From positions 701,501 through 765,500 of the forward strand of contig NZ_CP016953.1 in assembly GCF_001708305.1 (NCBI RefSeq): a DNA stretch of 64,000 bases, given 5' to 3'. Shown in pieces: positions 1 to 64,000 of this stretch. The position numbers and the translations under genes are program-made. How positions within the stretch are numbered: the first letter of the stretch is position 1; each line of letters begins with the position of its first letter. The DNA comes from Streptococcus himalayensis. Lineage in GTDB: Bacteria; Bacillota; Bacilli; Lactobacillales; Streptococcaceae. Under the pieces are notes generated by a model. The model did no database searches and was not told where the DNA came from. It was given only the letters and a program-made list of their open reading frames with translations.

Positions 1-2
1 CA

Positions 3-419
3 GACGGAGCCAATGTAGAAATTCACGAATTAGTCGGCGATGAGAATATTTATATCTTCGGGGAAGATAGTGAAACCATTATCCAGCACTATGCTAAGAG
101 TGATTACATTTCACGCGATTACTACGAACGCGAAGCAATTAAACCTTTAGTAGACTTCATCGTGAGTGATCCCCTCAAGGCTGTTGGCCAAGTTGAACGC
201 TTGGAACGCTTGTACGATGAATTGCTCCATAAGGACTGGTTTATGACCTTGATTGACCTAGAAACCTACATCGCAACTAAAGAACACATGCTCCAAGATT
301 ATGAAGATAGGGACAGTTGGTTGGAGAAAGTCTTAGTCAATATCGCTAAAGCAGGTTTCTTCTCAGCCGATCGCACCATCGCCCAATATAATGAAGACAT
401 TTGGCATTTGGGAGAATGA
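3..419 (+). CDS. glgP: Glycogen/maltodextrin phosphorylase, C-terminal part (5' end outside window)
   Basis: The frame is open from the window edge and ends at TGA 417-419, giving the last 138 residues. It starts [20 protein letters not shown], the highly conserved segment near the pyridoxal-phosphate site of glycogen/starch/maltodextrin phosphorylases, which release glucose-1-phosphate from alpha-1,4-glucan ends. The following residues match the usual C-terminal helical region of the family. An internal ATG at 162 is only a Met within this frame and not a start. A hairpin terminator follows at once. Whether it is the glycogen (glgP) or maltodextrin (malP) paralogue cannot be told from this fragment. 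Confidence 0.9.
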
Positions 420-442
420 TAGGGACAACCAGCATGGATAAC

Positions 443-472
443 AATAGCAAGTTTTTAAAAGCTTGCTATTTT
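443..472 (+). terminator. Rho-independent terminator after phosphorylase gene
   Basis: Arms AATAGCAAG and CTTGCTATT flank a short loop and are followed by a T-rich tail. It lies 24 bp past the phosphorylase stop codon. Confidence 0.75.
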
Positions 473-527
473 AATATAATTGGTTTATAATACAATCAGA
501 TATTTCATAGAAATGGAGGCAAGTTTT

Positions 528-1046
528 ATGAAAAAGAAACCGATTTATTTGTATGTGTTGCTCGCGATGTCTAGTCTACTCACGTTGTGGGGTGCTCTAG
601 GTCAGTTTACAACCACACCAGATAGCGTGATAGGCGTTATCAAGGAATCCTATCAAAAGCAGAATATCCCCGAGACGCAGGTGGAGGAGTTTCTAAAGCT
701 TTTTCGCAAGACCACAGAGTTTGACTTGAATACAGCCCATAAAGTGTTTGTAGTGGTGAGTTTGCTCTTACTCTTTGTCGCCCTATTTCTGCTGATTAAA
801 AAGCGTCTTTTGCAGGCCAATTTGACCTACCTTGGTTATTTGCTTCTCAAAATACTCTTTATGATCTATAATTTTGTCGGCAAAAATGCCCTTATTCGTT
901 CCGTTCAAACCAGTAATTCAGCACTCATCGAAGGAACTATTCAGCTCAATCGCATGAGTTCTATCATAGGAATTGTGTTTGTTTTCATTCCGATTAGCTT
1001 GGTTCTCTATAAGTTATGGCGGCAGCAAAAGGCAGTGGAAGAATAG
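528..1046 (+). CDS. Small polytopic membrane protein, unknown function
   Basis: I do not recognise the family. The ATG at 528 is chosen over the upstream in-frame ATG (480) because ATGGAGG sits 8 bp before it and the protein then opens MKKKPIYLYVLLAMSS, a typical positively charged membrane anchor. The 172-residue product has about four hydrophobic segments: residues 5-22, then about 80-97, 105-125 and 148-165. The first loop (about 25-75) is hydrophilic and probably extracytoplasmic. It stands alone between two terminators, so it is likely monocistronic. Confidence 0.65.
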   Translation: MKKKPIYLYVLLAMSSLLTLWGALGQFTTTPDSVIGVIKESYQKQNIPETQVEEFLKLFRKTTEFDLNTAHKVFVVVSLLLLFVALFLLIKKRLLQANLTYLGYLLLKILFMIYNFVGKNALIRSVQTSNSALIEGTIQLNRMSSIIGIVFVFIPISLVLYKLWRQQKAVEE

Positions 1047-1084
1047 CTCGTTTATAATAGGAATAGCCATAGTAAATAATTGAC

Positions 1085-1130
1085 AAAAAACATCTATCGC
1101 TTTAGAATTTTAAGAGTGATAGATGTTTTT
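1085..1130 (+). terminator. Rho-independent terminator
   Basis: AAAAAACATCTATC pairs with GATAGATGTTTTT across an AT-rich loop. It closes the membrane-protein gene and lies just before the next ribosome binding site. Confidence 0.8.
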
Positions 1131-1149
1131 GTTATAGAATGGAGAAAAG

Positions 1150-1608
1150 ATGAACATATCCCTTGTATATATTAGCCTTAGTGGCAATACAGAGAGTTTT
1201 GTAAAGCGGTTAGCGACTTATTTAGAAACCAAGCACCCAGATGTTGAAATCGAACGAGTGAATATTAAAGAGATGGTCAAGTATGACCAGCCTTTTTACC
1301 ACATGACAACTCCCTTTGTCGCCTTTTTACCGACCTATCTCGAGGGTGGCAATGGGCTAGACAATGGAGATGTGGAAATTTTGACCAATGATTTGGGGCG
1401 TTTTATCGCTTTTGAGCAGAATTATGAGCATTGTTTGGGGATTGTCGGTTCGGGCAATCGCAACTTTAACCACCAGTACTGCCTAACAGCCAAGCAGTAT
1501 GCCGAACGCTTTGGCTTTCCAGTCCTTGATACCTTTGAATTACGCGGCATGCAAGACGATATCAAACGCATTGGGCAAAGGATTGAAACCTTGTATGGCT
1601 TGGTGTGA
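1150..1608 (+). CDS. nrdI: NrdI-like flavodoxin
   Basis: This 152-residue protein starts with the flavodoxin FMN phosphate-binding loop ([14 protein letters not shown], residues 7-20) and carries the NrdI signature [12 protein letters not shown] near residue 100. NrdI supplies the oxidant that NrdF needs to assemble its dimanganese-tyrosyl radical cofactor in class Ib ribonucleotide reductase. No nrdE/nrdF/nrdH lies next to it here, so this is a stand-alone copy; streptococci often keep such an orphan. Start ATG follows GGAGAAAAG. It is flanked by terminators on both sides. Confidence 0.85.
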
Positions 1609-1618
1609 GAAAACACCT

Positions 1619-1648
1619 AAAAAAGAGCAGGAAACTGCTCTTTTTTAG
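1619..1648 (+). terminator. Rho-independent terminator after nrdI
   Basis: AAAAAGAGCAG-GAAA-CTGCTCTTTTTT is a strong GC stem with a GNRA-like loop and U tract, 10 bp after the stop. Confidence 0.9.
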
Positions 1649-1732
1649 TATGAGACTTGTTCGGAAAGCTTCAATTTTGAAATACAAGCAGTTCAAAAAC
1701 TCATTCCTACTGTCGGGGTTGATGCACTATAA

Positions 1733-1818
1733 CAATTAAAATCTGACTAGGCAAGGAAATCACAGGTAGAACTAGAGTTCCGCAAGGTGAGCTAGCGACA
1801 TCAGATTGACGAGTATAA
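1733..1818 (-). repeat. Intergenic repeat family B, copy 1 (inverted)
   Basis: On the minus strand this reads ACTCGTCAATCTGATG... CTCACCTTGC.GAACTCTAGTTCTACCTG ... CCTAGTCAGATTTTAATT, matching copies at 23601-23689, 24527-24602 and 29037-29127. Ends carry inverted ATCTGA/TCAGAT segments. The gap 1649-1849 holds no gene otherwise. Confidence 0.65.
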
Positions 1819-1849
1819 GATTACCTAAGCGAGTTTCTGAACCAATCTA

Positions 1850-3538
1850 TTACATTTTCTCTGGTGCTTCTACGCCAAGTAAGCGGAGAGCTTCTTTGAG
1901 AACGACACCTGTTGCATAGCTGAGGGCTAGGCGGCTCTCTCTTTCTGGACTGTCATCCAAAATCCGTGTGTGAGCATAGTATTTATTGAAACTTTGAGCC
2001 AAATTGATGGCAAATTTTGCTACTAGAGATGGGTCATAGTTATCTGCAGCCCGTTCCACAATGCGAGAGAAATCTTGCAAGAGTTTGATGATTTCCCAGC
2101 TTTCTGCATCGCTCAATTGGTAGTGAGCGTCTGGATTTGGTGTAAAGGCAGCCTTGCGAAGGATGGATTGGATCCGTGCATGGGCATACTGGATATAAGG
2201 CCCGGTTTCTCCTTCAAAGGATACCATGGCTTCAAGGTCAAAGTCGTATCCATTTCTACGGTCTGTTTTTAAATCGTAGAATTTAATCGCACCGACACCA
2301 ACGGCTTGAGCAACGGCTTCTTTCTGTTCAAGGTCTGGATTTTTGGCTTCGATTTGATTTTTCGCACGTTCTACTGCTTCTGCAATCGTTGGTTCAAGCA
2401 GGATAATATTTCCCTTACGAGTAGAGAGTTTTTGCTTGTTCTTTGTTACCAAGCCAAACTCGACGTGTACCATATCATCGCTCCAGTCAAATCCCATTTC
2501 TTTCAAAACAGCTTTCAATTGGCGGAAGTGGTTAGATTGCTCTTGACCAACAGCATAAATGCTCTTTGCAAAATCAAAAGTGCGTTTACGGAACATCGCT
2601 GTGGCGATGTCACGAGTGATGTAGAGGGTCGTACCGTCTGATTTTTTGATCATCGCTGGTGGAAGATTGTAACCTTCTAAATCAACGATGCTAGCTCCTT
2701 TAGACTCGTGAAGCAAGCCCTTGTCCTCAAGAATTTGAATACCTTCATCCATCTTGTCATTGTAAAAGGCTTCTCCATGGTAGTGGTCAAAAGTAATGCC
2801 TAATTGATCGTAGATACGGTTAAATTCGACCAAACTTTCATCGCGGAACCATTGCCACAACTCAGTCGCTTCCTTGTCGCCGTCTTCTAATTTTTTAAAC
2901 CAGAGGCGGGCTTCATCGTCTAGTTCTGGATTGGTTTCGACTTCAGCATTGATATGAACATAGAGTTTGAGCAATTCATCGATTGGGTTGGCTTCAACAG
3001 CAGCCTTGTCTCCCCATAATTTGTAAGCTGTAATCAAAAGACCAAATTGTTTTCCCCAGTCTCCCAAGTGATTGACCTTGACAGTGTGGTAGCCAAGTTT
3101 TTTGAAGATGTTTGATAGGGCATCTCCGATAACCGTTGAACGTAAGTGACCAACAGAGAATGGTTTGGCAATGTTTGGACTAGATAGGTCGATAACCACA
3201 TTTTGCCCTTGGCCGACATTGCTATATCCGTAGTTGTCTTGTTCAGCGATGACTTGGTGCAAGACCGTATCAGAAATCACGCCTTTATCGAGGAAGAAGT
3301 TGACATAAGGACCTGTTGCTACGACTTTTTCAAAGTTTGTCGCGTCAATCTTTTCAGCAATATCCGCTGCAATCATTTGCGGTGCCTTGCGCTCTACCTT
3401 TGCCAGTGAAAAGGCAGGAAAAGCAATGTCTCCCAAATCTGAGCTTTTTGGCTGTTCCAAAAGATTGGCAATCGCTGTCAAGTCAAGGCTTGGAATGACG
3501 TTTGCCAACGCCTCTGCCACCATTTGTTTATTATCCAT
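1850..3538 (-). CDS. argS: Arginyl-tRNA synthetase
   Basis: Charges tRNA-Arg with arginine in the cytoplasm. The class I signature appears as [16 protein letters not shown] (residues 120-135, HIGH-like) and KLSTRKGN (370-377, KMSKS-like); the N-terminal Add-1 domain and the C-terminal DALR anticodon-binding domain are both present in the 562-residue product, which is full length for Gram-positive ArgS. The start is set by AAAGGAG six bases before ATG 3538. It is divergent from argR across about 110 bp, an arrangement common in streptococci that lets ArgR sit between arginine-related genes. Confidence 0.97.
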
Positions 3539-3613
3539 AGGATTCTCCTTTATGATCTATCTATCTTTCTTACTATTTTATCACAAGTTGGTGAAAAGAA
3601 CCAATTTTTTTGG

Positions 3614-3640
3614 TATAATTGGAGTATAAATATACACATA
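3614..3640 (+). promoter_or_regulatory. argR -10 box and possible ARG-box-like site
   Basis: TATAAT at 3614-3619 precedes argR. Just downstream an AT-rich imperfect palindrome, GTATAAATATACA, resembles half of an ARG operator and could allow ArgR self-regulation. The -35 is not clear, so only the -10 is solid. Confidence 0.4.
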
Positions 3641-3651
3641 ATGAGGGTGAA

Positions 3652-4098
3652 ATGAAAAAAAGCAAGCGTCATGAGTTAATCAAGCGAATGATTAAGGAAG
3701 AACAGTTGGGAACTCAAAAGGAAATCCAAGATCGCTTGGAGGCACAAGGAATTGTTGTGACCCAGACGACATTATCGCGAGATTTGCGGGAGATTGGTCT
3801 GACCAAGATGAAAAAAGACTCCAAGGTCTATTATGTCTTGGCGGATGAAACCGCCAAGATTGATTTGGTGGAATTTCTTTCCTACCATTTACAAGGAGTG
3901 GCACGGGCAGAATTTACCCTGGTCCTTCACACACGTTTGGGAGAGGCGGCCGTCCTTGCCAATGTGGTCGATGAAAATCGAGATGACTATGTTTTGGGCA
4001 CGCTAGCAGGGGCAAATACCCTACTCTTGATTTGCCGAGATGTCGCAGCAGCCAAGCAAATGGAGGAACGCCTGCTGGAAAAAATGCAAGAACGATGA
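3652..4098 (+). CDS. argR: Arginine repressor ArgR
   Basis: A 148-residue transcription factor of the ArgR/AhrC family that senses arginine as a hexamer and binds ARG boxes. The N-terminal winged helix includes TQTTLSRDLREIGLTK (about residues 42-57), the family's DNA-recognition segment; the C-terminal oligomerisation domain contains the ADENR..-like segment NVVDENRDDYVLGTLAGANT. Start ATG 3652 is chosen over the in-frame ATG 3619 because GAGGGTGA precedes it and the protein then begins MKKSKRHELI like its relatives. It is read divergently from argS and followed by mutS after a 260-bp repeat-filled gap. Confidence 0.92.
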   Translation: MKKSKRHELIKRMIKEEQLGTQKEIQDRLEAQGIVVTQTTLSRDLREIGLTKMKKDSKVYYVLADETAKIDLVEFLSYHLQGVARAEFTLVLHTRLGEAAVLANVVDENRDDYVLGTLAGANTLLLICRDVAAAKQMEERLLEKMQER

Positions 4099-4106
4099 AA
4101 CGAGCA

Positions 4107-4293
4107 TGGGAGTGGGGCTCAATCGTGATTTCGAAGAAATCGATTTTCCTCACTTCTTTATTTCTAGGTTAGAAATAGAGCTAGCGAAATGTTCGCTAGC
4201 CTCTTCTACTAGAATGCTGATTTATCAGCGTTTTGCAAAGCAGACAACTATTGCGTCAAACTGTTAAAACTATAGAAGAAGCGAGGCTGGACA
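4107..4293 (+). repeat. Intergenic repeat family C, copy 1
   Basis: The argR-mutS gap is nearly filled by a sequence whose reverse complement recurs at 24636-24920. Shared blocks include TCACGATTGCG/AGCC, TCTATTTCTAACCT, GCTAGCGAA..TTCGCTAGC, TTCTACTAGAATG and TTTTAACAGTTTGACG. The stretch reads as ATG-headed ORFs in places but none has coding character. Confidence 0.7.
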
Positions 4294-4360
4294 CGTTTAT
4301 CTCGGCCTCTCTCTATGTTTATAGATGGATTAGAACTAAAAAATGACAGAGAGGATGAGT

Positions 4361-6904
4361 ATGGCAACAGAAAAAATTTCACCGGGGATGCAGCAGTATT
4401 TAGGGATTAAGAAGGATTATCCAGATGCCTTCCTTCTTTTTCGCATGGGAGATTTTTATGAATTATTTTATGAGGATGCGATTAATGCGGCTCAGATTTT
4501 AGAGATTTCGCTGACCAGTCGCAATAAGAATGCGGAAAATCCAATCCCGATGGCGGGGGTTCCTTATCATTCGGCTCAGCAGTATATTGATACCTTGGTA
4601 GAGTCAGGCTATAAGGTTGCCATTGCTGAGCAAGTCGAGGAACCGCAAAAGGCAGTGGGGGTGGTAAAGCGGGAGGTCGTGCAGGTCATCACTCCTGGAA
4701 CGGTCGTGGATTCGAGCAAGCCAGATAGTCAAAATAACTTTTTAGTAGCCTTGGATAAAGAAGAAAGTCAGTACGGCTTGTCCTATATGGATGTGGCAAC
4801 AGGGGAGTTTCAGGTGACGACCTTGACAGACTTTTCTATGGTCTGCGGTGAAATTCGCAATCTCCGTGCCAGAGAAATCGTGTTAGGCTATGCTCTGTCA
4901 GAAACAGAAGAGACGATTTTAGCACAGCAAATGAATCTTCTGCTCTCGCAGGTGGCAAGCGTCCTAGACGATGCTCGTTTATTAGGGGAGCAGTTGACGC
5001 CTCTTGAATATCAGACGGCTGGAAAATTGTTGGAGTATGTGCATCGAACTCAGATGCGTGAATTAAGCCATCTGAAAAAGGTTCATCATTACGAAATTCG
5101 TGATTTTTTGCAGATGGATTTTGCGACGAAAAGCAGTCTGGATTTGACGGAGAATGCACGGACAGGCAAAAAACATGGCAGTCTTTACTGGCTTTTAGAC
5201 GAAACGAAAACAGCGATGGGAACGCGGCTCTTGCGGACTTGGATTCAGAATCCCTTGATTGATAAGGAGCGGATTTCCCATAGACAGGATGTGGTGCAGG
5301 TCTTTTTGGAGAATTTCTTTGAGCGTAGTGATTTGGCTGAAAGTCTTAAAGGTGTGTATGACATTGAACGTTTAGCCAGTCGAGTTTCTTTTGGAAAGAC
5401 CAGTCCCAAAGATTTGTTACAGCTGGCTGCGACCTTGGGAAATGTTCCTCAGATCAAGTCGATCTTAGAAGGGTTGAGCAGTCCTATTCTTGCTCTGTTG
5501 ATTGAACGCCTAGACCCCATTCCAGAGCTAGAAAGTTTAATCAGCTCTGCCATTTCCCCTGACGCACAAGCTAGTATCACGGATGGTAATATCATCCAGA
5601 CGGGCTTTGATGAGCTTTTGGATAAGTATCGTGTGGTTTTACGAGATGGGACCAGCTGGATTGCGGAGTTAGAGGCTAGAGAGCGAGAAGAAAGCGGGAT
5701 TACGAATCTTAAAATTGATTATAATAAAAAAGATGGCTACTATTTCCATGTGACGAACTCACAAATTGGCAATGTGCCAGCGCATTTCTTCCGCAAGGCA
5801 ACGCTGAAAAATTCTGAGCGTTACGGAACCGAAGAGCTCGCTCGGATTGAAGGGGAGATGTTAGAGGCGCGTGAGAAATCCGCGAACTTGGAATACGAGA
5901 TTTTCATGCGAATTCGCGCAGAGGTCGGAAAATACATCGGGCGGCTGCAAAAATTAGCCCAGACCCTGGCAACGGTCGATGTGTTGCAAGGTTTTGCAAC
6001 GGTTGCTGAAAAACAGCAGTTGGTACGACCTGAGTTCACACAGAAATCTGCTATCAGCATTGCCAAAGGACGCCATGCAGTGGTGGAGAAGGTCATGGGA
6101 GCCCAGACCTATATCCCGAATAGTCTATCTATGGAGGAAGGGACCAATATTCAACTGATTACAGGGCCGAATATGAGTGGGAAATCCACCTATATGCGGC
6201 AGTTAGCTATGATTGCAGTCATGGCACAGATGGGCTCTTATGTGCCAGCAGAGCGGGCAGTTTTGCCGATTTTTGATGCGATTTTTACCCGAATTGGTGC
6301 AGCAGACGACCTCGTCAGTGGCCAGTCCACCTTTATGGTTGAGATGATGGAGGCCAACCATGCCATTCGTCATGCAACAGAGCATTCCCTCATTCTCTTT
6401 GACGAGTTGGGGAGGGGGACAGCGACCTATGATGGCATGGCCTTGGCGCAAGCTATTATTGAATACATCCATGATCGGACGGGTGCCAAAACCCTTTTTG
6501 CGACCCACTACCACGAGTTGACAGACTTATCTGCAAGACTGTCGCATTTGGAAAATGTCCATGTTGCCACCTTAGAAAAAGATGGTCAAGTCACCTTTTT
6601 GCATAAAATCGAGCAGGGACCAGCGGACAAGTCTTACGGAATTCATGTAGCGAAGATTGCTGGTATGCCAGATGAGCTCCTTGAGCGGGCGGACCATATT
6701 CTCACCCAGCTGGAAAATCAAGACAGAAAACAGCCAGAGCTTCTTGACCAAGCGGAAATCCATGAGCAAATAACCTTGTTTGAGGAAGCAAAACCAAGTG
6801 ATGCAATTGCTGAAAAACTAGGTAATTTAGACATCTACAACATGACTCCACTGGATGTGGTGCGAGCAGTGGAGCGTCTGCAGCAAGAATTAAAACAAAG
6901 TTAA
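4361..6904 (+). CDS. mutS: DNA mismatch repair protein MutS
   Basis: Recognises base mismatches and small loops at the start of methyl-independent mismatch repair. The N-terminal mismatch-binding domain has [19 protein letters not shown], the Phe-x-Glu mismatch wedge; the ATPase domain carries Walker [10 protein letters not shown] near residue 602, then [20 protein letters not shown] and [12 protein letters not shown]. With ATG 4361 the protein is 847 residues, standard length; AGAGGATGAG before it supports this over an in-frame ATG 18 bp upstream (4343), which has no ribosome site. Its partner mutL lies 2.6 kb downstream, separated by decaying genes. Confidence 0.97.
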
Positions 6905-6920
6905 AACAGTTTTATCAGTT

Positions 6921-6960
6921 AAAATCCCTCTGGCTTGCATTCCACAACCAGAGGGATTTT
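6921..6960 (+). terminator. Rho-independent terminator after mutS
   Basis: AAAATCCCTCTGG and CCAGAGGGATTTT form a 13-bp perfect stem 17 bp past the mutS stop. Confidence 0.9.
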
Positions 6961-7077
6961 GTGTCTAGGAGGTGATGAACCTTTTGAGAATAAAAGCAGC
7001 AACGGATTTCCTGTGGGAAAGAACCTAGCTATCATTTTTTGTCGTTGTTGCTTGCTTGAACTTTGCGGTATCCTTTG

Positions 7078-7760
7078 TTATAAAAAACACACCAAATAAG
7101 GATCTAAACCAATGCAAAGGTGGGAAATAGAACAAGTAAAGTCAGCCCATAGCGGGTCAGTGTCATTCTTAGTACGCTCCAATTTTTCTGAAAGATACGA
7201 CTGCGAATACAAAAGAGGAAATCCAACCAAGAAAACGGTTACGGATGCCATATTCTCCAATAGGTGAAAAAGGGCTGAATAGATAAGACGGTAGTTCAAG
7301 TCCTATGAAAAAATAGAACTGTGAAAAGTTTCTGTTTGATCATAAATCTAGAGCTTTCCCTGATGTGAGATAACAAGGAGAAGAAAAAGGAGGATCTCCA
7401 TCGTCAAAAAGATTTTTATCAGTCCATTTCTGGTAAAAGAGCGAGCGAATTTTCTCATGATCGCTTATTTCTGACTGAGAGATGTATAAGAAAGTTTTGG
7501 AGGGCACCTCCGTCAATGGATAAATACGTTTTTCCAGCCGATAAGATTTATCTTTTGTTTTGGTGCTAACGACCTTGTCTTTTGCAGCGATGTGAAAAAT
7601 ACCTTTGAGCTCTAAGACATGAATGTCCTGTTTTTGTAACATATAAATCCATATTGTCCCTGATTGACCTCAAGCTCTCCAGTTGCTAGCTACAGCAGGA
7701 ATGGGAAGATAGTGCCAATCTTATCCCCAGGATGAGCCCCTAAACTCATCGCTCACAAGT
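7078..7760 (-). pseudogene. Degraded minus-strand gene(s), identity unclear
   Basis: Two short open frames (7078-7299 and 7340-7642) lie on the minus strand, but neither has a ribosome site. Reading further upstream, another frame contains protein-like text (GDKIGTIFP, then GELEVNQGQYGFICYKNRT near 7650-7720) that stops just where the 7340-7642 frame becomes protein-like (LELKGIFHIAAKDKVVSTKT). This pattern is what a frameshifted, stop-riddled former gene looks like. The 7078-7299 frame is hydrophobic at its start and could be unrelated. I cannot name the ancestor. The surrounding 6961-7900 has no other gene that I can support. Confidence 0.35.
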
Positions 7761-7960
7761 GCTCTCCTTTTTTAAGAAATCGCTTTTTTCTTGAAAAATA
7801 AGCGAATTTTCCTATCTGCTCGGTTGTAGACTTCTTGTAGAATGCTGAAAGAAGTGCTATACTGTATATAGATAAAAACGCTTTAAAAAAGCGGGATTGC
7901 TCATGGCCTTATGGACGGTAAAAGCATTGGTAGAAAAGAAGTTAGTGCCAGAGTTGATCG

Positions 7961-8281
7961 ATGAAAAGTCACTTCGCAGAAGTGATAGTCCTAGGAGAAT
8001 TTCCTAGCTTAATCCAAGATGGGCAAGCTCTTTCAAAGGCTGACTTGCTAAGAGAGCTTGCGAGCGTTCTCGATATGACCTATCTAAATGGTGACGGCCA
8101 AGAGGTGCAATCTCGGGTCTTTGAGCTAGGAGGTATTCAGGAATGTCTAGCAAAGCTTGCTCTTCTTGAGCCAGTCGCAGAACTTTATGAATTCTTCTAC
8201 TTTTTTGACAAAAAGGTGTCCAAAGAGGAATTTTTAGAACGGTACTTTTTTGATGATTTAGAAGGAGGCTGTTATGGATAA
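7961..8281 (+). CDS. Hypothetical protein, probably missing its N-terminus by a frameshift
   Basis: The 106-residue frame is acidic and soluble, of no family I recognise. There is no convincing ribosome site before ATG 7961. A different frame opens at ATG 7903 downstream of a TATACT box and encodes MALWTVKALVEKKLVPELID; a two-base contraction in the GATGAAAAGTCAC tract at about 7960 would join the two into one ~125-residue protein. So this may be a recent pseudogene or a gene read from the internal ATG. Its stop overlaps the next ORF by 8 bp, suggesting translational coupling. Confidence 0.45.
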   Translation: MKSHFAEVIVLGEFPSLIQDGQALSKADLLRELASVLDMTYLNGDGQEVQSRVFELGGIQECLAKLALLEPVAELYEFFYFFDKKVSKEEFLERYFFDDLEGGCYG

Positions 8282-8612
8282 ACGCAAAGATTGGTTGGCG
8301 ATAGTTGCCTTGTTGCTAGCCCTTACCTATTTTCTTTTTCTTTTGATGCAGGGACCTTTATTGCAAGGGTTGGTTGTTCATATTAGTTTTCAGTATTTTC
8401 TCTATCAACTGCTACGATATTGGCTAAAAAAGAGAAATTGCAAGACTTATTGGAAATGGTTTTATCGGATTTTTCCCCTTTACATTTTTGGAACGCTAGG
8501 ACTACACTTGTTTTTCTATCAGGATGCGGACAAATTGGGAGCCTTACTGCTGTGGTATCTGGCATTTCCATTTGTGATGTTTTATGATTGGACAAAGGAG
8601 AATGAGAAATGA
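8274..8612 (+). CDS. Small membrane protein, unknown function
   Basis: A 112-residue protein with three to four hydrophobic segments (about residues 8-25, 30-48, 64-80, 88-103) and a basic stretch RYWLKKRNCKTYWKW in the middle. AAGGAGG lies 8 bp before ATG 8274, inside the preceding gene. No family recognised. A degraded relative appears to follow directly (8605-8958): both share a middle segment of the form W K x F Y R with similar hydrophobic surroundings. Confidence 0.55.
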   Translation: MDKRKDWLAIVALLLALTYFLFLLMQGPLLQGLVVHISFQYFLYQLLRYWLKKRNCKTYWKWFYRIFPLYIFGTLGLHLFFYQDADKLGALLLWYLAFPFVMFYDWTKENEK

Positions 8613-8958
8613 TGGAAAAAAGTCAAAGATTGGCAGGATAGTGGATATCTGGTCGGGTTTACTGTGATTTTTGACGAGTAGTAGGTTTTACAATCGTTAT
8701 CCGCGTGTCTCACCCTTCGAAATTTTTCCGATATGCGTGGTAGTGTTTGGTGTGTCTGAAAAAGAAGTGCTTCGTGAAAAGATAGGGACTATCCTTGTGG
8801 AAAATTTTTTATCGATTTATCGGCTTCTGCTTCTTTTTACATTTAGTGATGGCAGTTGTAGTGGAAAAAGACAGAGGATTTTGCTTTCTTTATCGTTTGC
8901 CCTTTGTCTTGATGTTAGTGAGGCTGCATGCTGATGATGCAAAAGGAGGAAAAAGATG
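8605..8958 (+). pseudogene. Decayed tandem copy of the preceding membrane-protein gene
   Basis: A ribosome site and ATGATGG start are present but the frame stops after 10 codons. Farther on, one frame reads FTIVIRVSHPSKFFRYAW-stop-CLVCLKKKC...R-stop-GLSLWKIFYRFIGFCFFLHL, then LYRLPFVLMLVRLHADDAKGGKR and a stop at 8956-8958. This parallels the order of features in the intact gene just upstream (VVHISFQYF..RYWLKKRNC..WKWFYRIFPLYIF..LGLHLF). Two in-frame stops plus at least one frameshift make it nonfunctional. An 87-codon ORF at 8671-8934 in another frame is a by-product. Confidence 0.45.
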
Positions 8959-9327
8959 AAAAAAATCTGGTTGATTTTGGGAACTATGTTTATGGTGTTG
9001 GTGGCTATTCTTACACCGATTGGTATCTATGCCAGTTGGAAGACAGGCGAGCTAGATTTGAGAAAGGCTTCTTTTATTTTTCAAATCTACTATCTGTCCT
9101 ATATTTATTTTCAACATCTAGGGCGTTATTTGGCCGAAAAAAGTGGTCGAGTGACAGTTCTTCGTTGGATTTATGTCGTGCATGCGGTGCTGGGATTTGT
9201 TCTTTATGGGCTTAGCATGTATGTGATTGGAAAAGTGGGATTGACCTTTTCGCTTGGATTGGGGACAATGCTGATTATCATCCTCATGTTGTTGGCAACC
9301 ATGAATACACTTAAAATAAAAGACTAG
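8956..9327 (+). CDS. Small membrane protein, unknown function
   Basis: AAAGGAGGAAAAAG before ATG 8956 is an excellent ribosome site, so the gene is probably real although unrecognised. The 123-residue product has four hydrophobic helices (about residues 4-26, 40-58, 70-90, 95-117) with a short basic cytoplasmic loop. It follows the decayed membrane gene at zero distance and may have belonged to the same operon. A terminator follows. Confidence 0.6.
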   Translation: MKKIWLILGTMFMVLVAILTPIGIYASWKTGELDLRKASFIFQIYYLSYIYFQHLGRYLAEKSGRVTVLRWIYVVHAVLGFVLYGLSMYVIGKVGLTFSLGLGTMLIIILMLLATMNTLKIKD

Positions 9328-9329
9328 AT

Positions 9330-9355
9330 GGTCCAGTTTCTGCTGGGCCTTTCGT
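9330..9355 (+). terminator. Rho-independent terminator
   Basis: GGTCCAG-TTTCTG-CTGGGCC followed by TTTCGTTT; a compact stem directly after the stop of the small membrane-protein gene. Confidence 0.6.
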
Positions 9356-9361
9356 TTATGG

Positions 9362-9367
9362 TATAAT
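9362..9367 (+). promoter_or_regulatory. -10 element of likely mutL promoter
   Basis: TATAAT within GGTATAATAGAAG sits right after the terminator and about 120 bp before mutL; no good -35 at the right spacing is visible. Confidence 0.5.
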
Positions 9368-9485
9368 AGAAGCGTTAGAAAAAGAGGCTATTTTCCATTT
9401 TTAACAAGCAAGTAGTGCTCTTTTTGATAAAAGCGTCTAGATAGACCTATTATGTCATCCTTTAGAAAGGGTAAAAATAAAAATT

Positions 9486-11432
9486 ATGGCAACTATTATC
9501 GAATTACCGGAAGTCCTTGCCAATCAAATTGCAGCTGGGGAGGTCATTGAGCGACCTGCCAGTGTCGTCAAGGAATTGGTGGAAAATTCTATCGATGCCG
9601 GTAGCCGACAGATTACAGTAGAGATTGAAGAAGCCGGGCTTAAAAAAATTCAAATCACAGATAACGGAGAAGGGATTGAACATAGCCAGGTGGAGCTTGC
9701 CCTTCGTCGGCATGCGACGAGTAAAATCAAAAATCAAGCCGATTTATTTCGGATTCGGACCCTTGGTTTTCGCGGAGAGGCCCTGCCCTCCATTGCCTCA
9801 GTTAGTCTCCTGACTATTTTGACGGCTACGGAGATGGGCAGTCATGGGACAAAACTAATCGCACGTGGAGGTCATATTGAATCTTGCGAGCCTGCGACGA
9901 GTCCTGTCGGGACAAAGATGACAGTAGAAAATCTTTTTTTCAACACCCCAGCCCGCCTGAAATACATCAAGAGCCAGCAGGCAGAGTTATCGCATATTGT
10001 TGATGTGATGAATCGGCTAAGTTTGGCTCATCCAGAGGTGGCCTTCACCCTGATTCATGAGGGACGTGAACTCATGCGAACAGCAGGAACAGGCAATCTC
10101 AGACAAGCGATTGCTGGGATTTATGGGCTTGTTACCGCTAAAAAAATGATTGAAATTTCCACTGCGGATTTGGACTTTGAAGTCAGTGGGTTTGTCAGCC
10201 TTCCAGAGCTTACCAGAGCCAATCGTAACTATATTACCTTGCTGATCAATGGACGTTATATCAAAAATTTCTTGCTCAATCGAGCCATTTTAGAAGGTTA
10301 TGGAAGCAAGCTTATGGTGGGACGTTTCCCGCTTGCGGTTGTCAACATTCAGATTGACCCTTATTTAGCCGATGTCAATGTTCATCCAACCAAGCAAGAG
10401 GTTCGAATTTCAAAGGAAAAGGAATTGATGACGCTGATTTCAAGTGCGATTGCAGCGAGTTTAAAAGAACAAGATTTAATTCCAGACGCCTTAGAAAATC
10501 TCGCCAAATCAACGATTAAGCGAGTTCAAAAACCAGAACAGACCACGCTTCCCCTAAAAGAGAATCGCCTTTACTATGACAAGGAACGCTCAGATTTCTT
10601 CTATCAACCAGAAGTGGCAGAAGAATCACTTGGTTTACAAAAAGTTGACGAAAGAAGCAAGGAAGTTGACGATGTTGACAATAAGGTTGACAAACCTCTT
10701 TCCATCAAATTTGCTGAGCGAAAATCCCCCAACTATGAGCAACTAGACCATCCAGAGTTGGACCAAGCAAGCATTGAAAAAGCCGTTGTCAAGCTGAGCG
10801 AAGAAGAGACTTCTACCTTTCCTGAATTGGAATTTTTTGGTCAGATGCACGGGACCTATCTGTTTGCACAAGGCAAAGAAGGACTGTATATCATTGATCA
10901 ACATGCAGCTCAGGAGCGGGTCAAGTACGAATACTACCGCGAAAAAATTGGCGATGTGGATAGTAGTCAACAGCAGCTCTTAGTTCCTTATTTGTTTGAA
11001 TTTCCTGCAGATGATAGAATTCGGCTGGAAGAGCGTCTGCCCTTACTAGAAGAAGTTGGAATTTTCCTAGAACGCTACGGAGAAAATCAGTTTATCCTTC
11101 GAGAACATCCGATTTGGTTTAAGGAAGAAGAGATTGAGACAGGGGTCTATGAAATGTGTGACATGCTTTTGTTGACCAAGGAGGTATCGATTAAGAAATA
11201 TCGGGCTGAGTTGGCTATCATGATGAGCTGTAAACGTTCAATCAAGGCCAACCATGCCTTGGATGATCATTCTGCTAGAGATTTGATTTATCAGTTGTCC
11301 CAATGTGATAATCCCTATAATTGCCCTCACGGTCGCCCAGTCTTGGTGCAATTTAGCAAATCCGATATGGAAAAAATGTTTCGACGGATTCAAGAAAATC
11401 ATACGAGCCTTCGGGAGTTAGGCAAGTATTAG
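9486..11432 (+). CDS. mutL: DNA mismatch repair protein MutL
   Basis: Couples MutS mismatch recognition to strand incision. The N-terminal GHKL ATPase shows [22 protein letters not shown] and [13 protein letters not shown] in order. The C-terminal domain has [12 protein letters not shown], matching the DQHA(x)2E(x)4E metal site of endonuclease-active MutL proteins, and a CPHGRP motif near the end. At 648 residues it is normal length, with the usual low-complexity acidic linker (about residues 350-440). Start ATG 9486 is in line with relatives; the AGAAAGGG ribosome site is somewhat far. Downstream genes follow within 20 bp, so it probably leads the mutL-MFS-ruvA-tag operon. Confidence 0.96.
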
Positions 11433-11449
11433 AAAGTCAGGGAATGATT

Positions 11450-12670
11450 ATGAAAGAGTTTTTTGCTCTGCCTAAGCAGATTCAAATTCGCGAAGGTTTT
11501 AAATTTTTAACGGCCATGTTAGGCAATACCATTTTTCCTTTTATGGCTCTCTATTATTCCCATTATTTCGGAAATTTCTGGACAGGAATTTTGCTCATTG
11601 TCACCCAGCTTGTCAACTTCGTGTCAACCTTGTACGGTGGACACTTGACAGACTCTTTGGGGAGAAAAAAGGTGACGGACTTTGGAAATCTAGGGGTTTG
11701 TTTAGGCTTTGTGATGGTTGTTTTGGCCAATATTCCTCACCATGTCTTTCCTTTATTGACTTTCTGGGGGTTTTTGGTAGTTGAAGCCATGCACCATTTT
11801 TCTCAGCCTGCTTATGAAGCTATGTTGATTGATTTGACGGATGAGAGTAATCGGAAGTTTGTTTACACGATTAGTTATTGGCTGGTGAATATTGCTGTTA
11901 TGCTGGGAGCGGGTTTAGCTGGGTTATTCTATGAAAGTCACTTTTTTGAGTTAGTACTTGCCATGGCCTTGCTGTATCTGCTGATCTTTTACTATATGTG
12001 GAAACACTTTGAGGAAACGCAGCCTACGGATGCTATCTTTTCACACGGAACGGGTGTCTGGGATATTTTTCAAAATTACGGAGACATCCTAAAAGACAGG
12101 GTCTTTCTCATGTATGTGGCAGGTTGCGTTGGTTCGGCGTGTATTTGGTTGCAAATTGACACTTGGTTGCCCATTCACTATGCCCAAAATTTTCAAGTGA
12201 CAAGCTTGTTTGGAGTGACCATCACAGGACCTAAAATGCTGAGTTTATCCGTCTTTATCAATACGTTTATGATCGTCTTTCTCATGACGCACGTTAGCAA
12301 ATGGACCAAGAAACTGCCTGTTTTACCTCAATATATCATAGGTTTTTTGACCTTTGCGACGGGTATTTTTCTAGCCATGCAGTTTCGAACTTTGCTAGGA
12401 ATTGCCTTGGCTGCTGTTTTATACACGATTGGAGAAATGCTTCAAGTACCTGCTAGTCAACTGCTTCGGATTGAGATGATGGATGAGGACAAGCTAGGTT
12501 CGTATTCTGGCTTTCTGGCTCTGGCCCAGCCCTTGGGAAATATCTTAGCCGGTATGATGGTCTCTTTGACTGCCCTAACAGGTCCGCTTGGTCTTCAAAT
12601 CAGTTTTCTTATCATTGTCGAAATCAGTCTAAGCATGATTATCAAAGCAGAAAAATTGCATAGAAAGTAA
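11450..12670 (+). CDS. MFS drug exporter, LmrP-like
   Basis: A 406-residue transporter with twelve predicted membrane helices. The A-motif in the first cytoplasmic loop reads [13 protein letters not shown] (about residues 63-75), as in major facilitator drug/proton antiporters. Streptococci keep an LmrP-like gene between mutL and ruvA, which matches this position. ATG 11450 is preferred over ATG 11444 because AGGGA is 6 bp before the former and touching the latter. Substrate cannot be predicted from sequence. It runs into ruvA with a 5-bp gap. Confidence 0.8.
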
Positions 12671-12675
12671 GGAAA

Positions 12676-13266
12676 ATGTACGAATATTTTAAAGGAATTA
12701 TTACAAAAATTACCGCCAAATACATCGTGATAGAAGTAGGAGGCATTGGCTATTTGCTGAATGTAGCCAATCCCTATGCCTACTCGGACAAGCTTCAAGA
12801 AAGTCTAAAAGTGTATGTTCATCAAGTGGTACGAGAGGATGCAGAGACGCTTTATGGCTTTTCCTCAGAAGAAGAAAAGGAGTTGTTTTTAAGTCTTATC
12901 TCGGTGTCAGGGATTGGTCCAACGTCGGCTTTGGCTATTATTGCAGCAGATGACAATGAAGGCTTGGTGCGTGCTATTGATGAGAAAAATATCACTTATC
13001 TGACTAAATTTCCCAAGATTGGCAAGAAAACGGCTCAGCAGATGGTCTTGGACTTGGAAGGAAAAGTTTCAAGTGTAGCAGGAAAGAGTGAGAAACAGGC
13101 AGCTCCTCAGCTGGATGAGAATCAAGCCTTGGAAGAAGCTATGGAAGCCATGCTAGCACTAGGTTATAAGGCAGCTGAACTCAAGAAAATCAAGAAATTC
13201 TTTGAAGGAACGACGGATACGGCTGAAAATTACATCAAATCAGCCCTTAAAATGCTAATGAAATAG
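12676..13266 (+). CDS. ruvA: Holliday junction branch-migration protein RuvA
   Basis: Binds four-way DNA junctions and loads the RuvB motor. It opens [20 protein letters not shown] (OB-fold domain I), carries the helix-hairpin-helix segments [13 protein letters not shown] and [13 protein letters not shown] in domain II (about residues 75-125), and ends with the small RuvB-contact domain III. 196 residues is full length. ruvB is not in the window, as is usual in streptococci where the two are separated. It lies between the MFS gene and tag with 5-11 bp gaps. Confidence 0.95.
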
Positions 13267-13277
13267 GAGTAAAAGCC

Positions 13278-13844
13278 ATGAAACGATGCGGTTGGGTTAA
13301 GGAAGACAATCCCTTGTATGTCGCCTATCACGATGAGGAGTGGGGACGACCGGTCAAAGATGATCATGTGTTATTTGAACTTTTGTGTCTGGAAACTTAT
13401 CAGGCAGGCTTATCTTGGGAGATGGTTCTTAATAAACGAGAAGCCTTTCGTCAAGCTTTTCATGCTTATGATGTTGACAAGCTTGTCAACATGACGGACA
13501 GTGAGCTGGAACAACTACTTGAAAATCCAGCTATTATCCGTCACAGGGCTAAGATTTTTGCGACACGACAAAATGCACGAGCCTTTCGAAAAGTTCAGGA
13601 GGAGTATGGAGCCTTTGCAGATTATCTCTGGTCTTGGGTGGATTTTACACCGATTGACAATCGTGTAAAGGACTATCGTGAAGTGCCTAGCAAGACAGCT
13701 TTGTCAGAGCGGTTATCAAAAGATTTGAAAAAACGAGGATTTACTTTCGTAGGTCCTGTCTGTGTCTATTCCTATCTTCAGGCGGCAGGGCTTGTAAATG
13801 ATCATGAAGTGGATTGCTTTTGTAAAGGAGACTCTCATGAATGA
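13278..13844 (+). CDS. tag: DNA-3-methyladenine glycosylase I
   Basis: Excises 3-methyladenine from alkylated DNA as the first step of base-excision repair. The start MKRCGWVKEDNPLYVAYHDE has Cys4 and His18, and the end DHEVDCFC supplies the remaining His and Cys zinc ligands of the family. The active-site region LETYQAGLSWE (about residues 38-48) is intact. 188 residues. The stop overlaps the downstream acetyltransferase start by 8 bp. Confidence 0.95.
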   Translation: MKRCGWVKEDNPLYVAYHDEEWGRPVKDDHVLFELLCLETYQAGLSWEMVLNKREAFRQAFHAYDVDKLVNMTDSELEQLLENPAIIRHRAKIFATRQNARAFRKVQEEYGAFADYLWSWVDFTPIDNRVKDYREVPSKTALSERLSKDLKKRGFTFVGPVCVYSYLQAAGLVNDHEVDCFCKGDSHE

Positions 13845-14391
13845 AATAACTGTAAAACCCTTGGTCGCTCTAGCGCAGAACACCCATATTGAAACGGAGC
13901 GCCTCTTGCTACGGCCCATGACAGTGGCTGATTTGGAGGATTATCATGCTTTTACATCTGATGATAAGCTCTTGAAGTATAATTATCATGCGCATAAGGA
14001 TAAGCGGGAAAGTTTGGAAGGTCTCGTCATGTACAATATGGCAAGTCCCCTTGGTCGTTATGCAATAGAGTTAAAAGAAACTCAACGGATGATTGGAAAT
14101 ATTGTCCTCTATTTGAACGAAGAGCAAGATGTAGCAAGCATTGGCTATACCTTGCATGCCGCCTACCATCATCGAGGTTATGCGACAGAAGCCGCCTTAG
14201 CCTTGAAGGATTTGGTGTGGGAAATAGCAGCCATCAAAACCTTAGTGGCTCACTGTGATTCTAGAAATACAGCTAGTGAGAAGGTGATGAAAAGGATCGG
14301 TATGACCTTCGTCAAGGCGCGCAAAGGAGCGACAAACCTGCGTGGCGAAGTTGTCACGATGCTCGATTATGAAATTAGAAAGCCTGGTTAA
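13837..14391 (+). CDS. GNAT acetyltransferase, RimJ/RimL-like
   Basis: ATG 13837 with AAAGGAG eight bases before it is chosen over the in-frame ATG 13798, which lies deep in tag. The 184-residue product begins after a short leader with [23 protein letters not shown] and has the acetyl-CoA binding loop region [21 protein letters not shown] (about residues 100-120) and the C-terminal [13 protein letters not shown], all features of RimJ/RimL-type N-acetyltransferases. The acceptor is unknown. Part of the mutL-ruvA-tag run; cinA follows after its own promoter element. Confidence 0.85.
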
Positions 14392-14418
14392 AGAAATTGG
14401 CAGGAAAAATCATTTTTT

Positions 14419-14426
14419 TACGAATA
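14419..14426 (+). promoter_or_regulatory. Competence box (ComX/SigX -10 element) for cinA-recA
   Basis: TACGAATA preceded by a T run (ATTTTTTTACGAATAAGC) is an exact match to the streptococcal late-competence promoter element recognised by the alternative sigma factor ComX. It lies 17 bp before the cinA start. cinA-recA is a classic late competence operon. Confidence 0.9.
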
Positions 14427-14443
14427 AGCATGTAGGAGGTTGT

Positions 14444-15697
14444 ATGAAGGCAGAAATTATTGCGGTTGGAACTGAGATCCTGACCGGACAAATCGTCAAT
14501 ACCAATGCTCAATTTTTGTCGGAAAAGCTCGCAGGAATTGGGGTAGATGTGTATTTCCAAACGGCAGTGGGAGATAATGAACAACGGCTCTTGTCCGTCT
14601 TAGAAATTGCCCAAAAGCGAAGTGATTTGGTGATTTTAACAGGTGGTTTGGGGCCGACGGAGGATGATTTGACCAAGCAAACCTTGGCACGTTTTCTAGG
14701 TCGAGATTTGGTCTTTGAAGCATCAGCTGTTGAGAAATTGGATGCCTTCTTTGCCGAACGGCCGCCTAGTGCTCGCACGCCTAACAATGAGCGTCAGGCT
14801 CAAATTATCGCTGGGAGTACCCCGCTACAAAATCACACGGGTCTTGCTGTTGGAGGATTGATCCAAGTAGAGGGTGTGACCTATGTCGTCCTACCGGGTC
14901 CTCCGAGCGAACTAAAACCAATGGTGGTCAAGGAACTCTTGCCACTTCTCGACCAAGGCGAGCAATTGTATTCACGGGTTCTTCGCTTTTTTGGGATTGG
15001 GGAAAGTCGTTTGGTGACCATTTTAGCCGATTTGATTGACCAGCAGACGGATCCAACCTTGGCTCCTTATGCGAAAGTCGGAGAAGTGACTCTTCGGTTG
15101 TCCACCAAATCTAAGACACATGCCCTTGCCCAAGAAAAACTCAATCAGCTTGAACAGAAGATTCTTGCCAATGAAGAAGTCGCTGCCTGCCTTTACGGTT
15201 ATGGCGAGGAGAATTCTCTCTTGCAGGTGACCGTAGAACTCCTGAAAGAAAGAAAGTTAACCATCACAGCTGCTGAAAGCTTGACAGCTGGGCTTTTTCA
15301 GGCCAATCTCGCGGATCAAGCTGGGATTTCCCAGATTTTCAAGGGTGGTTTTGTCACCTACAGTTTGGAAGAAAAGAGCAAGATGTTAGGTATTCCTAAA
15401 GAGGACTTGGAAAAGCATGGGGTTGTATCTGCTTTTACGGCTGAGAAAATGGCAGAGCAGGCTAGAAAGCTGACCGATAGCACCCTTGGTGTGAGCTTGA
15501 CAGGAGTTGCTGGGCCAGATAGCCTAGAAGGACATCCTCCAGGGACAGTCTTTATTGGCTTGTCTTCGAGTAAGGCAAGGCAAGCTTATTTGGTCAGTGC
15601 CAGAGGGAGAAGTCGGCAAGATATTCGCCAAATCGCAGTCTTACACGCCTTAAACCTCGTACGGAAAACTTTATTAAATGCTGATGATTTGGTATAA
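14444..15697 (+). CDS. cinA: Competence/damage-inducible protein CinA
   Basis: The N-terminal molybdopterin-binding-like (COG1058) domain has [19 protein letters not shown] and [14 protein letters not shown]; the C-terminal CinA domain, related to nicotinamide-mononucleotide deamidases, has [17 protein letters not shown] and [22 protein letters not shown] 14444 is used because TAGGAGG precedes it and MKAEIIAVG matches relatives; an in-frame ATG 102 bp upstream lies before the competence box. 417 residues. It heads the competence-induced cinA-recA operon and helps bring RecA to transformation complexes in pneumococcus. Confidence 0.95.
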
Positions 15698-15729
15698 TAG
15701 AAGAGTTATGCAAGAAAAGGAGGCCAATG

Positions 15730-16929
15730 ATGGCAAAGAAACAAAAAAAGTTAGAAGAAATCACCAAAAAATTTGGGGATGAACGAAAGAAAGCCTTAGA
15801 CGATGCTCTAAAGACAATCGAAAAAGACTTTGGAAAAGGCGCGATTATGCGTCTTGGAGAGAGGGCAGAGCAGAAAGTGCAAGTCATGAGCTCAGGAAGT
15901 TTGGCTCTAGACATTGCTCTTGGTGCTGGAGGGTATCCAAAAGGTCGGATTATCGAGATTTACGGACCGGAATCTTCTGGTAAGACCACGGTTGCCCTAC
16001 ATGCTGTTGCCCAGGCTCAAAAAGAGGGAGGAATTGCGGCCTTCATCGATGCTGAGCATGCACTTGATCCAGCTTATGCCCAAGCACTTGGGGTTAATAT
16101 TGATGAGTTGTTGCTGTCTCAGCCAGACTCTGGAGAGCAAGGTTTAGAAATTGCGGATAAGCTGATTTCGTCTGGAGCTATTGATTTGCTGGTTGTTGAC
16201 TCAGTGGCAGCCTTGGTGCCTCGTTCAGAGATTGATGGTGATATTGGCGACAATCACGTTGGTTTGCAGGCACGGATGATGAGCCAAGCCATGCGTAAAC
16301 TCTCTGCTTCTATCAATAAAACCAAGACCATTGCCATCTTTATCAACCAATTGCGGGAAAAAGTTGGGGTCATGTTTGGAAATCCAGAAACAACTCCTGG
16401 CGGACGTGCCCTTAAATTCTATGCTTCTGTGCGTTTAGATGTTCGTGGAAATACTCAAATCAAGGGTTCTGGTGCTGAAAAAGATGTCAATGTCGGTAAA
16501 GAAACCAAGATCAAGGTTGTGAAAAACAAGATTGCTCCGCCATTTAAGGAAGCTTTGGTAGAAATCATGTACGGAGAAGGGATTTCACAGACTGGGGAGC
16601 TGATTAAGATTGCCTCAGATCTTGAGATTATCAAAAAGTCTGGTGCTTGGTATTCTTATAAAGATGATAAAATTGGGCAAGGCTCGGAAAATGCCAAGAA
16701 ATATTTGGCAGAACATCCAGAAGTGTTTGAAGAAATTGACCGCCTAGTTCGAGAGCATTATGGTATGCCAATAGGAGCAGAGCAGCCAGCAGAAAATGCT
16801 CCAGAGGCAGAAGAAAAGGACAAAAAATCTAAAAAAGCAGGCAAAAAAGACAAGGAAACCGTTGAAGAGGTAGCCGATACCGAAGAAATCACCCTTGAAT
16901 TGGATGATGCGATTGAAATTGAAGACTAA
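15730..16929 (+). CDS. recA: Recombinase RecA
   Basis: Forms filaments on single-stranded DNA for homologous recombination, transformation and SOS signalling. Walker A is GPESSGKTT (about residues 79-87), Walker B LLVVDS, and the L2 region carries [26 protein letters not shown] in order. The ATG at 15730, six bases after AAGGAGG, is preferred to the ATG three bases before it. The 399-residue product has a long acidic/lysine tail, typical of streptococci. It follows cinA by 32 bp; a possible secondary promoter GGTATAATAG sits just upstream (about 15690). Confidence 0.98.
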
Positions 16930-16952
16930 GAACCTGTATTCACAGCTCAGCA

Positions 16953-17062
16953 ATTCTATTCAGAGCTTATTTTTCGCTACTCATCGTTGCTTTTTTTCGA
17001 AATCCAGTCAGTATTCCTTCAAAAAGCTCCTTGATTATCGTAAAATAAGCTCCCGATTAGAA
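16953..17062. other. Long inverted repeat downstream of recA
   Basis: ATTCTATTCAGAGCTTATTTT (16953-16973, split here as ATTCTATTC + AGAGCTTATTTT) and AAAATAAGCTC.CGATTAGAAT (17041-17062) are near-complementary arms about 65 bp apart. They could fold the recA 3' UTR into a large hairpin or be the ends of a degenerate element. The rest of 16930-17290 holds no gene, only the spx promoter region. Confidence 0.4.
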
Positions 17063-17242
17063 TGACTTCGCTTATGAATTGCCATATATTTTTTAGAAAA
17101 TGAGAAACAGATATTGCCTAAAAACACTCAAAAGCACAATATCTAGTAAAATTTACTCCAACAGACACAATAAATAGTAAAAAAATCCATAAAAAGTCAA
17201 AATAATTTCAAAAATAGGTCGCAAGACGGATAGGATTTGTGG

Positions 17243-17248
17243 TATAAT
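17243..17248 (+). promoter_or_regulatory. -10 element of spx promoter
   Basis: TATAAT within TGTGGTATAATTG (extended -10 TG upstream), about 42 bp before the spx start codon. Confidence 0.6.
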
Positions 17249-17290
17249 TGTAGTATAGTATTGTTAGCGTGTAGCGAAAGGAGTACTTAC

Positions 17291-17689
17291 ATGATTACAA
17301 TTTATACGGTCTCAAGTTGCACTAGCTGTAAAAAAGCAAAGACTTGGCTAAATGCCCATCAGTTGACTTACAAAGAACAAAATCTCGGAAAAGAGGGAAT
17401 TACGAAGGAAGAATTACTGGATATCCTCACTAAGACAGAAAATGGGGTAGCCAGTATCGTTTCTTCGAAAAACCGGTACGCCAAGAGTCTTGGCGTTGAT
17501 ATCGAGGATTTAAGCGTGAACGAGGTGATTGATTTAATCATGGAAATGCCTCGTATTTTGAAGAGTCCGATTTTGGTGGATGACAAGCGTCTCCAAGTCG
17601 GCTACAAAGAGGACGATATTCGTGCCTTTTTACCACGTGCGGTGCGGAATGTTGAAAATGCGGAAGCTCGTCTTCGAGCAGCTCTATAA
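17291..17689 (+). CDS. spx: Spx-family transcriptional regulator
   Basis: Spx binds the alpha subunit of RNA polymerase and switches transcription under thiol/oxidative stress. The redox motif C10-T-S-C13 in MITIYTVSSCTSCKKA and the ArsC-like thioredoxin fold are present; the segment RILKSPILVDDKRLQVGYKEDDIRAFLPR is characteristic. ATG 17291, after AAAGGAG, is chosen over an upstream in-frame ATG (17237) that lies at the -10 element. 132 residues. Position downstream of recA is conserved in streptococci, where this copy is usually called spxA1. Confidence 0.93.
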   Translation: MITIYTVSSCTSCKKAKTWLNAHQLTYKEQNLGKEGITKEELLDILTKTENGVASIVSSKNRYAKSLGVDIEDLSVNEVIDLIMEMPRILKSPILVDDKRLQVGYKEDDIRAFLPRAVRNVENAEARLRAAL

Positions 17690-17826
17690 TAGAGGGATGG
17701 TTGTGTTGTTTCGTCTAGCAAAGATTGGGCGAAATGGCAGAGCCATTTTTTGTGCTTTTGTAGTGTAAATTTTCCAAAAAAGGAAAGAAATATGTTAAAA
17801 TAGGAGGTAAGAAAGGTGTCACGTAT

Positions 17827-18399
17827 ATGAAAAAAACAATCGTATTATTAGGTGTTGCTGCACTTGTTTTGACAGGCTGTGGCCAGAAGAAAGAAGCAGC
17901 CAAAGAGGGAACGAATAAAGAGCCCCTTAGTACGACCTTGCCTGTATTTGAAAATGCTGAAAAAAGTGCTGTGGTTACGAAAACATTAACCTTCCCTAAA
18001 AGTGCAGAAGGAGTTGAGCAAAAGCAGGTTGTAACGTATCAGGATAAGCAATTTTTGGAATTGGTCATCGAGCAAATCACACCAGCCAATGAGGATATCA
18101 AAAAAGCTATTGCTGAGATTGGTATTCCAGAAACCCAAAAACTGCTAGACGAATCTCTCGGAAAGGACGAAGCATTTACCAAGGCTAAGGAGTTGCCTGG
18201 TTTTTCAGCTACCATTGAGATTATCAATGACAATCAGCTTAAGCGGGTAAACAAGCTCGACTTTAAAACCTTAGATATTGACAAGGCGAGTCAGCTAGAG
18301 CTCTTGAAGGGCTTGAATTTGAAAGAGTTTATCAAGATTCCACCAGCAGATTACATTACCAATCAAGTGGCTGGTGGAGCGACTGTTACAGACAACTAA
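17827..18399 (+). CDS. Lipoprotein of unknown function (YehR/DUF1307-like)
   Basis: MKKTIVLLGVAALVLTGCGQ is a clean lipoprotein signal with lipobox LTGC, Cys19 being the lipidated residue. The remaining ~170 residues are soluble and extracytoplasmic; TLTFPKSAEGVEQKQVVTYQ resembles the DUF1307/YehR lipoproteins, whose role is not settled. RBS GAAAGGTG lies 10 bp before the start. It is alone before a terminator and upstream of ireB-ruvX, as in other streptococci. Confidence 0.8.
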   Translation: MKKTIVLLGVAALVLTGCGQKKEAAKEGTNKEPLSTTLPVFENAEKSAVVTKTLTFPKSAEGVEQKQVVTYQDKQFLELVIEQITPANEDIKKAIAEIGIPETQKLLDESLGKDEAFTKAKELPGFSATIEIINDNQLKRVNKLDFKTLDIDKASQLELLKGLNLKEFIKIPPADYITNQVAGGATVTDN

Positions 18400-18450
18400 T
18401 TTCTTGTCGGACGCTCCTTGTAGCTCTTGGATAGAACACCGTTGATTTTA

Positions 18451-18484
18451 GAGACTGAGCATGGGTGCTCGGTTTCTTTTTTTC
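18451..18484 (+). terminator. Rho-independent terminator
   Basis: GAGACTGAGC / GTGCTCGGTTTC stem followed by a T8 tract, 50 bp after the lipoprotein gene. Confidence 0.75.
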
Positions 18485-18561
18485 TACGAGAAATCTTCAC
18501 AATTGGGGCTGAAAAGTGCAGAAAATACACTCTTTAGTTTGTGAAAGTGCTGTGAATATGC

Positions 18562-18567
18562 TATAAT
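18562..18567 (+). promoter_or_regulatory. Extended -10 promoter for ireB-ruvX
   Basis: TATGCTATAAT gives TGn plus TATAAT. Because transcription would begin about at the GGAGG right after it, the ATG at 18580 would lack an upstream ribosome site in the mRNA, which helps choose GTG 18598 as the ireB start. Confidence 0.65.
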
Positions 18568-18597
18568 GGAGGTATTCTAATGAAAGAGGGTGTAATT

Positions 18598-18864
18598 GTG
18601 GGATTTACAGATGAAACAGTACGGTTTAATCTTGATGATTCAAACAAAAAAGAGATTAGTGAAACCTTGACCGATGTCTATACTTCTTTGAATGATAAGG
18701 GTTATAACCCGATCAATCAAATCGTAGGATATGTACTCAGTGGCGATCCTGCCTACGTTCCTCGCTATAATAATGCACGAAATCAAATTCGGAAGTATGA
18801 GCGTGACGAGATTGTAGAAGAATTGGTGCGCTACTATCTGAAAGGACAAGGGATTGATCTGTAA
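18598..18864 (+). CDS. ireB: IreB-family regulatory phosphoprotein (UPF0297)
   Basis: With the GTG start at 18598 (AGAGGGTG ahead) the product is 88 residues, starting [14 protein letters not shown], exactly the usual length and start of the family. An ATG 18 bp upstream is also in frame but poorly placed relative to the promoter. In Enterococcus faecalis IreB is a substrate of the PASTA kinase IreK and tunes cephalosporin resistance. Its TAA overlaps the ATG of ruvX (TAATG), so the two are translationally coupled. Confidence 0.92.
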
Positions 18865-19283
18865 TGAGAATTATGGGACTCGATGTCGGCTCAAAGACGG
18901 TTGGTGTAGCAATCAGTGATCCGCTTGGTTTTACAGCCCAAGGCTTAGAAATCATTGCCATTGACGAAGAAAAGGGCGAATTTGGCTTTGACCGCCTGGC
19001 AGAGTTGGTCAAAGAGTATCAGGTTGACCGCTTTGTGGTAGGCCTTCCGAAAAATATGAACAATACCAGCGGCCCGCGCGTGGAAGCTAGTCAAGCTTAC
19101 GGCCAGAGATTGATAGATGTTTTTCAACTGCCGGTTGACTACCAAGATGAGCGTTTGACCACAGTGGCAGCTGAACGGATGTTGATTGAGCAAGCAGATA
19201 TTAGTCGCAACAAGCGTAAGAAGGTGATTGATAAATTGGCTGCTCAGTTGATTTTGCAAAATTATTTAGATAGAAATTTTTAA
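18864..19283 (+). CDS. ruvX: Putative pre-16S rRNA nuclease / Holliday junction resolvase YqgF
   Basis: RNase H-fold nuclease of 139 residues. [22 protein letters not shown] holds the first catalytic Asp; [16 protein letters not shown] and [15 protein letters not shown] hold the other family motifs (a Glu in DERLTT). Relatives process 16S rRNA 5' ends. It sits in the conserved ireB-ruvX-DUF1292 trio, with DUF1292 following after 18 bp. Confidence 0.92.
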
Positions 19284-19301
19284 AGACATTAAGGAGATAC
19301 A

Positions 19302-19613
19302 ATGGCACACGATCATAATCATGACCATAATCACGAAGAACGTGAATTGATTACTTTGGTAGATGAGCAAGGAAATGAAACCTTGTTTGAAATCTTGTTG
19401 ACGATTGATGGAAAAGAAGAATTCGGCAAAAACTATGTTCTTCTCATTCCAGCCAATGGTGAAGAAGATGAAAATGGTGAAGTAGAAATTCAAGCCTATT
19501 CATTCATTGAAAACGAAGATGGAACAGAAGGCGAATTGCAACCAATCCCAGAAGACTCAGAAGACGAATGGAATATGATTGAAGAAGTCTTTAACAGCTT
19601 TATGGAGGAGTAA
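19302..19613 (+). CDS. DUF1292 (UPF0473) protein with His-rich start
   Basis: The 103-residue acidic protein begins [20 protein letters not shown] and continues [28 protein letters not shown], the DUF1292 signature. Function is unknown; the alternating Asp/His/Asn start could bind metal, but that is inference from composition. AAGGAG lies 7 bp before ATG. It closes the ireB-ruvX operon; a perfect terminator hairpin overlaps its stop codon. Confidence 0.9.
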
Positions 19614-19634
19614 AATAGCCCAGTGGGCTATTTT
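19612..19634 (+). terminator. Rho-independent terminator (bidirectional-type hairpin)
   Basis: AAAATAGCCC-AGT-GGGCTATTTT is a perfect 10-bp stem overlapping the last two bases of the DUF1292 stop codon. Near-copies of its right arm recur every 97 bp downstream. Confidence 0.9.
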
Positions 19635-19862
19635 AGCCCTGTCCTAAGGAATTCTCCAGGACAGGAATGAAGGATGTTTTTAGCCTCGCTTTTGGAAATG
19701 AAATAAAGCGAGAAGTCCAGTGGGCTATTTTAGCCTTGTCCCAAGCAATTCTCCAGGGCAGGAATGAAGGATGTTTTTAGCCTCGCTTTTGGAAATGAAA
19801 TAAAGCGAGAGGCCCAGTGGGCTATTTTAACCCTGTCCCAAGTAATTCTCAAGGGCAGAAGC
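19621..19862 (+). repeat. 97-bp tandem repeat, 2.5 copies
   Basis: CAGTGGGCTATTTTA starts at 19621, 19718 and 19815, exactly 97 bp apart. Each unit continues with CCYTGTCC.AAG.AATTCTC.AGGRCAG, GAATGAAGGATGTTTTTAGC and GGAAATGAAATAAAGCGAGA; the third copy breaks off after the GGCAG block. No ORF or CRISPR-type spacer structure is present. It fills the first part of the DUF1292-folC gap. Confidence 0.9.
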
Positions 19863-19960
19863 TTTCTGATGGAGAGTTTTAGTCTTGCTTTTTTAAGAGC
19901 AGGGTGAAACAGTCTGGCAGATTTGTTACGCGAGTAACTTTAGGACAAAATAAAGAATAC

Positions 19961-20010
19961 GAGGAGCGGAAGTTGATGTTAGCTAACCAAACTTTATCGC
20001 TCTTTTTTTG
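19961..20010 (+). terminator. Possible terminator/attenuator before folC
   Basis: GGAGCGGAAGTT and AACTTTATCGCTC can pair across a loop, followed by T7. It ends about 12 bp before the folC start codon, close to its ribosome site, so it could either end read-through or attenuate folC. Confidence 0.4.
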
Positions 20011-20022
20011 AAAGGAAAATCC

Positions 20023-21258
20023 ATGAAAGAGATAGAAGATTGGCTATACAGCCGTGTGGGCTTGAATTTTCGCAAAGGGTTAGAGAGAGTTCAAGAAGCT
20101 CGTTTGCTACTGGGAAAGCCAGATGAAGCCTACCCAATTATTCATGTGACAGGGACTAATGGCAAAGGCTCGACTATTGCTTTTTTGCGTTCCTTGCTGA
20201 TGGCTCATGGTCAAAAGGTGGGAACATTTACTTCTCCACATATAGTCACTATCCGTGATAGGATTTGCGTGGATGGGGAGCCGATTTCAGAAGCCGATTT
20301 TGTGAGATTGGTCCAGCAAGTAGAGGAGATGGAAGAAACTCTACGCCAAAGTCAGGATTCCTTGTCTTTTTTTGAAATTCTAACGCTTATGGGCTTCTTG
20401 TATTTTAAGGAGCAGGAAGTGGATGTGGTTCTACTAGAGGTGGGAATCGGTGGACTTCTCGATACCACTAACATCGTGACAGGAGAGATTTCTGTGATTA
20501 GCTCGATTGGGCTAGATCATCAAGAGACTCTGGGAAATTCCATAGAGGAAATTGCAGAGCAGAAGGCAGGGATTTTTAAGGCTGCTAAAATGGCCTTGAT
20601 TGGGCCTTTGCCTAGTGTTGCTCGGGCTGTCTGTCAGGAGATTGCCCAAGATTTATCAACAGAATTACGGATGTATGGGGAAGATTTTCAGCTATCAGAA
20701 GGTTTCTTTAGGAATAAAGAGCGAGCGATAGCTATTCCTAGACTGGGTTTGCAAGGAGAGCATCAGAAAGAAAATGCCGCCCTAGCCATAGAGGCTTTTC
20801 TCGCTTTTATGGATAAGCGAAATTTGCCTATCCTTGTGGAGCAGATGGCACCTGCCCTAGAAGAAACGCGATGGGCGGGACGTTTGGAATTCATAGAACC
20901 TAATATTTATCTGGATGGTGCCCATAATCTCGCTGCGATGGAACGGCTCAGTCAGGTCATTTCCACCTATCCACAGGACACTGTAAGTATCCTTTTTGGT
21001 GCACTGAAGCGGAAAGATTATCAGGCGATGTTGGACTATTTGCAGGAAAGATTTCCACAGGCGGATTTGTACTTGACTAGCTTTGGGGATAGTGGCTCCT
21101 TGGGAGAGGGAGATGTGGCAGGTATTTCCTTTCTCCCTTCTTATCAATCATTTTTAGAGGAATTTCAAGAAGAAAAGCAAAAAACCTTGTTTGTCGTAGG
21201 TTCTCTGTATTTTGTAGCTGAAGTCCGGGCGTATTTGCTAGAAAAGCAAAAAAATTGA
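20023..21258 (+). CDS. folC: Folylpolyglutamate/dihydrofolate synthase
   Basis: Adds glutamate to (dihydro)folates using ATP. The Mur-ligase-like P-loop is VTGTNGKGSTIAFL (about residues 43-56); VLLEVGIGGLLDTTNI and the C-terminal LDGAHNLAAME complete the family pattern. ATG 20023, six bases after GAAAGGA, is chosen; a frame extension upstream would need a TTG and overlaps the ribosome site. 411 residues. It precedes a lipoprotein gene by 70 bp, which has its own TATAAT box near 21280. Confidence 0.92.
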   Translation: MKEIEDWLYSRVGLNFRKGLERVQEARLLLGKPDEAYPIIHVTGTNGKGSTIAFLRSLLMAHGQKVGTFTSPHIVTIRDRICVDGEPISEADFVRLVQQVEEMEETLRQSQDSLSFFEILTLMGFLYFKEQEVDVVLLEVGIGGLLDTTNIVTGEISVISSIGLDHQETLGNSIEEIAEQKAGIFKAAKMALIGPLPSVARAVCQEIAQDLSTELRMYGEDFQLSEGFFRNKERAIAIPRLGLQGEHQKENAALAIEAFLAFMDKRNLPILVEQMAPALEETRWAGRLEFIEPNIYLDGAHNLAAMERLSQVISTYPQDTVSILFGALKRKDYQAMLDYLQERFPQADLYLTSFGDSGSLGEGDVAGISFLPSYQSFLEEFQEEKQKTLFVVGSLYFVAEVRAYLLEKQKN

Positions 21259-21328
21259 CGGGACTAAAGTGGAATAGGTATAATAGAAAGGAGCATGTAT
21301 CGGAATGTGCTCCAGAAAGGATATAACC

Positions 21329-21784
21329 ATGAAATTAACCAAACGTACATTTGCAATCCTAGCTTCTTTAGCAGGTGTGTTGCTCCTTGCCGCTTGCTCG
21401 AATCAAGCAGCACCTGCAGCACCTGCCAATCAAGCTAACTCTTCTATGACAGCGACATCTTCTAGTGCCATGTCCACAACAGAATCCTCGGCAGCAAGCT
21501 CATCTAGTCAGGCAGCTCCTCAAACGACGGAGCTAGGTGGCACTTACAAAGGCATGGATGAGGGAGATGACATTACTTTAGTCATTACAGGTAATACAGG
21601 CACTTGGACTCAGGTAGAGCCTGACGGGGAGCAAGAAATCAAACAAGTCAGCATTGATGCAACGAACCAACGCATCGTCATCGGAGATGATGTAGAGCGC
21701 TATTTGGTCAATGGAAATCAACTGACTATCGAAGATTTGGACCAAGATTACGAACGAGATACGGTTGTTTTAACCAAACAATAA
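21329..21784 (+). CDS. Small secreted lipoprotein with Ser/Ala-rich linker
   Basis: ATG 21329 follows AGAAAGGA and gives MKLTKRTFAILASLAGVLLL with lipobox LAAC (Cys about residue 23). A 50-residue Ala/Ser/Thr/Gln-rich spacer then leads to a compact ~80-residue domain (GGTYKGMDEGDDITLVITGN ... ERDTVVLTKQ) with beta-strand character. Function unknown; homologues occur at this place next to folC and cls in related streptococci. The linker is probably exposed across the wall. Confidence 0.75.
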   Translation: MKLTKRTFAILASLAGVLLLAACSNQAAPAAPANQANSSMTATSSSAMSTTESSAASSSSQAAPQTTELGGTYKGMDEGDDITLVITGNTGTWTQVEPDGEQEIKQVSIDATNQRIVIGDDVERYLVNGNQLTIEDLDQDYERDTVVLTKQ

Positions 21785-21976
21785 ACCGTCACAGAAGGTG
21801 GCCAGTGAGAGAGGAAGACCAAAATTGTGAACAGCAAGAGAGGTTTCCTCTTTTTTGCTTGAAAACAGGAGATGATTTTCAAAAATAACTTGCTTTCTGT
21901 GCATTTCCTCGTTATACTAGAAGTTATAGTTATTTATGCATGTTCATACTATTGAAAAGGATTGAAGGAGGGAACG

Positions 21977-23509
21977 ATGAATTTTCGGAAATTTCGGTTG
22001 CTGATGTCTAAATATGGCTTTAGTATCATCATTATGCTAGCAGAGCTGGCTCTGACTTTTTGGCTCTTCTTTCTTTTGGGACGTTTGACGCCGATTTTAT
22101 GGATTGTTCTCGTGTTCCTGATGAGTGTGGCAACGGTTTTAGCCATTGTCAATCGCTCCATGGCACCTGAAAGTAAGGTTACTTGGCTCTTGGTCTCCTT
22201 TACTCCTGTCATTGGTCCTCTTCTTTATATCATGTTTAGCGAGCGACGTTTGTCAAAGACCGAGTTAAAGCAGCTTGAAAATCTTAACAAGATGAAGTTT
22301 CGAGAGGACAATAGTAAGCACCTGCGACAAACATTAAAAGAAGAAAACAAGTCTGCCTATGGGATTATCAAATCGCTCTTAGCCATGGATCATAATGCGG
22401 ATGTTTATGATGGGACAGATGCCCAGTACTTTGATTTGGGTGAGGAGATGTTCGCATCGATCTTGGAGGATTTGAAACGAGCGGAAAAGTTTATCTTTTT
22501 GGAATATTATATCGTCGAAGAAGGCTTGATGTGGGATAGTATGCTCGAGATTTTGAAGGAAAAAGCTGCCCAAGGGGTAGAGGTCAAAATGCTCTATGAT
22601 GATATTGGCTGTATGGCAACTCTTGCTGGAGACTATCCCAAGAGATTGCGAGCGATGGGTATTAGCACCCATAAGTTTAACAAGGTAATTCCCCGTATGA
22701 CAGTGGCTTATAACAATCGGGATCACCGCAAGATTTTAGTCATTGATGGCCAAGTCGCCTATACTGGTGGCATCAATCTTGCCGACGAATACATCAATCA
22801 TATCGAGCGATTCGGCCACTGGAAAGATGGAGGGGTCCGCTTGAACGGTCGGGCAGTGAAGGCGATGACGCGACTGTTTCTCATAAATTGGTACATCAAC
22901 CGTGGAGAAATCACGGATTTTGATAAATACCATCTGGATAATCAAGCAGGGGAAGGTCAGGGGCTCTATATCCCCTACGGCAGTGGTCCTAAGCCCATGT
23001 ACAAAGCTCAGGTCGGAAAAAAAGTCTACCAAAATCTTATCAGTCAAGCCACGGATTATGTCTATATTACCAGTCCTTACTGGATTATTGACTATGATTT
23101 GACGGAAGATATTAAAAATGCAGCCATGCGAGGGGTCGATGTGCGGATTGTCACTCCTTATATTCCAGATAAGCGTTTAATTCAACTGATTACAAGAGGG
23201 GCTTATCCTGATTTGCTAGAGGCGGGGGTACGGATTTTTGAATACAGTCCTGGCTTTATCCATAGTAAGCATGTGGTCGTAGATGATGAATTTGCGGTTG
23301 TTGGCACGATTAACTTTGATTACCGAAGCTTGGTGCACCATTATGAGAATGCGGTTCTCATGTATAAAAGTCCTGCCATGGAAGACCTGAAGGCAGATTT
23401 TGCAACGATTTTTGCAGTTTCAGAAGAAATCTATCCACATACCATCCAAACGAGTTGGTATCAGCGTTTGATGAAAGATATTGTGCAATTATTTGCCCCG
23501 ATGTTGTAA
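21977..23509 (+). CDS. cls: Cardiolipin synthase
   Basis: Makes cardiolipin from two phosphatidylglycerols at the membrane. Two N-terminal helices (about residues 8-30 and 34-55) precede two phospholipase-D motifs: HRKILVIDGQVAYTGG starting at residue 250 and HSKHVVVDDEFAVVGTINFD starting at residue 429, both with the catalytic HxK(x)4D. 510 residues, full length. ATG 21977 is placed four bases after GGAGGGA; a frame-open TTG lies 15 bp upstream and is not favoured. Confidence 0.95.
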   Translation: MNFRKFRLLMSKYGFSIIIMLAELALTFWLFFLLGRLTPILWIVLVFLMSVATVLAIVNRSMAPESKVTWLLVSFTPVIGPLLYIMFSERRLSKTELKQLENLNKMKFREDNSKHLRQTLKEENKSAYGIIKSLLAMDHNADVYDGTDAQYFDLGEEMFASILEDLKRAEKFIFLEYYIVEEGLMWDSMLEILKEKAAQGVEVKMLYDDIGCMATLAGDYPKRLRAMGISTHKFNKVIPRMTVAYNNRDHRKILVIDGQVAYTGGINLADEYINHIERFGHWKDGGVRLNGRAVKAMTRLFLINWYINRGEITDFDKYHLDNQAGEGQGLYIPYGSGPKPMYKAQVGKKVYQNLISQATDYVYITSPYWIIDYDLTEDIKNAAMRGVDVRIVTPYIPDKRLIQLITRGAYPDLLEAGVRIFEYSPGFIHSKHVVVDDEFAVVGTINFDYRSLVHHYENAVLMYKSPAMEDLKADFATIFAVSEEIYPHTIQTSWYQRLMKDIVQLFAPML

Positions 23510-23523
23510 CCACAAGGCCGAAT

Positions 23524-23557
23524 GAAGAGGTTGGGAAAGAAATCCAGCCTCTTTTCT
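23524..23557 (+). terminator. Rho-independent terminator after cls
   Basis: AAGAGGTTGG / CCAGCCTCTT stem followed by TTC TTAT; 15 bp past the stop. Confidence 0.65.
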
Positions 23558-23600
23558 TATAATAAGCTTGTTTGGGAACCTTTTTGGATCACAAGCAGTT

Positions 23601-23689
23601 TATACTCGTCAACAATCAACATCTGACATTCTTTCCTCACCTTGCTGAACTCTAGTTCTACCTGCAGTTTCGTTGCCTAGTCAAGTATT
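23601..23689 (+). repeat. Intergenic repeat family B, copy 2
   Basis: Contains CATCTGACATTCTTTCC, CTCACCTTGCTGAACTCTAG and GTTGCCTAGTCAAGTATT; matches the minus strand of copy 1 and the plus strand of copies 3 and 4. Confidence 0.7.
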
Positions 23690-23715
23690 AAAAGCCCATT
23701 CCTATCACTTGGTTT

Positions 23716-23900
23716 ATACTTATCCAAAGTCAAAGTTAGCATTTTTGCGACTTTCTTAGATGGTTCGGACGTAAACGACCTATTTTTTATGACTGTACGT
23801 TTCATCTGCTAAACACTCATCCTATTTGACTTACTTCACCAACTTTATTTTGTGGCAAAAATAAATAGGTTTATAGCAGAAACCTATTTTTAAAAAGTAT
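23716..23900 (+). repeat. Intergenic repeat family A, divergent copy 1
   Basis: Shares the head (ATAC..ATCCAAAGTCAAAGTTAGCAT), the block CTTTCTTAGATGGTT.GGACGTAAACGACCT and the AAATAAATA / GAAACCTATTTTTA.A..AGTAT tail with the better conserved copies, but with many substitutions. Confidence 0.65.
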
Positions 23901-23969
23901 ACAAGTATTAAAATGAACTCATCGAGTTTTCAGACAAGTCTATTTTTTAGCTTGAGCGAATTGGATGCT

Positions 23970-24160
23970 ATACCCAATGAAAATCAAAATTAGCATCTTG
24001 TTGCTTTCTTAGATGGTTTGGACGTAAACGACCTGTGTTCTATGACTATTCATCTTATTTACTGGAAAAGTATCCTGTTTAACTCATTTAGTTCTCTACA
24101 TTCCAAGACCAAAATAAATATGTCTAGATAAAAAGGCTATTTTTGACATTAAATGAGTAT
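23970..24160 (+). repeat. Intergenic repeat family A, copy 2
   Basis: 191 bp, ends ATACCCAATG ... TTAAATGAGTAT. Near identical to the copy at 30817-31007 and close to 59462-59647. The ends are imperfect inverted repeats (ATACYCAWT / AWTGAGTAT), as in MITE-type elements. Confidence 0.85.
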
Positions 24161-24288
24161 TAGAGGATTTGTTCGTTCTATTTGGTCATGTGCTGAAATC
24201 CAGGATAAACATTAGTGCAGAAGGTTGAGTGACCAGTATGGGAATGATGTTAAAAACCGATAGCTTCAGATTTCTTCTTTTTCTTTTT

Positions 24289-24296
24289 TACGAATA
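24289..24296 (+). promoter_or_regulatory. Competence box (ComX/SigX element) before small ORF
   Basis: TACGAATA within CTTTTTTACGAATAAGC, nearly the same 17 bases as before cinA. It lies 22 bp upstream of ATG 24319. Confidence 0.85.
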
Positions 24297-24318
24297 AGCT
24301 AGAAAAGGGGGATTTGAG

Positions 24319-24444
24319 ATGACAAATGAGGAGCGGGAGTTTTTGAAACAGTATCAAGAGCAGGAATTTCATTCTTTTTACGAGGTGGAGCGGTATGCCC
24401 TTCTAGTCCAGAAAATGGGGAAAGATACTCCGTCGGCTACATAG
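24319..24444 (+). CDS. 41-residue competence-induced small protein (Ccs4-like position)
   Basis: The short frame starts MTNEEREFLKQYQEQEFHSF and ends at TAG 24442-24444. A G-rich ribosome site (GGGGGATTTGAG) precedes it, and an exact ComX box sits 22 bp upstream, so expression in late competence is a strong inference. In pneumococcus a small competence-induced gene (ccs4) lies between cls and nrdD, the same position. The product is soluble, acidic/aromatic and helical in character, with no signal peptide. Function is unknown. Confidence 0.65.
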   Translation: MTNEEREFLKQYQEQEFHSFYEVERYALLVQKMGKDTPSAT

Positions 24445-24526
24445 CGAGATGCTAGGTTATTCGAGCCTGTTTTGATTTGACTAGTCCGAGTACTTCGCTG
24501 ATAGATTACATGCTCCATGTGAGAGC

Positions 24527-24602
24527 ATACTATTCATCAACAATCAACATCTGACATTCTTACCTCACCTTGCTGAACTCTAGTTCTATCTGCGATTTTT
24601 AG
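24527..24602 (+). repeat. Intergenic repeat family B, copy 3
   Basis: CATCAACAATCAACATCTGACATTC-TTACCTCACCTTGCTG-AACTCTAGTTCTATCTGCG; the distal end is lost or replaced at about 24602. Confidence 0.65.
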
Positions 24603-24635
24603 GACACAAGCTACGCTAGTTTTATTGAACATCTT

Positions 24636-24920
24636 GAGGCTGGGTCCAAAGTCCCTGCTTCCATTATTTTTGTAGCTTTAACAGTTTGACGTAGTAGCTG
24701 TCTGGTCTGTAGAACGTTGATAAATCAACATTCTAGTAGAAGAGGTTAGCGAAATGCTCGCTAGCTCTATTTCTAACCTTCCACAATGCTCAATTGTGAA
24801 AGCTAGTCAACCTTGCGAGGGTGGGAGTAAACGAATCCAGTTGAGTAGTTTAGGCCGAACCTAGAAATAAAGAAGTGAGGTAAATAGATTTCTACGAAAT
24901 CACGATTGCGTCCACTCCCC
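24636..24920 (-). repeat. Intergenic repeat family C, copy 2 (inverted, with ~80-bp insertion)
   Basis: This is the reverse complement of 4107-4293 over most of its length. After TCTATTTCTAACCT an extra ~80 bp (about 24780-24861, including a CACAAT..ATTGTG hairpin) interrupts it before the match resumes at CTAGAAATAAAGAAGTGAGG. Confidence 0.7.
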
Positions 24921-24986
24921 CTAGTCAGATGTTGATGTTTATAGAGCATAAACTTACTGAGCGAGAAGGGAGATGTAAAAACAGGC

Positions 24987-25015
24987 TGACAGAAAGTCTT
25001 GTTTTTGATATACTA
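24987..25015 (+). promoter_or_regulatory. Promoter of the membrane protein gene at 25043
   Basis: CTGACA (24987-24992), 17-bp spacer, TATACT (25010-25015). It ends 27 bp before the start codon. Confidence 0.65.
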
Positions 25016-25042
25016 GAGAAGAATAAATCAAGGAGTCTCTGA

Positions 25043-26569
25043 ATGCAAGATAAGGTTTTAGATGAGTTGCAGCTTGAGCAACCAAAACAAGAAGAGCAAG
25101 AGTCAAAATGGAGAGAGCCAGTGTCTGTTCCATTCTTTCTACCCCTTTTATGGAGTGCCGTTCTCAGTTGCCTAAGCGTGGTGAATCCTTTTTTAACATC
25201 CTTAGCAACGAATCTTCAGTCCCAAAATTTATATACTGGCTGGGCTATGGCACAAGGCGATGTCATCTATGGACGCATTTATGGAACAAGTGGTCTGTTC
25301 TATTACCTTCTCAATTGGGCTTCACAGCTGGTTTTTGGAAATCTCCTCTTAGCAGTAGCACAGTTTGTTGCCCTGTTTCTGTCAGGTAGACTTCTGTTTA
25401 AAATAGCTTATCAGCTTACTCATGAAAACGATTCTGCCAAGCAAATGGTGCATATTTTCTACTTATTAACCTTTGCTTTGGGCTTGGGTGGTGTTTATGC
25501 TAGCCTCTTTGCTTTTCCGCTAGTATTTGCAGGGCTTTATTTCTTACTTCAGTATGTAATGGGTGAGATAGAGGATCATTTCTTTATTGCCTTTGGAGGC
25601 CTTCTTGCTCTGCTCTTTTTAGTAGAGCCTTTGGCAGGTTTCTTGTTTGCGACGTTGACCTTTTTGGTGTTATTGGTTTACAATATTTGGACGAAAAAGA
25701 AGGCACGTGGACTGTACCAATGGCTAGCTGCGGTTTTAGGATTTTCGCTTGTGTTTTATCCCTTGGGCTATATCACCGTGTGGAATGGGACCTTTGGTCT
25801 TGCCATTAGCCAGATTAGCTATCCTTTTGAAAGTCTAGCCTTTGGCCAGCATGTTTGGCAGCATGGGTTGCTTTATGGTGGCTTAGTTCTTGGTTTGGGA
25901 TTTGTTTTATCGATTGGCCATTCTTTTATGGCTTCTAAGCAAGAGTTTGAAATTATCTTACAAGTGCTATCCAGTCTTGCTGTGGTGGGGGTCTTCCTCT
26001 TTTCAGTTTTTTTGCCTGAAACAGGAGCCTACCATCTCTTGCCAGCACTTCCCTTTGCAATGGTGCTCCTTCTTCTCTGGTTAGGTAAAGCGGGTCAAGA
26101 AAAAAGAGGGCGTCATAGCGGCCCTGTGGAGGAGACACCTTCGATTTTTAGTGCTTATTTTAAGAAGAGTTTCTTTCTACCGATCCTTGCCCTGCTGTAT
26201 TTGGTGGTTTATCCTGTTGCTAATCACTATGCCTTTGATTCGGAGGAAATCGAGGAGCGAGGTACGGCAGCTGCCTATATTAAAAAGGAAGCGAAAAAAG
26301 GTGAGCGGATTTACGCTTGGGACAAGACCGCTAGTCTTTACCAAGCCAGTGGGCACCTAGCAGCTAGTCCCCTTCTAACCCCTAGCCTGTATGGCGATAC
26401 AGCAGAAAATAAACTGATCTTAGCACATTCGATCACGCAGAATCATCCAACCTATATCTTAGTTCATCGAGAGGTTCCTCTTTTAGATGATGTGAAGAAG
26501 GAACTGAAGGAATCCTATCAAAAAGTGGATGTGAAGATGACGCATTTTACCCTTTATCAACTAAAATAA
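25043..26569 (+). CDS. Polytopic membrane protein, glycosyltransferase-C-like, unknown function
   Basis: A 508-residue protein with a soluble charged N-terminus (residues 1-30), about ten membrane helices and a C-terminal extracytoplasmic domain of ~130 residues beginning near NHYAFDSEEIEERGTAAAYI. That domain, with RIYAWDKTASLYQASGHLAA, resembles the C-terminal part of dolichyl-phosphate-mannose-type (GT-C/PMT-like) transferases, in which residues propose a sugar-transfer role, but I see no definitive catalytic motif. RBS AAGGAG precedes ATG. The gene lies between the competence ORF and nrdD, a conserved position in streptococci. Confidence 0.7.
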   Translation: MQDKVLDELQLEQPKQEEQESKWREPVSVPFFLPLLWSAVLSCLSVVNPFLTSLATNLQSQNLYTGWAMAQGDVIYGRIYGTSGLFYYLLNWASQLVFGNLLLAVAQFVALFLSGRLLFKIAYQLTHENDSAKQMVHIFYLLTFALGLGGVYASLFAFPLVFAGLYFLLQYVMGEIEDHFFIAFGGLLALLFLVEPLAGFLFATLTFLVLLVYNIWTKKKARGLYQWLAAVLGFSLVFYPLGYITVWNGTFGLAISQISYPFESLAFGQHVWQHGLLYGGLVLGLGFVLSIGHSFMASKQEFEIILQVLSSLAVVGVFLFSVFLPETGAYHLLPALPFAMVLLLLWLGKAGQEKRGRHSGPVEETPSIFSAYFKKSFFLPILALLYLVVYPVANHYAFDSEEIEERGTAAAYIKKEAKKGERIYAWDKTASLYQASGHLAASPLLTPSLYGDTAENKLILAHSITQNHPTYILVHREVPLLDDVKKELKESYQKVDVKMTHFTLYQLK

Positions 26570-26624
26570 AAATCAATATCTTGTGTCTTTTTGATTAAAT
26601 TGACACAAGATGTTGATTTTTTTT
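26569..26624 (+). terminator. Strong rho-independent terminator
   Basis: AAAATCAATATCTTGTGTC and GACACAAGATGTTGATTTT pair over about 19 bp with a U8 tail, directly after the membrane protein gene. Confidence 0.9.
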
Positions 26625-26634
26625 CTTAGAGTGT

Positions 26635-26640
26635 TATAAT
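26635..26640 (+). promoter_or_regulatory. -10 element of nrdD promoter
   Basis: TATAAT in AGTGTTATAATGGAGG, 24 bp before the nrdD start. No clear -35; an NrdR box pair was looked for and not found. Confidence 0.55.
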
Positions 26641-26663
26641 GGAGGTGTAGATTGGAGGAGTTT

Positions 26664-28880
26664 ATGATTTCCTTAGACGAACACGAAATACATGATTTAT
26701 CGCCCTTGCTTGTCTTGAAGCGAGATGGGCGTTCGGTGACTTTTGATGAGCAAAAGATTTTTTTAGCTCTTAATCGTGCTAATGCTGAGCTAGAGCAACC
26801 TTGTTCACAGGCGGTTCTTGAACACATTGTAGAAGCTGTACTCGAAGAAATTGGTCGCCGTTTTCATCAGGATATTCAAATTTATGAAATTCAGACCATT
26901 GTTGAACAAGAATTGCTAAAGGCACACTTGTATGAATTGGCAGAGGTCTATATTCAGTATCGGACCAGACGTGATTTTGAGCGTCATCAGGCGATGGACA
27001 TTAATTTTTCCATTGAAAAACTCTTGAAAAAAGACCAAACGGTCGTCAATGAAAATGCCAATAAGGATAGCGAGGTTTTTAATACCCAACGTGATTTGAC
27101 AGCAGGAATTGTGGGGAAATCAATTGGGCTCAAGCTCTTGCCAGCTCATGTGGCAAATGCCCACCAAAAAGGGGATATTCATTTCCACGATTTAGATTAC
27201 AGTCCCTATACACCGATGACCAACTGCTGTTTGATTGATTTTAAGGGAATGTTGGCCAATGGCTTTAAAATTGGCAATGCTGAAGTGGAAAGTCCCAAGT
27301 CTATTCAGACAGCGACAGCTCAGATTTCGCAAATTATCGCGAATGTCGCCTCAAGTCAGTATGGTGGTTGTACAGCAGATCGGGTAGATGAGTTGTTAGC
27401 ACCGTATGCAGAATTGAATTATCAGAAGCATTTAAAGGATGCAAGAGAGTGGGTATTACCTGAAAAGCAGGAAGAATATGCGCGTGAAAAGACTAAAAAA
27501 GATATCTACGATGCCATGCAGTCCTTGGAATATGAGATTAACACCCTCTTTACCTCAAATGGGCAGACACCGTTTACTTCTCTAGGATTTGGCTTGGGGA
27601 CTTCTTGGTTTGAACGAGAAATTCAACAGGCTATTTTACAAATTCGAATAAAAGGCTTAGGGAGCGAAGAGCGGACGGCTATTTTTCCAAAGTTGATTTT
27701 TACCTTGAAACGTGGTTTGAACCTAGAAGAAGGAAGTCCAAACTATGACATCAAGCTCTTAGCCTTAGAGTGTGCAATCAAGCGCATGTATCCTGATGTT
27801 TTATCTTATGATAAGATTAAGGAATTGACGGGTTCTTTCAAAGCGCCGATGGGCTGTCGCTCGTTCTTGCAGGGCTGGTTGGATGAAAATGGGGAAGAAG
27901 TCAATTCTGGTCGCATGAATCTTGGCGTGGTCACGCTCAATCTACCGCGGATTGCGATGGAGTCTGGTGGTGATATGGACACGTTTTGGGCTATTTTTGA
28001 GGAACGAATGGCGATTGCTAAGGATGCCTTAGTTTATCGCTTACACCGTGTCATGGAGGCACGGACAGCCAATGCCCCTATTCTGTACCAATACGGAGCT
28101 TTTGGGCAACGTTTGGGCAAAGACGATGAAGTCGGGCAGCTGTTTATCAAACGTAGAGCGACCATTTCCTTGGGCTATATCGGTCTTTATGAAGTTGCTA
28201 CGGTCTTCTATGGCAGTGAATGGGAAGGAAATCCAGCTGCGAAAGAGTTCACGCTTGACATTATTCGTGTCATGAAAGAGTGTGTCGGTACTTGGTCGGA
28301 TGAATACGATGTTCATTTTTCAATCTATTCAACGCCATCTGAGAGTTTGACTGATCGTTTTTGTCGCTTGGATCGGGAAAAATTTGGCTTGGTCAAGGAT
28401 ATTACGGATAAGGAATATTACACCAATTCTTTCCATTATGATGTTCGGAAAAACCCAACGCCATTTGAAAAATTAGAATTTGAAAAGGCTTATCCAGAGG
28501 CAGGTGCGACAGGTGGATTTATCCACTATTGTGAATATCCTGTTTTGCAACAAAATCCTAAGGCTTTGGAAGCTGTGTGGGACTTTGCCTATGATCGTGT
28601 GGGTTATTTGGGGACCAATACACCGATTGATCGCTGCTATGAATGCCATTTTGAGGGAGATTTCACACCGACGGAGCGAGGCTTTGAGTGCCCAAATTGT
28701 GGCAACAGGGATCCTAAAACAGTTGATGTGGTTAAGAGAACCTGTGGTTATTTAGGAAATCCGCAGGCAAGACCTATGGTAAATGGCCGGCACAAGGAAA
28801 TTGCTGCGCGTGTGAAACACATGAATGGCTCAACAATCAATAGAGAAGGAGAAAAAGATGGGGAAATACCAGCTAGATGA
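26664..28880 (+). CDS. nrdD: Anaerobic ribonucleoside-triphosphate reductase, large subunit
   Basis: Reduces NTPs to dNTPs without oxygen using a glycyl radical. An N-terminal ATP-cone (LVLKRDGRSVTFDEQKIFLAL) is followed by the catalytic barrel and, near the C-terminus, the zinc site CYEC...CPNC and the glycyl-radical loop RTCGYLG. ATG 26664 follows GGAGGAG; the frame-open TTG upstream is not favoured. 738 residues. Its 3' end overlaps the next small ORF by 23 bp, and the activase nrdG lies 1.3 kb downstream in the same run. Confidence 0.95.
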   Translation: MISLDEHEIHDLSPLLVLKRDGRSVTFDEQKIFLALNRANAELEQPCSQAVLEHIVEAVLEEIGRRFHQDIQIYEIQTIVEQELLKAHLYELAEVYIQYRTRRDFERHQAMDINFSIEKLLKKDQTVVNENANKDSEVFNTQRDLTAGIVGKSIGLKLLPAHVANAHQKGDIHFHDLDYSPYTPMTNCCLIDFKGMLANGFKIGNAEVESPKSIQTATAQISQIIANVASSQYGGCTADRVDELLAPYAELNYQKHLKDAREWVLPEKQEEYAREKTKKDIYDAMQSLEYEINTLFTSNGQTPFTSLGFGLGTSWFEREIQQAILQIRIKGLGSEERTAIFPKLIFTLKRGLNLEEGSPNYDIKLLALECAIKRMYPDVLSYDKIKELTGSFKAPMGCRSFLQGWLDENGEEVNSGRMNLGVVTLNLPRIAMESGGDMDTFWAIFEERMAIAKDALVYRLHRVMEARTANAPILYQYGAFGQRLGKDDEVGQLFIKRRATISLGYIGLYEVATVFYGSEWEGNPAAKEFTLDIIRVMKECVGTWSDEYDVHFSIYSTPSESLTDRFCRLDREKFGLVKDITDKEYYTNSFHYDVRKNPTPFEKLEFEKAYPEAGATGGFIHYCEYPVLQQNPKALEAVWDFAYDRVGYLGTNTPIDRCYECHFEGDFTPTERGFECPNCGNRDPKTVDVVKRTCGYLGNPQARPMVNGRHKEIAARVKHMNGSTINREGEKDGEIPAR

Positions 28881-28995
28881 CAAGGGAAAGGCCCTTGTTG
28901 AACGCTACCATGAAAAACAGTCGAAAGGTGGCACGACTAAAAAAGACAAGGTTGCCCAGTTACGGGAACAGTTTTTGAAAAAACAAGAGAAATAA
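28858..28995 (+). CDS. Conserved small protein of the nrdD-nrdG cluster (45 residues)
   Basis: ATG 28858 lies inside the nrdD 3' end, with GAGAAGGAG six bases before it. The product starts MGKYQLDDKGKALVERYHEK and is very lysine-rich and probably helical, with no signal or membrane segment. A comparable tiny ORF lies between nrdD and a GNAT gene in other streptococci. Function unknown; overlap with nrdD suggests coupled translation. Confidence 0.75.
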   Translation: MGKYQLDDKGKALVERYHEKQSKGGTTKKDKVAQLREQFLKKQEK

Positions 28996-29000
28996 TAACA

Positions 29001-29030
29001 GAGGAGGGGCTAAAGCCCTTCTTGTATTAT
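29001..29030 (+). terminator. Rho-independent terminator
   Basis: GAGGAGGGGC-TAAA-GCCCTTCTTG followed by TATT; short AT-rich tail. It would separate nrdD from the GNAT-nrdG half of the cluster, perhaps incompletely. Confidence 0.6.
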
Positions 29031-29036
29031 ACTACC

Positions 29037-29127
29037 CTAAAAATGAAAATCTGACGTCGTTGCCTCACCTTGCTGAACGCTCGTTCTACCTATAGTTTTG
29101 TTACCTAGTCAGATTTTGATTTTTAGA
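29037..29127 (+). repeat. Intergenic repeat family B, copy 4, with clear terminal inverted repeats
   Basis: The ends CTAAAAATGAAAATCTGAC (29037-29055) and GTCAGATTTTGATTTTTAG (29109-29127) are inverted repeats of 19 bp with one mismatch. The interior matches copies 1-3 (CCTCACCTTGCTGAAC, GTTCTACCTATAG). It is inserted just before the ribosome site of the first GNAT gene. Confidence 0.8.
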
Positions 29128-29146
29128 GAGCTTAAGGAGGAGAGTG

Positions 29147-29650
29147 ATGGAATTAAGACGACCAACCTTAGCAGATAAGGATACAATTTTAGAGATGATT
29201 GAGGAGTTTCGTCAGAATAATAGTCCCACGGATGGATTTTTTGCTGGGGAGAATTTTGCCTATGAAGAGTGGCTAGAAACCAATACTAATGCGGAAAGGG
29301 GATTAGGAATTCCAGAGGGATTTGTGCCGTTTATTCAGTATGTCTCCTTTGATGGGCATGGTCGAGCGTTGGGCTTTCTAAACCTTCGCTTACGGCTCAA
29401 TGACAAACTTCTGCAACATGGTGGCCATATTGGCTATTGCATTCGTCCTAGCGAGCGTGGAAAAGGCTATGCCAAGGAGCAGCTACGCTTGGGTTTGCTA
29501 GAAGCGAAAGCCAAGGCTATTTCTCGTGTACTTCTGACTTGCCATGTGGACAATGAAGCAAGTCGCCGTACCATTCTTTCACAAGGTGGTCAGTTGGAAA
29601 ATCAAGTAGATGGGACGGAACGGTATTGGATTGACCTAGAAAGGGAGTAG
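29147..29650 (+). CDS. GNAT acetyltransferase (first of a tandem pair)
   Basis: The 167-residue product has MELRRPTLADKDTILEMIEE at the start and the acetyl-CoA loop IRPSERGKGYAKEQLRLGL, matching Q/RxxGxG/A of GNAT enzymes. ATG 29147, six bases after AAGGAGG, is chosen over GTG 29144. Its C-terminal third is nearly identical in DNA to that of the next gene, while the N-terminal halves differ strongly. Acceptor unknown. A GNAT between nrdD and nrdG is usual in streptococci; two copies are not. Confidence 0.85.
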   Translation: MELRRPTLADKDTILEMIEEFRQNNSPTDGFFAGENFAYEEWLETNTNAERGLGIPEGFVPFIQYVSFDGHGRALGFLNLRLRLNDKLLQHGGHIGYCIRPSERGKGYAKEQLRLGLLEAKAKAISRVLLTCHVDNEASRRTILSQGGQLENQVDGTERYWIDLERE

Positions 29651-29653
29651 GCC

Positions 29654-30163
29654 ATGGAGTTAAGACGACCAATTTTACAAGACAAGCAAGATTTTTTAGA
29701 TATGCAAGTAGAATTTGAGCGATTTGGCTCACGGATGAGTGGTAATATTTACGCTTGGCAGAAGGCAGATGGTAATTTTGAAAAGTGGCTTGACTTGCTG
29801 CACCAACAAGAAACGAGGGATGTATTAGAAAGTGGGCTTGGTCCATTTGTCCTTTATTTATCCTACGAGGGTAATCGTCTGCTCGGCTTATTAGCTCTTA
29901 GGACAACGAATACCCCTACGGTACTGAGTGAATATGGCCATATTGGCTACTGCATTCGTCCTAGCGAACGCGGGAAAGGCTATGCCAAGGAGCAGCTACG
30001 TTTGGGCTTGATAGAAGCGAAGGCTAAGGCTATTTCTCGTGTACTTCTGACCTGCCACGTGGACAATGAAGCAAGTCGCCGTACCATTCTTTCACAAGGT
30101 GGTCAGTTGGAAAGTCAGATTGGGGAAACGGAACGGTATTGGATTGAGTTGGAGAAAGCATGA
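29654..30163 (+). CDS. GNAT acetyltransferase (second of a tandem pair)
   Basis: 169 residues, starting MELRRPILQDKQDFLDMQVE three bases after the first copy ends. It shares its opening motif and the last ~65 residues, from GHIGYCIRPSERGKGYAKEQ to the end, with its neighbour, but its middle (SGNIYAWQKADGNFEKWLDL) is unrelated enough to imply different acceptor specificity. The stop overlaps the nrdG start by four bases (ATGA). Confidence 0.85.
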   Translation: MELRRPILQDKQDFLDMQVEFERFGSRMSGNIYAWQKADGNFEKWLDLLHQQETRDVLESGLGPFVLYLSYEGNRLLGLLALRTTNTPTVLSEYGHIGYCIRPSERGKGYAKEQLRLGLIEAKAKAISRVLLTCHVDNEASRRTILSQGGQLESQIGETERYWIELEKA

Positions 30164-30753
30164 ATCATCCCAAACCACAAGAGTGGAAAAGTGAAGAATT
30201 AAGTCAAGGACGAATTATCGACTATAAGGCCTTTAATTTTGTGGATGGCGAGGGGGTGCGCAATTCCCTCTATGTTGCTGGCTGCATGTTTCATTGCGAG
30301 GGCTGCTATAATGTGGCAACCTGGTCTTTTAAGGCTGGCATTCCTTATACAAAGGAGTTGGAGGAGCAGATAATGCAGGACCTTGCCCAGCCCTACGTAC
30401 AGGGCTTGACCTTGCTAGGTGGTGAGCCCTTTCTCAATACGGGGATTCTTCTTCCCTTGGTCAAGCGGATTCGCAAAGAATTACCTGAAAAGGATATTTG
30501 GTCTTGGACGGGCTATACTTGGGAAGAAATGATGCTAGAAACACCAGATAAGCTAGAATTACTCAGCTATATCGACATTCTAGTCGATGGCCGATATGAT
30601 CGGACCAAGCGCAATCTCATGTTGCAATTTCGTGGTTCGTCTAATCAACGGATTATTGATGTCCAAAAATCCCTAAGAGAGCAGCAGGTGGTGATTTGGG
30701 AGAAATTGCAAGACGGGACCAACCACTATGAACAGGTAGTGAGAGACACATAG
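30160..30753 (+). CDS. nrdG: Anaerobic ribonucleotide reductase activating protein
   Basis: A radical-SAM enzyme that installs the glycyl radical on NrdD. The cluster-binding motif CMFHCEGC (C-x3-C-x2-C) lies at about residues 45-52, followed by TLLGGEPFLNTG (GGEP motif). 197 residues, within the family's range. Start ATG 30160 overlaps the preceding GNAT stop, so the two are coupled. Together with nrdD it completes the anaerobic dNTP pathway. A terminator ends the cluster. Confidence 0.94.
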   Translation: MNHPKPQEWKSEELSQGRIIDYKAFNFVDGEGVRNSLYVAGCMFHCEGCYNVATWSFKAGIPYTKELEEQIMQDLAQPYVQGLTLLGGEPFLNTGILLPLVKRIRKELPEKDIWSWTGYTWEEMMLETPDKLELLSYIDILVDGRYDRTKRNLMLQFRGSSNQRIIDVQKSLREQQVVIWEKLQDGTNHYEQVVRDT

Positions 30754-30785
30754 GGGTGGAAATCAAAATCCACCTCTATTTTTAT
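30750..30785 (+). terminator. Rho-independent terminator after nrdG
   Basis: ATAGGGGTGGA / TCCACCTCTAT stem with A/T loop, then TTTTTATA; overlaps the nrdG stop codon. Confidence 0.85.
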
Positions 30786-30816
30786 AAGTGTATAAGGAAG
30801 TATTTGTCAGATGCTT

Positions 30817-31007
30817 ATACCCAATGAAAATCAAAATTAGCATCTTGATGCTTTCTTAGATGGTTTGGATGTAAACCACCTGTGTTCTATGACTATCCAT
30901 CTTATTTACTGGAAAAGTATCCTGTTTAACTCATTTAGTTCTCTACACTTCAAACCCAAAATAAATATGTTTAGATAAAAAGGCTATTTTTGAAATTAAA
31001 TGAGTAT
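30817..31007 (+). repeat. Intergenic repeat family A, copy 3
   Basis: 191 bp, ATACCCAATG to ATTAAATGAGTAT, almost identical to copy 2 at 23970. It fills most of the space between nrdG and the capsule promoter. Confidence 0.85.
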
Positions 31008-31144
31008 TAGGAACACGAAGGGATACCGCTATGTAGCTATGTTTATTTTTTAGCCAACACGGAACGAGTGAGTTCGTTTGATAAAAAATGATAAAATATA
31101 CAGATGGTGTGAAAATATATCCTGAAAACGTTATTATTGATGGA

Positions 31145-31178
31145 TTAAACCTACTTTAACTTGACATAATAGGTTTAA
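31145..31178. promoter_or_regulatory. Inverted repeat over the capsule promoter -35 (operator candidate)
   Basis: TTAAACCTA (31145-31153) and TAGGTTTAA (31170-31178) are perfect 9-bp arms, centred on the -35 box TTGACA. A repressor bound here would block RNA polymerase. Confidence 0.5.
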
Positions 31179-31189
31179 GGGCGTAGAAT
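31161..31189 (+). promoter_or_regulatory. Promoter of the capsule operon
   Basis: Consensus TTGACA (31161-31166), 17-bp spacer, TAGAAT (31184-31189). It ends 37 bp before wzg. No other strong promoter is seen before the serotype-specific genes. Confidence 0.85.
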
Positions 31190-31226
31190 TAAAGTGAGAT
31201 ATTTTGTACAAAAGGATTAAAAAATC

Positions 31227-32681
31227 ATGAGTCATAAAAAAGGGATGCGATTATCAAAAAAATCAAGGCGCTATCGGGTTATAAATAGTGCGCTTTTGCT
31301 GTTATTGCTAGCGATGGCAGCCTGGCTTATTTTTGTGATGTTCCGCTACCAGCTCTTGGCCTTTCAGTATGTTAATGTCATCTTGACAGCGGTGGCAGTC
31401 ATCTTAGCCCTTCTATTTTTGATCTTGATTGTAAAAAATAAATGGCGTCTATTTACGACGATTAGTTTACTTCTTTTATTAGTCGTCAATGCTGGCTCGA
31501 TTTATGCAGTGAAATCAATTTTAAATCTTTCTGAAGGTCTTCAAAATAATGCGGATTACTCAGAGTATGAGATGAGTATTGTTGTGCCGGCTGACAGTGA
31601 GATTACAGATGTTAGCCAACTGACAACAGTTCTTGCGCCGACAGGAAATGATTCTGAAAATATTACCAAGTTGGTGGATAACTTATCGCAGATGAAGCAA
31701 GTCCACCCTACAGTGGAGACGGCTCCGTCCTATGTGGCAGCCTATGAAAGCTTGAGTAAGGGTGAGGCACCTGCCATGGTCTTGAACAGTGTTTTTGAGA
31801 ACATCATTGAAAGCGACAATCCAGACTTTGCTTCAAAAATCAAAAAACTTTATACCTATAAAATTACGAAAAAAGTGGAGGCAGCTCCTAGTCAGGTAGA
31901 AGGGGATGTCTTTAACATCTATGTCAGCGGGATTGATACCTATGGACCGATTTCGTCAGTCTCACGTTCGGATGTCAATATCATCATGACGGTCAATCGC
32001 AAGACCAAGAAAGTGTTGCTGACCACCACTCCGCGAGATGCTTATGTGCCAATCGCAGATGGGGGTAATAACCAAAATGACAAGCTGACCCACGCAGGGA
32101 TTTATGGGGTTGAATCTTCCATTCACACACTTGAAAATCTCTATGGGATTAACATGAGCTACTATGTCCGCTTGAATTTCACCTCTTTCTTAAAATTGAT
32201 TGACCTAGTTGGCGGGGTGGATGTTTATAATGACCAAGAATTTACAAGTCTACATGGGAAGCACCATTTCCCAGTGGGAGATGTTCACCTGAATTCCGAT
32301 CAAGCACTGGGCTTTGTCCGCGAACGTTATTCGCTACAAGGTGGGGACAATGACCGTGGGAAAAACCAAGAAAAGGTCATTGCAGCCTTAATTAAGAAAT
32401 TGACTTCAACGGATGCCCTTCGAAACTATCAAGGAATTCTTTCAGGTTTGGAAGACTCCGTACAGACCAATATGAGCTTTGAAACCATGATCGGTCTTAT
32501 CAATGCGCAGCTGGAGTCTGGTCAAAGCTATACCGTTCATTCGCAAGCCTTGACAGGCCAAGGAACGATGGGCTTGCCATCTTATGCTATGCCTGGAGCT
32601 AATCTGTATGTCATGGAAGTCAACCAAGACAGCCTAGCGAGTGCCAAAGCTGCTATCCAAGAGGTCATGGAAGGAAAGTAA
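31227..32681 (+). CDS. wzg: LytR-CpsA-Psr family capsule attachment/regulator protein Wzg
   Basis: Three N-terminal helices (about residues 18-37, 47-68, 74-93) anchor a large extracytoplasmic part. The LCP domain begins near [20 protein letters not shown] and includes [10 protein letters not shown] and [10 protein letters not shown], as in CpsA; these enzymes transfer polymer from undecaprenyl carrier to peptidoglycan. An accessory domain (about residues 110-220) precedes it. 484 residues, full length. First gene of the operon, as in all wzg-wzh-wzd-wze loci. Confidence 0.93.
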
Positions 32682-32685
32682 AGAC

Positions 32686-33417
32686 ATGATTGATATTCAT
32701 TCTCATATCATCTTTGATGTCGATGATGGACCGAAAAATCAAGCAGATACTAAGGCATTGTTAGAAGAAAGCTATCGCCAAGGGGTGCGGACGATTGTTT
32801 CCACATCTCACAGACGCAAGGGGATGTTTGAGACACCAGAAGAGAAAATCGCCGCTAACTTTGCACAGGTCAAAGCCATTGCCAAAGAAGTGGCCGATGA
32901 TTTGACCATTCTATATGGAGCAGAAATCTACTATAGTAGTGATGTCCTTGAAAAGTTAGAGCAAAAACGCATCCCAACCCTTGGTCAGACAGGCTATGCC
33001 CTGATTGAGTTTAGCATGAGCACCCCTTACAAGGAGATTCATGCTGCACTTGGGAAAATCCAGCGTCTAGGAATCACGCCTGTCGTGGCACATATCGAAC
33101 GCTATCATTGTTTGGAAAATGATGAGAAAAAGGTCCGTGACTTGATCAATATGGGCTGCTATATGCAAATCAATAGTTCCAGTGTTTTGAAACCCAAGCT
33201 CTTTGGAGATAAGTACAAATTTATGAAAAAGCGGGCGCAATTTTTCCTGGAGCATGACTTGGTGCACTTTGTGGCTAGCGACATGCACAATCTAGACAGT
33301 CGTCCCCCTTATATGCAGGAAGCTTATCAAATCATCACCAAAAAATATGGCAAATCTTATGCTCGTAAACTCTTTAAAGAGAATCAAGAGCTGTTACTCG
33401 CAGACGAAATTATTTAG
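32686..33417 (+). CDS. wzh: Tyrosine-protein phosphatase Wzh (CpsB)
   Basis: A metal-dependent PHP-family phosphatase that dephosphorylates the tyrosine kinase Wze. [17 protein letters not shown] carries the first metal-binding His pair; YGAEIYYS and VASDMHN supply further ligands. ATG 32686, after AAGGAAAG, four bases past the wzg stop; an in-frame ATG lies within wzg at 32641 and is rejected. 243 residues, full length. Confidence 0.93.
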
Positions 33418-33425
33418 GAGAAACT

Positions 33426-34121
33426 ATGAATAACCAAGCAAATCAAACCGTTGAAATTGATGTGTTGTCCCTCATCAAAACCTTGTGGAAGCGAAAATTT
33501 TTGATTGTCGTTACAGCCTTCGTGGTCGCTATCTTAGCACTAGGCTATAGCATGTTTGTCGCAAAGCCTAAGTATGACAGTACGACCCGCATCTATGTGG
33601 TCAATCGCCAGCAAGAGGGCAATACCCTGACCAACCAAGACCTCCAAGCAGGTGCTTACTTGGTAAAGGACTACAAAGAAATCATCCTATCCCAAGATGT
33701 GTTGAGCCGTGTTGCGGAGGAATTAAAATTACAAGAGGGAACAGAGGGGTTAGCGAGTAAAATCAAGGTAGTCGTTCCTGTGGATACCCGTATCGTATCA
33801 ATTACCGTGACAGATGATAGTCCTGAGGAAGCGGCTCATATCGCCAATACTCTTCGTCAAGCTGCGGCTGAAAAGATTATCGACACAACCAAGGTCTCTG
33901 ATGTAACAACGCTTGAAGAAGCCTCTGTGCCGACAGCCCCATCTTCACCAAATGTTAAACGAAATGTTGTCCTTGGCTTCTTGGCTGGTGGTGTTGTCAT
34001 GTCTTTGGTGGTTCTAGTGGTTGAGATTTTAGATGATCGCGTGAAAAGACCAGAAGATATCGAAGAAGTGATGGGCTTGAGCCTTCTAGGCGTTGTACCA
34101 GATATTGAAAAAGTAAAATAG
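33426..34121 (+). CDS. wzd: Capsule chain-length determinant / kinase activator Wzd (CpsC)
   Basis: Membrane adaptor with a Wzz domain. Two helices (about residues 26-46 and 181-202) bracket an extracytoplasmic region; the segment before the second helix has the conserved proline pattern [15 protein letters not shown]. The short cytoplasmic end activates the kinase encoded next. 231 residues. Gaps of 8-9 bp to neighbours imply one transcript. Confidence 0.93.
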
Positions 34122-34130
34122 GGGAAGATT

Positions 34131-34832
34131 ATGCCGACATTAGAATTAACGAAAGCAAAATTAGCTTCACAAAAGAAGGTCGAAGAGTATTACAATGCCC
34201 TTCGCACTAATATCCAGCTAAGTGGTGAAAATATCAAAACGATTGCTTTGACTTCTGTTCAACCAGGGGAAGGCAAGTCAACGACGTCAATGAACCTAGC
34301 GATTTCTTTTGCGCGTGCGGGTTATCGGACGCTGTTAGTCGATGCAGATATTCGAAACTCTGTCATGCTAGGAGGAGTTTTAAAGACACGTTCCAGCATT
34401 ACAGGCTTGACGGACTATCTATCTGGAAATGCAGACTTGTCTAATGGCTTATGTGATACCAATGTGGAGAATCTCTTTGTCATTGATTCTGGTCAGACCT
34501 CTCCAAATCCAACGGGATTACTACAAAGCAAGAACTTTGCGACTATGCTTGAGGTCTTGGAGCAACATTACGATTACATCATTGTAGATACACCGCCAGT
34601 TGGTCTGGTGATTGATGCCGTAATTATCGCTCAAAAGTGCGATGCGAGTCTCCTTGTGACACAGGCAGGAAGCATTAAACGAAAAGCCATCCAAAAGGCA
34701 GTCGAGCAGTTAGAAAGCACAGGCACACCCTTCCTTGGCGTGGTCTTAAATAGATATGACTTGCAAGTCGATAAGTACGGTTCCTACGGTGCTTATGGCA
34801 ATTATGGAAATTACGGGAAGCAGAAAAAATAG
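34131..34832 (+). CDS. wze: Autophosphorylating tyrosine kinase Wze (CpsD)
   Basis: A BY-kinase of 233 residues. Walker A is SVQPGEGKSTTSMN (about residues 43-56), Walker A' LLVDADIRNS, and Walker B IIVDTPP. The C-terminal tail DKYGSYGAYGNYGNYGKQKK is the tyrosine cluster whose phosphorylation, reversed by Wzh, regulates polymer length and output. It works with the membrane adaptor Wzd. Preceded by AGGGGAAG. Confidence 0.95.
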   Translation: MPTLELTKAKLASQKKVEEYYNALRTNIQLSGENIKTIALTSVQPGEGKSTTSMNLAISFARAGYRTLLVDADIRNSVMLGGVLKTRSSITGLTDYLSGNADLSNGLCDTNVENLFVIDSGQTSPNPTGLLQSKNFATMLEVLEQHYDYIIVDTPPVGLVIDAVIIAQKCDASLLVTQAGSIKRKAIQKAVEQLESTGTPFLGVVLNRYDLQVDKYGSYGAYGNYGNYGKQKK

Positions 34833-34843
34833 GAGATGGTTGT

Positions 34844-36211
34844 ATGGGGGATAGGAGAGAATTTCAACAGTTAGTATTGGTTTTAATCCAGCTAGTTGTT
34901 GTCTTACTTATCGCGAGTGTTATCAGTATGATTTCGCATACCGATTTGACGCGAAGTGGCATTGTCATTTTATCCTTTTTACATATCGTCGCTTTTTACC
35001 TCAGTAGTTATAGCGAAAAAATTCTTCGAAGAGGGTATTTAGAAGAGTTTGTTCAAACCTTGAGATACAGCAGTTGTTATGCGATTCTAACGACTTTTGT
35101 GTCTTTCATGCTCAAGGATAACTTTTCTATTTCTCGGCGTGGTGTCCTGTATTTTATCGCAGCAAACCTGATAGGGCAATACATCCTTAATACCTTCATC
35201 AAACACTATTACCGCGAGTTGTATCCACGGTTAAAAAGTAGTCGAAAGATGCTGGTCGTAACGATTTTGGACCGTGCAGATGCCACCTTACATCGCTTGA
35301 TGACTTCCCCAGCTTTCAATGGCACTATTGTCGCTATTTCTACCGTAGATAGCATCGCTTATAGAAATCCAGACATTCCCTTTGTCGTAAAAGAGCAGTT
35401 GCTTTCCTATGCTACAAAATCAGTGGTTGATGAGGTTTTGATCAATCTTCCAAGTGGCTATCCGATTCGGGATTATATTGCCCAATTTGAAAATATGGGA
35501 ATTCAGGTGAATGTTGTCTTAAATGCCTTTAATTTTTATCCTGGAGAGAAAAAATTGCGTGAGGTCGGTGATTTTAATGTCGTGACTTTTTCGACCAATT
35601 TTTACAAACCAAGCCATATTTTCGCAAAGCGCCTGCTTGATATTTTAGGAAGCCTAGCAGGGCTTTTCCTGTGTGGAATTGCTTATCTTTGTCTCGCTTC
35701 CAAAATCAAGAAGGATGGCGGACCCGCTATTTTCAAACAAGAGCGTGTAGGGCAAAATGGCAGAATTTTTGATTTTTATAAGTTTCGCTCGATGTATATG
35801 GATGCCGAAGAGCGGAAAAAAGAGCTGATGGCGCATAATACTATGACGGGTGGGATGTTTAAAATGGATGATGATCCGCGGATTACTCCGATTGGTCAGT
35901 TTATCAGAAAGACTAGTCTAGATGAATTGCCTCAGTTTTACAATGTGTTAAAAGGGGACATGAGCCTAGTAGGAACACGACCCCCAACGAAGGATGAGTA
36001 TGAGCACTACACTCCTGACCAAAAGCGCCGCTTAAGCTTCAAACCAGGGATTACAGGTCTCTGGCAGGTCAGTGGGCGTAGTGAGATTACAGATTTTGAG
36101 GAAGTTGTGAAACTAGATTTGGAATACATTGATGGCTGGACCATCTGGTCGGATATTAAGATATTACTAAAAACACTCAAGGTAGTGATGATGAAAGATG
36201 GAGCTAAGTAA
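34844..36211 (+). CDS. Undecaprenyl-phosphate sugar-1-phosphate transferase (priming enzyme, WchA/CpsE-like)
   Basis: Starts each repeat unit by putting a hexose-1-phosphate on undecaprenyl phosphate. Four N-terminal helices, a CoA-binding-like middle domain, one more helix (about residues 265-285) and the catalytic bacterial sugar transferase domain: FKQERVGQNGRIFDFYKFRS, RKTSLDELPQFYNVLKGDMS and GTRPPTKDEYEHY. 455 residues. This is the WchA type that usually transfers glucose-1-P, but galactose is possible and sequence alone does not settle it. It closes the conserved 5' part of the locus. Confidence 0.88.
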   Translation: MGDRREFQQLVLVLIQLVVVLLIASVISMISHTDLTRSGIVILSFLHIVAFYLSSYSEKILRRGYLEEFVQTLRYSSCYAILTTFVSFMLKDNFSISRRGVLYFIAANLIGQYILNTFIKHYYRELYPRLKSSRKMLVVTILDRADATLHRLMTSPAFNGTIVAISTVDSIAYRNPDIPFVVKEQLLSYATKSVVDEVLINLPSGYPIRDYIAQFENMGIQVNVVLNAFNFYPGEKKLREVGDFNVVTFSTNFYKPSHIFAKRLLDILGSLAGLFLCGIAYLCLASKIKKDGGPAIFKQERVGQNGRIFDFYKFRSMYMDAEERKKELMAHNTMTGGMFKMDDDPRITPIGQFIRKTSLDELPQFYNVLKGDMSLVGTRPPTKDEYEHYTPDQKRRLSFKPGITGLWQVSGRSEITDFEEVVKLDLEYIDGWTIWSDIKILLKTLKVVMMKDGAK

Positions 36212-36237
36212 GATGAAAATAGAAAGTTAGGTATGCA

Positions 36238-37686
36238 ATGAATCGATATAGTTCAGTTCGAGTAAATTTTATTATGAATTTTATTCTAACGATTTCTAAC
36301 TTTATTTTTCCCCTAATTACTTTTCCTTATGCTTCTAGAATCTTAGGAGCAAGCGGTGTAGGGACAGTTACATTTGCAACCTCAATCATTGCTTATTTTT
36401 CTATGATAGGAATGATGGGGATTCCTACTTATGGAATTCGAGCTTGTGCTAAGATTAGAGATGATAGAGAAGCCTTGAATAAAACAGTTCAAGAAATTGT
36501 GGTATTAAATTCCATTGTAATGTCGCTTGCGCTAATACTATTCTTCATGGTGGTTTTTGCTGTTCCTAAATTAGCAAATGAAAAATTACTATATCTATAT
36601 ATGTCATCTACTCTACTTTTTAATGTATTAGGAGTAGATTGGCTGTATAAAGCCTTGGAGAAGTATTCGTATATCACACTTCGTTCCTTGATTTTTAAAA
36701 TTTTATCACTGATTCTATTATATTTAGCAGTTAAAACCTCGGATGATTATATAGCTTACGGGGTTATCACAGTCTTTGCTGGAGTCGGTTCTAATTTTTT
36801 AAATTTTATCAATTTACGCCGAATAATTGATTTAAAACCGGCTAAAGAATTGAATGTGAAGCAACATATTCGTCCGACGCTGACTTTTTTTCTACTGACA
36901 GTATCAACGACGATTTATACAAATGTAGATACGACGATGATAGGATTTTTAAAAGGTGACATTGAAGTTGGTTACTATTCAGCAGCGGTGAAGGTAAAGC
37001 AAATATTGGTTAGTGTAGTCACATCATTAGGAACCGTCTTGCTCCCAAGATTGTCATTTTATTATGAGCAAAAGAGATTTCAGGAGTTTAAAGTTTTAGT
37101 TCAAAAAGCTTTCACGTTTGTCTTGATTTTATCGCTACCTTTGACAGTTTATTTTATCCTGATGGCTAAAGAAAGTATTTTATTTTTGTCAGGAAATATT
37201 TTTTTACAAGCTGTATTACCTATGCAGTTAATTTTGCCGACGGTTATCTTTATCGGCTTGTCTAATCTTATGGGAATTCAAATTTTAGTCCCCATGAACA
37301 AGGAAAGATTGGTGGTTCAGTCTACAATAGTTGGTGCAGGACTTGATTTTCTTATCAATTGCTTTACGATTCCGCTATTTGGTGCAGCAGGTGCAGCAGT
37401 GGCAGGAAGTTTAGCTGAATGTTCGGTAGTTCTCGTTCAAATTTATTTTTTAAGAGATTTAATCATTCCGATGTTTAAATCAATTCCCTTGTGGAAGATA
37501 TTGATGAGTATCATTATCTCTATTCTTATCACAACTGGGGTAAAAATGAATTTATCAGTAGGAACTTTTTTAACACTTGTATGTACAGCAGCTGTCTTTT
37601 TTACAACATATGGCAGTATGTTATTAGTATTAAAGGAAAAGTTTGTCTTGAGTATTAGTCACGCTGTTTTAGAAAAATTGAAGTAG
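36238..37686 (+). CDS. wzx: Repeat-unit flippase Wzx
   Basis: A 482-residue member of the MATE-like polysaccharide exporter family with about 14 helices. It opens with MNFILTISNFIFPLITFPYA (after a short head), the typical first helix, and RILGASGVGTVTFATSI, a typical Wzx loop. It would move undecaprenyl-linked units to the outer face. From here to about 46.6 kb base composition is clearly AT-richer than in wzg-wze, marking the serotype-specific, probably transferred part. Confidence 0.9.
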   Translation: MNRYSSVRVNFIMNFILTISNFIFPLITFPYASRILGASGVGTVTFATSIIAYFSMIGMMGIPTYGIRACAKIRDDREALNKTVQEIVVLNSIVMSLALILFFMVVFAVPKLANEKLLYLYMSSTLLFNVLGVDWLYKALEKYSYITLRSLIFKILSLILLYLAVKTSDDYIAYGVITVFAGVGSNFLNFINLRRIIDLKPAKELNVKQHIRPTLTFFLLTVSTTIYTNVDTTMIGFLKGDIEVGYYSAAVKVKQILVSVVTSLGTVLLPRLSFYYEQKRFQEFKVLVQKAFTFVLILSLPLTVYFILMAKESILFLSGNIFLQAVLPMQLILPTVIFIGLSNLMGIQILVPMNKERLVVQSTIVGAGLDFLINCFTIPLFGAAGAAVAGSLAECSVVLVQIYFLRDLIIPMFKSIPLWKILMSIIISILITTGVKMNLSVGTFLTLVCTAAVFFTTYGSMLLVLKEKFVLSISHAVLEKLK

Positions 37687-37696
37687 GGTAGTATGT

Positions 37697-38806
37697 ATGA
37701 AGAATTATGATTATTTAGTGGTAGGAGCAGGTCTTTTTGGTGCAGTATTTGCGCATGAAGCAGCTTTAGCAGGAAAAAAAGTAAAGGTGATTGAAAAGCG
37801 ACATCATATTGCTGGAAATATCTTTACCAAGGAAGAAGAAGGTATCCAAGTACATCAATATGGTGCGCATATCTTTCATACCTCTGATAAGGAGCTGTGG
37901 GACTACGTCAATCAATTTGCGGAGTTTAATCGCTATACCAACACACCAATTGCTAACTATAAGGGAGAGATTTATAACCTACCTTTTAACATGAATACCT
38001 TTCATAAACTTTGGGGAGTGGTGACGCCCGAAGAAGCACAAGCCAAGATTGATGAGCAACGTGCGATTCTAGGCGGAAAGACACCAGAAAACTTGGAAGA
38101 ACAGGCAATTTCTTTAGTTGGTACAGATATTTATGAAAAGCTGATTAAGGATTATACAGAAAAGCAATGGGGCAAGTCTTGTAAGGATTTACCAGCCTTT
38201 ATCATCCGTCGTTTGCCAGTACGCTTGACCTACGATAATAACTATTTTAACGATACTTATCAAGGAATTCCAATTGGCGGTTACACACAGATTGTTGAGA
38301 AAATGTTTGCTCATGAGAATATTGATGTGGAAGTAAATGTTGACTTCTTTGCCAATAAAGAAGCATATCTAGCAGAGTTTCCCAAGATTGTCTTTACAGG
38401 GATGATTGATGAATTCTTTGATTATGAGCTAGGGGAGTTGGAATATCGGAGTCTTCATTTTGAAACAGAGACGCTTGATATGCCAAACTACCAAGGCAAT
38501 GCAGTGGTGAACTATACAGATAGTGAAACACCTTATACACGAATTATCGAGCATAAGCATTTTGAGTTTGGAACGCAGGATAAGACGATTATCACGAGAG
38601 AGCATTCTAAGACTTGGAAACGGGGGGATGAGCCTTACTATCCAGTGAATAACGATCGTAATAATCACTTGTATAAGGCTTATAAAGAGCTAGCTGAACA
38701 GCAAGATAAGGTCATCTTCGGTGGACGCTTGGGGCATTATCGCTATTATGATATGCATCAGGTGATTGCAGCCGCTTTGCAGTGTGTACGGAGTGAAGTG
38801 AAATAA
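37697..38806 (+). CDS. glf: UDP-galactopyranose mutase
   Basis: A flavoenzyme converting UDP-galactopyranose to UDP-galactofuranose. The N-terminal FAD-binding fold has DYLVVGAGLFGAVFAHEAA; HQYGAHIFHTSDKELWDYVN, YTEKQWGKSC and the C-terminal GGRLGHYRYYDMHQ are family landmarks including substrate-binding Tyr/Arg residues. 369 residues. Its base composition is less AT-rich than wzx and wzy around it. The presence implies galactofuranose in the polymer. The stop overlaps the wzy start (TAATG). Confidence 0.96.
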   Translation: MKNYDYLVVGAGLFGAVFAHEAALAGKKVKVIEKRHHIAGNIFTKEEEGIQVHQYGAHIFHTSDKELWDYVNQFAEFNRYTNTPIANYKGEIYNLPFNMNTFHKLWGVVTPEEAQAKIDEQRAILGGKTPENLEEQAISLVGTDIYEKLIKDYTEKQWGKSCKDLPAFIIRRLPVRLTYDNNYFNDTYQGIPIGGYTQIVEKMFAHENIDVEVNVDFFANKEAYLAEFPKIVFTGMIDEFFDYELGELEYRSLHFETETLDMPNYQGNAVVNYTDSETPYTRIIEHKHFEFGTQDKTIITREHSKTWKRGDEPYYPVNNDRNNHLYKAYKELAEQQDKVIFGGRLGHYRYYDMHQVIAAALQCVRSEVK

Positions 38807-39975
38807 TGTACAAAATTAGAATAAATTCTTTTCTATACTACTTTGCATTTTCTATTTGGATTTTTATCAACTTACTCTATACAACACGATTATCAGTTAA
38901 TTTTAGCAGTCAATTGAATTGGGTTGTTTCTGGAATTACCTATTTAACTTTTTTATTACTGGTTACAAAGATTGTTGTAGAGAATAAAGTTCGAATATAT
39001 TTTATCATTGGTATTGGAATTATTTTTCCAGTGATATTTATAATTGGCTTACAATCTGGTAAGTTGATGACTTTTATTAATCTCCTATTGTTGATTTGTT
39101 GTATACGAGATGTTAATTTGAAGTTAGTTGTTAAGATCCATGTGATTATTAGCTCGTTTATATTAATATTTACTCAAATACTGCTAATGTTGGGATATAC
39201 ATATGATGTTACTGTTGCAAATTCTACTGGGCAAGTTTTTCACTATATGGGTTATAGATATTTGAGTTATCCTCCAAACATACTTTTTCATATGGTTTGT
39301 GGACTTATTTATATAAGAGGAAGTAAAATTAAATATTTTGAGTTGATAGTTTTACTGCTTATTAATTATTTTTATTATCTTAAAACAGATGTGATAAGTG
39401 CGTTTTTCTTCACTATTTTAGTGATTCTATCTAGTGTATTTATTAAGATAAATAAAATAAATTTTTCATATTCTAATAGAATAATACTATTTTTAGAAAG
39501 ATATTTAATTCCTATAGAGACATTGCTAGTTTATTTATTATCAAAGTGGTACAGTTCAGGTAACTATTTTTTTATAGTTCTAGATAAGTTTCTTTCTAAT
39601 AGAGTGCGTTTAGGAAGTGATGCTCTCCAATTATACGGTGTGTCTATTTTTGGGAATAGAATTATTTGGAACACTCAGGATGTAGATGGCATATATAGAG
39701 GTAGGTATTTATTTGTAGACTCTTCTTTTTTGAATATATTAATAAATTATGGTTTGATAGCTATGTTTCTTATTATAATAGGTTATTACATTTTAAGTTG
39801 GTGTAACTACTATCGAACTATTTACTTTTCTGTAGCATTTATTGCTATAATTTTGCATTCTATGTGGGATCCACAATTTATTAATATATGGTACAATCCA
39901 TTTCTCCCATTTTTAGGAATTTATTTTGTACAAAATGAGGTAGATAAATCAAGTGTACTGAGTGAGAGAGGATAA
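38806..39975 (+). CDS. wzy: Repeat-unit polymerase Wzy
   Basis: 389 residues, very AT-rich, with about eleven membrane helices and one large outer loop (about residues 255-310, YLLSKWYSSGNYFFIVLDKF... with LFVDSSFLNILINYGL next to it), the layout of Wzy polymerases. There are no conserved catalytic motifs to check; the call rests on topology and being the only such protein in the locus. It would link flipped units on the outer face. Confidence 0.8.
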   Translation: MYKIRINSFLYYFAFSIWIFINLLYTTRLSVNFSSQLNWVVSGITYLTFLLLVTKIVVENKVRIYFIIGIGIIFPVIFIIGLQSGKLMTFINLLLLICCIRDVNLKLVVKIHVIISSFILIFTQILLMLGYTYDVTVANSTGQVFHYMGYRYLSYPPNILFHMVCGLIYIRGSKIKYFELIVLLLINYFYYLKTDVISAFFFTILVILSSVFIKINKINFSYSNRIILFLERYLIPIETLLVYLLSKWYSSGNYFFIVLDKFLSNRVRLGSDALQLYGVSIFGNRIIWNTQDVDGIYRGRYLFVDSSFLNILINYGLIAMFLIIIGYYILSWCNYYRTIYFSVAFIAIILHSMWDPQFINIWYNPFLPFLGIYFVQNEVDKSSVLSERG

Positions 39976-39979
39976 TCTA

Positions 39980-41155
39980 ATGAAGAGTTTATATATCATA
40001 GGCTCAAAAGGTATTCCAGCTAAATATGGTGGATTTGAAACCTTTGTCGAAAAACTAACCGAATATCAAAAAACATCAGATATCAAGTATTATGTTGCTT
40101 GCATGCGAGAAAATTCTTTGAAATCAAATATCTCTGAAGATTTTTTTGAACATAACGGAGCGACTTGTTTCAATATTGATGTACCAAATATCGGACCTGC
40201 ACGAGCAATTGCCTATGATTTATTGGCTTTGAAAAAAGCGATTGCTATATCAAAGGAAAATCAAGACGAGCAACCGATATTTTATATTCTAGCTTGTCGA
40301 ATTGGACCATTCATCCATTATTTTAAGAAACAGATTCATAAGATGGGAGGACAATTACTTGTCAATCCAGATGGGCATGAATGGCTCAGAGAAAAATGGT
40401 CTCGCCCTGTTCGTAGGTATTGGAAAATCTCCGAAAGTTTGATGGTGAAACATGCGGATTTATTGGTATGTGATAGCAAGAATATTGAAAAATATATCCA
40501 AAATGACTATAAAAAACATTCACCAAAAACAACCTACATTGCTTACGGAACGGAACTGGAAACCTCAAAACTATCATCTAGTGATGATAAGGTAAGGAGA
40601 TGGTTCTCAGAAAAAGGAATTGTAGAAAATGAATATTATCTGGTAGTTGGACGATTTGTACCTGAAAATAACTATGAATCCATGTTGCGTGAGTTTATGA
40701 AATCAAACTCAAGGAAAGATTTTGTACTGATTACCAATGTTGAGAAAAATGCTTTTTATGAAAAATTAAAAGCAGAGACGGGATTTGACAAAGATAGCAG
40801 AGTGAAATTTGTTGGAACTGTTTATGACCAAGAACTGTTAAAATATATCCGTGAGCATGCTTTTGGATATTTCCATGGGCATGAAGTTGGCGGGACAAAT
40901 CCCTCCTTATTAGAGGCATTATCATCAACTAAATTAAATATTTTGCTTGATGTTGGCTTTAACCGTGAGGTTGGAGCAGACGGAGCAATTTATTGGGAAA
41001 AAGATAATCTTCATCAGGTGATTGATGAGAGTGAGAAACTATCTGCATTAGAAATTCAGAAAATGGACGTTTTATCAACTGAGCAAGTTAAGGAACGATT
41101 TACTTGGGATTTTATTGTTGATGAGTATGAGAAAATGTTTTATGAGAGAAGATAG
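39980..41155 (+). CDS. wchF: DUF1972/GT4 rhamnosyltransferase (WchF-like)
   Basis: Begins MKSLYIIGSKGIPAKYGGFE, the DUF1972 hallmark of WchF/Cps2T-type beta-1,4-rhamnosyltransferases that add the second sugar onto the priming hexose. The C-terminal glycosyltransferase part has VVGRFVPENNYESML and HEVGGTNPSLLEAL, a GT-B donor site. ATG 39980 with GAGAGGA before it; the earlier in-frame GTG lies inside wzy. 391 residues. The genes for dTDP-rhamnose (rmlABCD) are not in the window, so the donor must come from elsewhere. Confidence 0.82.
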   Translation: MKSLYIIGSKGIPAKYGGFETFVEKLTEYQKTSDIKYYVACMRENSLKSNISEDFFEHNGATCFNIDVPNIGPARAIAYDLLALKKAIAISKENQDEQPIFYILACRIGPFIHYFKKQIHKMGGQLLVNPDGHEWLREKWSRPVRRYWKISESLMVKHADLLVCDSKNIEKYIQNDYKKHSPKTTYIAYGTELETSKLSSSDDKVRRWFSEKGIVENEYYLVVGRFVPENNYESMLREFMKSNSRKDFVLITNVEKNAFYEKLKAETGFDKDSRVKFVGTVYDQELLKYIREHAFGYFHGHEVGGTNPSLLEALSSTKLNILLDVGFNREVGADGAIYWEKDNLHQVIDESEKLSALEIQKMDVLSTEQVKERFTWDFIVDEYEKMFYERR

Positions 41156-41157
41156 CA

Positions 41158-42276
41158 ATGAGAGTATTAATACAAAGTAGAGCTAATTTTAACGAAATGC
41201 CTGGCGGAGATACTATTCAAATATTGAAAACTAAAGAACAGTTAGAGAAATTAGGTGTAGAGGTTGATATTAGTTTAGAGTTAGAGCCAGATTTGTCTAA
41301 TTACGATCTAGTTCACTTAACAAATATTACGAGAATACATGAGACATATATTCAAATGAAGAATGCCAAAAGTCAAGGTAAGCCAGTTGCTCTATCTACT
41401 ATTTTTTGGCCTATGGAAGAATTTGAACAGAAAGGTCAACATGGTCTTAGAAAATTATTATCTCGCTATCTAAATATTGATAATATTGAGAGATTAAAAA
41501 TATTGGCACGAGGTTTGAAAAATTGGGGTATTTGGGATAAATCGACTGTGAACTTATTAACAGTTGGATATACTGATATGCAGAAATTCGTTATTGAGAA
41601 TACAGATATTTTTCTTCCAAATGCTGAACTTGAGATGCAAATGCTCAACAAAGTATTTGGAGTACAGAAAAAAAATTACATTGTTGTCCCTAATGCTATA
41701 GATAAAGATATTGTAGAAAAGTATCGTGATGTGCAGGACACTGAATTTGAAGAATATAAAGATGCAATTATTTGTGTTGGTCGAATTGAAGCAAGGAAAA
41801 ATCAATTAGCTTTATTGCAAGCTCTCCAAGATACAGATTATAAAGTAATATTAGTTGGTAAAGTGTCGGATAATTTTAAAAAATATTTTGAGAGTATCAA
41901 AGATATTGTAGATAAAAATGAAAATTTTTTCTATATAGAAAGTATACCAAATGATAAACTTTATAAATTGTTTAAACTATGTCGTGTTAGTGTACTTCCA
42001 AGTTGGTTAGATACTCCAGGATTAGTTAGTTTAGAGGCTGCTGCTATGGGTTGTAGCTTGGCGGTCAGCCACATAGGCACGACTGTGGAATATTTTGGTG
42101 AGGAAGCTTTTTACTGTTCACCTGATGATATAGAGAGTATAAAGAGAGCAGTAGATCAAGCTTATAATAAACGAGATAATTCTGTTTTGCAGAACAAGAT
42201 TTTAACCTCATATACTTGGGAAGAGGCGGCTAAAGGGACTCTAGAAGCTTATAAAAAAATAACACAAAAGATATAA
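41158..42276 (+). CDS. Glycosyltransferase family 4
   Basis: A 372-residue GT-B enzyme. The N-terminal domain has RANFNEMPGGDTIQ; the C-terminal Rossmann domain has IICVGRIEARKNQLALLQAL, then SWLDTPGLVSLEAAAMGCSL, the GT4 EX7E-type donor region. Sugar and linkage are unknown. It follows the rhamnosyltransferase by two bases, so translation is likely coupled. A ~100-bp AT-rich gap with TATAAT (about 42340) follows and might hold an internal promoter. Confidence 0.8.
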   Translation: MRVLIQSRANFNEMPGGDTIQILKTKEQLEKLGVEVDISLELEPDLSNYDLVHLTNITRIHETYIQMKNAKSQGKPVALSTIFWPMEEFEQKGQHGLRKLLSRYLNIDNIERLKILARGLKNWGIWDKSTVNLLTVGYTDMQKFVIENTDIFLPNAELEMQMLNKVFGVQKKNYIVVPNAIDKDIVEKYRDVQDTEFEEYKDAIICVGRIEARKNQLALLQALQDTDYKVILVGKVSDNFKKYFESIKDIVDKNENFFYIESIPNDKLYKLFKLCRVSVLPSWLDTPGLVSLEAAAMGCSLAVSHIGTTVEYFGEEAFYCSPDDIESIKRAVDQAYNKRDNSVLQNKILTSYTWEEAAKGTLEAYKKITQKI

Positions 42277-42375
42277 TTGTACAACAAAACTATTATTTTT
42301 TAACCAAAATGTGTTGTTTTATAAAAATCTATTAGAAAGATATAATAGAAATTTTTTCTATATGTATAGTGAAAA

Positions 42376-43389
42376 ATGAAGATACAGATAGTTGTTGATA
42401 ATGAGTGTCATCAGAAACATGAAGAATATTATAAAACCTTTGCTTCTGATGTAGATGTTATTTATACTGATTATGAAGATTCACTTATTCGAAAAGTCAG
42501 AAATTACAGCATAGTAGGCAGTTTTTTATATCATGTATTGATGTGGAAAAAATCGATGAACTATGCTAAAAAAATTATAAAAACAGAAGGAGACAATGTT
42601 CTTTGTATCAATCCGTTAGTTGGATTGTTTTTGGGATTATTCAATAGAGGTCATAAAAACATTGTCCTAGCTGGTTTTTTATTTGAGCCAAAAAAGAATA
42701 AGCTTTATTACTCTTTAAGAAAAATTTTGGTAAATCTTTCTTTAAAAAATATAAAAGATATAGTTGTTTACAGTGAAAGGGAGGTATCATACTATGCAAG
42801 AATCTTCCCAAAATATAAACAGAAGTTTAAATTTATTCACTATGGTTTAGATTATACTGATGAAAAAACTTATGAAGGTTTTTTACCAAATGAATTTGTG
42901 TTTTCAGGCGGAGGTAGTAATAGAGATTATGATACATTGATAAAAGCTTATGAACTTTCTTATTTATCTGAGCCACTAATCATTGCAAATCAGCCATGGC
43001 GTATTCCTAAAACTGACGATTCACGTATAGAAATTCTTTCAGATGTAGTACTTGAAACTTTTGGAGATGTTTTGGGAAATTCAAAGATGTTAGTATTGTC
43101 TCTAAAAGATGTTGAGTTATCAGCGGGGCATATGGTTATGTTACAAGGTATGAGTCTGGGTGTTCCCATAATTGTTAACGATATTCCAGCTGTTCGTGAC
43201 TATGTAGATGAGTCTATGGTCACATTTTATCAATCCGGAGATATTTTACAGTTAAAAAACTTATTGGAAAAGTTTGATCCTAATTCTATTGAGATAAGGA
43301 AGAAGGCGGATAATGCTAAATCTCAATACTGGAAAAAATATACGTCACGTGGTCTAATGGATCGTTTGGTTGCGTTGTTGAATTTATAA
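42376..43389 (+). CDS. Putative glycosyltransferase (GT-B, distant)
   Basis: 337 residues, extremely AT-rich. Motifs are weaker than in the neighbours, but the C-terminal half reads as a GT-B donor domain: LPNEFVFSGGGSNRDYDTLI, then LSAGHMVMLQGMSLGVPIIV. A hydrophobic patch near residues 75-90 may associate with the membrane. No RBS better than GTGAAAA is seen. Likely adds one sugar of the unit; specificity unknown. Confidence 0.65.
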   Translation: MKIQIVVDNECHQKHEEYYKTFASDVDVIYTDYEDSLIRKVRNYSIVGSFLYHVLMWKKSMNYAKKIIKTEGDNVLCINPLVGLFLGLFNRGHKNIVLAGFLFEPKKNKLYYSLRKILVNLSLKNIKDIVVYSEREVSYYARIFPKYKQKFKFIHYGLDYTDEKTYEGFLPNEFVFSGGGSNRDYDTLIKAYELSYLSEPLIIANQPWRIPKTDDSRIEILSDVVLETFGDVLGNSKMLVLSLKDVELSAGHMVMLQGMSLGVPIIVNDIPAVRDYVDESMVTFYQSGDILQLKNLLEKFDPNSIEIRKKADNAKSQYWKKYTSRGLMDRLVALLNL

Positions 43390-43447
43390 AAAATTTATCA
43401 TCCAAAAATAATATGTTCGTGTTTGTCATCGGAGGAGAAAAATTCTA

Positions 43448-44545
43448 ATGAAAAAAATCATGTTAGTATTTGGTACACGTCCTGAAGCAATTAAGATGTG
43501 TCCGTTAGTTAAAGAGTTAGAAAAGAATGAATATTTTCAAACAATTGTCTGTGTAACTGGACAACATCGTGAAATGCTACAACAAGTATTGGATGTTTTT
43601 GATGTAAAGCCTGACTATGATTTAGAAATCATGAAAGAAGAACAGACTTTATTTAGTATTACAACTAGTATTTTAGAAAAGTTAAAACCAATACTAGAAC
43701 TTGAAAGACCAGATATTGTTCTTGTTCATGGAGATACATCCACGACATTCGCTACATCATTAGCCGCTTTTTATTTAGGTATCAAGGTGGGACACGTAGA
43801 GGCAGGTTTAAGAACCTATAATTTACAAAGTCCATTTCCTGAGGAATTCAATCGTCAAGCAGTATCTATTGTCTCTGAATTTAATTTTGCTCCTACAATT
43901 CAAGCTAAGAAAAATTTGCTTCGAGAAGGGAAAAAAGAATCGTCAATTTATGTTACAGGCAATACTGCTATTGATGCATTGAAGACGACTGTTAAAGAAG
44001 GATATCGGCATGAAATTTTAGATAAGTTAGGGAACTCTAGAATTATTTTATTAACAGCACATAGACGAGAAAATCTAGGAATTCCAATGGAGAATATGTT
44101 TAAAGCAATTAAACGTGTTTTGGATGAACACGATGATATCTATGTTATCTATCCGATTCATAAAAATCCATTAGTCAGAGGAACAGCTAATAAAATTTTA
44201 GGAAAAACAGATCGTTTATTATTAATTGAGCCCTTGGAAGTCCTAGATTTCCATAATTTCTTAAATAGAAGTTATTTGATTTTGACAGATTCTGGAGGTA
44301 TTCAAGAAGAAGCTCCATCTTTAGGTAAGCCCGTCTTAGTAATGAGAGATACAACAGAACGTCCGGAGGGAGTAGAGGCAGGGACTTTAAAACTGGTAGG
44401 TACAGATGAAGAAAATATTTATAATGAGTTTACGCAACTACTCACAGTATCTGAAGAGTATGAAAAAATGAGTCAAGCAAGTAATCCGTATGGAGATGGA
44501 ACTGCAAGCCAGCAAATTGTAAAAATTCTTCAAGAAAAATTATAA
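43448..44545 (+). CDS. wecB: Non-hydrolysing UDP-N-acetylglucosamine 2-epimerase
   Basis: Interconverts UDP-GlcNAc and UDP-ManNAc. The start is [20 protein letters not shown]-like (GTRPEAIK), followed by [20 protein letters not shown] and [25 protein letters not shown]. 365 residues, full length, with AGGAG before ATG. It suggests N-acetylmannosamine, or a derivative, in the polymer, although no UDP-ManNAc dehydrogenase is visible in the locus. Confidence 0.92.
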   Translation: [365 protein letters not shown]

Positions 44546-44559
44546 GTTAGTGAGAGAGA

Positions 44560-45549
44560 ATGACTAGAATTGATTTTGTAGTAACATGGGTAGATGGGAA
44601 CGACCCAATTTGGCAAAAAAACAGAGATAGTTACAAAGATGTCGTTAGTAAGGAATTAAATACGGATTCCCGCTATCGAGATTGGCAACTTATGAAATAT
44701 TGGTTTAGAAGTGTTGAACGCTATGCACCGTGGGTGAATAAGATATTTTTTATCACGGAAGGTCATTTACCAGATTGGTTAAATACTGAACATCCTAAAT
44801 TGGTTGTTGTAAAGCATAGTGACTATATTGATGGAGATTATTTACCAACATTTAATTCAAATGTGATTGAGTTAAATATTCACAAAATAAAAGATTTGTC
44901 AGAAAATTTTGTTTTATTTAATGATGATACGTTTGTTAATGGAGCGATAAAAGAAGAAGATTTTTTCATTGATGGAATTCCTAGAGATATTGGTATTTTT
45001 AGCCCACAAGTACCGAGTAGAGAGGGAATTGGTTTTATTTCATTGAATAATGTTGGAATTATAAATGATTATTATACCTCAAGAGCGGTATTACGGCAGA
45101 ATTTTTTCAAGTATTTTAGAATAGACTATTCTAAACATCTGTTAAAAAATATAGTGGTTTTACCTTGGAAACCAATATTGGGATTTTATGATCATCACCT
45201 TCCTGTATCCTATAAAAAATCTACATTTGAAATGTTGTGGGAATTAGAGACTACTATACTAAAAAGTACAAGTGCTAATCGTTTTAGAACACGTGAAGAT
45301 GTTAATCATTGGTTAATGAGGTATTGGCAACTTTGCAGTGGTGACTTTATGCCACGTACTGTAAAATTTGGTCGATCTTATAACATTGATTCTGATATGT
45401 CTAAAATTTGTTTAGATATACAGTTTCAGAAACATAAATTAGTATGCTTGAATGATGGAGATAAGGTGGTTGATTTTGAAGAAAAACGAGAGAAGTTAAC
45501 ATCGATATTTGAGTCTAGATATCCCGATAAATCTTTGTTTGAAATTTAG
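44560..45549 (+). CDS. Stealth-family hexose-1-phosphate transferase (WefC-like)
   Basis: All Stealth conserved regions can be seen in order: DFVVTWVDGNDPIWQ (CR1, residues 5-19), YRDWQLMKYWFRSVERYAPW and FFITEGHLPDWLN (CR2), LFNDDTFVNGAIKEEDFF, and later HHLPVSYKKSTFEMLWE (CR3/4). These enzymes form phosphodiester links between sugars, and in oral streptococci WefC transfers a hexose-1-phosphate in receptor polysaccharide. 329 residues. It predicts a phosphodiester in the repeat unit. Confidence 0.85.
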   Translation: MTRIDFVVTWVDGNDPIWQKNRDSYKDVVSKELNTDSRYRDWQLMKYWFRSVERYAPWVNKIFFITEGHLPDWLNTEHPKLVVVKHSDYIDGDYLPTFNSNVIELNIHKIKDLSENFVLFNDDTFVNGAIKEEDFFIDGIPRDIGIFSPQVPSREGIGFISLNNVGIINDYYTSRAVLRQNFFKYFRIDYSKHLLKNIVVLPWKPILGFYDHHLPVSYKKSTFEMLWELETTILKSTSANRFRTREDVNHWLMRYWQLCSGDFMPRTVKFGRSYNIDSDMSKICLDIQFQKHKLVCLNDGDKVVDFEEKREKLTSIFESRYPDKSLFEI

Positions 45550-45595
45550 TAATTATTATGCGTGATATGTTTTATTGAAGTGGTATGTTGAGAAG

Positions 45596-46651
45596 ATGAA
45601 ATATTATTTAAAAGAGATTATTCAAAATAATTTCAATGAGAGAAATGCTGGAAGTAAGGCTCGCATAGATACGGACCATATTCTTGAGGCATTAGGTTAT
45701 CAACCGTTAGAATCTTTCTTAGAAATTGCTACATCAAATTCTAAGTTATTGAAACTTACGAGTCAATTTTATAAGTATCAAGAGTTACAAACAGTTTTTT
45801 CAGAGATACAGGTTGGTGATGAGGTAGTTTTACAAATGCCGATTCAAAAGCAAACTTTACTATTGGCTAATTGTATTAGACATTTAAAGAAAAGAAATAT
45901 AAAGATAACAATTCTTATTCATGATTTAGAGGCTATTCGAAAAATGACTATGGATAGTATTTCTTTTACAACTAAAATTCAAATTAGTCTTTCTGAATTG
46001 AAGATTCTTAAAATTGCTGATAAGGTGATTGCACACAATTACCGCATGAAAGAAAAATTGGTAGAGTTGGGAATTTCTGAAGATAAGATTGTAGAACTGG
46101 AAATATTTGATTACCTATTGCCTGAGATTACAAAATTAAAGAAAGCCCAAAAAAACAATCCGATTGTAATAGCAGGAAATCTAGATCCTGAAAAAGTAGG
46201 CTATATTGCCTCTTTACCTCAGAATATTGATTATAATCTTTATGGTGTGGGATTTACAAGTGACGTGAAGAATCCTAGAATAAATTATTTTGGTTCTTAT
46301 TTACCAAACGAGTTACCCAGTCACCTTGAAGGAAGCTTTGGTCTGGTTTGGGATGGTGATAGTGCAACAACATGTTCAGGTCCTTTTGGGAACTATCTAC
46401 GATATAACAATTCTCATAAAGCTTCGCTCTATCTGGCTTCAGGTCTTCCATTAATTGTTTGGGAAGCATCGGCGTTAGCAGCGTTTGTGAAACGATATCA
46501 TTGTGGTATCTGTGTGAATTCTTTAACAGATATCGCTGATGAGCTAGCTTCGTTGACAGATGAAAGATTCGAGATTTTACTTCAAAATACATCTCATCTG
46601 GGAGATTTAGTGAAAAAAGGTTATTTTTTGACTAAATCTCTGGATAAATAG
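45596..46651 (+). CDS. Probable galactofuranosyltransferase (WefE-like)
   Basis: Start ATG 45596 gives MKYYLKEIIQNNFNERNAGS, close to the opening of beta-galactofuranosyltransferases of receptor-polysaccharide and O-antigen loci; an in-frame TTG upstream is not favoured. The C-terminal part has NYFGSYLPNELPSHLEGSFG and KASLYLASGLPLIVWEASAL, a donor-site pattern of this group. 351 residues. It is the natural partner of glf: glf makes UDP-Galf, this enzyme would transfer it. Last biosynthetic gene of the locus. Confidence 0.75.
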   Translation: MKYYLKEIIQNNFNERNAGSKARIDTDHILEALGYQPLESFLEIATSNSKLLKLTSQFYKYQELQTVFSEIQVGDEVVLQMPIQKQTLLLANCIRHLKKRNIKITILIHDLEAIRKMTMDSISFTTKIQISLSELKILKIADKVIAHNYRMKEKLVELGISEDKIVELEIFDYLLPEITKLKKAQKNNPIVIAGNLDPEKVGYIASLPQNIDYNLYGVGFTSDVKNPRINYFGSYLPNELPSHLEGSFGLVWDGDSATTCSGPFGNYLRYNNSHKASLYLASGLPLIVWEASALAAFVKRYHCGICVNSLTDIADELASLTDERFEILLQNTSHLGDLVKKGYFLTKSLDK

Positions 46652-46692
46652 TGTTGTTATTAGTTTAATCAAAAAATTTTTTATCTATTTAC

Positions 46693-46721
46693 TTGCAAAA
46701 ATGATAAATTCATGGTATATA
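46693..46721 (+). promoter_or_regulatory. Promoter of the surface protein gene
   Basis: TTGCAA (46693-46698), 17-bp spacer, TATATA (46716-46721), 25 bp before the start codon. The surface protein is therefore probably transcribed apart from the capsule genes. Confidence 0.6.
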
Positions 46722-46746
46722 TATATAACTTTTTAAGGAGATACAA

Positions 46747-49326
46747 ATGAAAAAAATTAAAGGTTTGCTTGCTGCAACTGCCGCAGTAGCTTCTATTGCT
46801 GGTGTATCACATCTCGATGTTCAGGCGGATGAACTGAAATCTGACATGGAAGGACAAGTTTCAAATGAGACGTGTCAAGATAAAGTTTCATCATTAAAAG
46901 ATAAATTAGATATGGCACAGAAAGATTTGCAAATTGCAAGCTCTGATGTTGCAACCGCTCAGTCACAGTATAATCAAGTTGTAGATTCTCATGCGAAAGA
47001 GTTGGCCGAAGAAAAAAATTTAAAAGAAGAAGTTGAGAAGTTATCTGAACAAGAGAGAACTTCCATAGGTACTGTAGAAAAGGCTCAGAAAGACTATGAT
47101 GCAAATATCCATTCTGATGAAGACCTAGAAAAAGCAACGGCTGAACAAGAAAAAGCTAAGCAGGGAGTTTCAGATGCTCAAGCTAATCTAGATACGAGAG
47201 TATCTGATTTGGCTAACAAACAAAAAGTATATGAAAAAGCCGACACAGCTAAACAAGAGGCTACAACTAAGGAATCTGAAATTCAAAATTTGTTGAAAAA
47301 GGCTCAGGAGGAAAAGAATAAGGCAGATAATGCTTTGAACGCAGCGTTATTAAGTAATGCAAGTGGAGCGACGCTAGATAAATTAAAACAAGATGTAACT
47401 AATGCGAATGAAGCGTTAAAACAAGCAGACAAAGCGGTTCAAGCGAAAAAAGAGGAGATTGCTAAACTTGCTCCATCTTATGATGTGTCAGATGCGAATA
47501 TTCGATTATCGAAAGCATATATGGATTTACTGAAGAAACGTACGGAGGATTTGCATTTAACGGATCGTTCAAAGAAGACTCAAGCAGGATTATCTATCAA
47601 GTTTGATCAATGGGATGCAGATAAAAAAGCTACCGTTATTTCAGGTATAACCAAAGATTCCACCTCAAGTGAGTATGTAAAAGTTATTAATGATTTAGTT
47701 AAGCAAGCTAAGATTGATGAAGCTAATAATATTTATGATACAAGTAAAGATACTAGACCAGTGGACTTTAGCTCTTTGACTAAGGAACAAAAAGAAGAGA
47801 TTAACTTTTTTGCCTTAGAGCTTTTGAATCAGATTAGAGCACAGTTTGGTACGAGGGAGTTGAAAGCTACCAAGGGAATGTTTGACTTTGCTCAGGGAGT
47901 TGTCGGGAAATTGAAATATAGGCCTTCTAGAGATGAGCATGGAAGATACTTAGGAGGTGTTTATAAAGAGCTTAATGAAGAAGCAGGAAAGGTTGGTTTA
48001 AGGGTACATCCAAATCCTGAAAAACAAGCGTATCATGATACTGTAGGAGTAGGTGCTTTATATAATAAAGATATCCTCCCCACAACTGCTCCATACACGA
48101 TGGGAGATTTGAAAGGCTTAGTTTATAAAGGGATTAAGTTTATGCTATTCAATAGGGTATGGGACGAGCTTGACAGAGATGCGTATCGGGCGTTTGAACG
48201 CGCTATGGATATCGCTGGATTAATATCGCATAAACAAACTACAGATATGGCTGCAACGGCTGTACATATTATGGTTAATCCTAATCCTGTGGATAAGGAG
48301 GTCTATACAGTTGTGGTTCACACCCTCTTGGCTGGAGATGATTATATTGATACCCCAGATAATTACATATGGAAAGATGTTAACGGCGACGGTCTTAAGC
48401 AAAGAAATTCGGAATTTTTTGAAAAAGATAAGAGCCAGCAAAAGTTTGATACGACTGCTTTGATAAATGATCCATCTCAAAGGACTAAGCTTGCTAATGA
48501 CTTAAATGGATTAGAGAAAAAGCGTAACCAAGCAATGGCGGATTTAAATACAGCTCGGACAGCTTTGGCGAACGTGACAACAGTCGATATTCCTAGTTTG
48601 CAAAAAGCTGTTATGGAAGCAGATAAAAACGTAGCAACATATCAAACTCAATTATCAGCTACTAGTCAAGATTTAGTAAGAAAAATGCAAGATTTAACAT
48701 TAGCTACTACAGATTTACAAAAGGCTAAAAAAGCTAAATCAGATGCAGAAGGAGATTTAGCTACTGCAAAGGCTGATTTGGATAAAATCGAGAAGAAATA
48801 TGGACGAATTTTGAATTCTATTCAGAAACTTAAAGAAGCTAAAGATAATTTGCAAGATATTCAAGATAATTTAAGAAATAAAAAGGCTGATTTGAATAAG
48901 ATTAGTCTCCAAGTACAGGAATTGGTGACTAAAGTGAATAAGGCTAAGGCTTATCTTGATGAAGTTACAGCTAAACATGATCGCTTGAGTGAAATTTATA
49001 AACAAGCTTTGGGAGCTTATCAAGCTTCTAAGGCAGAATGTGATCAAAAAATCCCAGGTGGTAATCAACCAAATGGAGTTTTATTAAAACCTCAAAAACC
49101 TATAGGTGGCTCAGTACGTCCTACTTATGGTTCGATTTCTAGCTACGTAGGTTTGAAACCAACTCATATTCGTCATTCAGTAGCGGTATCAACGGAATCA
49201 ACATCAAAAAATCATAGTAATAAAACGTTACCAACTACGGGTTCAAAAGAGTTGAATTTAGCTACGCTAGGTCTAGCGATGTTGAGTATGGTAGGTTTTG
49301 TAAATAGAAAAAAAGATGAGAAATAA
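46747..49326 (+). CDS. LPXTG-anchored SEC10/PgrA-type surface protein
   Basis: 859 residues. A signal peptide (residues 1-27, MKKIKGLLAATAAVASIAGV) is followed by a coiled coil (about 45-235), a globular region (about 255-575) with FFALELLNQIRAQFG and DRDAYRAFERAMDIAGL that resembles the SEC10/PgrA surface-exclusion family and includes a CAP-like part, a second coiled coil (about 585-770) and a linker to LPTTG (828-832), a hydrophobic stretch and NRKKDEK. Sortase would join it to the wall. PgrA limits conjugative entry in Enterococcus; here the role is unknown, perhaps adhesion or exclusion. AAGGAG precedes ATG. Confidence 0.85.
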   Translation: MKKIKGLLAATAAVASIAGVSHLDVQADELKSDMEGQVSNETCQDKVSSLKDKLDMAQKDLQIASSDVATAQSQYNQVVDSHAKELAEEKNLKEEVEKLSEQERTSIGTVEKAQKDYDANIHSDEDLEKATAEQEKAKQGVSDAQANLDTRVSDLANKQKVYEKADTAKQEATTKESEIQNLLKKAQEEKNKADNALNAALLSNASGATLDKLKQDVTNANEALKQADKAVQAKKEEIAKLAPSYDVSDANIRLSKAYMDLLKKRTEDLHLTDRSKKTQAGLSIKFDQWDADKKATVISGITKDSTSSEYVKVINDLVKQAKIDEANNIYDTSKDTRPVDFSSLTKEQKEEINFFALELLNQIRAQFGTRELKATKGMFDFAQGVVGKLKYRPSRDEHGRYLGGVYKELNEEAGKVGLRVHPNPEKQAYHDTVGVGALYNKDILPTTAPYTMGDLKGLVYKGIKFMLFNRVWDELDRDAYRAFERAMDIAGLISHKQTTDMAATAVHIMVNPNPVDKEVYTVVVHTLLAGDDYIDTPDNYIWKDVNGDGLKQRNSEFFEKDKSQQKFDTTALINDPSQRTKLANDLNGLEKKRNQAMADLNTARTALANVTTVDIPSLQKAVMEADKNVATYQTQLSATSQDLVRKMQDLTLATTDLQKAKKAKSDAEGDLATAKADLDKIEKKYGRILNSIQKLKEAKDNLQDIQDNLRNKKADLNKISLQVQELVTKVNKAKAYLDEVTAKHDRLSEIYKQALGAYQASKAECDQKIPGGNQPNGVLLKPQKPIGGSVRPTYGSISSYVGLKPTHIRHSVAVSTESTSKNHSNKTLPTTGSKELNLATLGLAMLSMVGFVNRKKDEK

Positions 49327-49384
49327 TTTTTCTAGTTTCTGAATAATGAAAAAGTAGCCTCAATTCTGGTGGATTGAAGGGAAG

Positions 49385-49470
49385 CTAACATCTAGAGAGG
49401 ACCAGCTTGGTCTTCTCTTTTTTGATGTTTAAGGCAATCAAAATCCGCTTTTTGAAGTTTTCAAAGTTCC
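49385..49470 (-). pseudogene. C-terminal remnant of an ISL3-family transposase
   Basis: On the minus strand from 49470 the frame reads NFENFKKRILIALNIKKEK and TKLVLSRC then stop (TAG at 49385-49387). This matches the well-known C-terminus of streptococcal ISL3-family transposases. The rest of the gene is missing: it is cut exactly where the IS66 left end begins. Confidence 0.7.
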
Positions 49471-49493
49471 GTAACCGCCCCATAACGAGGTGT
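49471..49493 (+). repeat. IS66 left inverted repeat
   Basis: Begins GTAACCGCCCCATAACGAGG and ends TGT; 21 of 23 bases match the right end in inverted orientation. Confidence 0.85.
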
Positions 49494-49555
49494 CTATGAT
49501 ATTTTCCACGCCTCTAGTATACTGTTATCAGAAAACAGAACTGGAGGCTATTTTG

Positions 49556-49741
49556 ATGTCACAACCTATTGTTCCCTTGAAAACACCACAATCTCGTCGA
49601 TTTCCTCATAAATCCAGAAATGATCTGGTAATGAAAATGCGTATTGGAAAAGTTGAACTAAGCTTGTTCCAATCTCTTCATCAAGAAACACTTGAAACTA
49701 TTTTAGATAAGGTACTTACTTATGAGCATCCAACTCAGTGA
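49556..49741 (+). CDS. IS66 accessory protein (TnpA-like, short)
   Basis: 61 residues beginning MSQPIVPLKTPQSRRFPHKS, with TGGAGG eight bases before ATG 49556. Basic and small, it matches the short first ORF of streptococcal IS66-type elements, thought to aid transposition. The 3' end overlaps tnpB by 20 bp. An upstream in-frame ATG at 49490 lies at the inverted repeat and is not favoured. Confidence 0.65.
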   Translation: MSQPIVPLKTPQSRRFPHKSRNDLVMKMRIGKVELSLFQSLHQETLETILDKVLTYEHPTQ

Positions 49742-50072
49742 TTTAGGGCAGGTCTATCTGGTTTGTGGCAAAACCGATATGAGACAGGGGATTGATTCGC
49801 TGGCTTATCTGGTAAAAAGTCAGTTCAACCTTGATCCCTTTTCTGGTCAAGTTTTTCTCTTCTGTGGCGGCCGCAAAGACCGGTTCAAAGCTCTTTACTG
49901 GGATGGACAAGGTTTCTGGTTGCTTTACAAGCGATTTGAAAATGGCAAACTCACTTGGCCTAATGATGAACATGAGGTAAAAGCCCTAACTTCCGAGCAA
50001 GTAGACTGGCTGATGAAGGGATTTTCGATAAGTCCTAAAATAAAATCTACAAAAAGTCGTGATTTCTATTGA
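49722..50072 (+). CDS. tnpB: IS66 Orf2 protein TnpB
   Basis: 116 residues with the IS66 TnpB pattern VYLVCGKTDMRQGIDSLAYL and FLFCGGRKDRFKALYWDGQG-F, then EQVDWLMKGF. The frame is intact and normal length. TnpB is needed with TnpA and TnpC for IS66 transposition; with tnpC broken here it has no functional partner in this copy. Confidence 0.88.
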   Translation: MSIQLSDLGQVYLVCGKTDMRQGIDSLAYLVKSQFNLDPFSGQVFLFCGGRKDRFKALYWDGQGFWLLYKRFENGKLTWPNDEHEVKALTSEQVDWLMKGFSISPKIKSTKSRDFY

Positions 50073-50121
50073 AATCATGGCTTTTCTTTCGGTATAATAA
50101 AGAAAAATGGAGGGTGAGACT

Positions 50122-51683
50122 ATGAAAGAGCTATTAGCCATTATTAAACAACAAGCAGCTGTTAACCAACAACTCACAAATGAACTTGCTCTCCTTCGTG
50201 AACAAGTAGCTTATCTGACACAAAAGCTTTATGGCAAGTCATCAGAGAAGGTTGTGTATCAACCTGGTCAGCTCAGCTTATTCGGTGAGGAAAGCCTACC
50301 TGAAGAAGAATCTGACTTGCCCAGTTGAAACTGAGACTATTACCTATAGACACAAGAAGGCTAAAGGCGTTCGTCAGGCTGTTTTCAGTCAGTTTACTCC
50401 AGAGATGGTTCATCATGAACTAAAAGGCGAAGACTGCACTTGTCCAGACTGTCACGGTCAGTTGACAGAGATTGGCTCAACCGTCCAACGGCAAGAATTG
50501 GTCTTCATCCCTGCACAATTGAAGCGGATTGACCATGTCCAACATGCCTATAAATGTCAAGCATGTAGCCAGAAGAATCTTAACGATAAGATTATCAAAG
50601 CTCCTGTTCCTAAGGCTCCTTTGGCACATAGCCTAGGGTCAGCCTCCATTATTGCCCACACCATTCACCAGAAATTCAATCTCAAGGTCCCCAACTACCG
50701 CCAAGAAGAGGATTGGAACAAGCTTGGCTTGCCAATCACACGGAAGGAAATCGCCAACTGGCACATCAAGTCTAGTCAGTATTATTTCGAGCCGATTTAT
50801 GACCTTCTGCACGAGAAATTACTAGAACAACCTGTTCTCCATGCGGATGAGACTTCTTACAGGGTCTTAGAAAGTGATAGCCAGTTGACCTTCTACTGGA
50901 CCTTCTTATCTGGCAAGCATGAAGAACAGGGCATCACTCTTTATCATCACGATAAAGGGCGGAGTGGCTTGGTTGTGAAGGAGTTTCTTAGAGACTATAA
51001 TGGCTATGTCCATTGTGACATGTGGTCTGCCTATAGGCAGTTAGAACGAGCTCAGCTAGTTGGTTGTTGGGCTCATGTCAGAAGATCTTCTTCGAGGCGA
51101 CGCCTAAAAAGGCAGACAGGACTTCCTTGGGTGCTAAGGGATTAGCCTATTGCGACCGCTTATTTGCTTTGGAGAATGACTGGGTTGACCTCTCTACTGA
51201 AGAGCGACTACATAAACGCCAGGCAGAGTTAGCCCCTTTGATGGACGAGTTCTTCAACTGGTGCCGCAATCAATCTATTTTACCTGGATCAAAACTTGGT
51301 CGTGCGATAGAATATAGCCTTAAATATGAAGAACTATTCAAGGCAGTTCTTCAAGATAGCCGCTTGGTTCTATCCAATAATGTAGCAGAACGCGCTATTA
51401 AGTCCTTGGTCATGGGTAGGAGTGAAAGAGTCCAGTGGACTCTTTCAGCCTGAGCTTAAAAATACAAAAGTGAAGGTGGTTGTTTTCCCAAAGTTTTGAG
51501 GGAGCTAAAGCAACTGCCATTATCCTGAGTTTACTGGAGACAGCTAAGAGGCATGGTCTTGATTCAGAGAAATACATCACTTATCTTCTGGAACATCTTC
51601 CAAACGAGGATTCACTCGAAAAAAAGGAGGTTCTAGAGGCTTATTTACCGTGGACTGAACGAATTCAGAACAACTGCAAATAG
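50122..51683 (+). pseudogene. tnpC: IS66 transposase TnpC, frameshifted and interrupted
   Basis: Four frames together make one transposase: MKELLAIIKQQAAVNQQLTN...EEESDLP (50122-50324), VETETITYRHKKAKG... to CWAHVRR (to about 51085), KIFFEATPKKAD...VMGR (to about 51418) and FSQSFEGAKATAIILSLLET... to stop 51683. The first break is an extra C near 50322, the second a small indel near 51085, the third a ~50-bp hairpin-containing insertion at 51419-51479 replacing a few bases. The catalytic Asp (HADETSYRV), Asp (VHCDMWSAYR) and Glu (NNVAERAIK) are still visible but in different frames. Confidence 0.9.
51419..51479 (+). repeat. Hairpin-bearing insertion inside tnpC
   Basis: AAAGAGTCC-AGT-GGACTCTTT forms a perfect 9-bp stem with the same AGT loop as the terminator at 19612, followed by CAGCCTGAGCTTAAAAATAC. 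Flanks AGTGAAAG and AGTGAAGG are near direct repeats. It splits tnpC between GRK and FSQ, and is not part of IS66. Confidence 0.65.
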
Positions 51684-51725
51684 AAGAAGTTCCAGAGTCA
51701 AGCAAGACTTTGGAACTTTTTCAAT

Positions 51726-51748
51726 ATACCTCGTTATGGAGCGGTTAC
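51726..51748 (-). repeat. IS66 right inverted repeat
   Basis: Reads ATACCTCGTTATGGAGCGG then TTAC on the plus strand; complementary to the left end apart from two mismatches. It contains the stop codon of the neighbouring minus-strand gene. Confidence 0.85.
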
Positions 51749-52155
51749 TTAGAATCAAGAAAACTATTCTTGATAAAGAAATTACTGGATATATTTTTAA
51801 GTAAATTTTCTATTCCCAAATAGCTAAGAACTGGCAGAGCCATCTCCTTTAAACCATATTTTTTCGACGAATAGTTTTCTAGAAATTCTAAATAATTAAT
51901 GAGTTGCTCTTTATTGATGCCTTGACCTTCTAAATTTTTCTTTAAAATCCAAATGACCTTGTCAACTTCGAACATAGATGCAGTATTTTTATTGATTACA
52001 ACCCCATTTCCCCTTTTTTTATACCATTTATTGTATTCTCTATCAATAATTTGAAAAGTAACAGAATCACCATATTTTTTAGTAGCATTCTGTTTTAATT
52101 TGAAATATCTTAATACTATACAAAAAGCCAATATTGTTGAAATTACTTGGATCAT
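51745..52155 (-). CDS. Small membrane-anchored protein of unknown function, 3' end cut by IS66
   Basis: AAGGAGGG lies four bases before ATG 52155. The 136-residue product has one N-terminal helix (MIQVISTILAFCIVLRYF) followed by a soluble lysine-rich part. Its stop codon TAA (51745-51747 on the complement) lies inside the IS66 right inverted repeat, so the original C-terminus has been replaced. The lost part is not found on the other side of IS66. No family recognised. It is probably co-transcribed with the ORF at 52171-52377, 15 bp upstream. Confidence 0.6.
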   Translation of the reverse strand: MIQVISTILAFCIVLRYFKLKQNATKKYGDSVTFQIIDREYNKWYKKRGNGVVINKNTASMFEVDKVIWILKKNLEGQGINKEQLINYLEFLENYSSKKYGLKEMALPVLSYLGIENLLKNISSNFFIKNSFLDSK

Positions 52156-52170
52156 TTTCCCTCCTTGTAG

Positions 52171-52377
52171 TCATTCTATAAATTTATTTAATCCCATCAT
52201 AATATCCGGTAATTTGACACCATTCTCCAAAAGCAAAACAGTCTTCTCTATAGATATATCAGCAATCTTTATGAAGCAATTTTTTAAGTTCAAAAGGTTC
52301 GTTTTATAGAATATTTTTTCTTCCGTCATATCTAGCTTTTGAACTGTGATAATCTTTTTAGCTTTTTTAGTAAACAT
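52171..52377 (-). CDS. Hypothetical small protein (68 residues)
   Basis: MFTKKAKKIITVQKLDMTEE opens a lysine-rich protein with a mildly hydrophobic middle and no known domain. Its ATG lacks a ribosome site of its own; a strong one (AAGGAGGAG) 32 bp farther up serves instead a five-codon ORF (ATG CAT ATC ACA TAT TAA, start 52410 on the minus strand), so translation could be coupled through a mini-leader, or this frame has lost its true start. Part of a two-gene unit with the IS66-truncated gene. Confidence 0.45.
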   Translation of the reverse strand: MFTKKAKKIITVQKLDMTEEKIFYKTNLLNLKNCFIKIADISIEKTVLLLENGVKLPDIMMGLNKFIE

Positions 52378-52429
52378 CTGCTGGTTTTAAATTAATATGT
52401 GATATGCATAGTAGACTCCTCCTTAAAGC

Positions 52430-52462
52430 TATTATATCATTTTTAACTATGTTTGCATAGTT
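52430..52462 (-). promoter_or_regulatory. Promoter and palindrome of the two-gene unit
   Basis: On the minus strand TATAAT (in GATATAATAG) precedes the AAGGAGGAG ribosome site. About 12 bp upstream AACTATG-CAAA-CATAGTT (52445-52462) is a perfect 7-bp inverted repeat near the expected -35, an operator candidate. Confidence 0.5.
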
Positions 52463-52816
52463 ATATAGATAAAAATTATATAGGTGCTTTTGGACTAATC
52501 TGCAAGTTATAGCATACAGACGGACAACTGTCAAAACTGTTTAATTCTTTCGATAAATATTTCTTTCTCAATTTTTGAGAGCATTTCATATCTCCGTATT
52601 TATTTTTCATTAGCAATATACTGGAAGATTGTGAATTACGGTAGTTCCTCCTATTGTGGGATAGTTATTGATGATTTAGTTAAAATATTTTAAAAATACA
52701 ATACTAAAATACATTGTTTTTGATGGAACGGATATAATTTTATATTATTTTTCACTTTCAGTCCTACTTATCTTTTTATGTGAAGTTTTAATTATCAAAT
52801 ATCGACTTTGATTGTT

Positions 52817-52919
52817 ATTAAAAGATTGCTTATTTCATTATTGACAAAAACTAATTTTTGTCAATAATGAGAATGTCTCCTGTCTTTATTATGAACAAAA
52901 TTCCCAATTTATTAATAAT
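52817..52919 (+). repeat. Direct repeat downstream of the Fic gene
   Basis: About 103 bp (ATTAAAAG...TTCATTATTGACAAAAA...CAATAATGARAATGTCTYCT...TATTATGAACAAAATT...) matching 54244-54347 in the same orientation with roughly 85 percent identity by eye. The space 52463-52816 between this and the small genes is AT-rich and holds nothing else I can name. Confidence 0.85.
52835..52870. promoter_or_regulatory. 36-bp perfect palindrome, downstream copy
   Basis: TCATTATTGACAAAAA-CTAA-TTTTTGTCAATAATGA, 16-bp perfect arms and 4-bp loop. It lies 120 bp past the Fic stop codon. Could be an operator; too A/T rich in the stem end and lacking a GC core for a typical terminator. Confidence 0.7.
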
Positions 52920-52989
52920 ATTTCATATCCAAGATAGGAAAATTCTAATCCTGTATTTATTTCGTTGAATGTTTGTTGTCGCATGACAT

Positions 52990-54219
52990 TTAAAAATCAA
53001 AAAACTCATCAACAATAATGTGTTTGGAAGGACGTTTAACAATTTTTGATAGATATCCAACATGTTCTAATTCTTCGATGCTTCTTTTTATACTTCGTTG
53101 TGAAAATTCGGAATGCTTTAGGAGGTCTAAAATATCATTATCGGTTAGATTATTTTCTGTATCTGGCATAAATAGCTGGGATTGGAGGAGGAGATATATG
53201 ATATGTTTTTGCACTTCTGTGAGTGATAGATTCGACAATTTATCATGATAATACTCTAATAGTTCTATCTTTTGAGCTAATGTAGCAATAATTTCATGCT
53301 GTCCTTTGGTAATATATTTTAAGAGTGTATAGACAAAGGAAGTACCATCAGCTCTATTTAGTATATTTCCGGTATCTGAAAAAGCTTTGTAATAGCTTGA
53401 TTTTGCTTCGTTTATTTTTTTAGAAATAATAAGTCCTGAAAATGGGTCTAATTTTCTAGAAAGGTAGTTTGCCAGGATATAGCGTCCAATTCGTCCATTT
53501 CCATCATAGAAGGGATGAATATTTTCAAAAAAATAATGTCCAAGTGTCGCCTTAATAAGAAAAGGTACGTTTTCGTCATTGATAAAATCAATCCAGCTTT
53601 GCAACATTTCTATTATTTTATCTTCTTTGCCAGGAGGGATATGTTCAATTTTCCCACTTTGATTATTGACAATAGATACGGTGTCTTTTCGGAACAATTT
53701 TCCATCTATTTCGTCCTCTCTATCAATTTCACCGTGAGTTAGTTTGTCATAGATTTCACGAATTTCTTCGATAGAAGCAATATGTAAGAAATCACCATTT
53801 AGAATATCTAAATACATTCTGACAGTGGAGACATACTTAGCGTTTTTCTTTTTATGTAGTGCTTCTATTGCTAACGCTATATCTTTCCTGGTTGTATGAA
53901 TTCCCTCTATTTGGTTGGTAGAGATAATAGCAGTGTATAGGTGCTCTTGATAAAATTGTTTATGGGCTACTTCTGGTAATTTTGTTGCTAAATCTGAGAT
54001 TTTTGTGGAATTTAAGATAATATTTTGCATCATCATAAGAATGTCTAGAAGAGGCATGACAAACAATGGATATTGATTTGACGCAAAACTCTCTTTCTTC
54101 ATCAAATAAGGAAACATACTTGTTTTTATTGTTCCGATACTGTTTAACCGTTTAAAATATTCTTCCTCATAGCTGGAATAATCTTGATAATAAATACTTT
54201 TTAAGTTTTTATAATTCAT
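52990..54219 (-). CDS. Fic-domain AMP-transferase with built-in inhibitory helix and C-terminal winged helix
   Basis: 409 residues. The Fic motif HPFYDGNGRIGR (235-246) is complete, with catalytic His235 and the phosphate-binding Gly/Asn/Arg. An inhibitory motif TNQIEG (101-106) fits (S/T)xxxE(G/N) placed N-terminal to the Fic core, a class II self-inhibited enzyme. The last ~100 residues (TEVQKHIIYLLLQS ... SQRSIKRSIEELEHVGYLSK) look like a winged helix-turn-helix. Such proteins modify target hydroxyls with AMP; target unknown. AAAAAGGA precedes ATG 54219. The gene is isolated, AT-rich, and bracketed by two direct repeats. Confidence 0.9.
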   Translation of the reverse strand: MNYKNLKSIYYQDYSSYEEEYFKRLNSIGTIKTSMFPYLMKKESFASNQYPLFVMPLLDILMMMQNIILNSTKISDLATKLPEVAHKQFYQEHLYTAIISTNQIEGIHTTRKDIALAIEALHKKKNAKYVSTVRMYLDILNGDFLHIASIEEIREIYDKLTHGEIDREDEIDGKLFRKDTVSIVNNQSGKIEHIPPGKEDKIIEMLQSWIDFINDENVPFLIKATLGHYFFENIHPFYDGNGRIGRYILANYLSRKLDPFSGLIISKKINEAKSSYYKAFSDTGNILNRADGTSFVYTLLKYITKGQHEIIATLAQKIELLEYYHDKLSNLSLTEVQKHIIYLLLQSQLFMPDTENNLTDNDILDLLKHSEFSQRSIKRSIEELEHVGYLSKIVKRPSKHIIVDEFFDF

Positions 54220-54262
54220 TGCAAAATATCCTTTTTGGTAATAATTAAAAGACTTTTTTGTT

Positions 54263-54298
54263 TCATTATTGACAAAAACTGAGTTTTGTCAATAATGA
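54263..54298. promoter_or_regulatory. 36-bp palindrome, upstream copy (operator candidate)
   Basis: TCATTATTGACAAAA-ACTGAG-TTTTGTCAATAATGA, 15-bp perfect arms. It contains TTGACA on both strands, so it could overlap a -35 box for the Fic gene, 44 bp from its start. Confidence 0.7.
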
Positions 54299-54315
54299 AA
54301 ATGTCTTCTATCTCT

Positions 54316-54347
54316 ATTATGAACAAAATTCTCCATTTGTCAATAAT
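54316..54347. promoter_or_regulatory. Second, imperfect palindrome next to the upstream copy
   Basis: ATTATGAACAAA ... TTTGTCAATAAT is a looser version of the same dyad (ATTATTGACAAA/TTTGTCAATAAT), centred 51 bp from the first, i.e. about five helical turns. Two like-spaced sites suggest cooperative binding of a dimer. The downstream repeat keeps only a decayed second dyad. Confidence 0.5.
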
Positions 54348-54348
54348 G

Positions 54349-54477
54349 AGAGGTCAAAAGAGAGCAAGAAGCGTCTGGGATAGGATATTCTCTGCTGAAG
54401 AGCCTGCGACTGAAACCATCGTCACCGAGCCAGCTCCAGAAAGTGGAGGTTTTGTTTCTTCAGAAACGACAGAATAA
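54349..54477 (+). pseudogene. Possible C-terminal gene fragment
   Basis: Directly after the Fic repeat the plus frame reads GQKRARSVWDRIFSAEEPAT then ETIVTEPAPESGGFVSSETTE and stop. The basic head and acidic Glu/Pro/Thr tail look like the cytoplasmic end of a larger protein whose 5' part was lost when the Fic cassette arrived. The nearest ATG (54286) lies within the palindrome. Identity unknown. The rest, 54478-54600, shows nothing else. Confidence 0.35.
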
Positions 54478-54604
54478 GGAAGGTTAGCAGGATGGCTTGT
54501 ACAGAACTCCACTGATACTAGGAATGTTGGATCGATGGAGGATTAAAAAGCTATTTGATAATGGATGTAGGGCCTGAAAATTGTTAAACTATGATAAATA
54601 CAGA

Positions 54605-54635
54605 AAGAGTACTTAGTTCGACTAAGTGCTTTTTT
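54605..54635 (+). terminator. Rho-independent terminator
   Basis: AGTACTTAGT-CG-ACTAAGTGCT followed by T6; about 85 bp before the next gene. Confidence 0.8.
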
Positions 54636-54721
54636 ACTCGAGAAATAAAGAAAAACAAAATAGTTTCAAGAATTACTAATTAGTGATAAAATAATTTTAA
54701 CAAAAGAAAAGGAGTGATAAT

Positions 54722-55768
54722 ATGGTTAAATTAGGTATTTCTACGTTTGGAGAGACAACTCCGCTTGAAAAGACAGGGCAGGCAGTGAGCCATGCAGAAC
54801 GGATATGGAACTTGGTAGAGGAGATTGAATTGGCAGACCAGGTTGGACTGGATGTTTATGCGATTGGGGAGCACCATCGAGAGGATTTTGCAGTTTCTGC
54901 ACCGGAAATTGTATTGGCTGCAGGGGCGGTGAACACCAAGCAGATTCGTTTGTCTAGTGCTGTAACGGTCCTGTCATCGATTGACCCAGTTCGAGTTTAT
55001 CAGCAGTATGCGACGATTGATGCCTTGTCCAATGGTCGTGCAGAAATCATGGCAGGACGTGGTTCTTTTGTTGAATCCTTTCCTTTGTTTGGTTATGACT
55101 TGAACGACTACGAAGAACTATTTGATGAAAAGTTGGACATGCTTCTTGCGATTAAAAATGATACTCTGCTCAATTGGACGGGGCGGCATACGCAAAGTGT
55201 GGCGAATCGACCAGTCTATCCAAGGGCTATTCAAAAAGATTTCCCGATTAAAATTGCAACAGGAGGAAATCCAGTATCAACGCAGAAAATTGCAGAATTG
55301 GGTTTGCCGATTGTTTACGCAATTATCGGAGGAAATCCTCGTTATTTTAAACCTTTAGTTGAGATGTACCGAAAGATCGGTCGGCTGAAAGGACATGATA
55401 GGACCAAAATGACCGTTGAGGCTCATTCATGGGGATGGATTGCAGAAGATAAGGATAAGGCAGAGCGGGACTATTTTTACCCTACCAAGCAGTTGGTAGA
55501 TGCGATTAGTAAGGATCGGCCTTTTTGGAAACCATTGACCTATGATGCTTACTTGAAGAGTGTCGGTGAGGATGGTGCGATGTTCGTCGGCGATCCTGAT
55601 ACGGTGGCTAATAAAATCATTCGAGTGGTAGAGGAGTTAGGACTGGATAGTTTTATGCTCCATCTTCCAGTGGGGTCTATGCCGCATGAGGATACCTTGA
55701 AAGCTATTCGACTGTATGGCGAACAAGTCGCACCGAAGGTTCGTTCCTATTTTGCAGGTCAGAAATAA
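54722..55768 (+). CDS. Luciferase-like (LLM class) flavin-dependent oxidoreductase
   Basis: 348 residues in the bacterial luciferase fold. Characteristic stretches are EHHREDFAVSAPEIVLAAGA, RLSSAVTVLSSIDPVRVYQQ, GRAEIMAGRGSFVESFPLFG and IATGGNPVSTQKIAE. It probably uses FMN or F420-like flavin, but the substrate is unknown. AAAAGGAG lies seven bases before ATG. It stands between terminators and the rpsL promoter. Confidence 0.88.
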   Translation: MVKLGISTFGETTPLEKTGQAVSHAERIWNLVEEIELADQVGLDVYAIGEHHREDFAVSAPEIVLAAGAVNTKQIRLSSAVTVLSSIDPVRVYQQYATIDALSNGRAEIMAGRGSFVESFPLFGYDLNDYEELFDEKLDMLLAIKNDTLLNWTGRHTQSVANRPVYPRAIQKDFPIKIATGGNPVSTQKIAELGLPIVYAIIGGNPRYFKPLVEMYRKIGRLKGHDRTKMTVEAHSWGWIAEDKDKAERDYFYPTKQLVDAISKDRPFWKPLTYDAYLKSVGEDGAMFVGDPDTVANKIIRVVEELGLDSFMLHLPVGSMPHEDTLKAIRLYGEQVAPKVRSYFAGQK

Positions 55769-55802
55769 TAGCTATTTTCAACAAAATAATCAACAAAGCT
55801 AG

Positions 55803-55831
55803 TTGACACAGAGTGCTGTTTATGGTATGAT
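55803..55831 (+). promoter_or_regulatory. Promoter of rpsL-rpsG
   Basis: TTGACA (55803-55808), 17-bp spacer, TATGAT (55826-55831). The resulting leader is about 130 nt, with pairing blocks GTGTAC/GTACAC, and may be a site for ribosomal autoregulation. Confidence 0.85.
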
Positions 55832-55968
55832 GATAGACGGTACTTTTTACTTTTGGTCTCTCAAAAGTGTACAGAGACGTGCTGACAAATAGTTGCAAAG
55901 TACACACGGATAGGGGCTGTCACCAAGCGCTCTATCATCCAAAAATAAAAAAATACAGGAGAATGTAG

Positions 55969-56382
55969 ATGCCTACAATTAACCAATTGGTTCGCAAACC
56001 GCGTAAATCAAAAGTAGAAAAATCTAAATCACCAGCATTGAACGTTGGTTACAATAGTCTTAAACGTGTTCCTACTCGTGAAAACTCACCACAAAAACGT
56101 GGTGTTGCAACTCGTGTTGGAACAATGACACCTAAAAAACCAAACTCAGCCCTTCGTAAATTTGCCCGTGTGCGTTTGAGCAACTTGATCGAAGTAACTG
56201 CTTATATCCCAGGTATCGGACACAACTTACAAGAGCACAGTGTTGTGCTTCTTCGTGGTGGACGTGTAAAAGACCTTCCAGGGGTACGTTACCATATCGT
56301 TCGTGGTGCACTTGATACAGCAGGTGTAAATGATCGTAAACAAGGCCGTTCTAAATACGGTACAAAACGTCCAAAAGGGTAA
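55969..56382 (+). CDS. rpsL: 30S ribosomal protein S12
   Basis: 137 residues starting [20 protein letters not shown]. The decoding-centre motifs [17 protein letters not shown] (with the streptomycin-site Lys in PKKPNSAL) and [17 protein letters not shown] are intact; no change known to cause streptomycin resistance is seen at the PKKPNSA lysine. Codon use is strongly biased (GTT, GGT, CGT), as expected of a highly expressed gene. First gene of the str operon. Confidence 0.98.
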
Positions 56383-56400
56383 GAAAGGGGATAAAGATAA

Positions 56401-56871
56401 ATGAGTCGTAAAAACCAAGCGCCTAAGCGCGAAGTATTGCCAGATCCGCTTTACAATTCAAAATTAGTAACACGCTTGATTAACCGCGTTATGCTTGACG
56501 GAAAACGTGGTACAGCAGCGTCTATCGTTTACGGAGCTTTTGAGCAAATCAAAGAAGCTACTGGAAATGATGCACTTGAAGTATTTGAAACAGCAATGGA
56601 AAACATCATGCCTGTACTTGAAGTACGTGCCCGCCGTGTTGGTGGATCTAACTACCAAGTCCCAGTTGAGGTTCGTCCAGAACGTCGTACAACTCTTGGA
56701 CTTCGTTGGTTGGTAACAATCGCTCGCAACCGTGGTGAGCATACGATGATTGACCGCCTTGCAAAAGAAATCATGGATGCAGCAAACAACACAGGTGCAG
56801 CTGTTAAGAAACGTGAAGATACTCACCGTATGGCAGAAGCAAACCGTGCATTTGCACACTTCCGTTGGTAA
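56401..56871 (+). CDS. rpsG: 30S ribosomal protein S7
   Basis: 156 residues, [20 protein letters not shown] at the start and [20 protein letters not shown] at the end, both family hallmarks. S7 organises the 16S rRNA 3' domain. AAGGGGATAAAG precedes ATG 18 bp after rpsL. A terminator separates it from fusA, unlike in operons where fusA follows directly. Confidence 0.98.
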
Positions 56872-56913
56872 TCTAAGATGTGAGGACGTTAAGAAAGTTC
56901 AAGGAAAAATAGA

Positions 56914-56959
56914 AAATCTTTGCAGAACGCTTGAGCGTTCAAGAAGATTTGTCTTTTTT
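56914..56959 (+). terminator. Rho-independent terminator after rpsG
   Basis: AAATCTT..GAACGCT-TG-AGCGTTC..AAGATTT followed by GTCTTTTTT; long interrupted stem. Confidence 0.85.
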
Positions 56960-57195
56960 CCAAAACTTTTAGTCCGAACTCAATTACATTGAGATACAGA
57001 GATGTAGGAAACAATGAAAAATAGGAAAACTAACAACGAAGCTTCAGCTTCTAGGAAGTTTTGTCCCTACTAAAGGGAGCCACATCTGTAATTAGCTAAA
57101 GCTAAAACAGTTGCGTCTCTTTTGGGCAGACATTTGTAGCCTGAGTTCAATTAAATAAGAACAGTATCTTTTTACCACTTTACAAAAAAGCATTT

Positions 57196-57229
57196 GAGAA
57201 CGGGTAGGTCCTGCCTATCCGTTCTTTTC
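57196..57229 (+). terminator. Terminator-like hairpin upstream of fusA
   Basis: AGAACGGGTAGG-TCC-TGCCTATCCGTTCTTTT, 10 bp before the fusA -10 box. It likely insulates fusA from read-through. The rest of the 410-bp rpsG-fusA gap shows no gene. Confidence 0.7.
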
Positions 57230-57239
57230 TAAAATATGC

Positions 57240-57245
57240 TATAAT
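57240..57245 (+). promoter_or_regulatory. -10 element of fusA promoter
   Basis: TATGCTATAAT has the extended -10 form; 38 bp before the start codon. No clear -35 because the terminator hairpin occupies that region. Confidence 0.65.
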
Positions 57246-57282
57246 AAGATGTAACTAAATTTAACTAAAATAGGAGAACATA

Positions 57283-59364
57283 ATGGCACGCGAATTTTCA
57301 CTAGAAAAAACTCGTAATATTGGTATCATGGCCCACGTCGATGCCGGTAAAACAACAACAACAGAGCGTATTCTTTACTACACTGGTAAAATCCACAAAA
57401 TCGGTGAAACACACGAAGGTGCGTCACAAATGGACTGGATGGAGCAAGAACAAGAACGTGGGATCACGATCACCTCTGCTGCGACAACTGCACAATGGAA
57501 CAACCACCGCGTAAATATCATCGACACACCAGGACACGTGGACTTCACTATCGAAGTACAACGTTCTCTTCGTGTATTGGATGGTGCGGTAACCGTTCTT
57601 GACTCACAATCAGGGGTTGAGCCACAAACTGAAACAGTTTGGCGTCAAGCAACTGAGTACGGAGTTCCTCGTATCGTATTCGCCAACAAAATGGATAAAA
57701 TCGGTGCTGACTTCCTTTACTCAGTAGGTACACTTCATGACCGTTTGCAAGCAAATGCTCATCCAATCCAATTGCCAATCGGTGCAGAAGATGATTTCCG
57801 TGGAATTATTGACTTGATCAAGATGAAAGCCGAAATCTATACAAATGACCTTGGTACAGACATTCTTGAAGAAGATATTCCAGCTGAATACCTTGACCAA
57901 GCACAAGAATACCGTGAAAAATTGGTGGAAGCAGTTGCGGAAACTGATGAAGATTTGATGATGAAATACCTTGAAGGTGAAGAAATCACAAACGAAGAAT
58001 TGAAAGCAGCAATCCGTAAAGCGACTATCAACGTTGAATTCTTCCCAGTGTTGTGTGGTTCTGCCTTTAAGAACAAAGGTGTTCAATTGATGCTTGATGC
58101 AGTTATTGACTACCTTCCAAGTCCAGTTGATATCCCAGCCATCAAAGGGATCAACCCAGATACAGATGCTGAAGAAGAGCGTCCAGCTTCAGATGATGAG
58201 CCATTTGCAGCCCTTGCCTTCAAGATTATGACTGACCCATTCGTAGGTCGTTTGACTTTCTTCCGTGTGTACTCAGGTGTCCTTAACTCAGGTTCATACG
58301 TAATGAATACTTCTAAAGGCAAACGTGAACGTATCGGACGTATCCTTCAAATGCATGCTAACAGCCGTCAAGAAATTGAAACAGTTTACTCTGGAGATAT
58401 CGCTGCTGCCGTTGGGTTGAAAGATACAACAACTGGTGACTCATTGACTGATGAGAAAGCAAAAGTTATCCTTGAGTCAATCAACGTTCCAGAACCAGTT
58501 ATCCAATTGATGGTTGAGCCAAAATCAAAAGCAGACCAAGACAAGATGGGTGTTGCCCTTTCTAAATTGGCTGAAGAAGATCCAACATTCCGCGTTGAAA
58601 CAAACGTTGAAACTGGTGAAACAGTTATCTCAGGTATGGGTGAGCTTCACTTGGATGTCCTTGTTGACCGTATGCGTCGTGAATTTAAGGTTGAAGCAAA
58701 CGTAGGTGCGCCTCAAGTATCTTACCGTGAAACATTCCGTGCTTCAACTCAAGCTCGTGGATTCTTCAAACGTCAATCAGGTGGTAAAGGTCAATTCGGT
58801 GATGTTTGGATTGAATTTACGCCAAATGAAGAAGGAAAAGGATTCGAGTTTGAAAATGCGATCGTCGGTGGTGTGGTTCCACGTGAATTCATCCCAGCGG
58901 TTGAAAAAGGTTTGGTGGAATCAATGGCAAACGGTGTTCTTGCTGGATACCCAATCGTTGACGTGAAAGCAAAACTTTACGATGGTTCATACCACGATGT
59001 CGACTCATCTGAAACAGCCTTTAAAGTTGCAGCCTCTCTTGCCCTTAAAGAAGCAGCGAAAACAGCACAACCTGCTATCCTTGAGCCAATGATGCTTGTA
59101 ACGATCACAGTTCCAGAAGAAAACCTTGGAGATGTTATGGGGCACGTAACAGCTCGTCGTGGACGTGTAGATGGTATGGAAGCACACGGAAACAGCCAAA
59201 TCGTGCGTGCTTATGTACCACTTGCTGAAATGTTCGGTTATGCAACAGTTCTTCGTTCTGCTTCTCAAGGACGCGGTACCTTCATGATGGTATTTGACCA
59301 CTATGAAGATGTTCCTAAGTCTGTACAAGAAGAAATTATTAAAAAACACAACGGTGAAGCTTAA
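57283..59364 (+). CDS. fusA: Elongation factor G
   Basis: GTPase that moves tRNAs and mRNA during translocation. G1 [11 protein letters not shown] (residues 18-28), G3 DTPGHVDF, G4 NKMDK, then domains II-V complete in 693 residues, including the domain IV tip region [20 protein letters not shown]. Strong codon bias like rpsL/rpsG. AGGAG precedes ATG. Several ORFs on both strands inside it are shadows. Confidence 0.98.
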
Positions 59365-59375
59365 TCCCTTCCCGT

Positions 59376-59405
59376 AGCACCTGCCTAATGGCGGGTGCTT
59401 TTTGT
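59376..59405 (+). terminator. Rho-independent terminator after fusA
   Basis: AGCACCTGCC-TAAT-GGCGGGTGCTTTTT, 11 bp past the stop. Confidence 0.9.
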
Positions 59406-59461
59406 CAGTTCATTGATTTGGGGGACGAGAAATATGGCGGGTTGCTGCTTTAGAAATACTC

Positions 59462-59647
59462 ATACCCAATGAAAATCAAAATTAGCATCTTGATATTTTC
59501 TTAGATGGTTTGGATGTAAACTATCTGTGTTCTATGATTATTCATCTTATTTACTGGAAAAGTATCCTGTTTAACTCATTTAGTTCTCTACATTTTTAAC
59601 CTAAAATAAATATGTTTGAATAAAATGGCTATTTTTGAAATGAGTAT
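59462..59647 (+). repeat. Intergenic repeat family A, copy 4
   Basis: 186 bp, ATACCCAATG to AAATGAGTAT, close to copies 2 and 3 with a small deletion near the 3' end. Confidence 0.85.
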
Positions 59648-59715
59648 AAAACTACTGAGACAATTTATGTTTAGGATAAAAAATCGCAACAATTTTTCAA
59701 AAAAATAAAACTTTT

Positions 59716-59723
59716 TACGAATA
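59716..59723 (+). promoter_or_regulatory. Competence box (ComX/SigX element) upstream of the SH3/C39 gene
   Basis: TACGAATA in CTTTTTACGAATAGATAG, the third exact box in this window and with the usual T run. It is 125 bp before the start codon, farther than the other two, giving a ~118-nt leader. Confidence 0.7.
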
Positions 59724-59799
59724 GATAGGTAGGAAGAAATTTGTCAACAAATATGCTTTAAGAAAATGGCTACTGGTGGATTTTCCCTAAAAGGTATGC

Positions 59800-59805
59800 T
59801 ATAAT
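59800..59805 (+). promoter_or_regulatory. Housekeeping extended -10 for the SH3/C39 gene
   Basis: TATGCTATAAT, TGn plus TATAAT, 43 bp before ATG 59849; no clear -35. The gene may thus have basal and competence-induced transcription. Confidence 0.55.
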
Positions 59806-59848
59806 ATAATTTAGAAATATTTTGATGAAATCATTAGGAGATTTATAG

Positions 59849-62521
59849 ATGCGTAAAAAAATGTATAAAGTCAAGAAAAGATGGGTAGTTGCTTCGATTG
59901 CCATTGCGGGTATTTTAGGGCATTCCAATATGGCAGCGGCTGATACAGATAGTATCAATACCCAACCTATGACAGATGCTAATGCTACAGAGGTGAAAGC
60001 AATGGATGCATCATCTAGGATTCCAGATGAGGTATTATCTCTAGACGAGGAGGCTACTTTTGAAGCTGTTTCAGCATCGACAGCTGCAATCTCAGAAAGC
60101 AAGCCTGCAGTATCAGCGCCAGCACCTGTTACAGAAACTAGACCAGCGCCATCAGTAGTAGGTCAGCCGATTCCAGATGAACTTGTATCTACCTCGAAGC
60201 CCTCAGAAACGAAGCCAGTTGACCACCAGCCGTCAAATCCTGTAAGTCAACCAGTTGTTTCAACTCCAGTGGCTAAGCCAGTGTCTACTACTCCAGCAGA
60301 AAAACCAGTAGAAGCTAAGCCGACATCTCCAGCTCAAACCTTGTTGCCATCATCAGGTAGCTACACTTTCAAAAAGCGTACAGGTGTAAAAAACGAAGCT
60401 AAATTAAGCAGTCCAGACTTGGCTACCTATGAGATGGGTCAGCGTGTGAATTATGACCGTACTGTGACTTCCGAAGGCTATCAATGGTTGAGCTACATTT
60501 CATACAGTGGCGTTCGTCGCTATGTACCAGCCTTGAAATTACAAGAAATGGCTAAGCCGGTGGCAAGTCAGCCGGTATCTACCGCGAAACCAACGGCAAC
60601 AAAACCAGCTGACCACCAGCCGACTACTCCCGTAGCTCAGCCAGTCGTTTCAACTCCAGCGGCTAAGCCAGTATCTACTAGCCCAGTTGTAAAACCAGCA
60701 GATACTAAACCAGCACTTCCAAGTCAAACCTTGTTGCCATCATCAGGTAGCTACACATTCAAAGAACGTACAGGAGTTAAAAACGAAGCTAAATTAAGCA
60801 GTCCAGACTTGGCTACCTACGAGGTGGGTCAGCGTGTGAATTATGACCGTACTGTAACTTCTGAAGGTTACCAATGGTTGAGCTATATTTCATACAGCGG
60901 AACTCGCCGTTATGTACCAGCCTTGAAATTGCAAGAAATGGTCAAGCCAGTAGAGGCTAAACCAGTGTCAAGTCAGACTGCTGCAAGTAAACCGGTATCC
61001 ACCGCGAAACCAACGGCAACAAAACCAGCTGACAAACAGCCGACCACTCCTGTAGCTCAGCCAGTCGTTTCAACTCCAGCGGTTAAACCAGTGGCAAGTC
61101 AGCCTGCTGCAAGTAAACCGGTGTCCACCGCGAAACCGTCAGAAACGAAGCCAGCTGACAAACAGCCGACCACTCCTGTAACTCAGCCAGTCGTTTCAAC
61201 TCCAGCAGTGAAGCCAGTGTCTGCTACTCCAGCAGAAAAACCAGTAGAGACTAAGCCGACCACTCCTGTAGCTCAACCAGTTGTTTCAACTCCAGCGGCT
61301 AAGCCTGTATCAACTACTCCAGCAGTAAAACCAGCAGATACTAAGCCAGTCTCTTCAAGTCAAACCTTGTTGCCATCATCAGGTAGCTACACTTTCAAAG
61401 AACGTACAGGTGTAAAAAACGAAGCGAAATTAAGCAGTCCAGACTTGGCTACCTATGAGGTGGGTCAGCGTGTGAATTATGACCGTACTGTGACTTCTGA
61501 AGGCTACCAATGGTTGAGCTACATTTCATACAGCGGAACTCGCCGTTATATACCAGCCTTGAAATTGCAAGAAATGGCTACGCCGTCAGAAGCACAGCCA
61601 ATCTCTAAACCAGTGTCAAATCAGCCAGCTCCAAGTCAGCCGGTACCTACCACGAAACCGTCAGAAACGAAGCCAGCTGTAAAACCAGCAGATACTAAGC
61701 CAGTCTCTTCAAGTCAAACCTTGTTGCCATCATCAGGTAGCTACACTTTCAAAGAACGTACAGGAGTTAAAAACGAAGCGAAATTAAGCAGTCCAGACTT
61801 GACTACCTATGAGGTGGGTCAGCGTGTAAATTATGACCGTACTGTGACTTCTGAAGGTTACCAATGGTTGAGCTACATTTCATACAGCGGAGCTCGCCGT
61901 TATGTGCCAGCCTTGAAATTGCAGGAAGCGGCTAAGCCGTCAGAATCCCAGCCAGTTTCTAAGCCTGCGACTGTGGCAAAACCTGCGGAAAGTAAGCCAG
62001 TAGCTACTACTCCGTATTATTCTCAACGTGATGGTCGTTGGGCAGGTCGGGTTTATGGCATTGGAAATATGGATCAATTAGGTTGTGTTCCAACTGCTCT
62101 TGCCATGGTCTTTTCTAGTGTAACTGGGAAAGCAGTCTTGCCGACTGAAGTGGCAGACTATCTGTATCATCAAACAAATGAATTTAATAAGGTCAATTAT
62201 GGAACGACTAGTCGCGGAATTATTAAGGCAGCAGAGAATTGGAATGTAACCGCAAACGCTCTTCATTCAACTGGTATGATTGCGAATGCTTTAGCTGCTG
62301 GTCACCATGTACTGGGAGCGGTTGGAACTAGTGTTTTTGCTAGTTATCCAATAACCCATGAACTCGTTTTCCAAGGTTATTCTAATGGTAAAACTTATGT
62401 CAGAGATCCTTATAATGCAAGAAATAATGGCTGGTATTCTTTAGATTATCTCTTTACCCATAGAAGTTTCGATCCGATTGACAATACAGAAGGAACGCCG
62501 TTCTTTGTGATTAAGAAGTAG
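59849..62521 (+). CDS. Secreted wall-active protein: four SH3 repeats and a C39-like cysteine peptidase domain
   Basis: 890 residues. The signal MRKKMYKVKKRWVVASIAIA is close to the KxYKxGKxW type. Pro/Lys/Thr/Ser-rich linkers carry four near-identical 69-residue SH3_5-type repeats at about 165-233, 295-363, 507-575 and 625-693 (each LLPSSGSYTFKxRTGVKNEA...). The end (about 723-890) is a papain-like C39 domain: Cys746 in GCVPTALAM, His837 in ITHELV and Asp853 in VRDPYNARNNGWY form a plausible triad. The SH3 repeats would bind peptidoglycan, the C39 domain cut peptides. There is no LPXTG. An upstream ComX box suggests competence control. Confidence 0.85.
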   Translation: MRKKMYKVKKRWVVASIAIAGILGHSNMAAADTDSINTQPMTDANATEVKAMDASSRIPDEVLSLDEEATFEAVSASTAAISESKPAVSAPAPVTETRPAPSVVGQPIPDELVSTSKPSETKPVDHQPSNPVSQPVVSTPVAKPVSTTPAEKPVEAKPTSPAQTLLPSSGSYTFKKRTGVKNEAKLSSPDLATYEMGQRVNYDRTVTSEGYQWLSYISYSGVRRYVPALKLQEMAKPVASQPVSTAKPTATKPADHQPTTPVAQPVVSTPAAKPVSTSPVVKPADTKPALPSQTLLPSSGSYTFKERTGVKNEAKLSSPDLATYEVGQRVNYDRTVTSEGYQWLSYISYSGTRRYVPALKLQEMVKPVEAKPVSSQTAASKPVSTAKPTATKPADKQPTTPVAQPVVSTPAVKPVASQPAASKPVSTAKPSETKPADKQPTTPVTQPVVSTPAVKPVSATPAEKPVETKPTTPVAQPVVSTPAAKPVSTTPAVKPADTKPVSSSQTLLPSSGSYTFKERTGVKNEAKLSSPDLATYEVGQRVNYDRTVTSEGYQWLSYISYSGTRRYIPALKLQEMATPSEAQPISKPVSNQPAPSQPVPTTKPSETKPAVKPADTKPVSSSQTLLPSSGSYTFKERTGVKNEAKLSSPDLTTYEVGQRVNYDRTVTSEGYQWLSYISYSGARRYVPALKLQEAAKPSESQPVSKPATVAKPAESKPVATTPYYSQRDGRWAGRVYGIGNMDQLGCVPTALAMVFSSVTGKAVLPTEVADYLYHQTNEFNKVNYGTTSRGIIKAAENWNVTANALHSTGMIANALAAGHHVLGAVGTSVFASYPITHELVFQGYSNGKTYVRDPYNARNNGWYSLDYLFTHRSFDPIDNTEGTPFFVIKK

Positions 62522-62595
62522 GAAACTAGTCTAATCGAAACCCTATTTGAAAAAGGTGAAGTTCTTTCGCATTCGGATCGGATAGAAATATAAAT

Positions 62596-62656
62596 AAAAA
62601 GGTTCTATAATTTTATGGTGGGGAGTTCCTGCTAATAAGATTATAGAACCTTTTTT
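62596..62656 (+). terminator. Rho-independent terminator after the SH3/C39 gene
   Basis: AAAAAGGTTCTATAAT and ATTATAGAACCTTTTTT are perfect 16-bp arms with a 29-bp loop. Confidence 0.85.
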
Positions 62657-62773
62657 GAGTACGGCAGATACTCTCTCAGTAAACGGAATGAACAGTAATG
62701 AAAAAATAGGTAGTTTATGTCTGAGCTATCTAAGAAAGTCGCAAAATTGTTAACTTTGATTTTTATTGAGTAT
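62657..62773 (-). repeat. Intergenic repeat family A, copy 5 (inverted, truncated)
   Basis: On the minus strand it reads ATACTCAATAAAAATCAAAG, TTAACAATTTTGCGACTTTC, TTAGATAGCTCAGACATAAAC, resembling the head of the family, best matching the divergent copy at 23716. The 3' half is missing or joined to the terminator. Confidence 0.6.
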
Positions 62774-62965
62774 TAGAAAAAGTTCATTCTGTTGGTCATT
62801 TTCTTAATGTTTACCCATGGGTTTTTACCCAGTACTTTTTCAGGAAAGGTCTTTTTGAGAAATAAAATGGGATTTTAAGGTCTGTACATGAGCTTTTGCA
62901 TTTTTAAATAAGAGAAGTTGTACAATAGGTTTAGACGATTTTAACGAATAGACATTAGGTGAATG

Positions 62966-62980
62966 ATGTAAACGCTTTAA
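62966..62980 (+). promoter_or_regulatory. Possible CcpA (cre) site upstream of pgi
   Basis: ATGTAAACGCTTTAA fits WTGNAARCGNWWWCA at 14 of 15 positions. A weaker match TCTAAAGCGTTATCA (63008-63022) follows, and AACGCTTTA/TAAAGCGTT make an inverted repeat between them. The region 62774-63052 holds no gene. Confidence 0.5.
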
Positions 62981-63052
62981 TTCTTGTAAATGACTTGATA
63001 ATTTAGCTCTAAAGCGTTATCATAGGAGTGAAGAACAAAATGGAGGAAAGAT

Positions 63053-64000
63053 ATGACACATATTACATTTGATTATTCAAAGGTCTTAGATAAATTTGTA
63101 GCACCACATGAAGTGGACTACATGCAAACACAGGTTACCGCAGCAGATGAGCTCTTGCGAAAAGGGACTGGTGCAGGAAGTGATTTCTTGGGTTGGTTAG
63201 ACCTTCCTGAGAATTATGACAAGGAAGAATTCGATCGCATTTTGCAAGCGGCAGAGCAAATCAAATCAGATAGTGATGTCTTGGTGGTGATTGGAATTGG
63301 AGGCTCTTACCTTGGAGCTAAGGCAGCGATTGATTTCTTAAATCATCACTTTGCAAATTTGCAAACAAAAGAAGAGCGTAAGGCACCGCAAATCCTATAT
63401 GCTGGGAACTCTATTTCATCTACCTATTTGGCTGATTTGGTGGAGTATGTCTCTGACAAGGAATTCTCTGTTAATGTCATTTCTAAATCAGGAACAACGA
63501 CAGAACCAGCGATTGCCTTTCGTGTGTTCAAAGAATTATTGATTAAGAAATATGGCCAAGAAGAAGCAAATAAACGGATTTACGCGACAACAGACCGTGA
63601 AAAAGGAGCTGTGAAGGTTGAAGCAGATGCAAATGGCTGGGAAACCTTTGTTGTTCCAGATGATATCGGCGGACGTTTCTCTGTCTTGACAGCCGTGGGC
63701 TTACTTCCTATCGCAGCTTCAGGGGCTGATATCAAAGCCTTGATGGATGGTGCAAATGCTGCTCGTAAGGACTACACATCTGATAAAATTGCTGAAAACG
63801 AAGCTTACCAATACGCAGCTCTTCGTAATATCCTGTACAGAAAAGGATATGCGACAGAAATTTTGGTGAACTACGAACCATCTCTTCAATACTTTAGTGA
63901 ATGGTGGAAACAATTGGCTGGAGAATCAGAAGGAAAAGACCAAAAAGGGATCTATCCAACTTCTGCAAACTTTTCAACGGACTTGCATTCGCTTGGACAA
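63053..64000 (+). CDS. pgi: Glucose-6-phosphate isomerase, N-terminal part (3' end outside window)
   Basis: Interconverts glucose-6-phosphate and fructose-6-phosphate in glycolysis. The frame opens at ATG 63053 (TGGAGGAAAG before it) as [20 protein letters not shown] and stays open to the window end, 316 codons. [34 protein letters not shown] and [17 protein letters not shown] are the sugar-isomerase signatures. About 130 residues are missing. Confidence 0.96.

What the first reader, a model, noticed from the sequence alone, without database searches (positions are those of the whole stretch)
52817..54347. Fic gene bracketed by 103-bp direct repeats, each with a 36-bp palindrome
The sequence shows one Fic gene lying between two copies of a ~103-bp repeat in the same orientation, each carrying a perfect 15-16-bp-arm palindrome with the same core (TTATTGACAAA/TTTGTCAATAA) and traces of a second dyad ~51 bp away. 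One copy overlaps the Fic promoter. The protein has a C-terminal winged helix, so the simplest idea is that Fic binds its own palindromes and represses itself (inference). The second copy downstream is unexplained: it may be an excision/duplication scar of a mobile cassette, or a second site for DNA looping. A class II Fic with a built-in inhibitory helix plus its own duplicated operator could be a self-contained, transferable stress or defence module.
Basis: partly seen in the sequence, partly recalled or inferred. Interest (0 to 1): 0.8.

Follow-up and report, generated by a model that had tools for sequence, protein, structure and literature searches.

The report
Fic gene with phased operator arrays
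A streptococcal gene for a Fic enzyme (probably an anti-phage toxin) sits behind paired palindromic promoter sites spaced exactly 51 bases apart, a layout that recurs in front of distantly related Fic genes and suggests that these enzymes switch themselves off by binding their own DNA; here a second pair of sites also survives behind the gene.

Summary
In detail: a 409-aa class II Fic gene (52990-54219, minus) lies between two ~103-bp direct repeats (87% identical, the only full copies in this genome), each with one perfect dyad (16-17-bp arms) and a weaker dyad exactly 51 bp away. Comparison shows an operator array. The closest relatives, in streptococcal satellite phages, have 2-4 such palindromes upstream, 51 bp apart. 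Across 144 Fic loci, 24 have tandem palindromes, mostly of unrelated sequence, at 51/52 or 40/41 bp (about one helical turn apart), against 4 of 599 control regions, 3 of which overlap Fic's own promoter. Each perfect dyad is also a near-consensus sigma-70 promoter on both strands. Best reading: Fic binds its own phased promoter-operators through a C-terminal winged helix and represses itself, as shown for Yersinia CccR; binding was not tested here, and a test for operator/winged-helix covariation was negative. The downstream copy is probably an orphan operator of a lost neighbour: none of 8 other type-A Fic loci has one, while the same palindromes stand without Fic at many prophage and satellite loci, some driving other cargo. 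New variant of a known kind.

The parts
52990..54219 (-). Fic gene, 409 aa, class II: HPFYDGNGRIGR (residues 235-246) and TNQIEG (101-106)
   Evidence: ORF; Pfam Fic 6.1e-17; motifs conserved in 12 of 12 aligned relatives at E105, G106 and HPFYDGNGR; PADLOC SoFic 1.2e-41
54244..54347 (-). upstream repeat copy = promoter-operator array of the Fic gene
   Evidence: 87% identical to 52817-52919; same array before homologous Fic genes
54261..54300 (.). proximal palindrome (17-bp arms, 6-bp loop), also TTGACA-N16-AATAAT on both strands
54317..54346 (.). distal, imperfect palindrome 51 bp away; TTGACA-N16-CATAAT towards Fic
52817..52919 (-). downstream repeat copy, read as an orphan operator array
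   Evidence: not present downstream in 8 other type-A Fic loci (3 of the 8 repeat the array of another)
52835..52870 (.). perfect palindrome of the downstream copy (16-bp arms, 4-bp loop)
52889..52918 (.). decayed second palindrome of the downstream copy, 51 bp away
   Evidence: 5 mismatches
52788..52825 (-). leader-like stretch after the downstream copy, weakly similar to the Fic leader and start (54215-54252)
   Evidence: 71%; 0.0015 of plain and 0.003 of Markov shuffles reach the score; 6 of 3456 75-mers of the window do too

Best explanation
The Fic gene is a mobile, satellite-phage-type cargo gene controlled by its own product. Two palindromic promoter-operators in phase (51 bp, about five helical turns) lie in front of it. 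A Fic dimer binds each through its C-terminal winged helix, neighbouring dimers lie on the same DNA face and presumably cooperate, and this blocks RNA polymerase, because the dyads contain the promoter hexamers themselves. Expression stays low until Fic falls or leaves the DNA. The copy behind the gene is an orphan: the promoter-operator (perhaps with the leader) of a second, now lost gene, left after cargo duplication or replacement. Shown: geometry, recurrence across the Fic family, promoter overlap, orphan copies elsewhere. Inferred: binding by Fic, cooperativity, repression, anti-phage role, history of the downstream copy.
For: Same palindrome 2-4 times at 51 bp before homologous Fic genes. 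24 of 144 Fic loci have tandem palindromes at 40/41/51/52 bp against 4 of 599 controls, 3 of the 4 overlapping Fic's own promoter. Free choice of offset in 88 loci: 51 in 22, 52 in 12, 40 in 5; without streptococcal types A/B 15, 11 and 5 of 79. Strong palindromes in 42 of 147 Fic promoters, 30 of 610 controls. Array-bearing Fics fall into 7, 11 or 17 clusters at 40, 50 or 60% identity. The five best promoter matches (11 of 12) coincide with the palindromes. Among ORFs of 35 aa or more within 2 kb, no gene other than Fic is shared by more than 4 of 19 array-bearing loci. L325: Fic 35% identical to the window's, yet type-A palindrome with a second copy at 52 bp. Precedent: CccR represses itself through an inverted repeat (PMC9755527). 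Homologs of the Schlafen-like cargo: 0 of 26 with the type-A palindrome.
Against: No binding data. 66 of 144 Fic loci have no palindrome at my threshold. Operator similarity does not follow similarity of the C-terminal domain (68 loci, partial r 0.03, permutation p 0.21). A fresh set of 22 usable loci had only 2 tandem cases, one at 52 bp and one at 128. Many type-A palindromes are not next to Fic and stay intact there, so something else may bind them. The helix-turn-helix signal of this very protein is weak. The four spacings were named after a first look.
Confidence: 0.68

Rival explanations
1. Another protein, of the host or of phages, binds the palindromes and controls many cargo genes; Fic is only one of the genes served.
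For: The same unit precedes DUF3800, two Schlafen/AlbA_2 genes, a 125-aa gene followed by Abi_2, KilA-N, a phage lipoprotein and a zinc-ribbon gene; dyads stay intact there; no covariation with the Fic C-terminal domain.
Against: The phased layout recurs with unrelated palindromes before Fic genes of other genera and phyla; CI-like repressors differ while palindrome and DUF3800 cargo stay the same (L043 and L240); the window keeps its dyads with no repressor gene nearby; homologs of the first Schlafen-like cargo lack the palindrome.
Confidence: 0.17
2. The repeats are chiefly recombination sites: homologous promoter units through which cargo is exchanged or lost, and their symmetry is incidental.
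For: In one pair (L042 with Fic, L043 with DUF3800) the sequence is shared up to the ribosome site and parts there; orphan units beside prophage ends; direct repeats around the gene here.
Against: Does not explain the dyads, the fixed 51/52 or 40/41 bp phase, or their recurrence before Fic genes in unrelated bacteria. The two copies are 13% diverged.
Confidence: 0.1
3. The repeats act as RNA (hairpins in the leader, or an RNA antitoxin as in type III toxin-antitoxin loci).
For: Tandem repeats of 40-51 nt before a toxin-like gene recall type III loci (recalled, no call); in some relatives the last palindrome lies between a ribosome site and the Fic start (read by eye).
Against: Nothing in Rfam reaches its cut-off; stems are A+T-rich; the only terminator-like match has 3 G-C pairs and points away from Fic; promoter hexamers lie inside the stems.
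Confidence: 0.05

Closest known systems
CccR of Yersinia pseudotuberculosis (PMC9755527; abstract, and part 1 of 2 of section 10 read)
   Same: Fic domain with C-terminal DNA-binding domain; inverted repeat in its own promoter; self-repression shown there by reporter, EMSA and footprint
   Different: There one inverted repeat (10-bp boxes 26 bp apart) and no phased tandem array is described in the part read; a secreted effector; the sequence of the boxes differs
SoFic / EcSofic anti-phage toxins (PMC12249575: abstract and section 2 read; PADLOC SoFic)
   Same: Class II Fic with inhibitory helix and C-terminal domain; profile of 54 relatives matches SoFic structures over positions 185-401
   Different: 69 bits against NCBIfam's SoFic cut-off of 550, so not filed as SoFic proper; EcSofic has a small downstream antitoxin gene (AS1), no shared partner gene was found here; phage defence not tested for this protein
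CbFic2 of Coxiella burnetii (PMC10628234; passages seen)
   Same: Class II Fic with a winged helix; DNA binding alters activity
   Different: Described as acting on histones; no operator array in the passages seen; the paper says DNA binding of SoFic had not been shown
Fic cargo genes of Streptococcus satellite phages Javan303/335/337/653 and ORF56 of Lactococcus phage TP901-1
   Same: Homologous Fic behind tandem palindromes, 51 bp apart in the satellites (64-65% identity), 40 bp apart in TP901-1 (35%)
   Different: There inside mobile elements and with an upstream array only; the window has no integrase or repressor nearby and has a second array downstream

Membership tests
Class II Fic AMPylase | HPFx(D/E)GNGRxxR active site | tested here: met
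   HPFYDGNGRIGR at 235-246
Class II Fic AMPylase | (S/T)xxxE(G/N) inhibitory motif before the Fic core (motif recalled) | tested here: met
   TNQIEG at 101-106; E105 and G106 invariant in 12 aligned relatives
SoFic family proper | NCBIfam NF046030 curated cut-off (550 bits) | tested here: not met
   69.2 bits; PADLOC's SoFic model does hit at 1.2e-41
SoFic-type defence system | protects against phage by AMPylation | not testable with these tools
   needs a bench test
SoFic-type defence system | small antitoxin gene beside Fic (as AS1 of EcSofic) | tested here: inconclusive
   no shared small gene in 19 array-bearing loci, ORFs of 35 aa or more within 2 kb; smaller or sequence-diverse partners would be missed
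Self-repressing Fic-HTH (CccR-like) | C-terminal DNA-binding domain | tested here: inconclusive
   HTH_36 0.079 in this protein; TrmB 16 of 54, HTH_24 7 of 54 in relatives; no structure prediction possible
Self-repressing Fic-HTH (CccR-like) | inverted repeat overlapping the Fic promoter | tested here: met
Self-repressing Fic-HTH (CccR-like) | protein binds the repeat and represses | not testable with these tools
   inferred from geometry only
Streptococcal phage satellite | integrase and CI-like repressor around the cargo gene | tested here: not met
   none among ORFs listed for 48-60 kb; relatives L021-L023, L027 have both
Dispersed repeat family or MITE | many copies in the genome | tested here: not met
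   2 copies only

The most novel reading that the evidence does not exclude
Fic operator arrays are a shared language between mobile elements: Fic proteins act in trans on arrays in other satellites and prophages, and the bare arrays that prophages keep beside their attachment end work as decoys. When such a phage replicates, its many array copies pull Fic off its own promoter (or off DNA), so that Fic is made or unleashed: a defence trigger that senses phage DNA copy number by operator titration or, read the other way, a sponge by which the phage disarms Fic.
Probability: 0.12. Interest if true: 0.85.

Novelty: new variant of a known kind. Interest (0 to 1): 0.6.

Why it matters
Some class II Fic proteins with a winged helix are anti-phage toxins, yet how they are kept quiet is open; the CbFic2 paper states that DNA binding by SoFic had not been shown. 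A phased operator geometry that survives complete change of sequence gives a simple rule (palindromes 51/52 or 40/41 bp apart before the gene) for finding self-regulated Fic genes and points to cooperative DNA-bound oligomers. Re-use of the same promoter-operator unit by unrelated cargo genes in streptococcal satellites shows how defence cargo may be swapped under a fixed promoter, and the titration idea can be tested in a laboratory phage, TP901-1.

Tried and rejected
Rfam scan of 51.5-55.5 kb: 2 matches, both far below their cut-offs. The search for related loci with the single Fic protein confirmed nothing in genome contigs or viral contigs; with an alignment it did. CI-like repressor as common binder: set aside because repressors differ while palindrome and cargo stay the same (L043, L240). 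Schlafen-like cargo as owner of the palindrome: set aside, 0 of 26 homologs have it (starts were placed roughly, and homologs matching only from beyond residue 15 were left out). Remnant of a second Fic or of known cargo behind the downstream copy: no convincing protein-level match, only the weak leader similarity. Covariation of operator and C-terminal domain: negative. A second palindrome type searched in viral contigs: 0 hits, so sharing with non-Fic cargo is shown for type A only. The 136-aa ORF at 51745-52155: the search returned itself only. The repeat: no match in the plasmid collection. Two Streptococcus suis defence papers hold neither 'SoFic' nor 'Fic' as a whole word in the main text. 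Literature: no phased Fic operator array was seen in the listings (open-licence papers, those terms, at most 20 rows each) or in the passages and sections opened. In the counts, loci were merged only if 150 residues of Fic were identical, so near-identical satellites still count apart (hence the cluster counts); 16 of 160 Fic hits fell out of the spacing test (10 as duplicates, 6 for less than 300 bp upstream).

Full report
OBSERVATION. The window (position 701501-765500 of a 2.28-Mb genome in one contig) holds a 409-aa Fic gene at 52990-54219 on the minus strand. Two direct repeats of about 103 bp bracket it, at 52817-52919 and 54244-54347, 87% identical. Each has a perfect dyad (52835-52870; 54261-54300) and a poorer dyad exactly 51 bp from it. 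The core occurs 3 times in the window at up to 3 mismatches and never in 100 shuffles; the genome holds no other full copy. The organism is taken to be a Streptococcus from the relatives found; the species was not determined.

THE PROTEIN. Pfam Fic 6.1e-17; catalytic and class II inhibitory motifs are intact. PADLOC SoFic 1.2e-41, but far below NCBIfam's SoFic cut-off (69 of 550 bits). A profile of 54 relatives matches SoFic structures over positions 185-401, that is through the C-terminal domain. Helix-turn-helix models are weak in this protein (0.079) and clearer in relatives. So: SoFic-like, with a probable C-terminal winged helix.

WHERE ITS RELATIVES LIVE. The nearest relatives in the phage collection (64-65% identity) are in Streptococcus satellite phages Javan303, 335, 337 and 653, between a CI-like or XRE-type regulator and the integrase; similar ones lie in genomes G021, G099 and G153. 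More distant ones (35%) sit near the end of phages TP901-1 and Javan169. 32 of 323 family genomes have a Fic at E 1e-30 or better. In the window no integrase or repressor stands nearby; a stretch at 52325-52467 is 71% identical to the DinJ antitoxin region of satellite Javan293, with a weak protein match (E 3.5e-4).

THE ARRAYS. In front of the close relatives the same palindrome, ATTATTGWCAAAA-N6-TTTTGWCAATAAT ('type A'), stands 2-4 times at exactly 51 bp. TP901-1 has five copies of another palindrome at 40 bp. I then measured 150 distinct Fic loci (loci). Strong palindromes (score 12 or more in the last 160 bp) occur in 42 of 147 Fic promoters and 30 of 610 control promoters from the same loci; an inner AAAA...TTTT core in 40 of 147 and 12 of 610. 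With 300 bp upstream, 78 of 144 Fic loci have a palindrome, 28 a second copy of it, and 24 a spacing of 51 (14), 52 (7), 40 (2) or 41 (1); other spacings 4; controls 4 of 599 at those spacings, of which 3 overlap Fic's own promoter. Because the spacings were picked after a first look, I also took every offset from 24 to 109 without choosing: in 88 Fic loci with a palindrome the best second copy lies at 51 in 22, at 52 in 12 and at 40 in 5; leaving out the streptococcal A and B types, 15, 11 and 5 of 79. The palindromes are of unrelated sequence (for example Gemella, Megasphaera, Atopobiaceae, Oscillospiraceae, phages), and the array-bearing proteins form 7, 11 or 17 clusters at 40, 50 or 60% identity. 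51 and 40 differ by about one helical turn, so sites keep the same DNA face. A fresh set gave 24 new loci, 22 usable, 9 with a palindrome and only 2 tandem cases, one at 52 (L325: a Fic 35% identical to the window's, yet with the type-A palindrome) and one at 128. That is too few to replicate the spacing.

MECHANISM. In the window the five best promoter matches (11 of 12) coincide with the palindromes, for the perfect dyads on both strands, so whatever fills a dyad should block RNA polymerase. Among ORFs of 35 aa or more within 2 kb, no other gene is shared by more than 4 of 19 array-bearing loci. [quoted passage not shown] The simplest account is self-repression by Fic dimers on phased sites, with cooperativity inferred from the phase. 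Against it: no binding data, 66 of 144 loci without a palindrome at my threshold, and no covariation between operator and C-terminal domain.

THE COPY BEHIND THE GENE. None of 8 other type-A Fic loci (3 of them repeating the array of another) has one. Likeness between the copies runs on past the palindromes into the Fic leader, weakly, but no convincing remnant of Fic or of known cargo follows. Palindromes without Fic are common elsewhere. Of 284 Streptococcus genomes 26 have the core at up to 3 mismatches (the control pattern: 1), 3 of them only through an unrelated recurring sequence; of the 26 loci opened (mostly 1.5 kb on either side) 4 have Fic. In viral contigs a looser pattern found 25 stretches; of the 24 whose neighbouring genes I looked at, 2 have Fic beside it. 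Judged by eye from the ORFs, most of the rest lie at prophage or satellite sites: between endolysin and attachment end with no gene, or before other cargo: DUF3800, two Schlafen/AlbA_2 proteins, a 125-aa gene followed by Abi_2, KilA-N, a phage lipoprotein, a zinc-ribbon protein. Of 16 named phage records with the unit 4 carry Fic; I opened 7 of the other 12: five carry the DUF3800 gene (99.6-100% identical to that of L043), one the second Schlafen-like gene, one the zinc-ribbon gene. In one pair, L042 and L043, the sequence is shared up to the ribosome site and parts there. Of 26 homologs of the first Schlafen-like protein none has this palindrome. So the unit seems to be Fic's promoter-operator, under which other cargo has been exchanged. 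By eye, L048/L049 show an orphan like the downstream copy, a decayed plus a perfect dyad 51 bp apart, with no phage gene in the 3 kb seen. The downstream copy is best read as such an orphan; looping or a live second promoter are not excluded.

VERDICT. Observation confirmed; interpretation partly supported; a new variant of a known kind (self-repressing Fic-HTH), the novelty being the phased arrays and their orphan or re-used copies.

Noticed in passing
window 54394-54560 and G000:C1:428439-428605: A 167-bp stretch just upstream of the Fic array is 95% identical to the tail of a 208-aa gene next to purR elsewhere in the genome, which is followed there by a fragment of the same luciferase-like monooxygenase gene: the Fic island abuts a rearrangement or duplication boundary.
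   Followed up: partly
window 52325-52467: Stretch 71% identical to the DinJ antitoxin region of satellite phage Javan293; looks like a decayed toxin-antitoxin locus behind the downstream repeat.
   Followed up: partly
L055-L057, L060, L063, L222, L224, L226, L231-L233, L235, L239: Prophage ends behind the endolysin keep several kinds of palindromes of one architecture, with conserved arms and varying loops, and no cargo gene.
   Followed up: partly
L042, L228, L236, L031: Tandem units end in a ribosome-site-like motif followed by a start codon inside the next palindrome, so short leader peptides may precede Fic (read by eye).
   Followed up: no
L047 894-1409, L068 761-1276, L221 1-516: A 171-aa protein without Pfam match lies beside type-A palindromes at prophage ends.
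   Followed up: no
window 49490-51683: IS66 remnants in broken frames between a surface-protein gene and the Fic island.
   Followed up: no
window 51745-52155: 136-aa ORF with a good ribosome site and no relative but itself in the protein search.
   Followed up: partly
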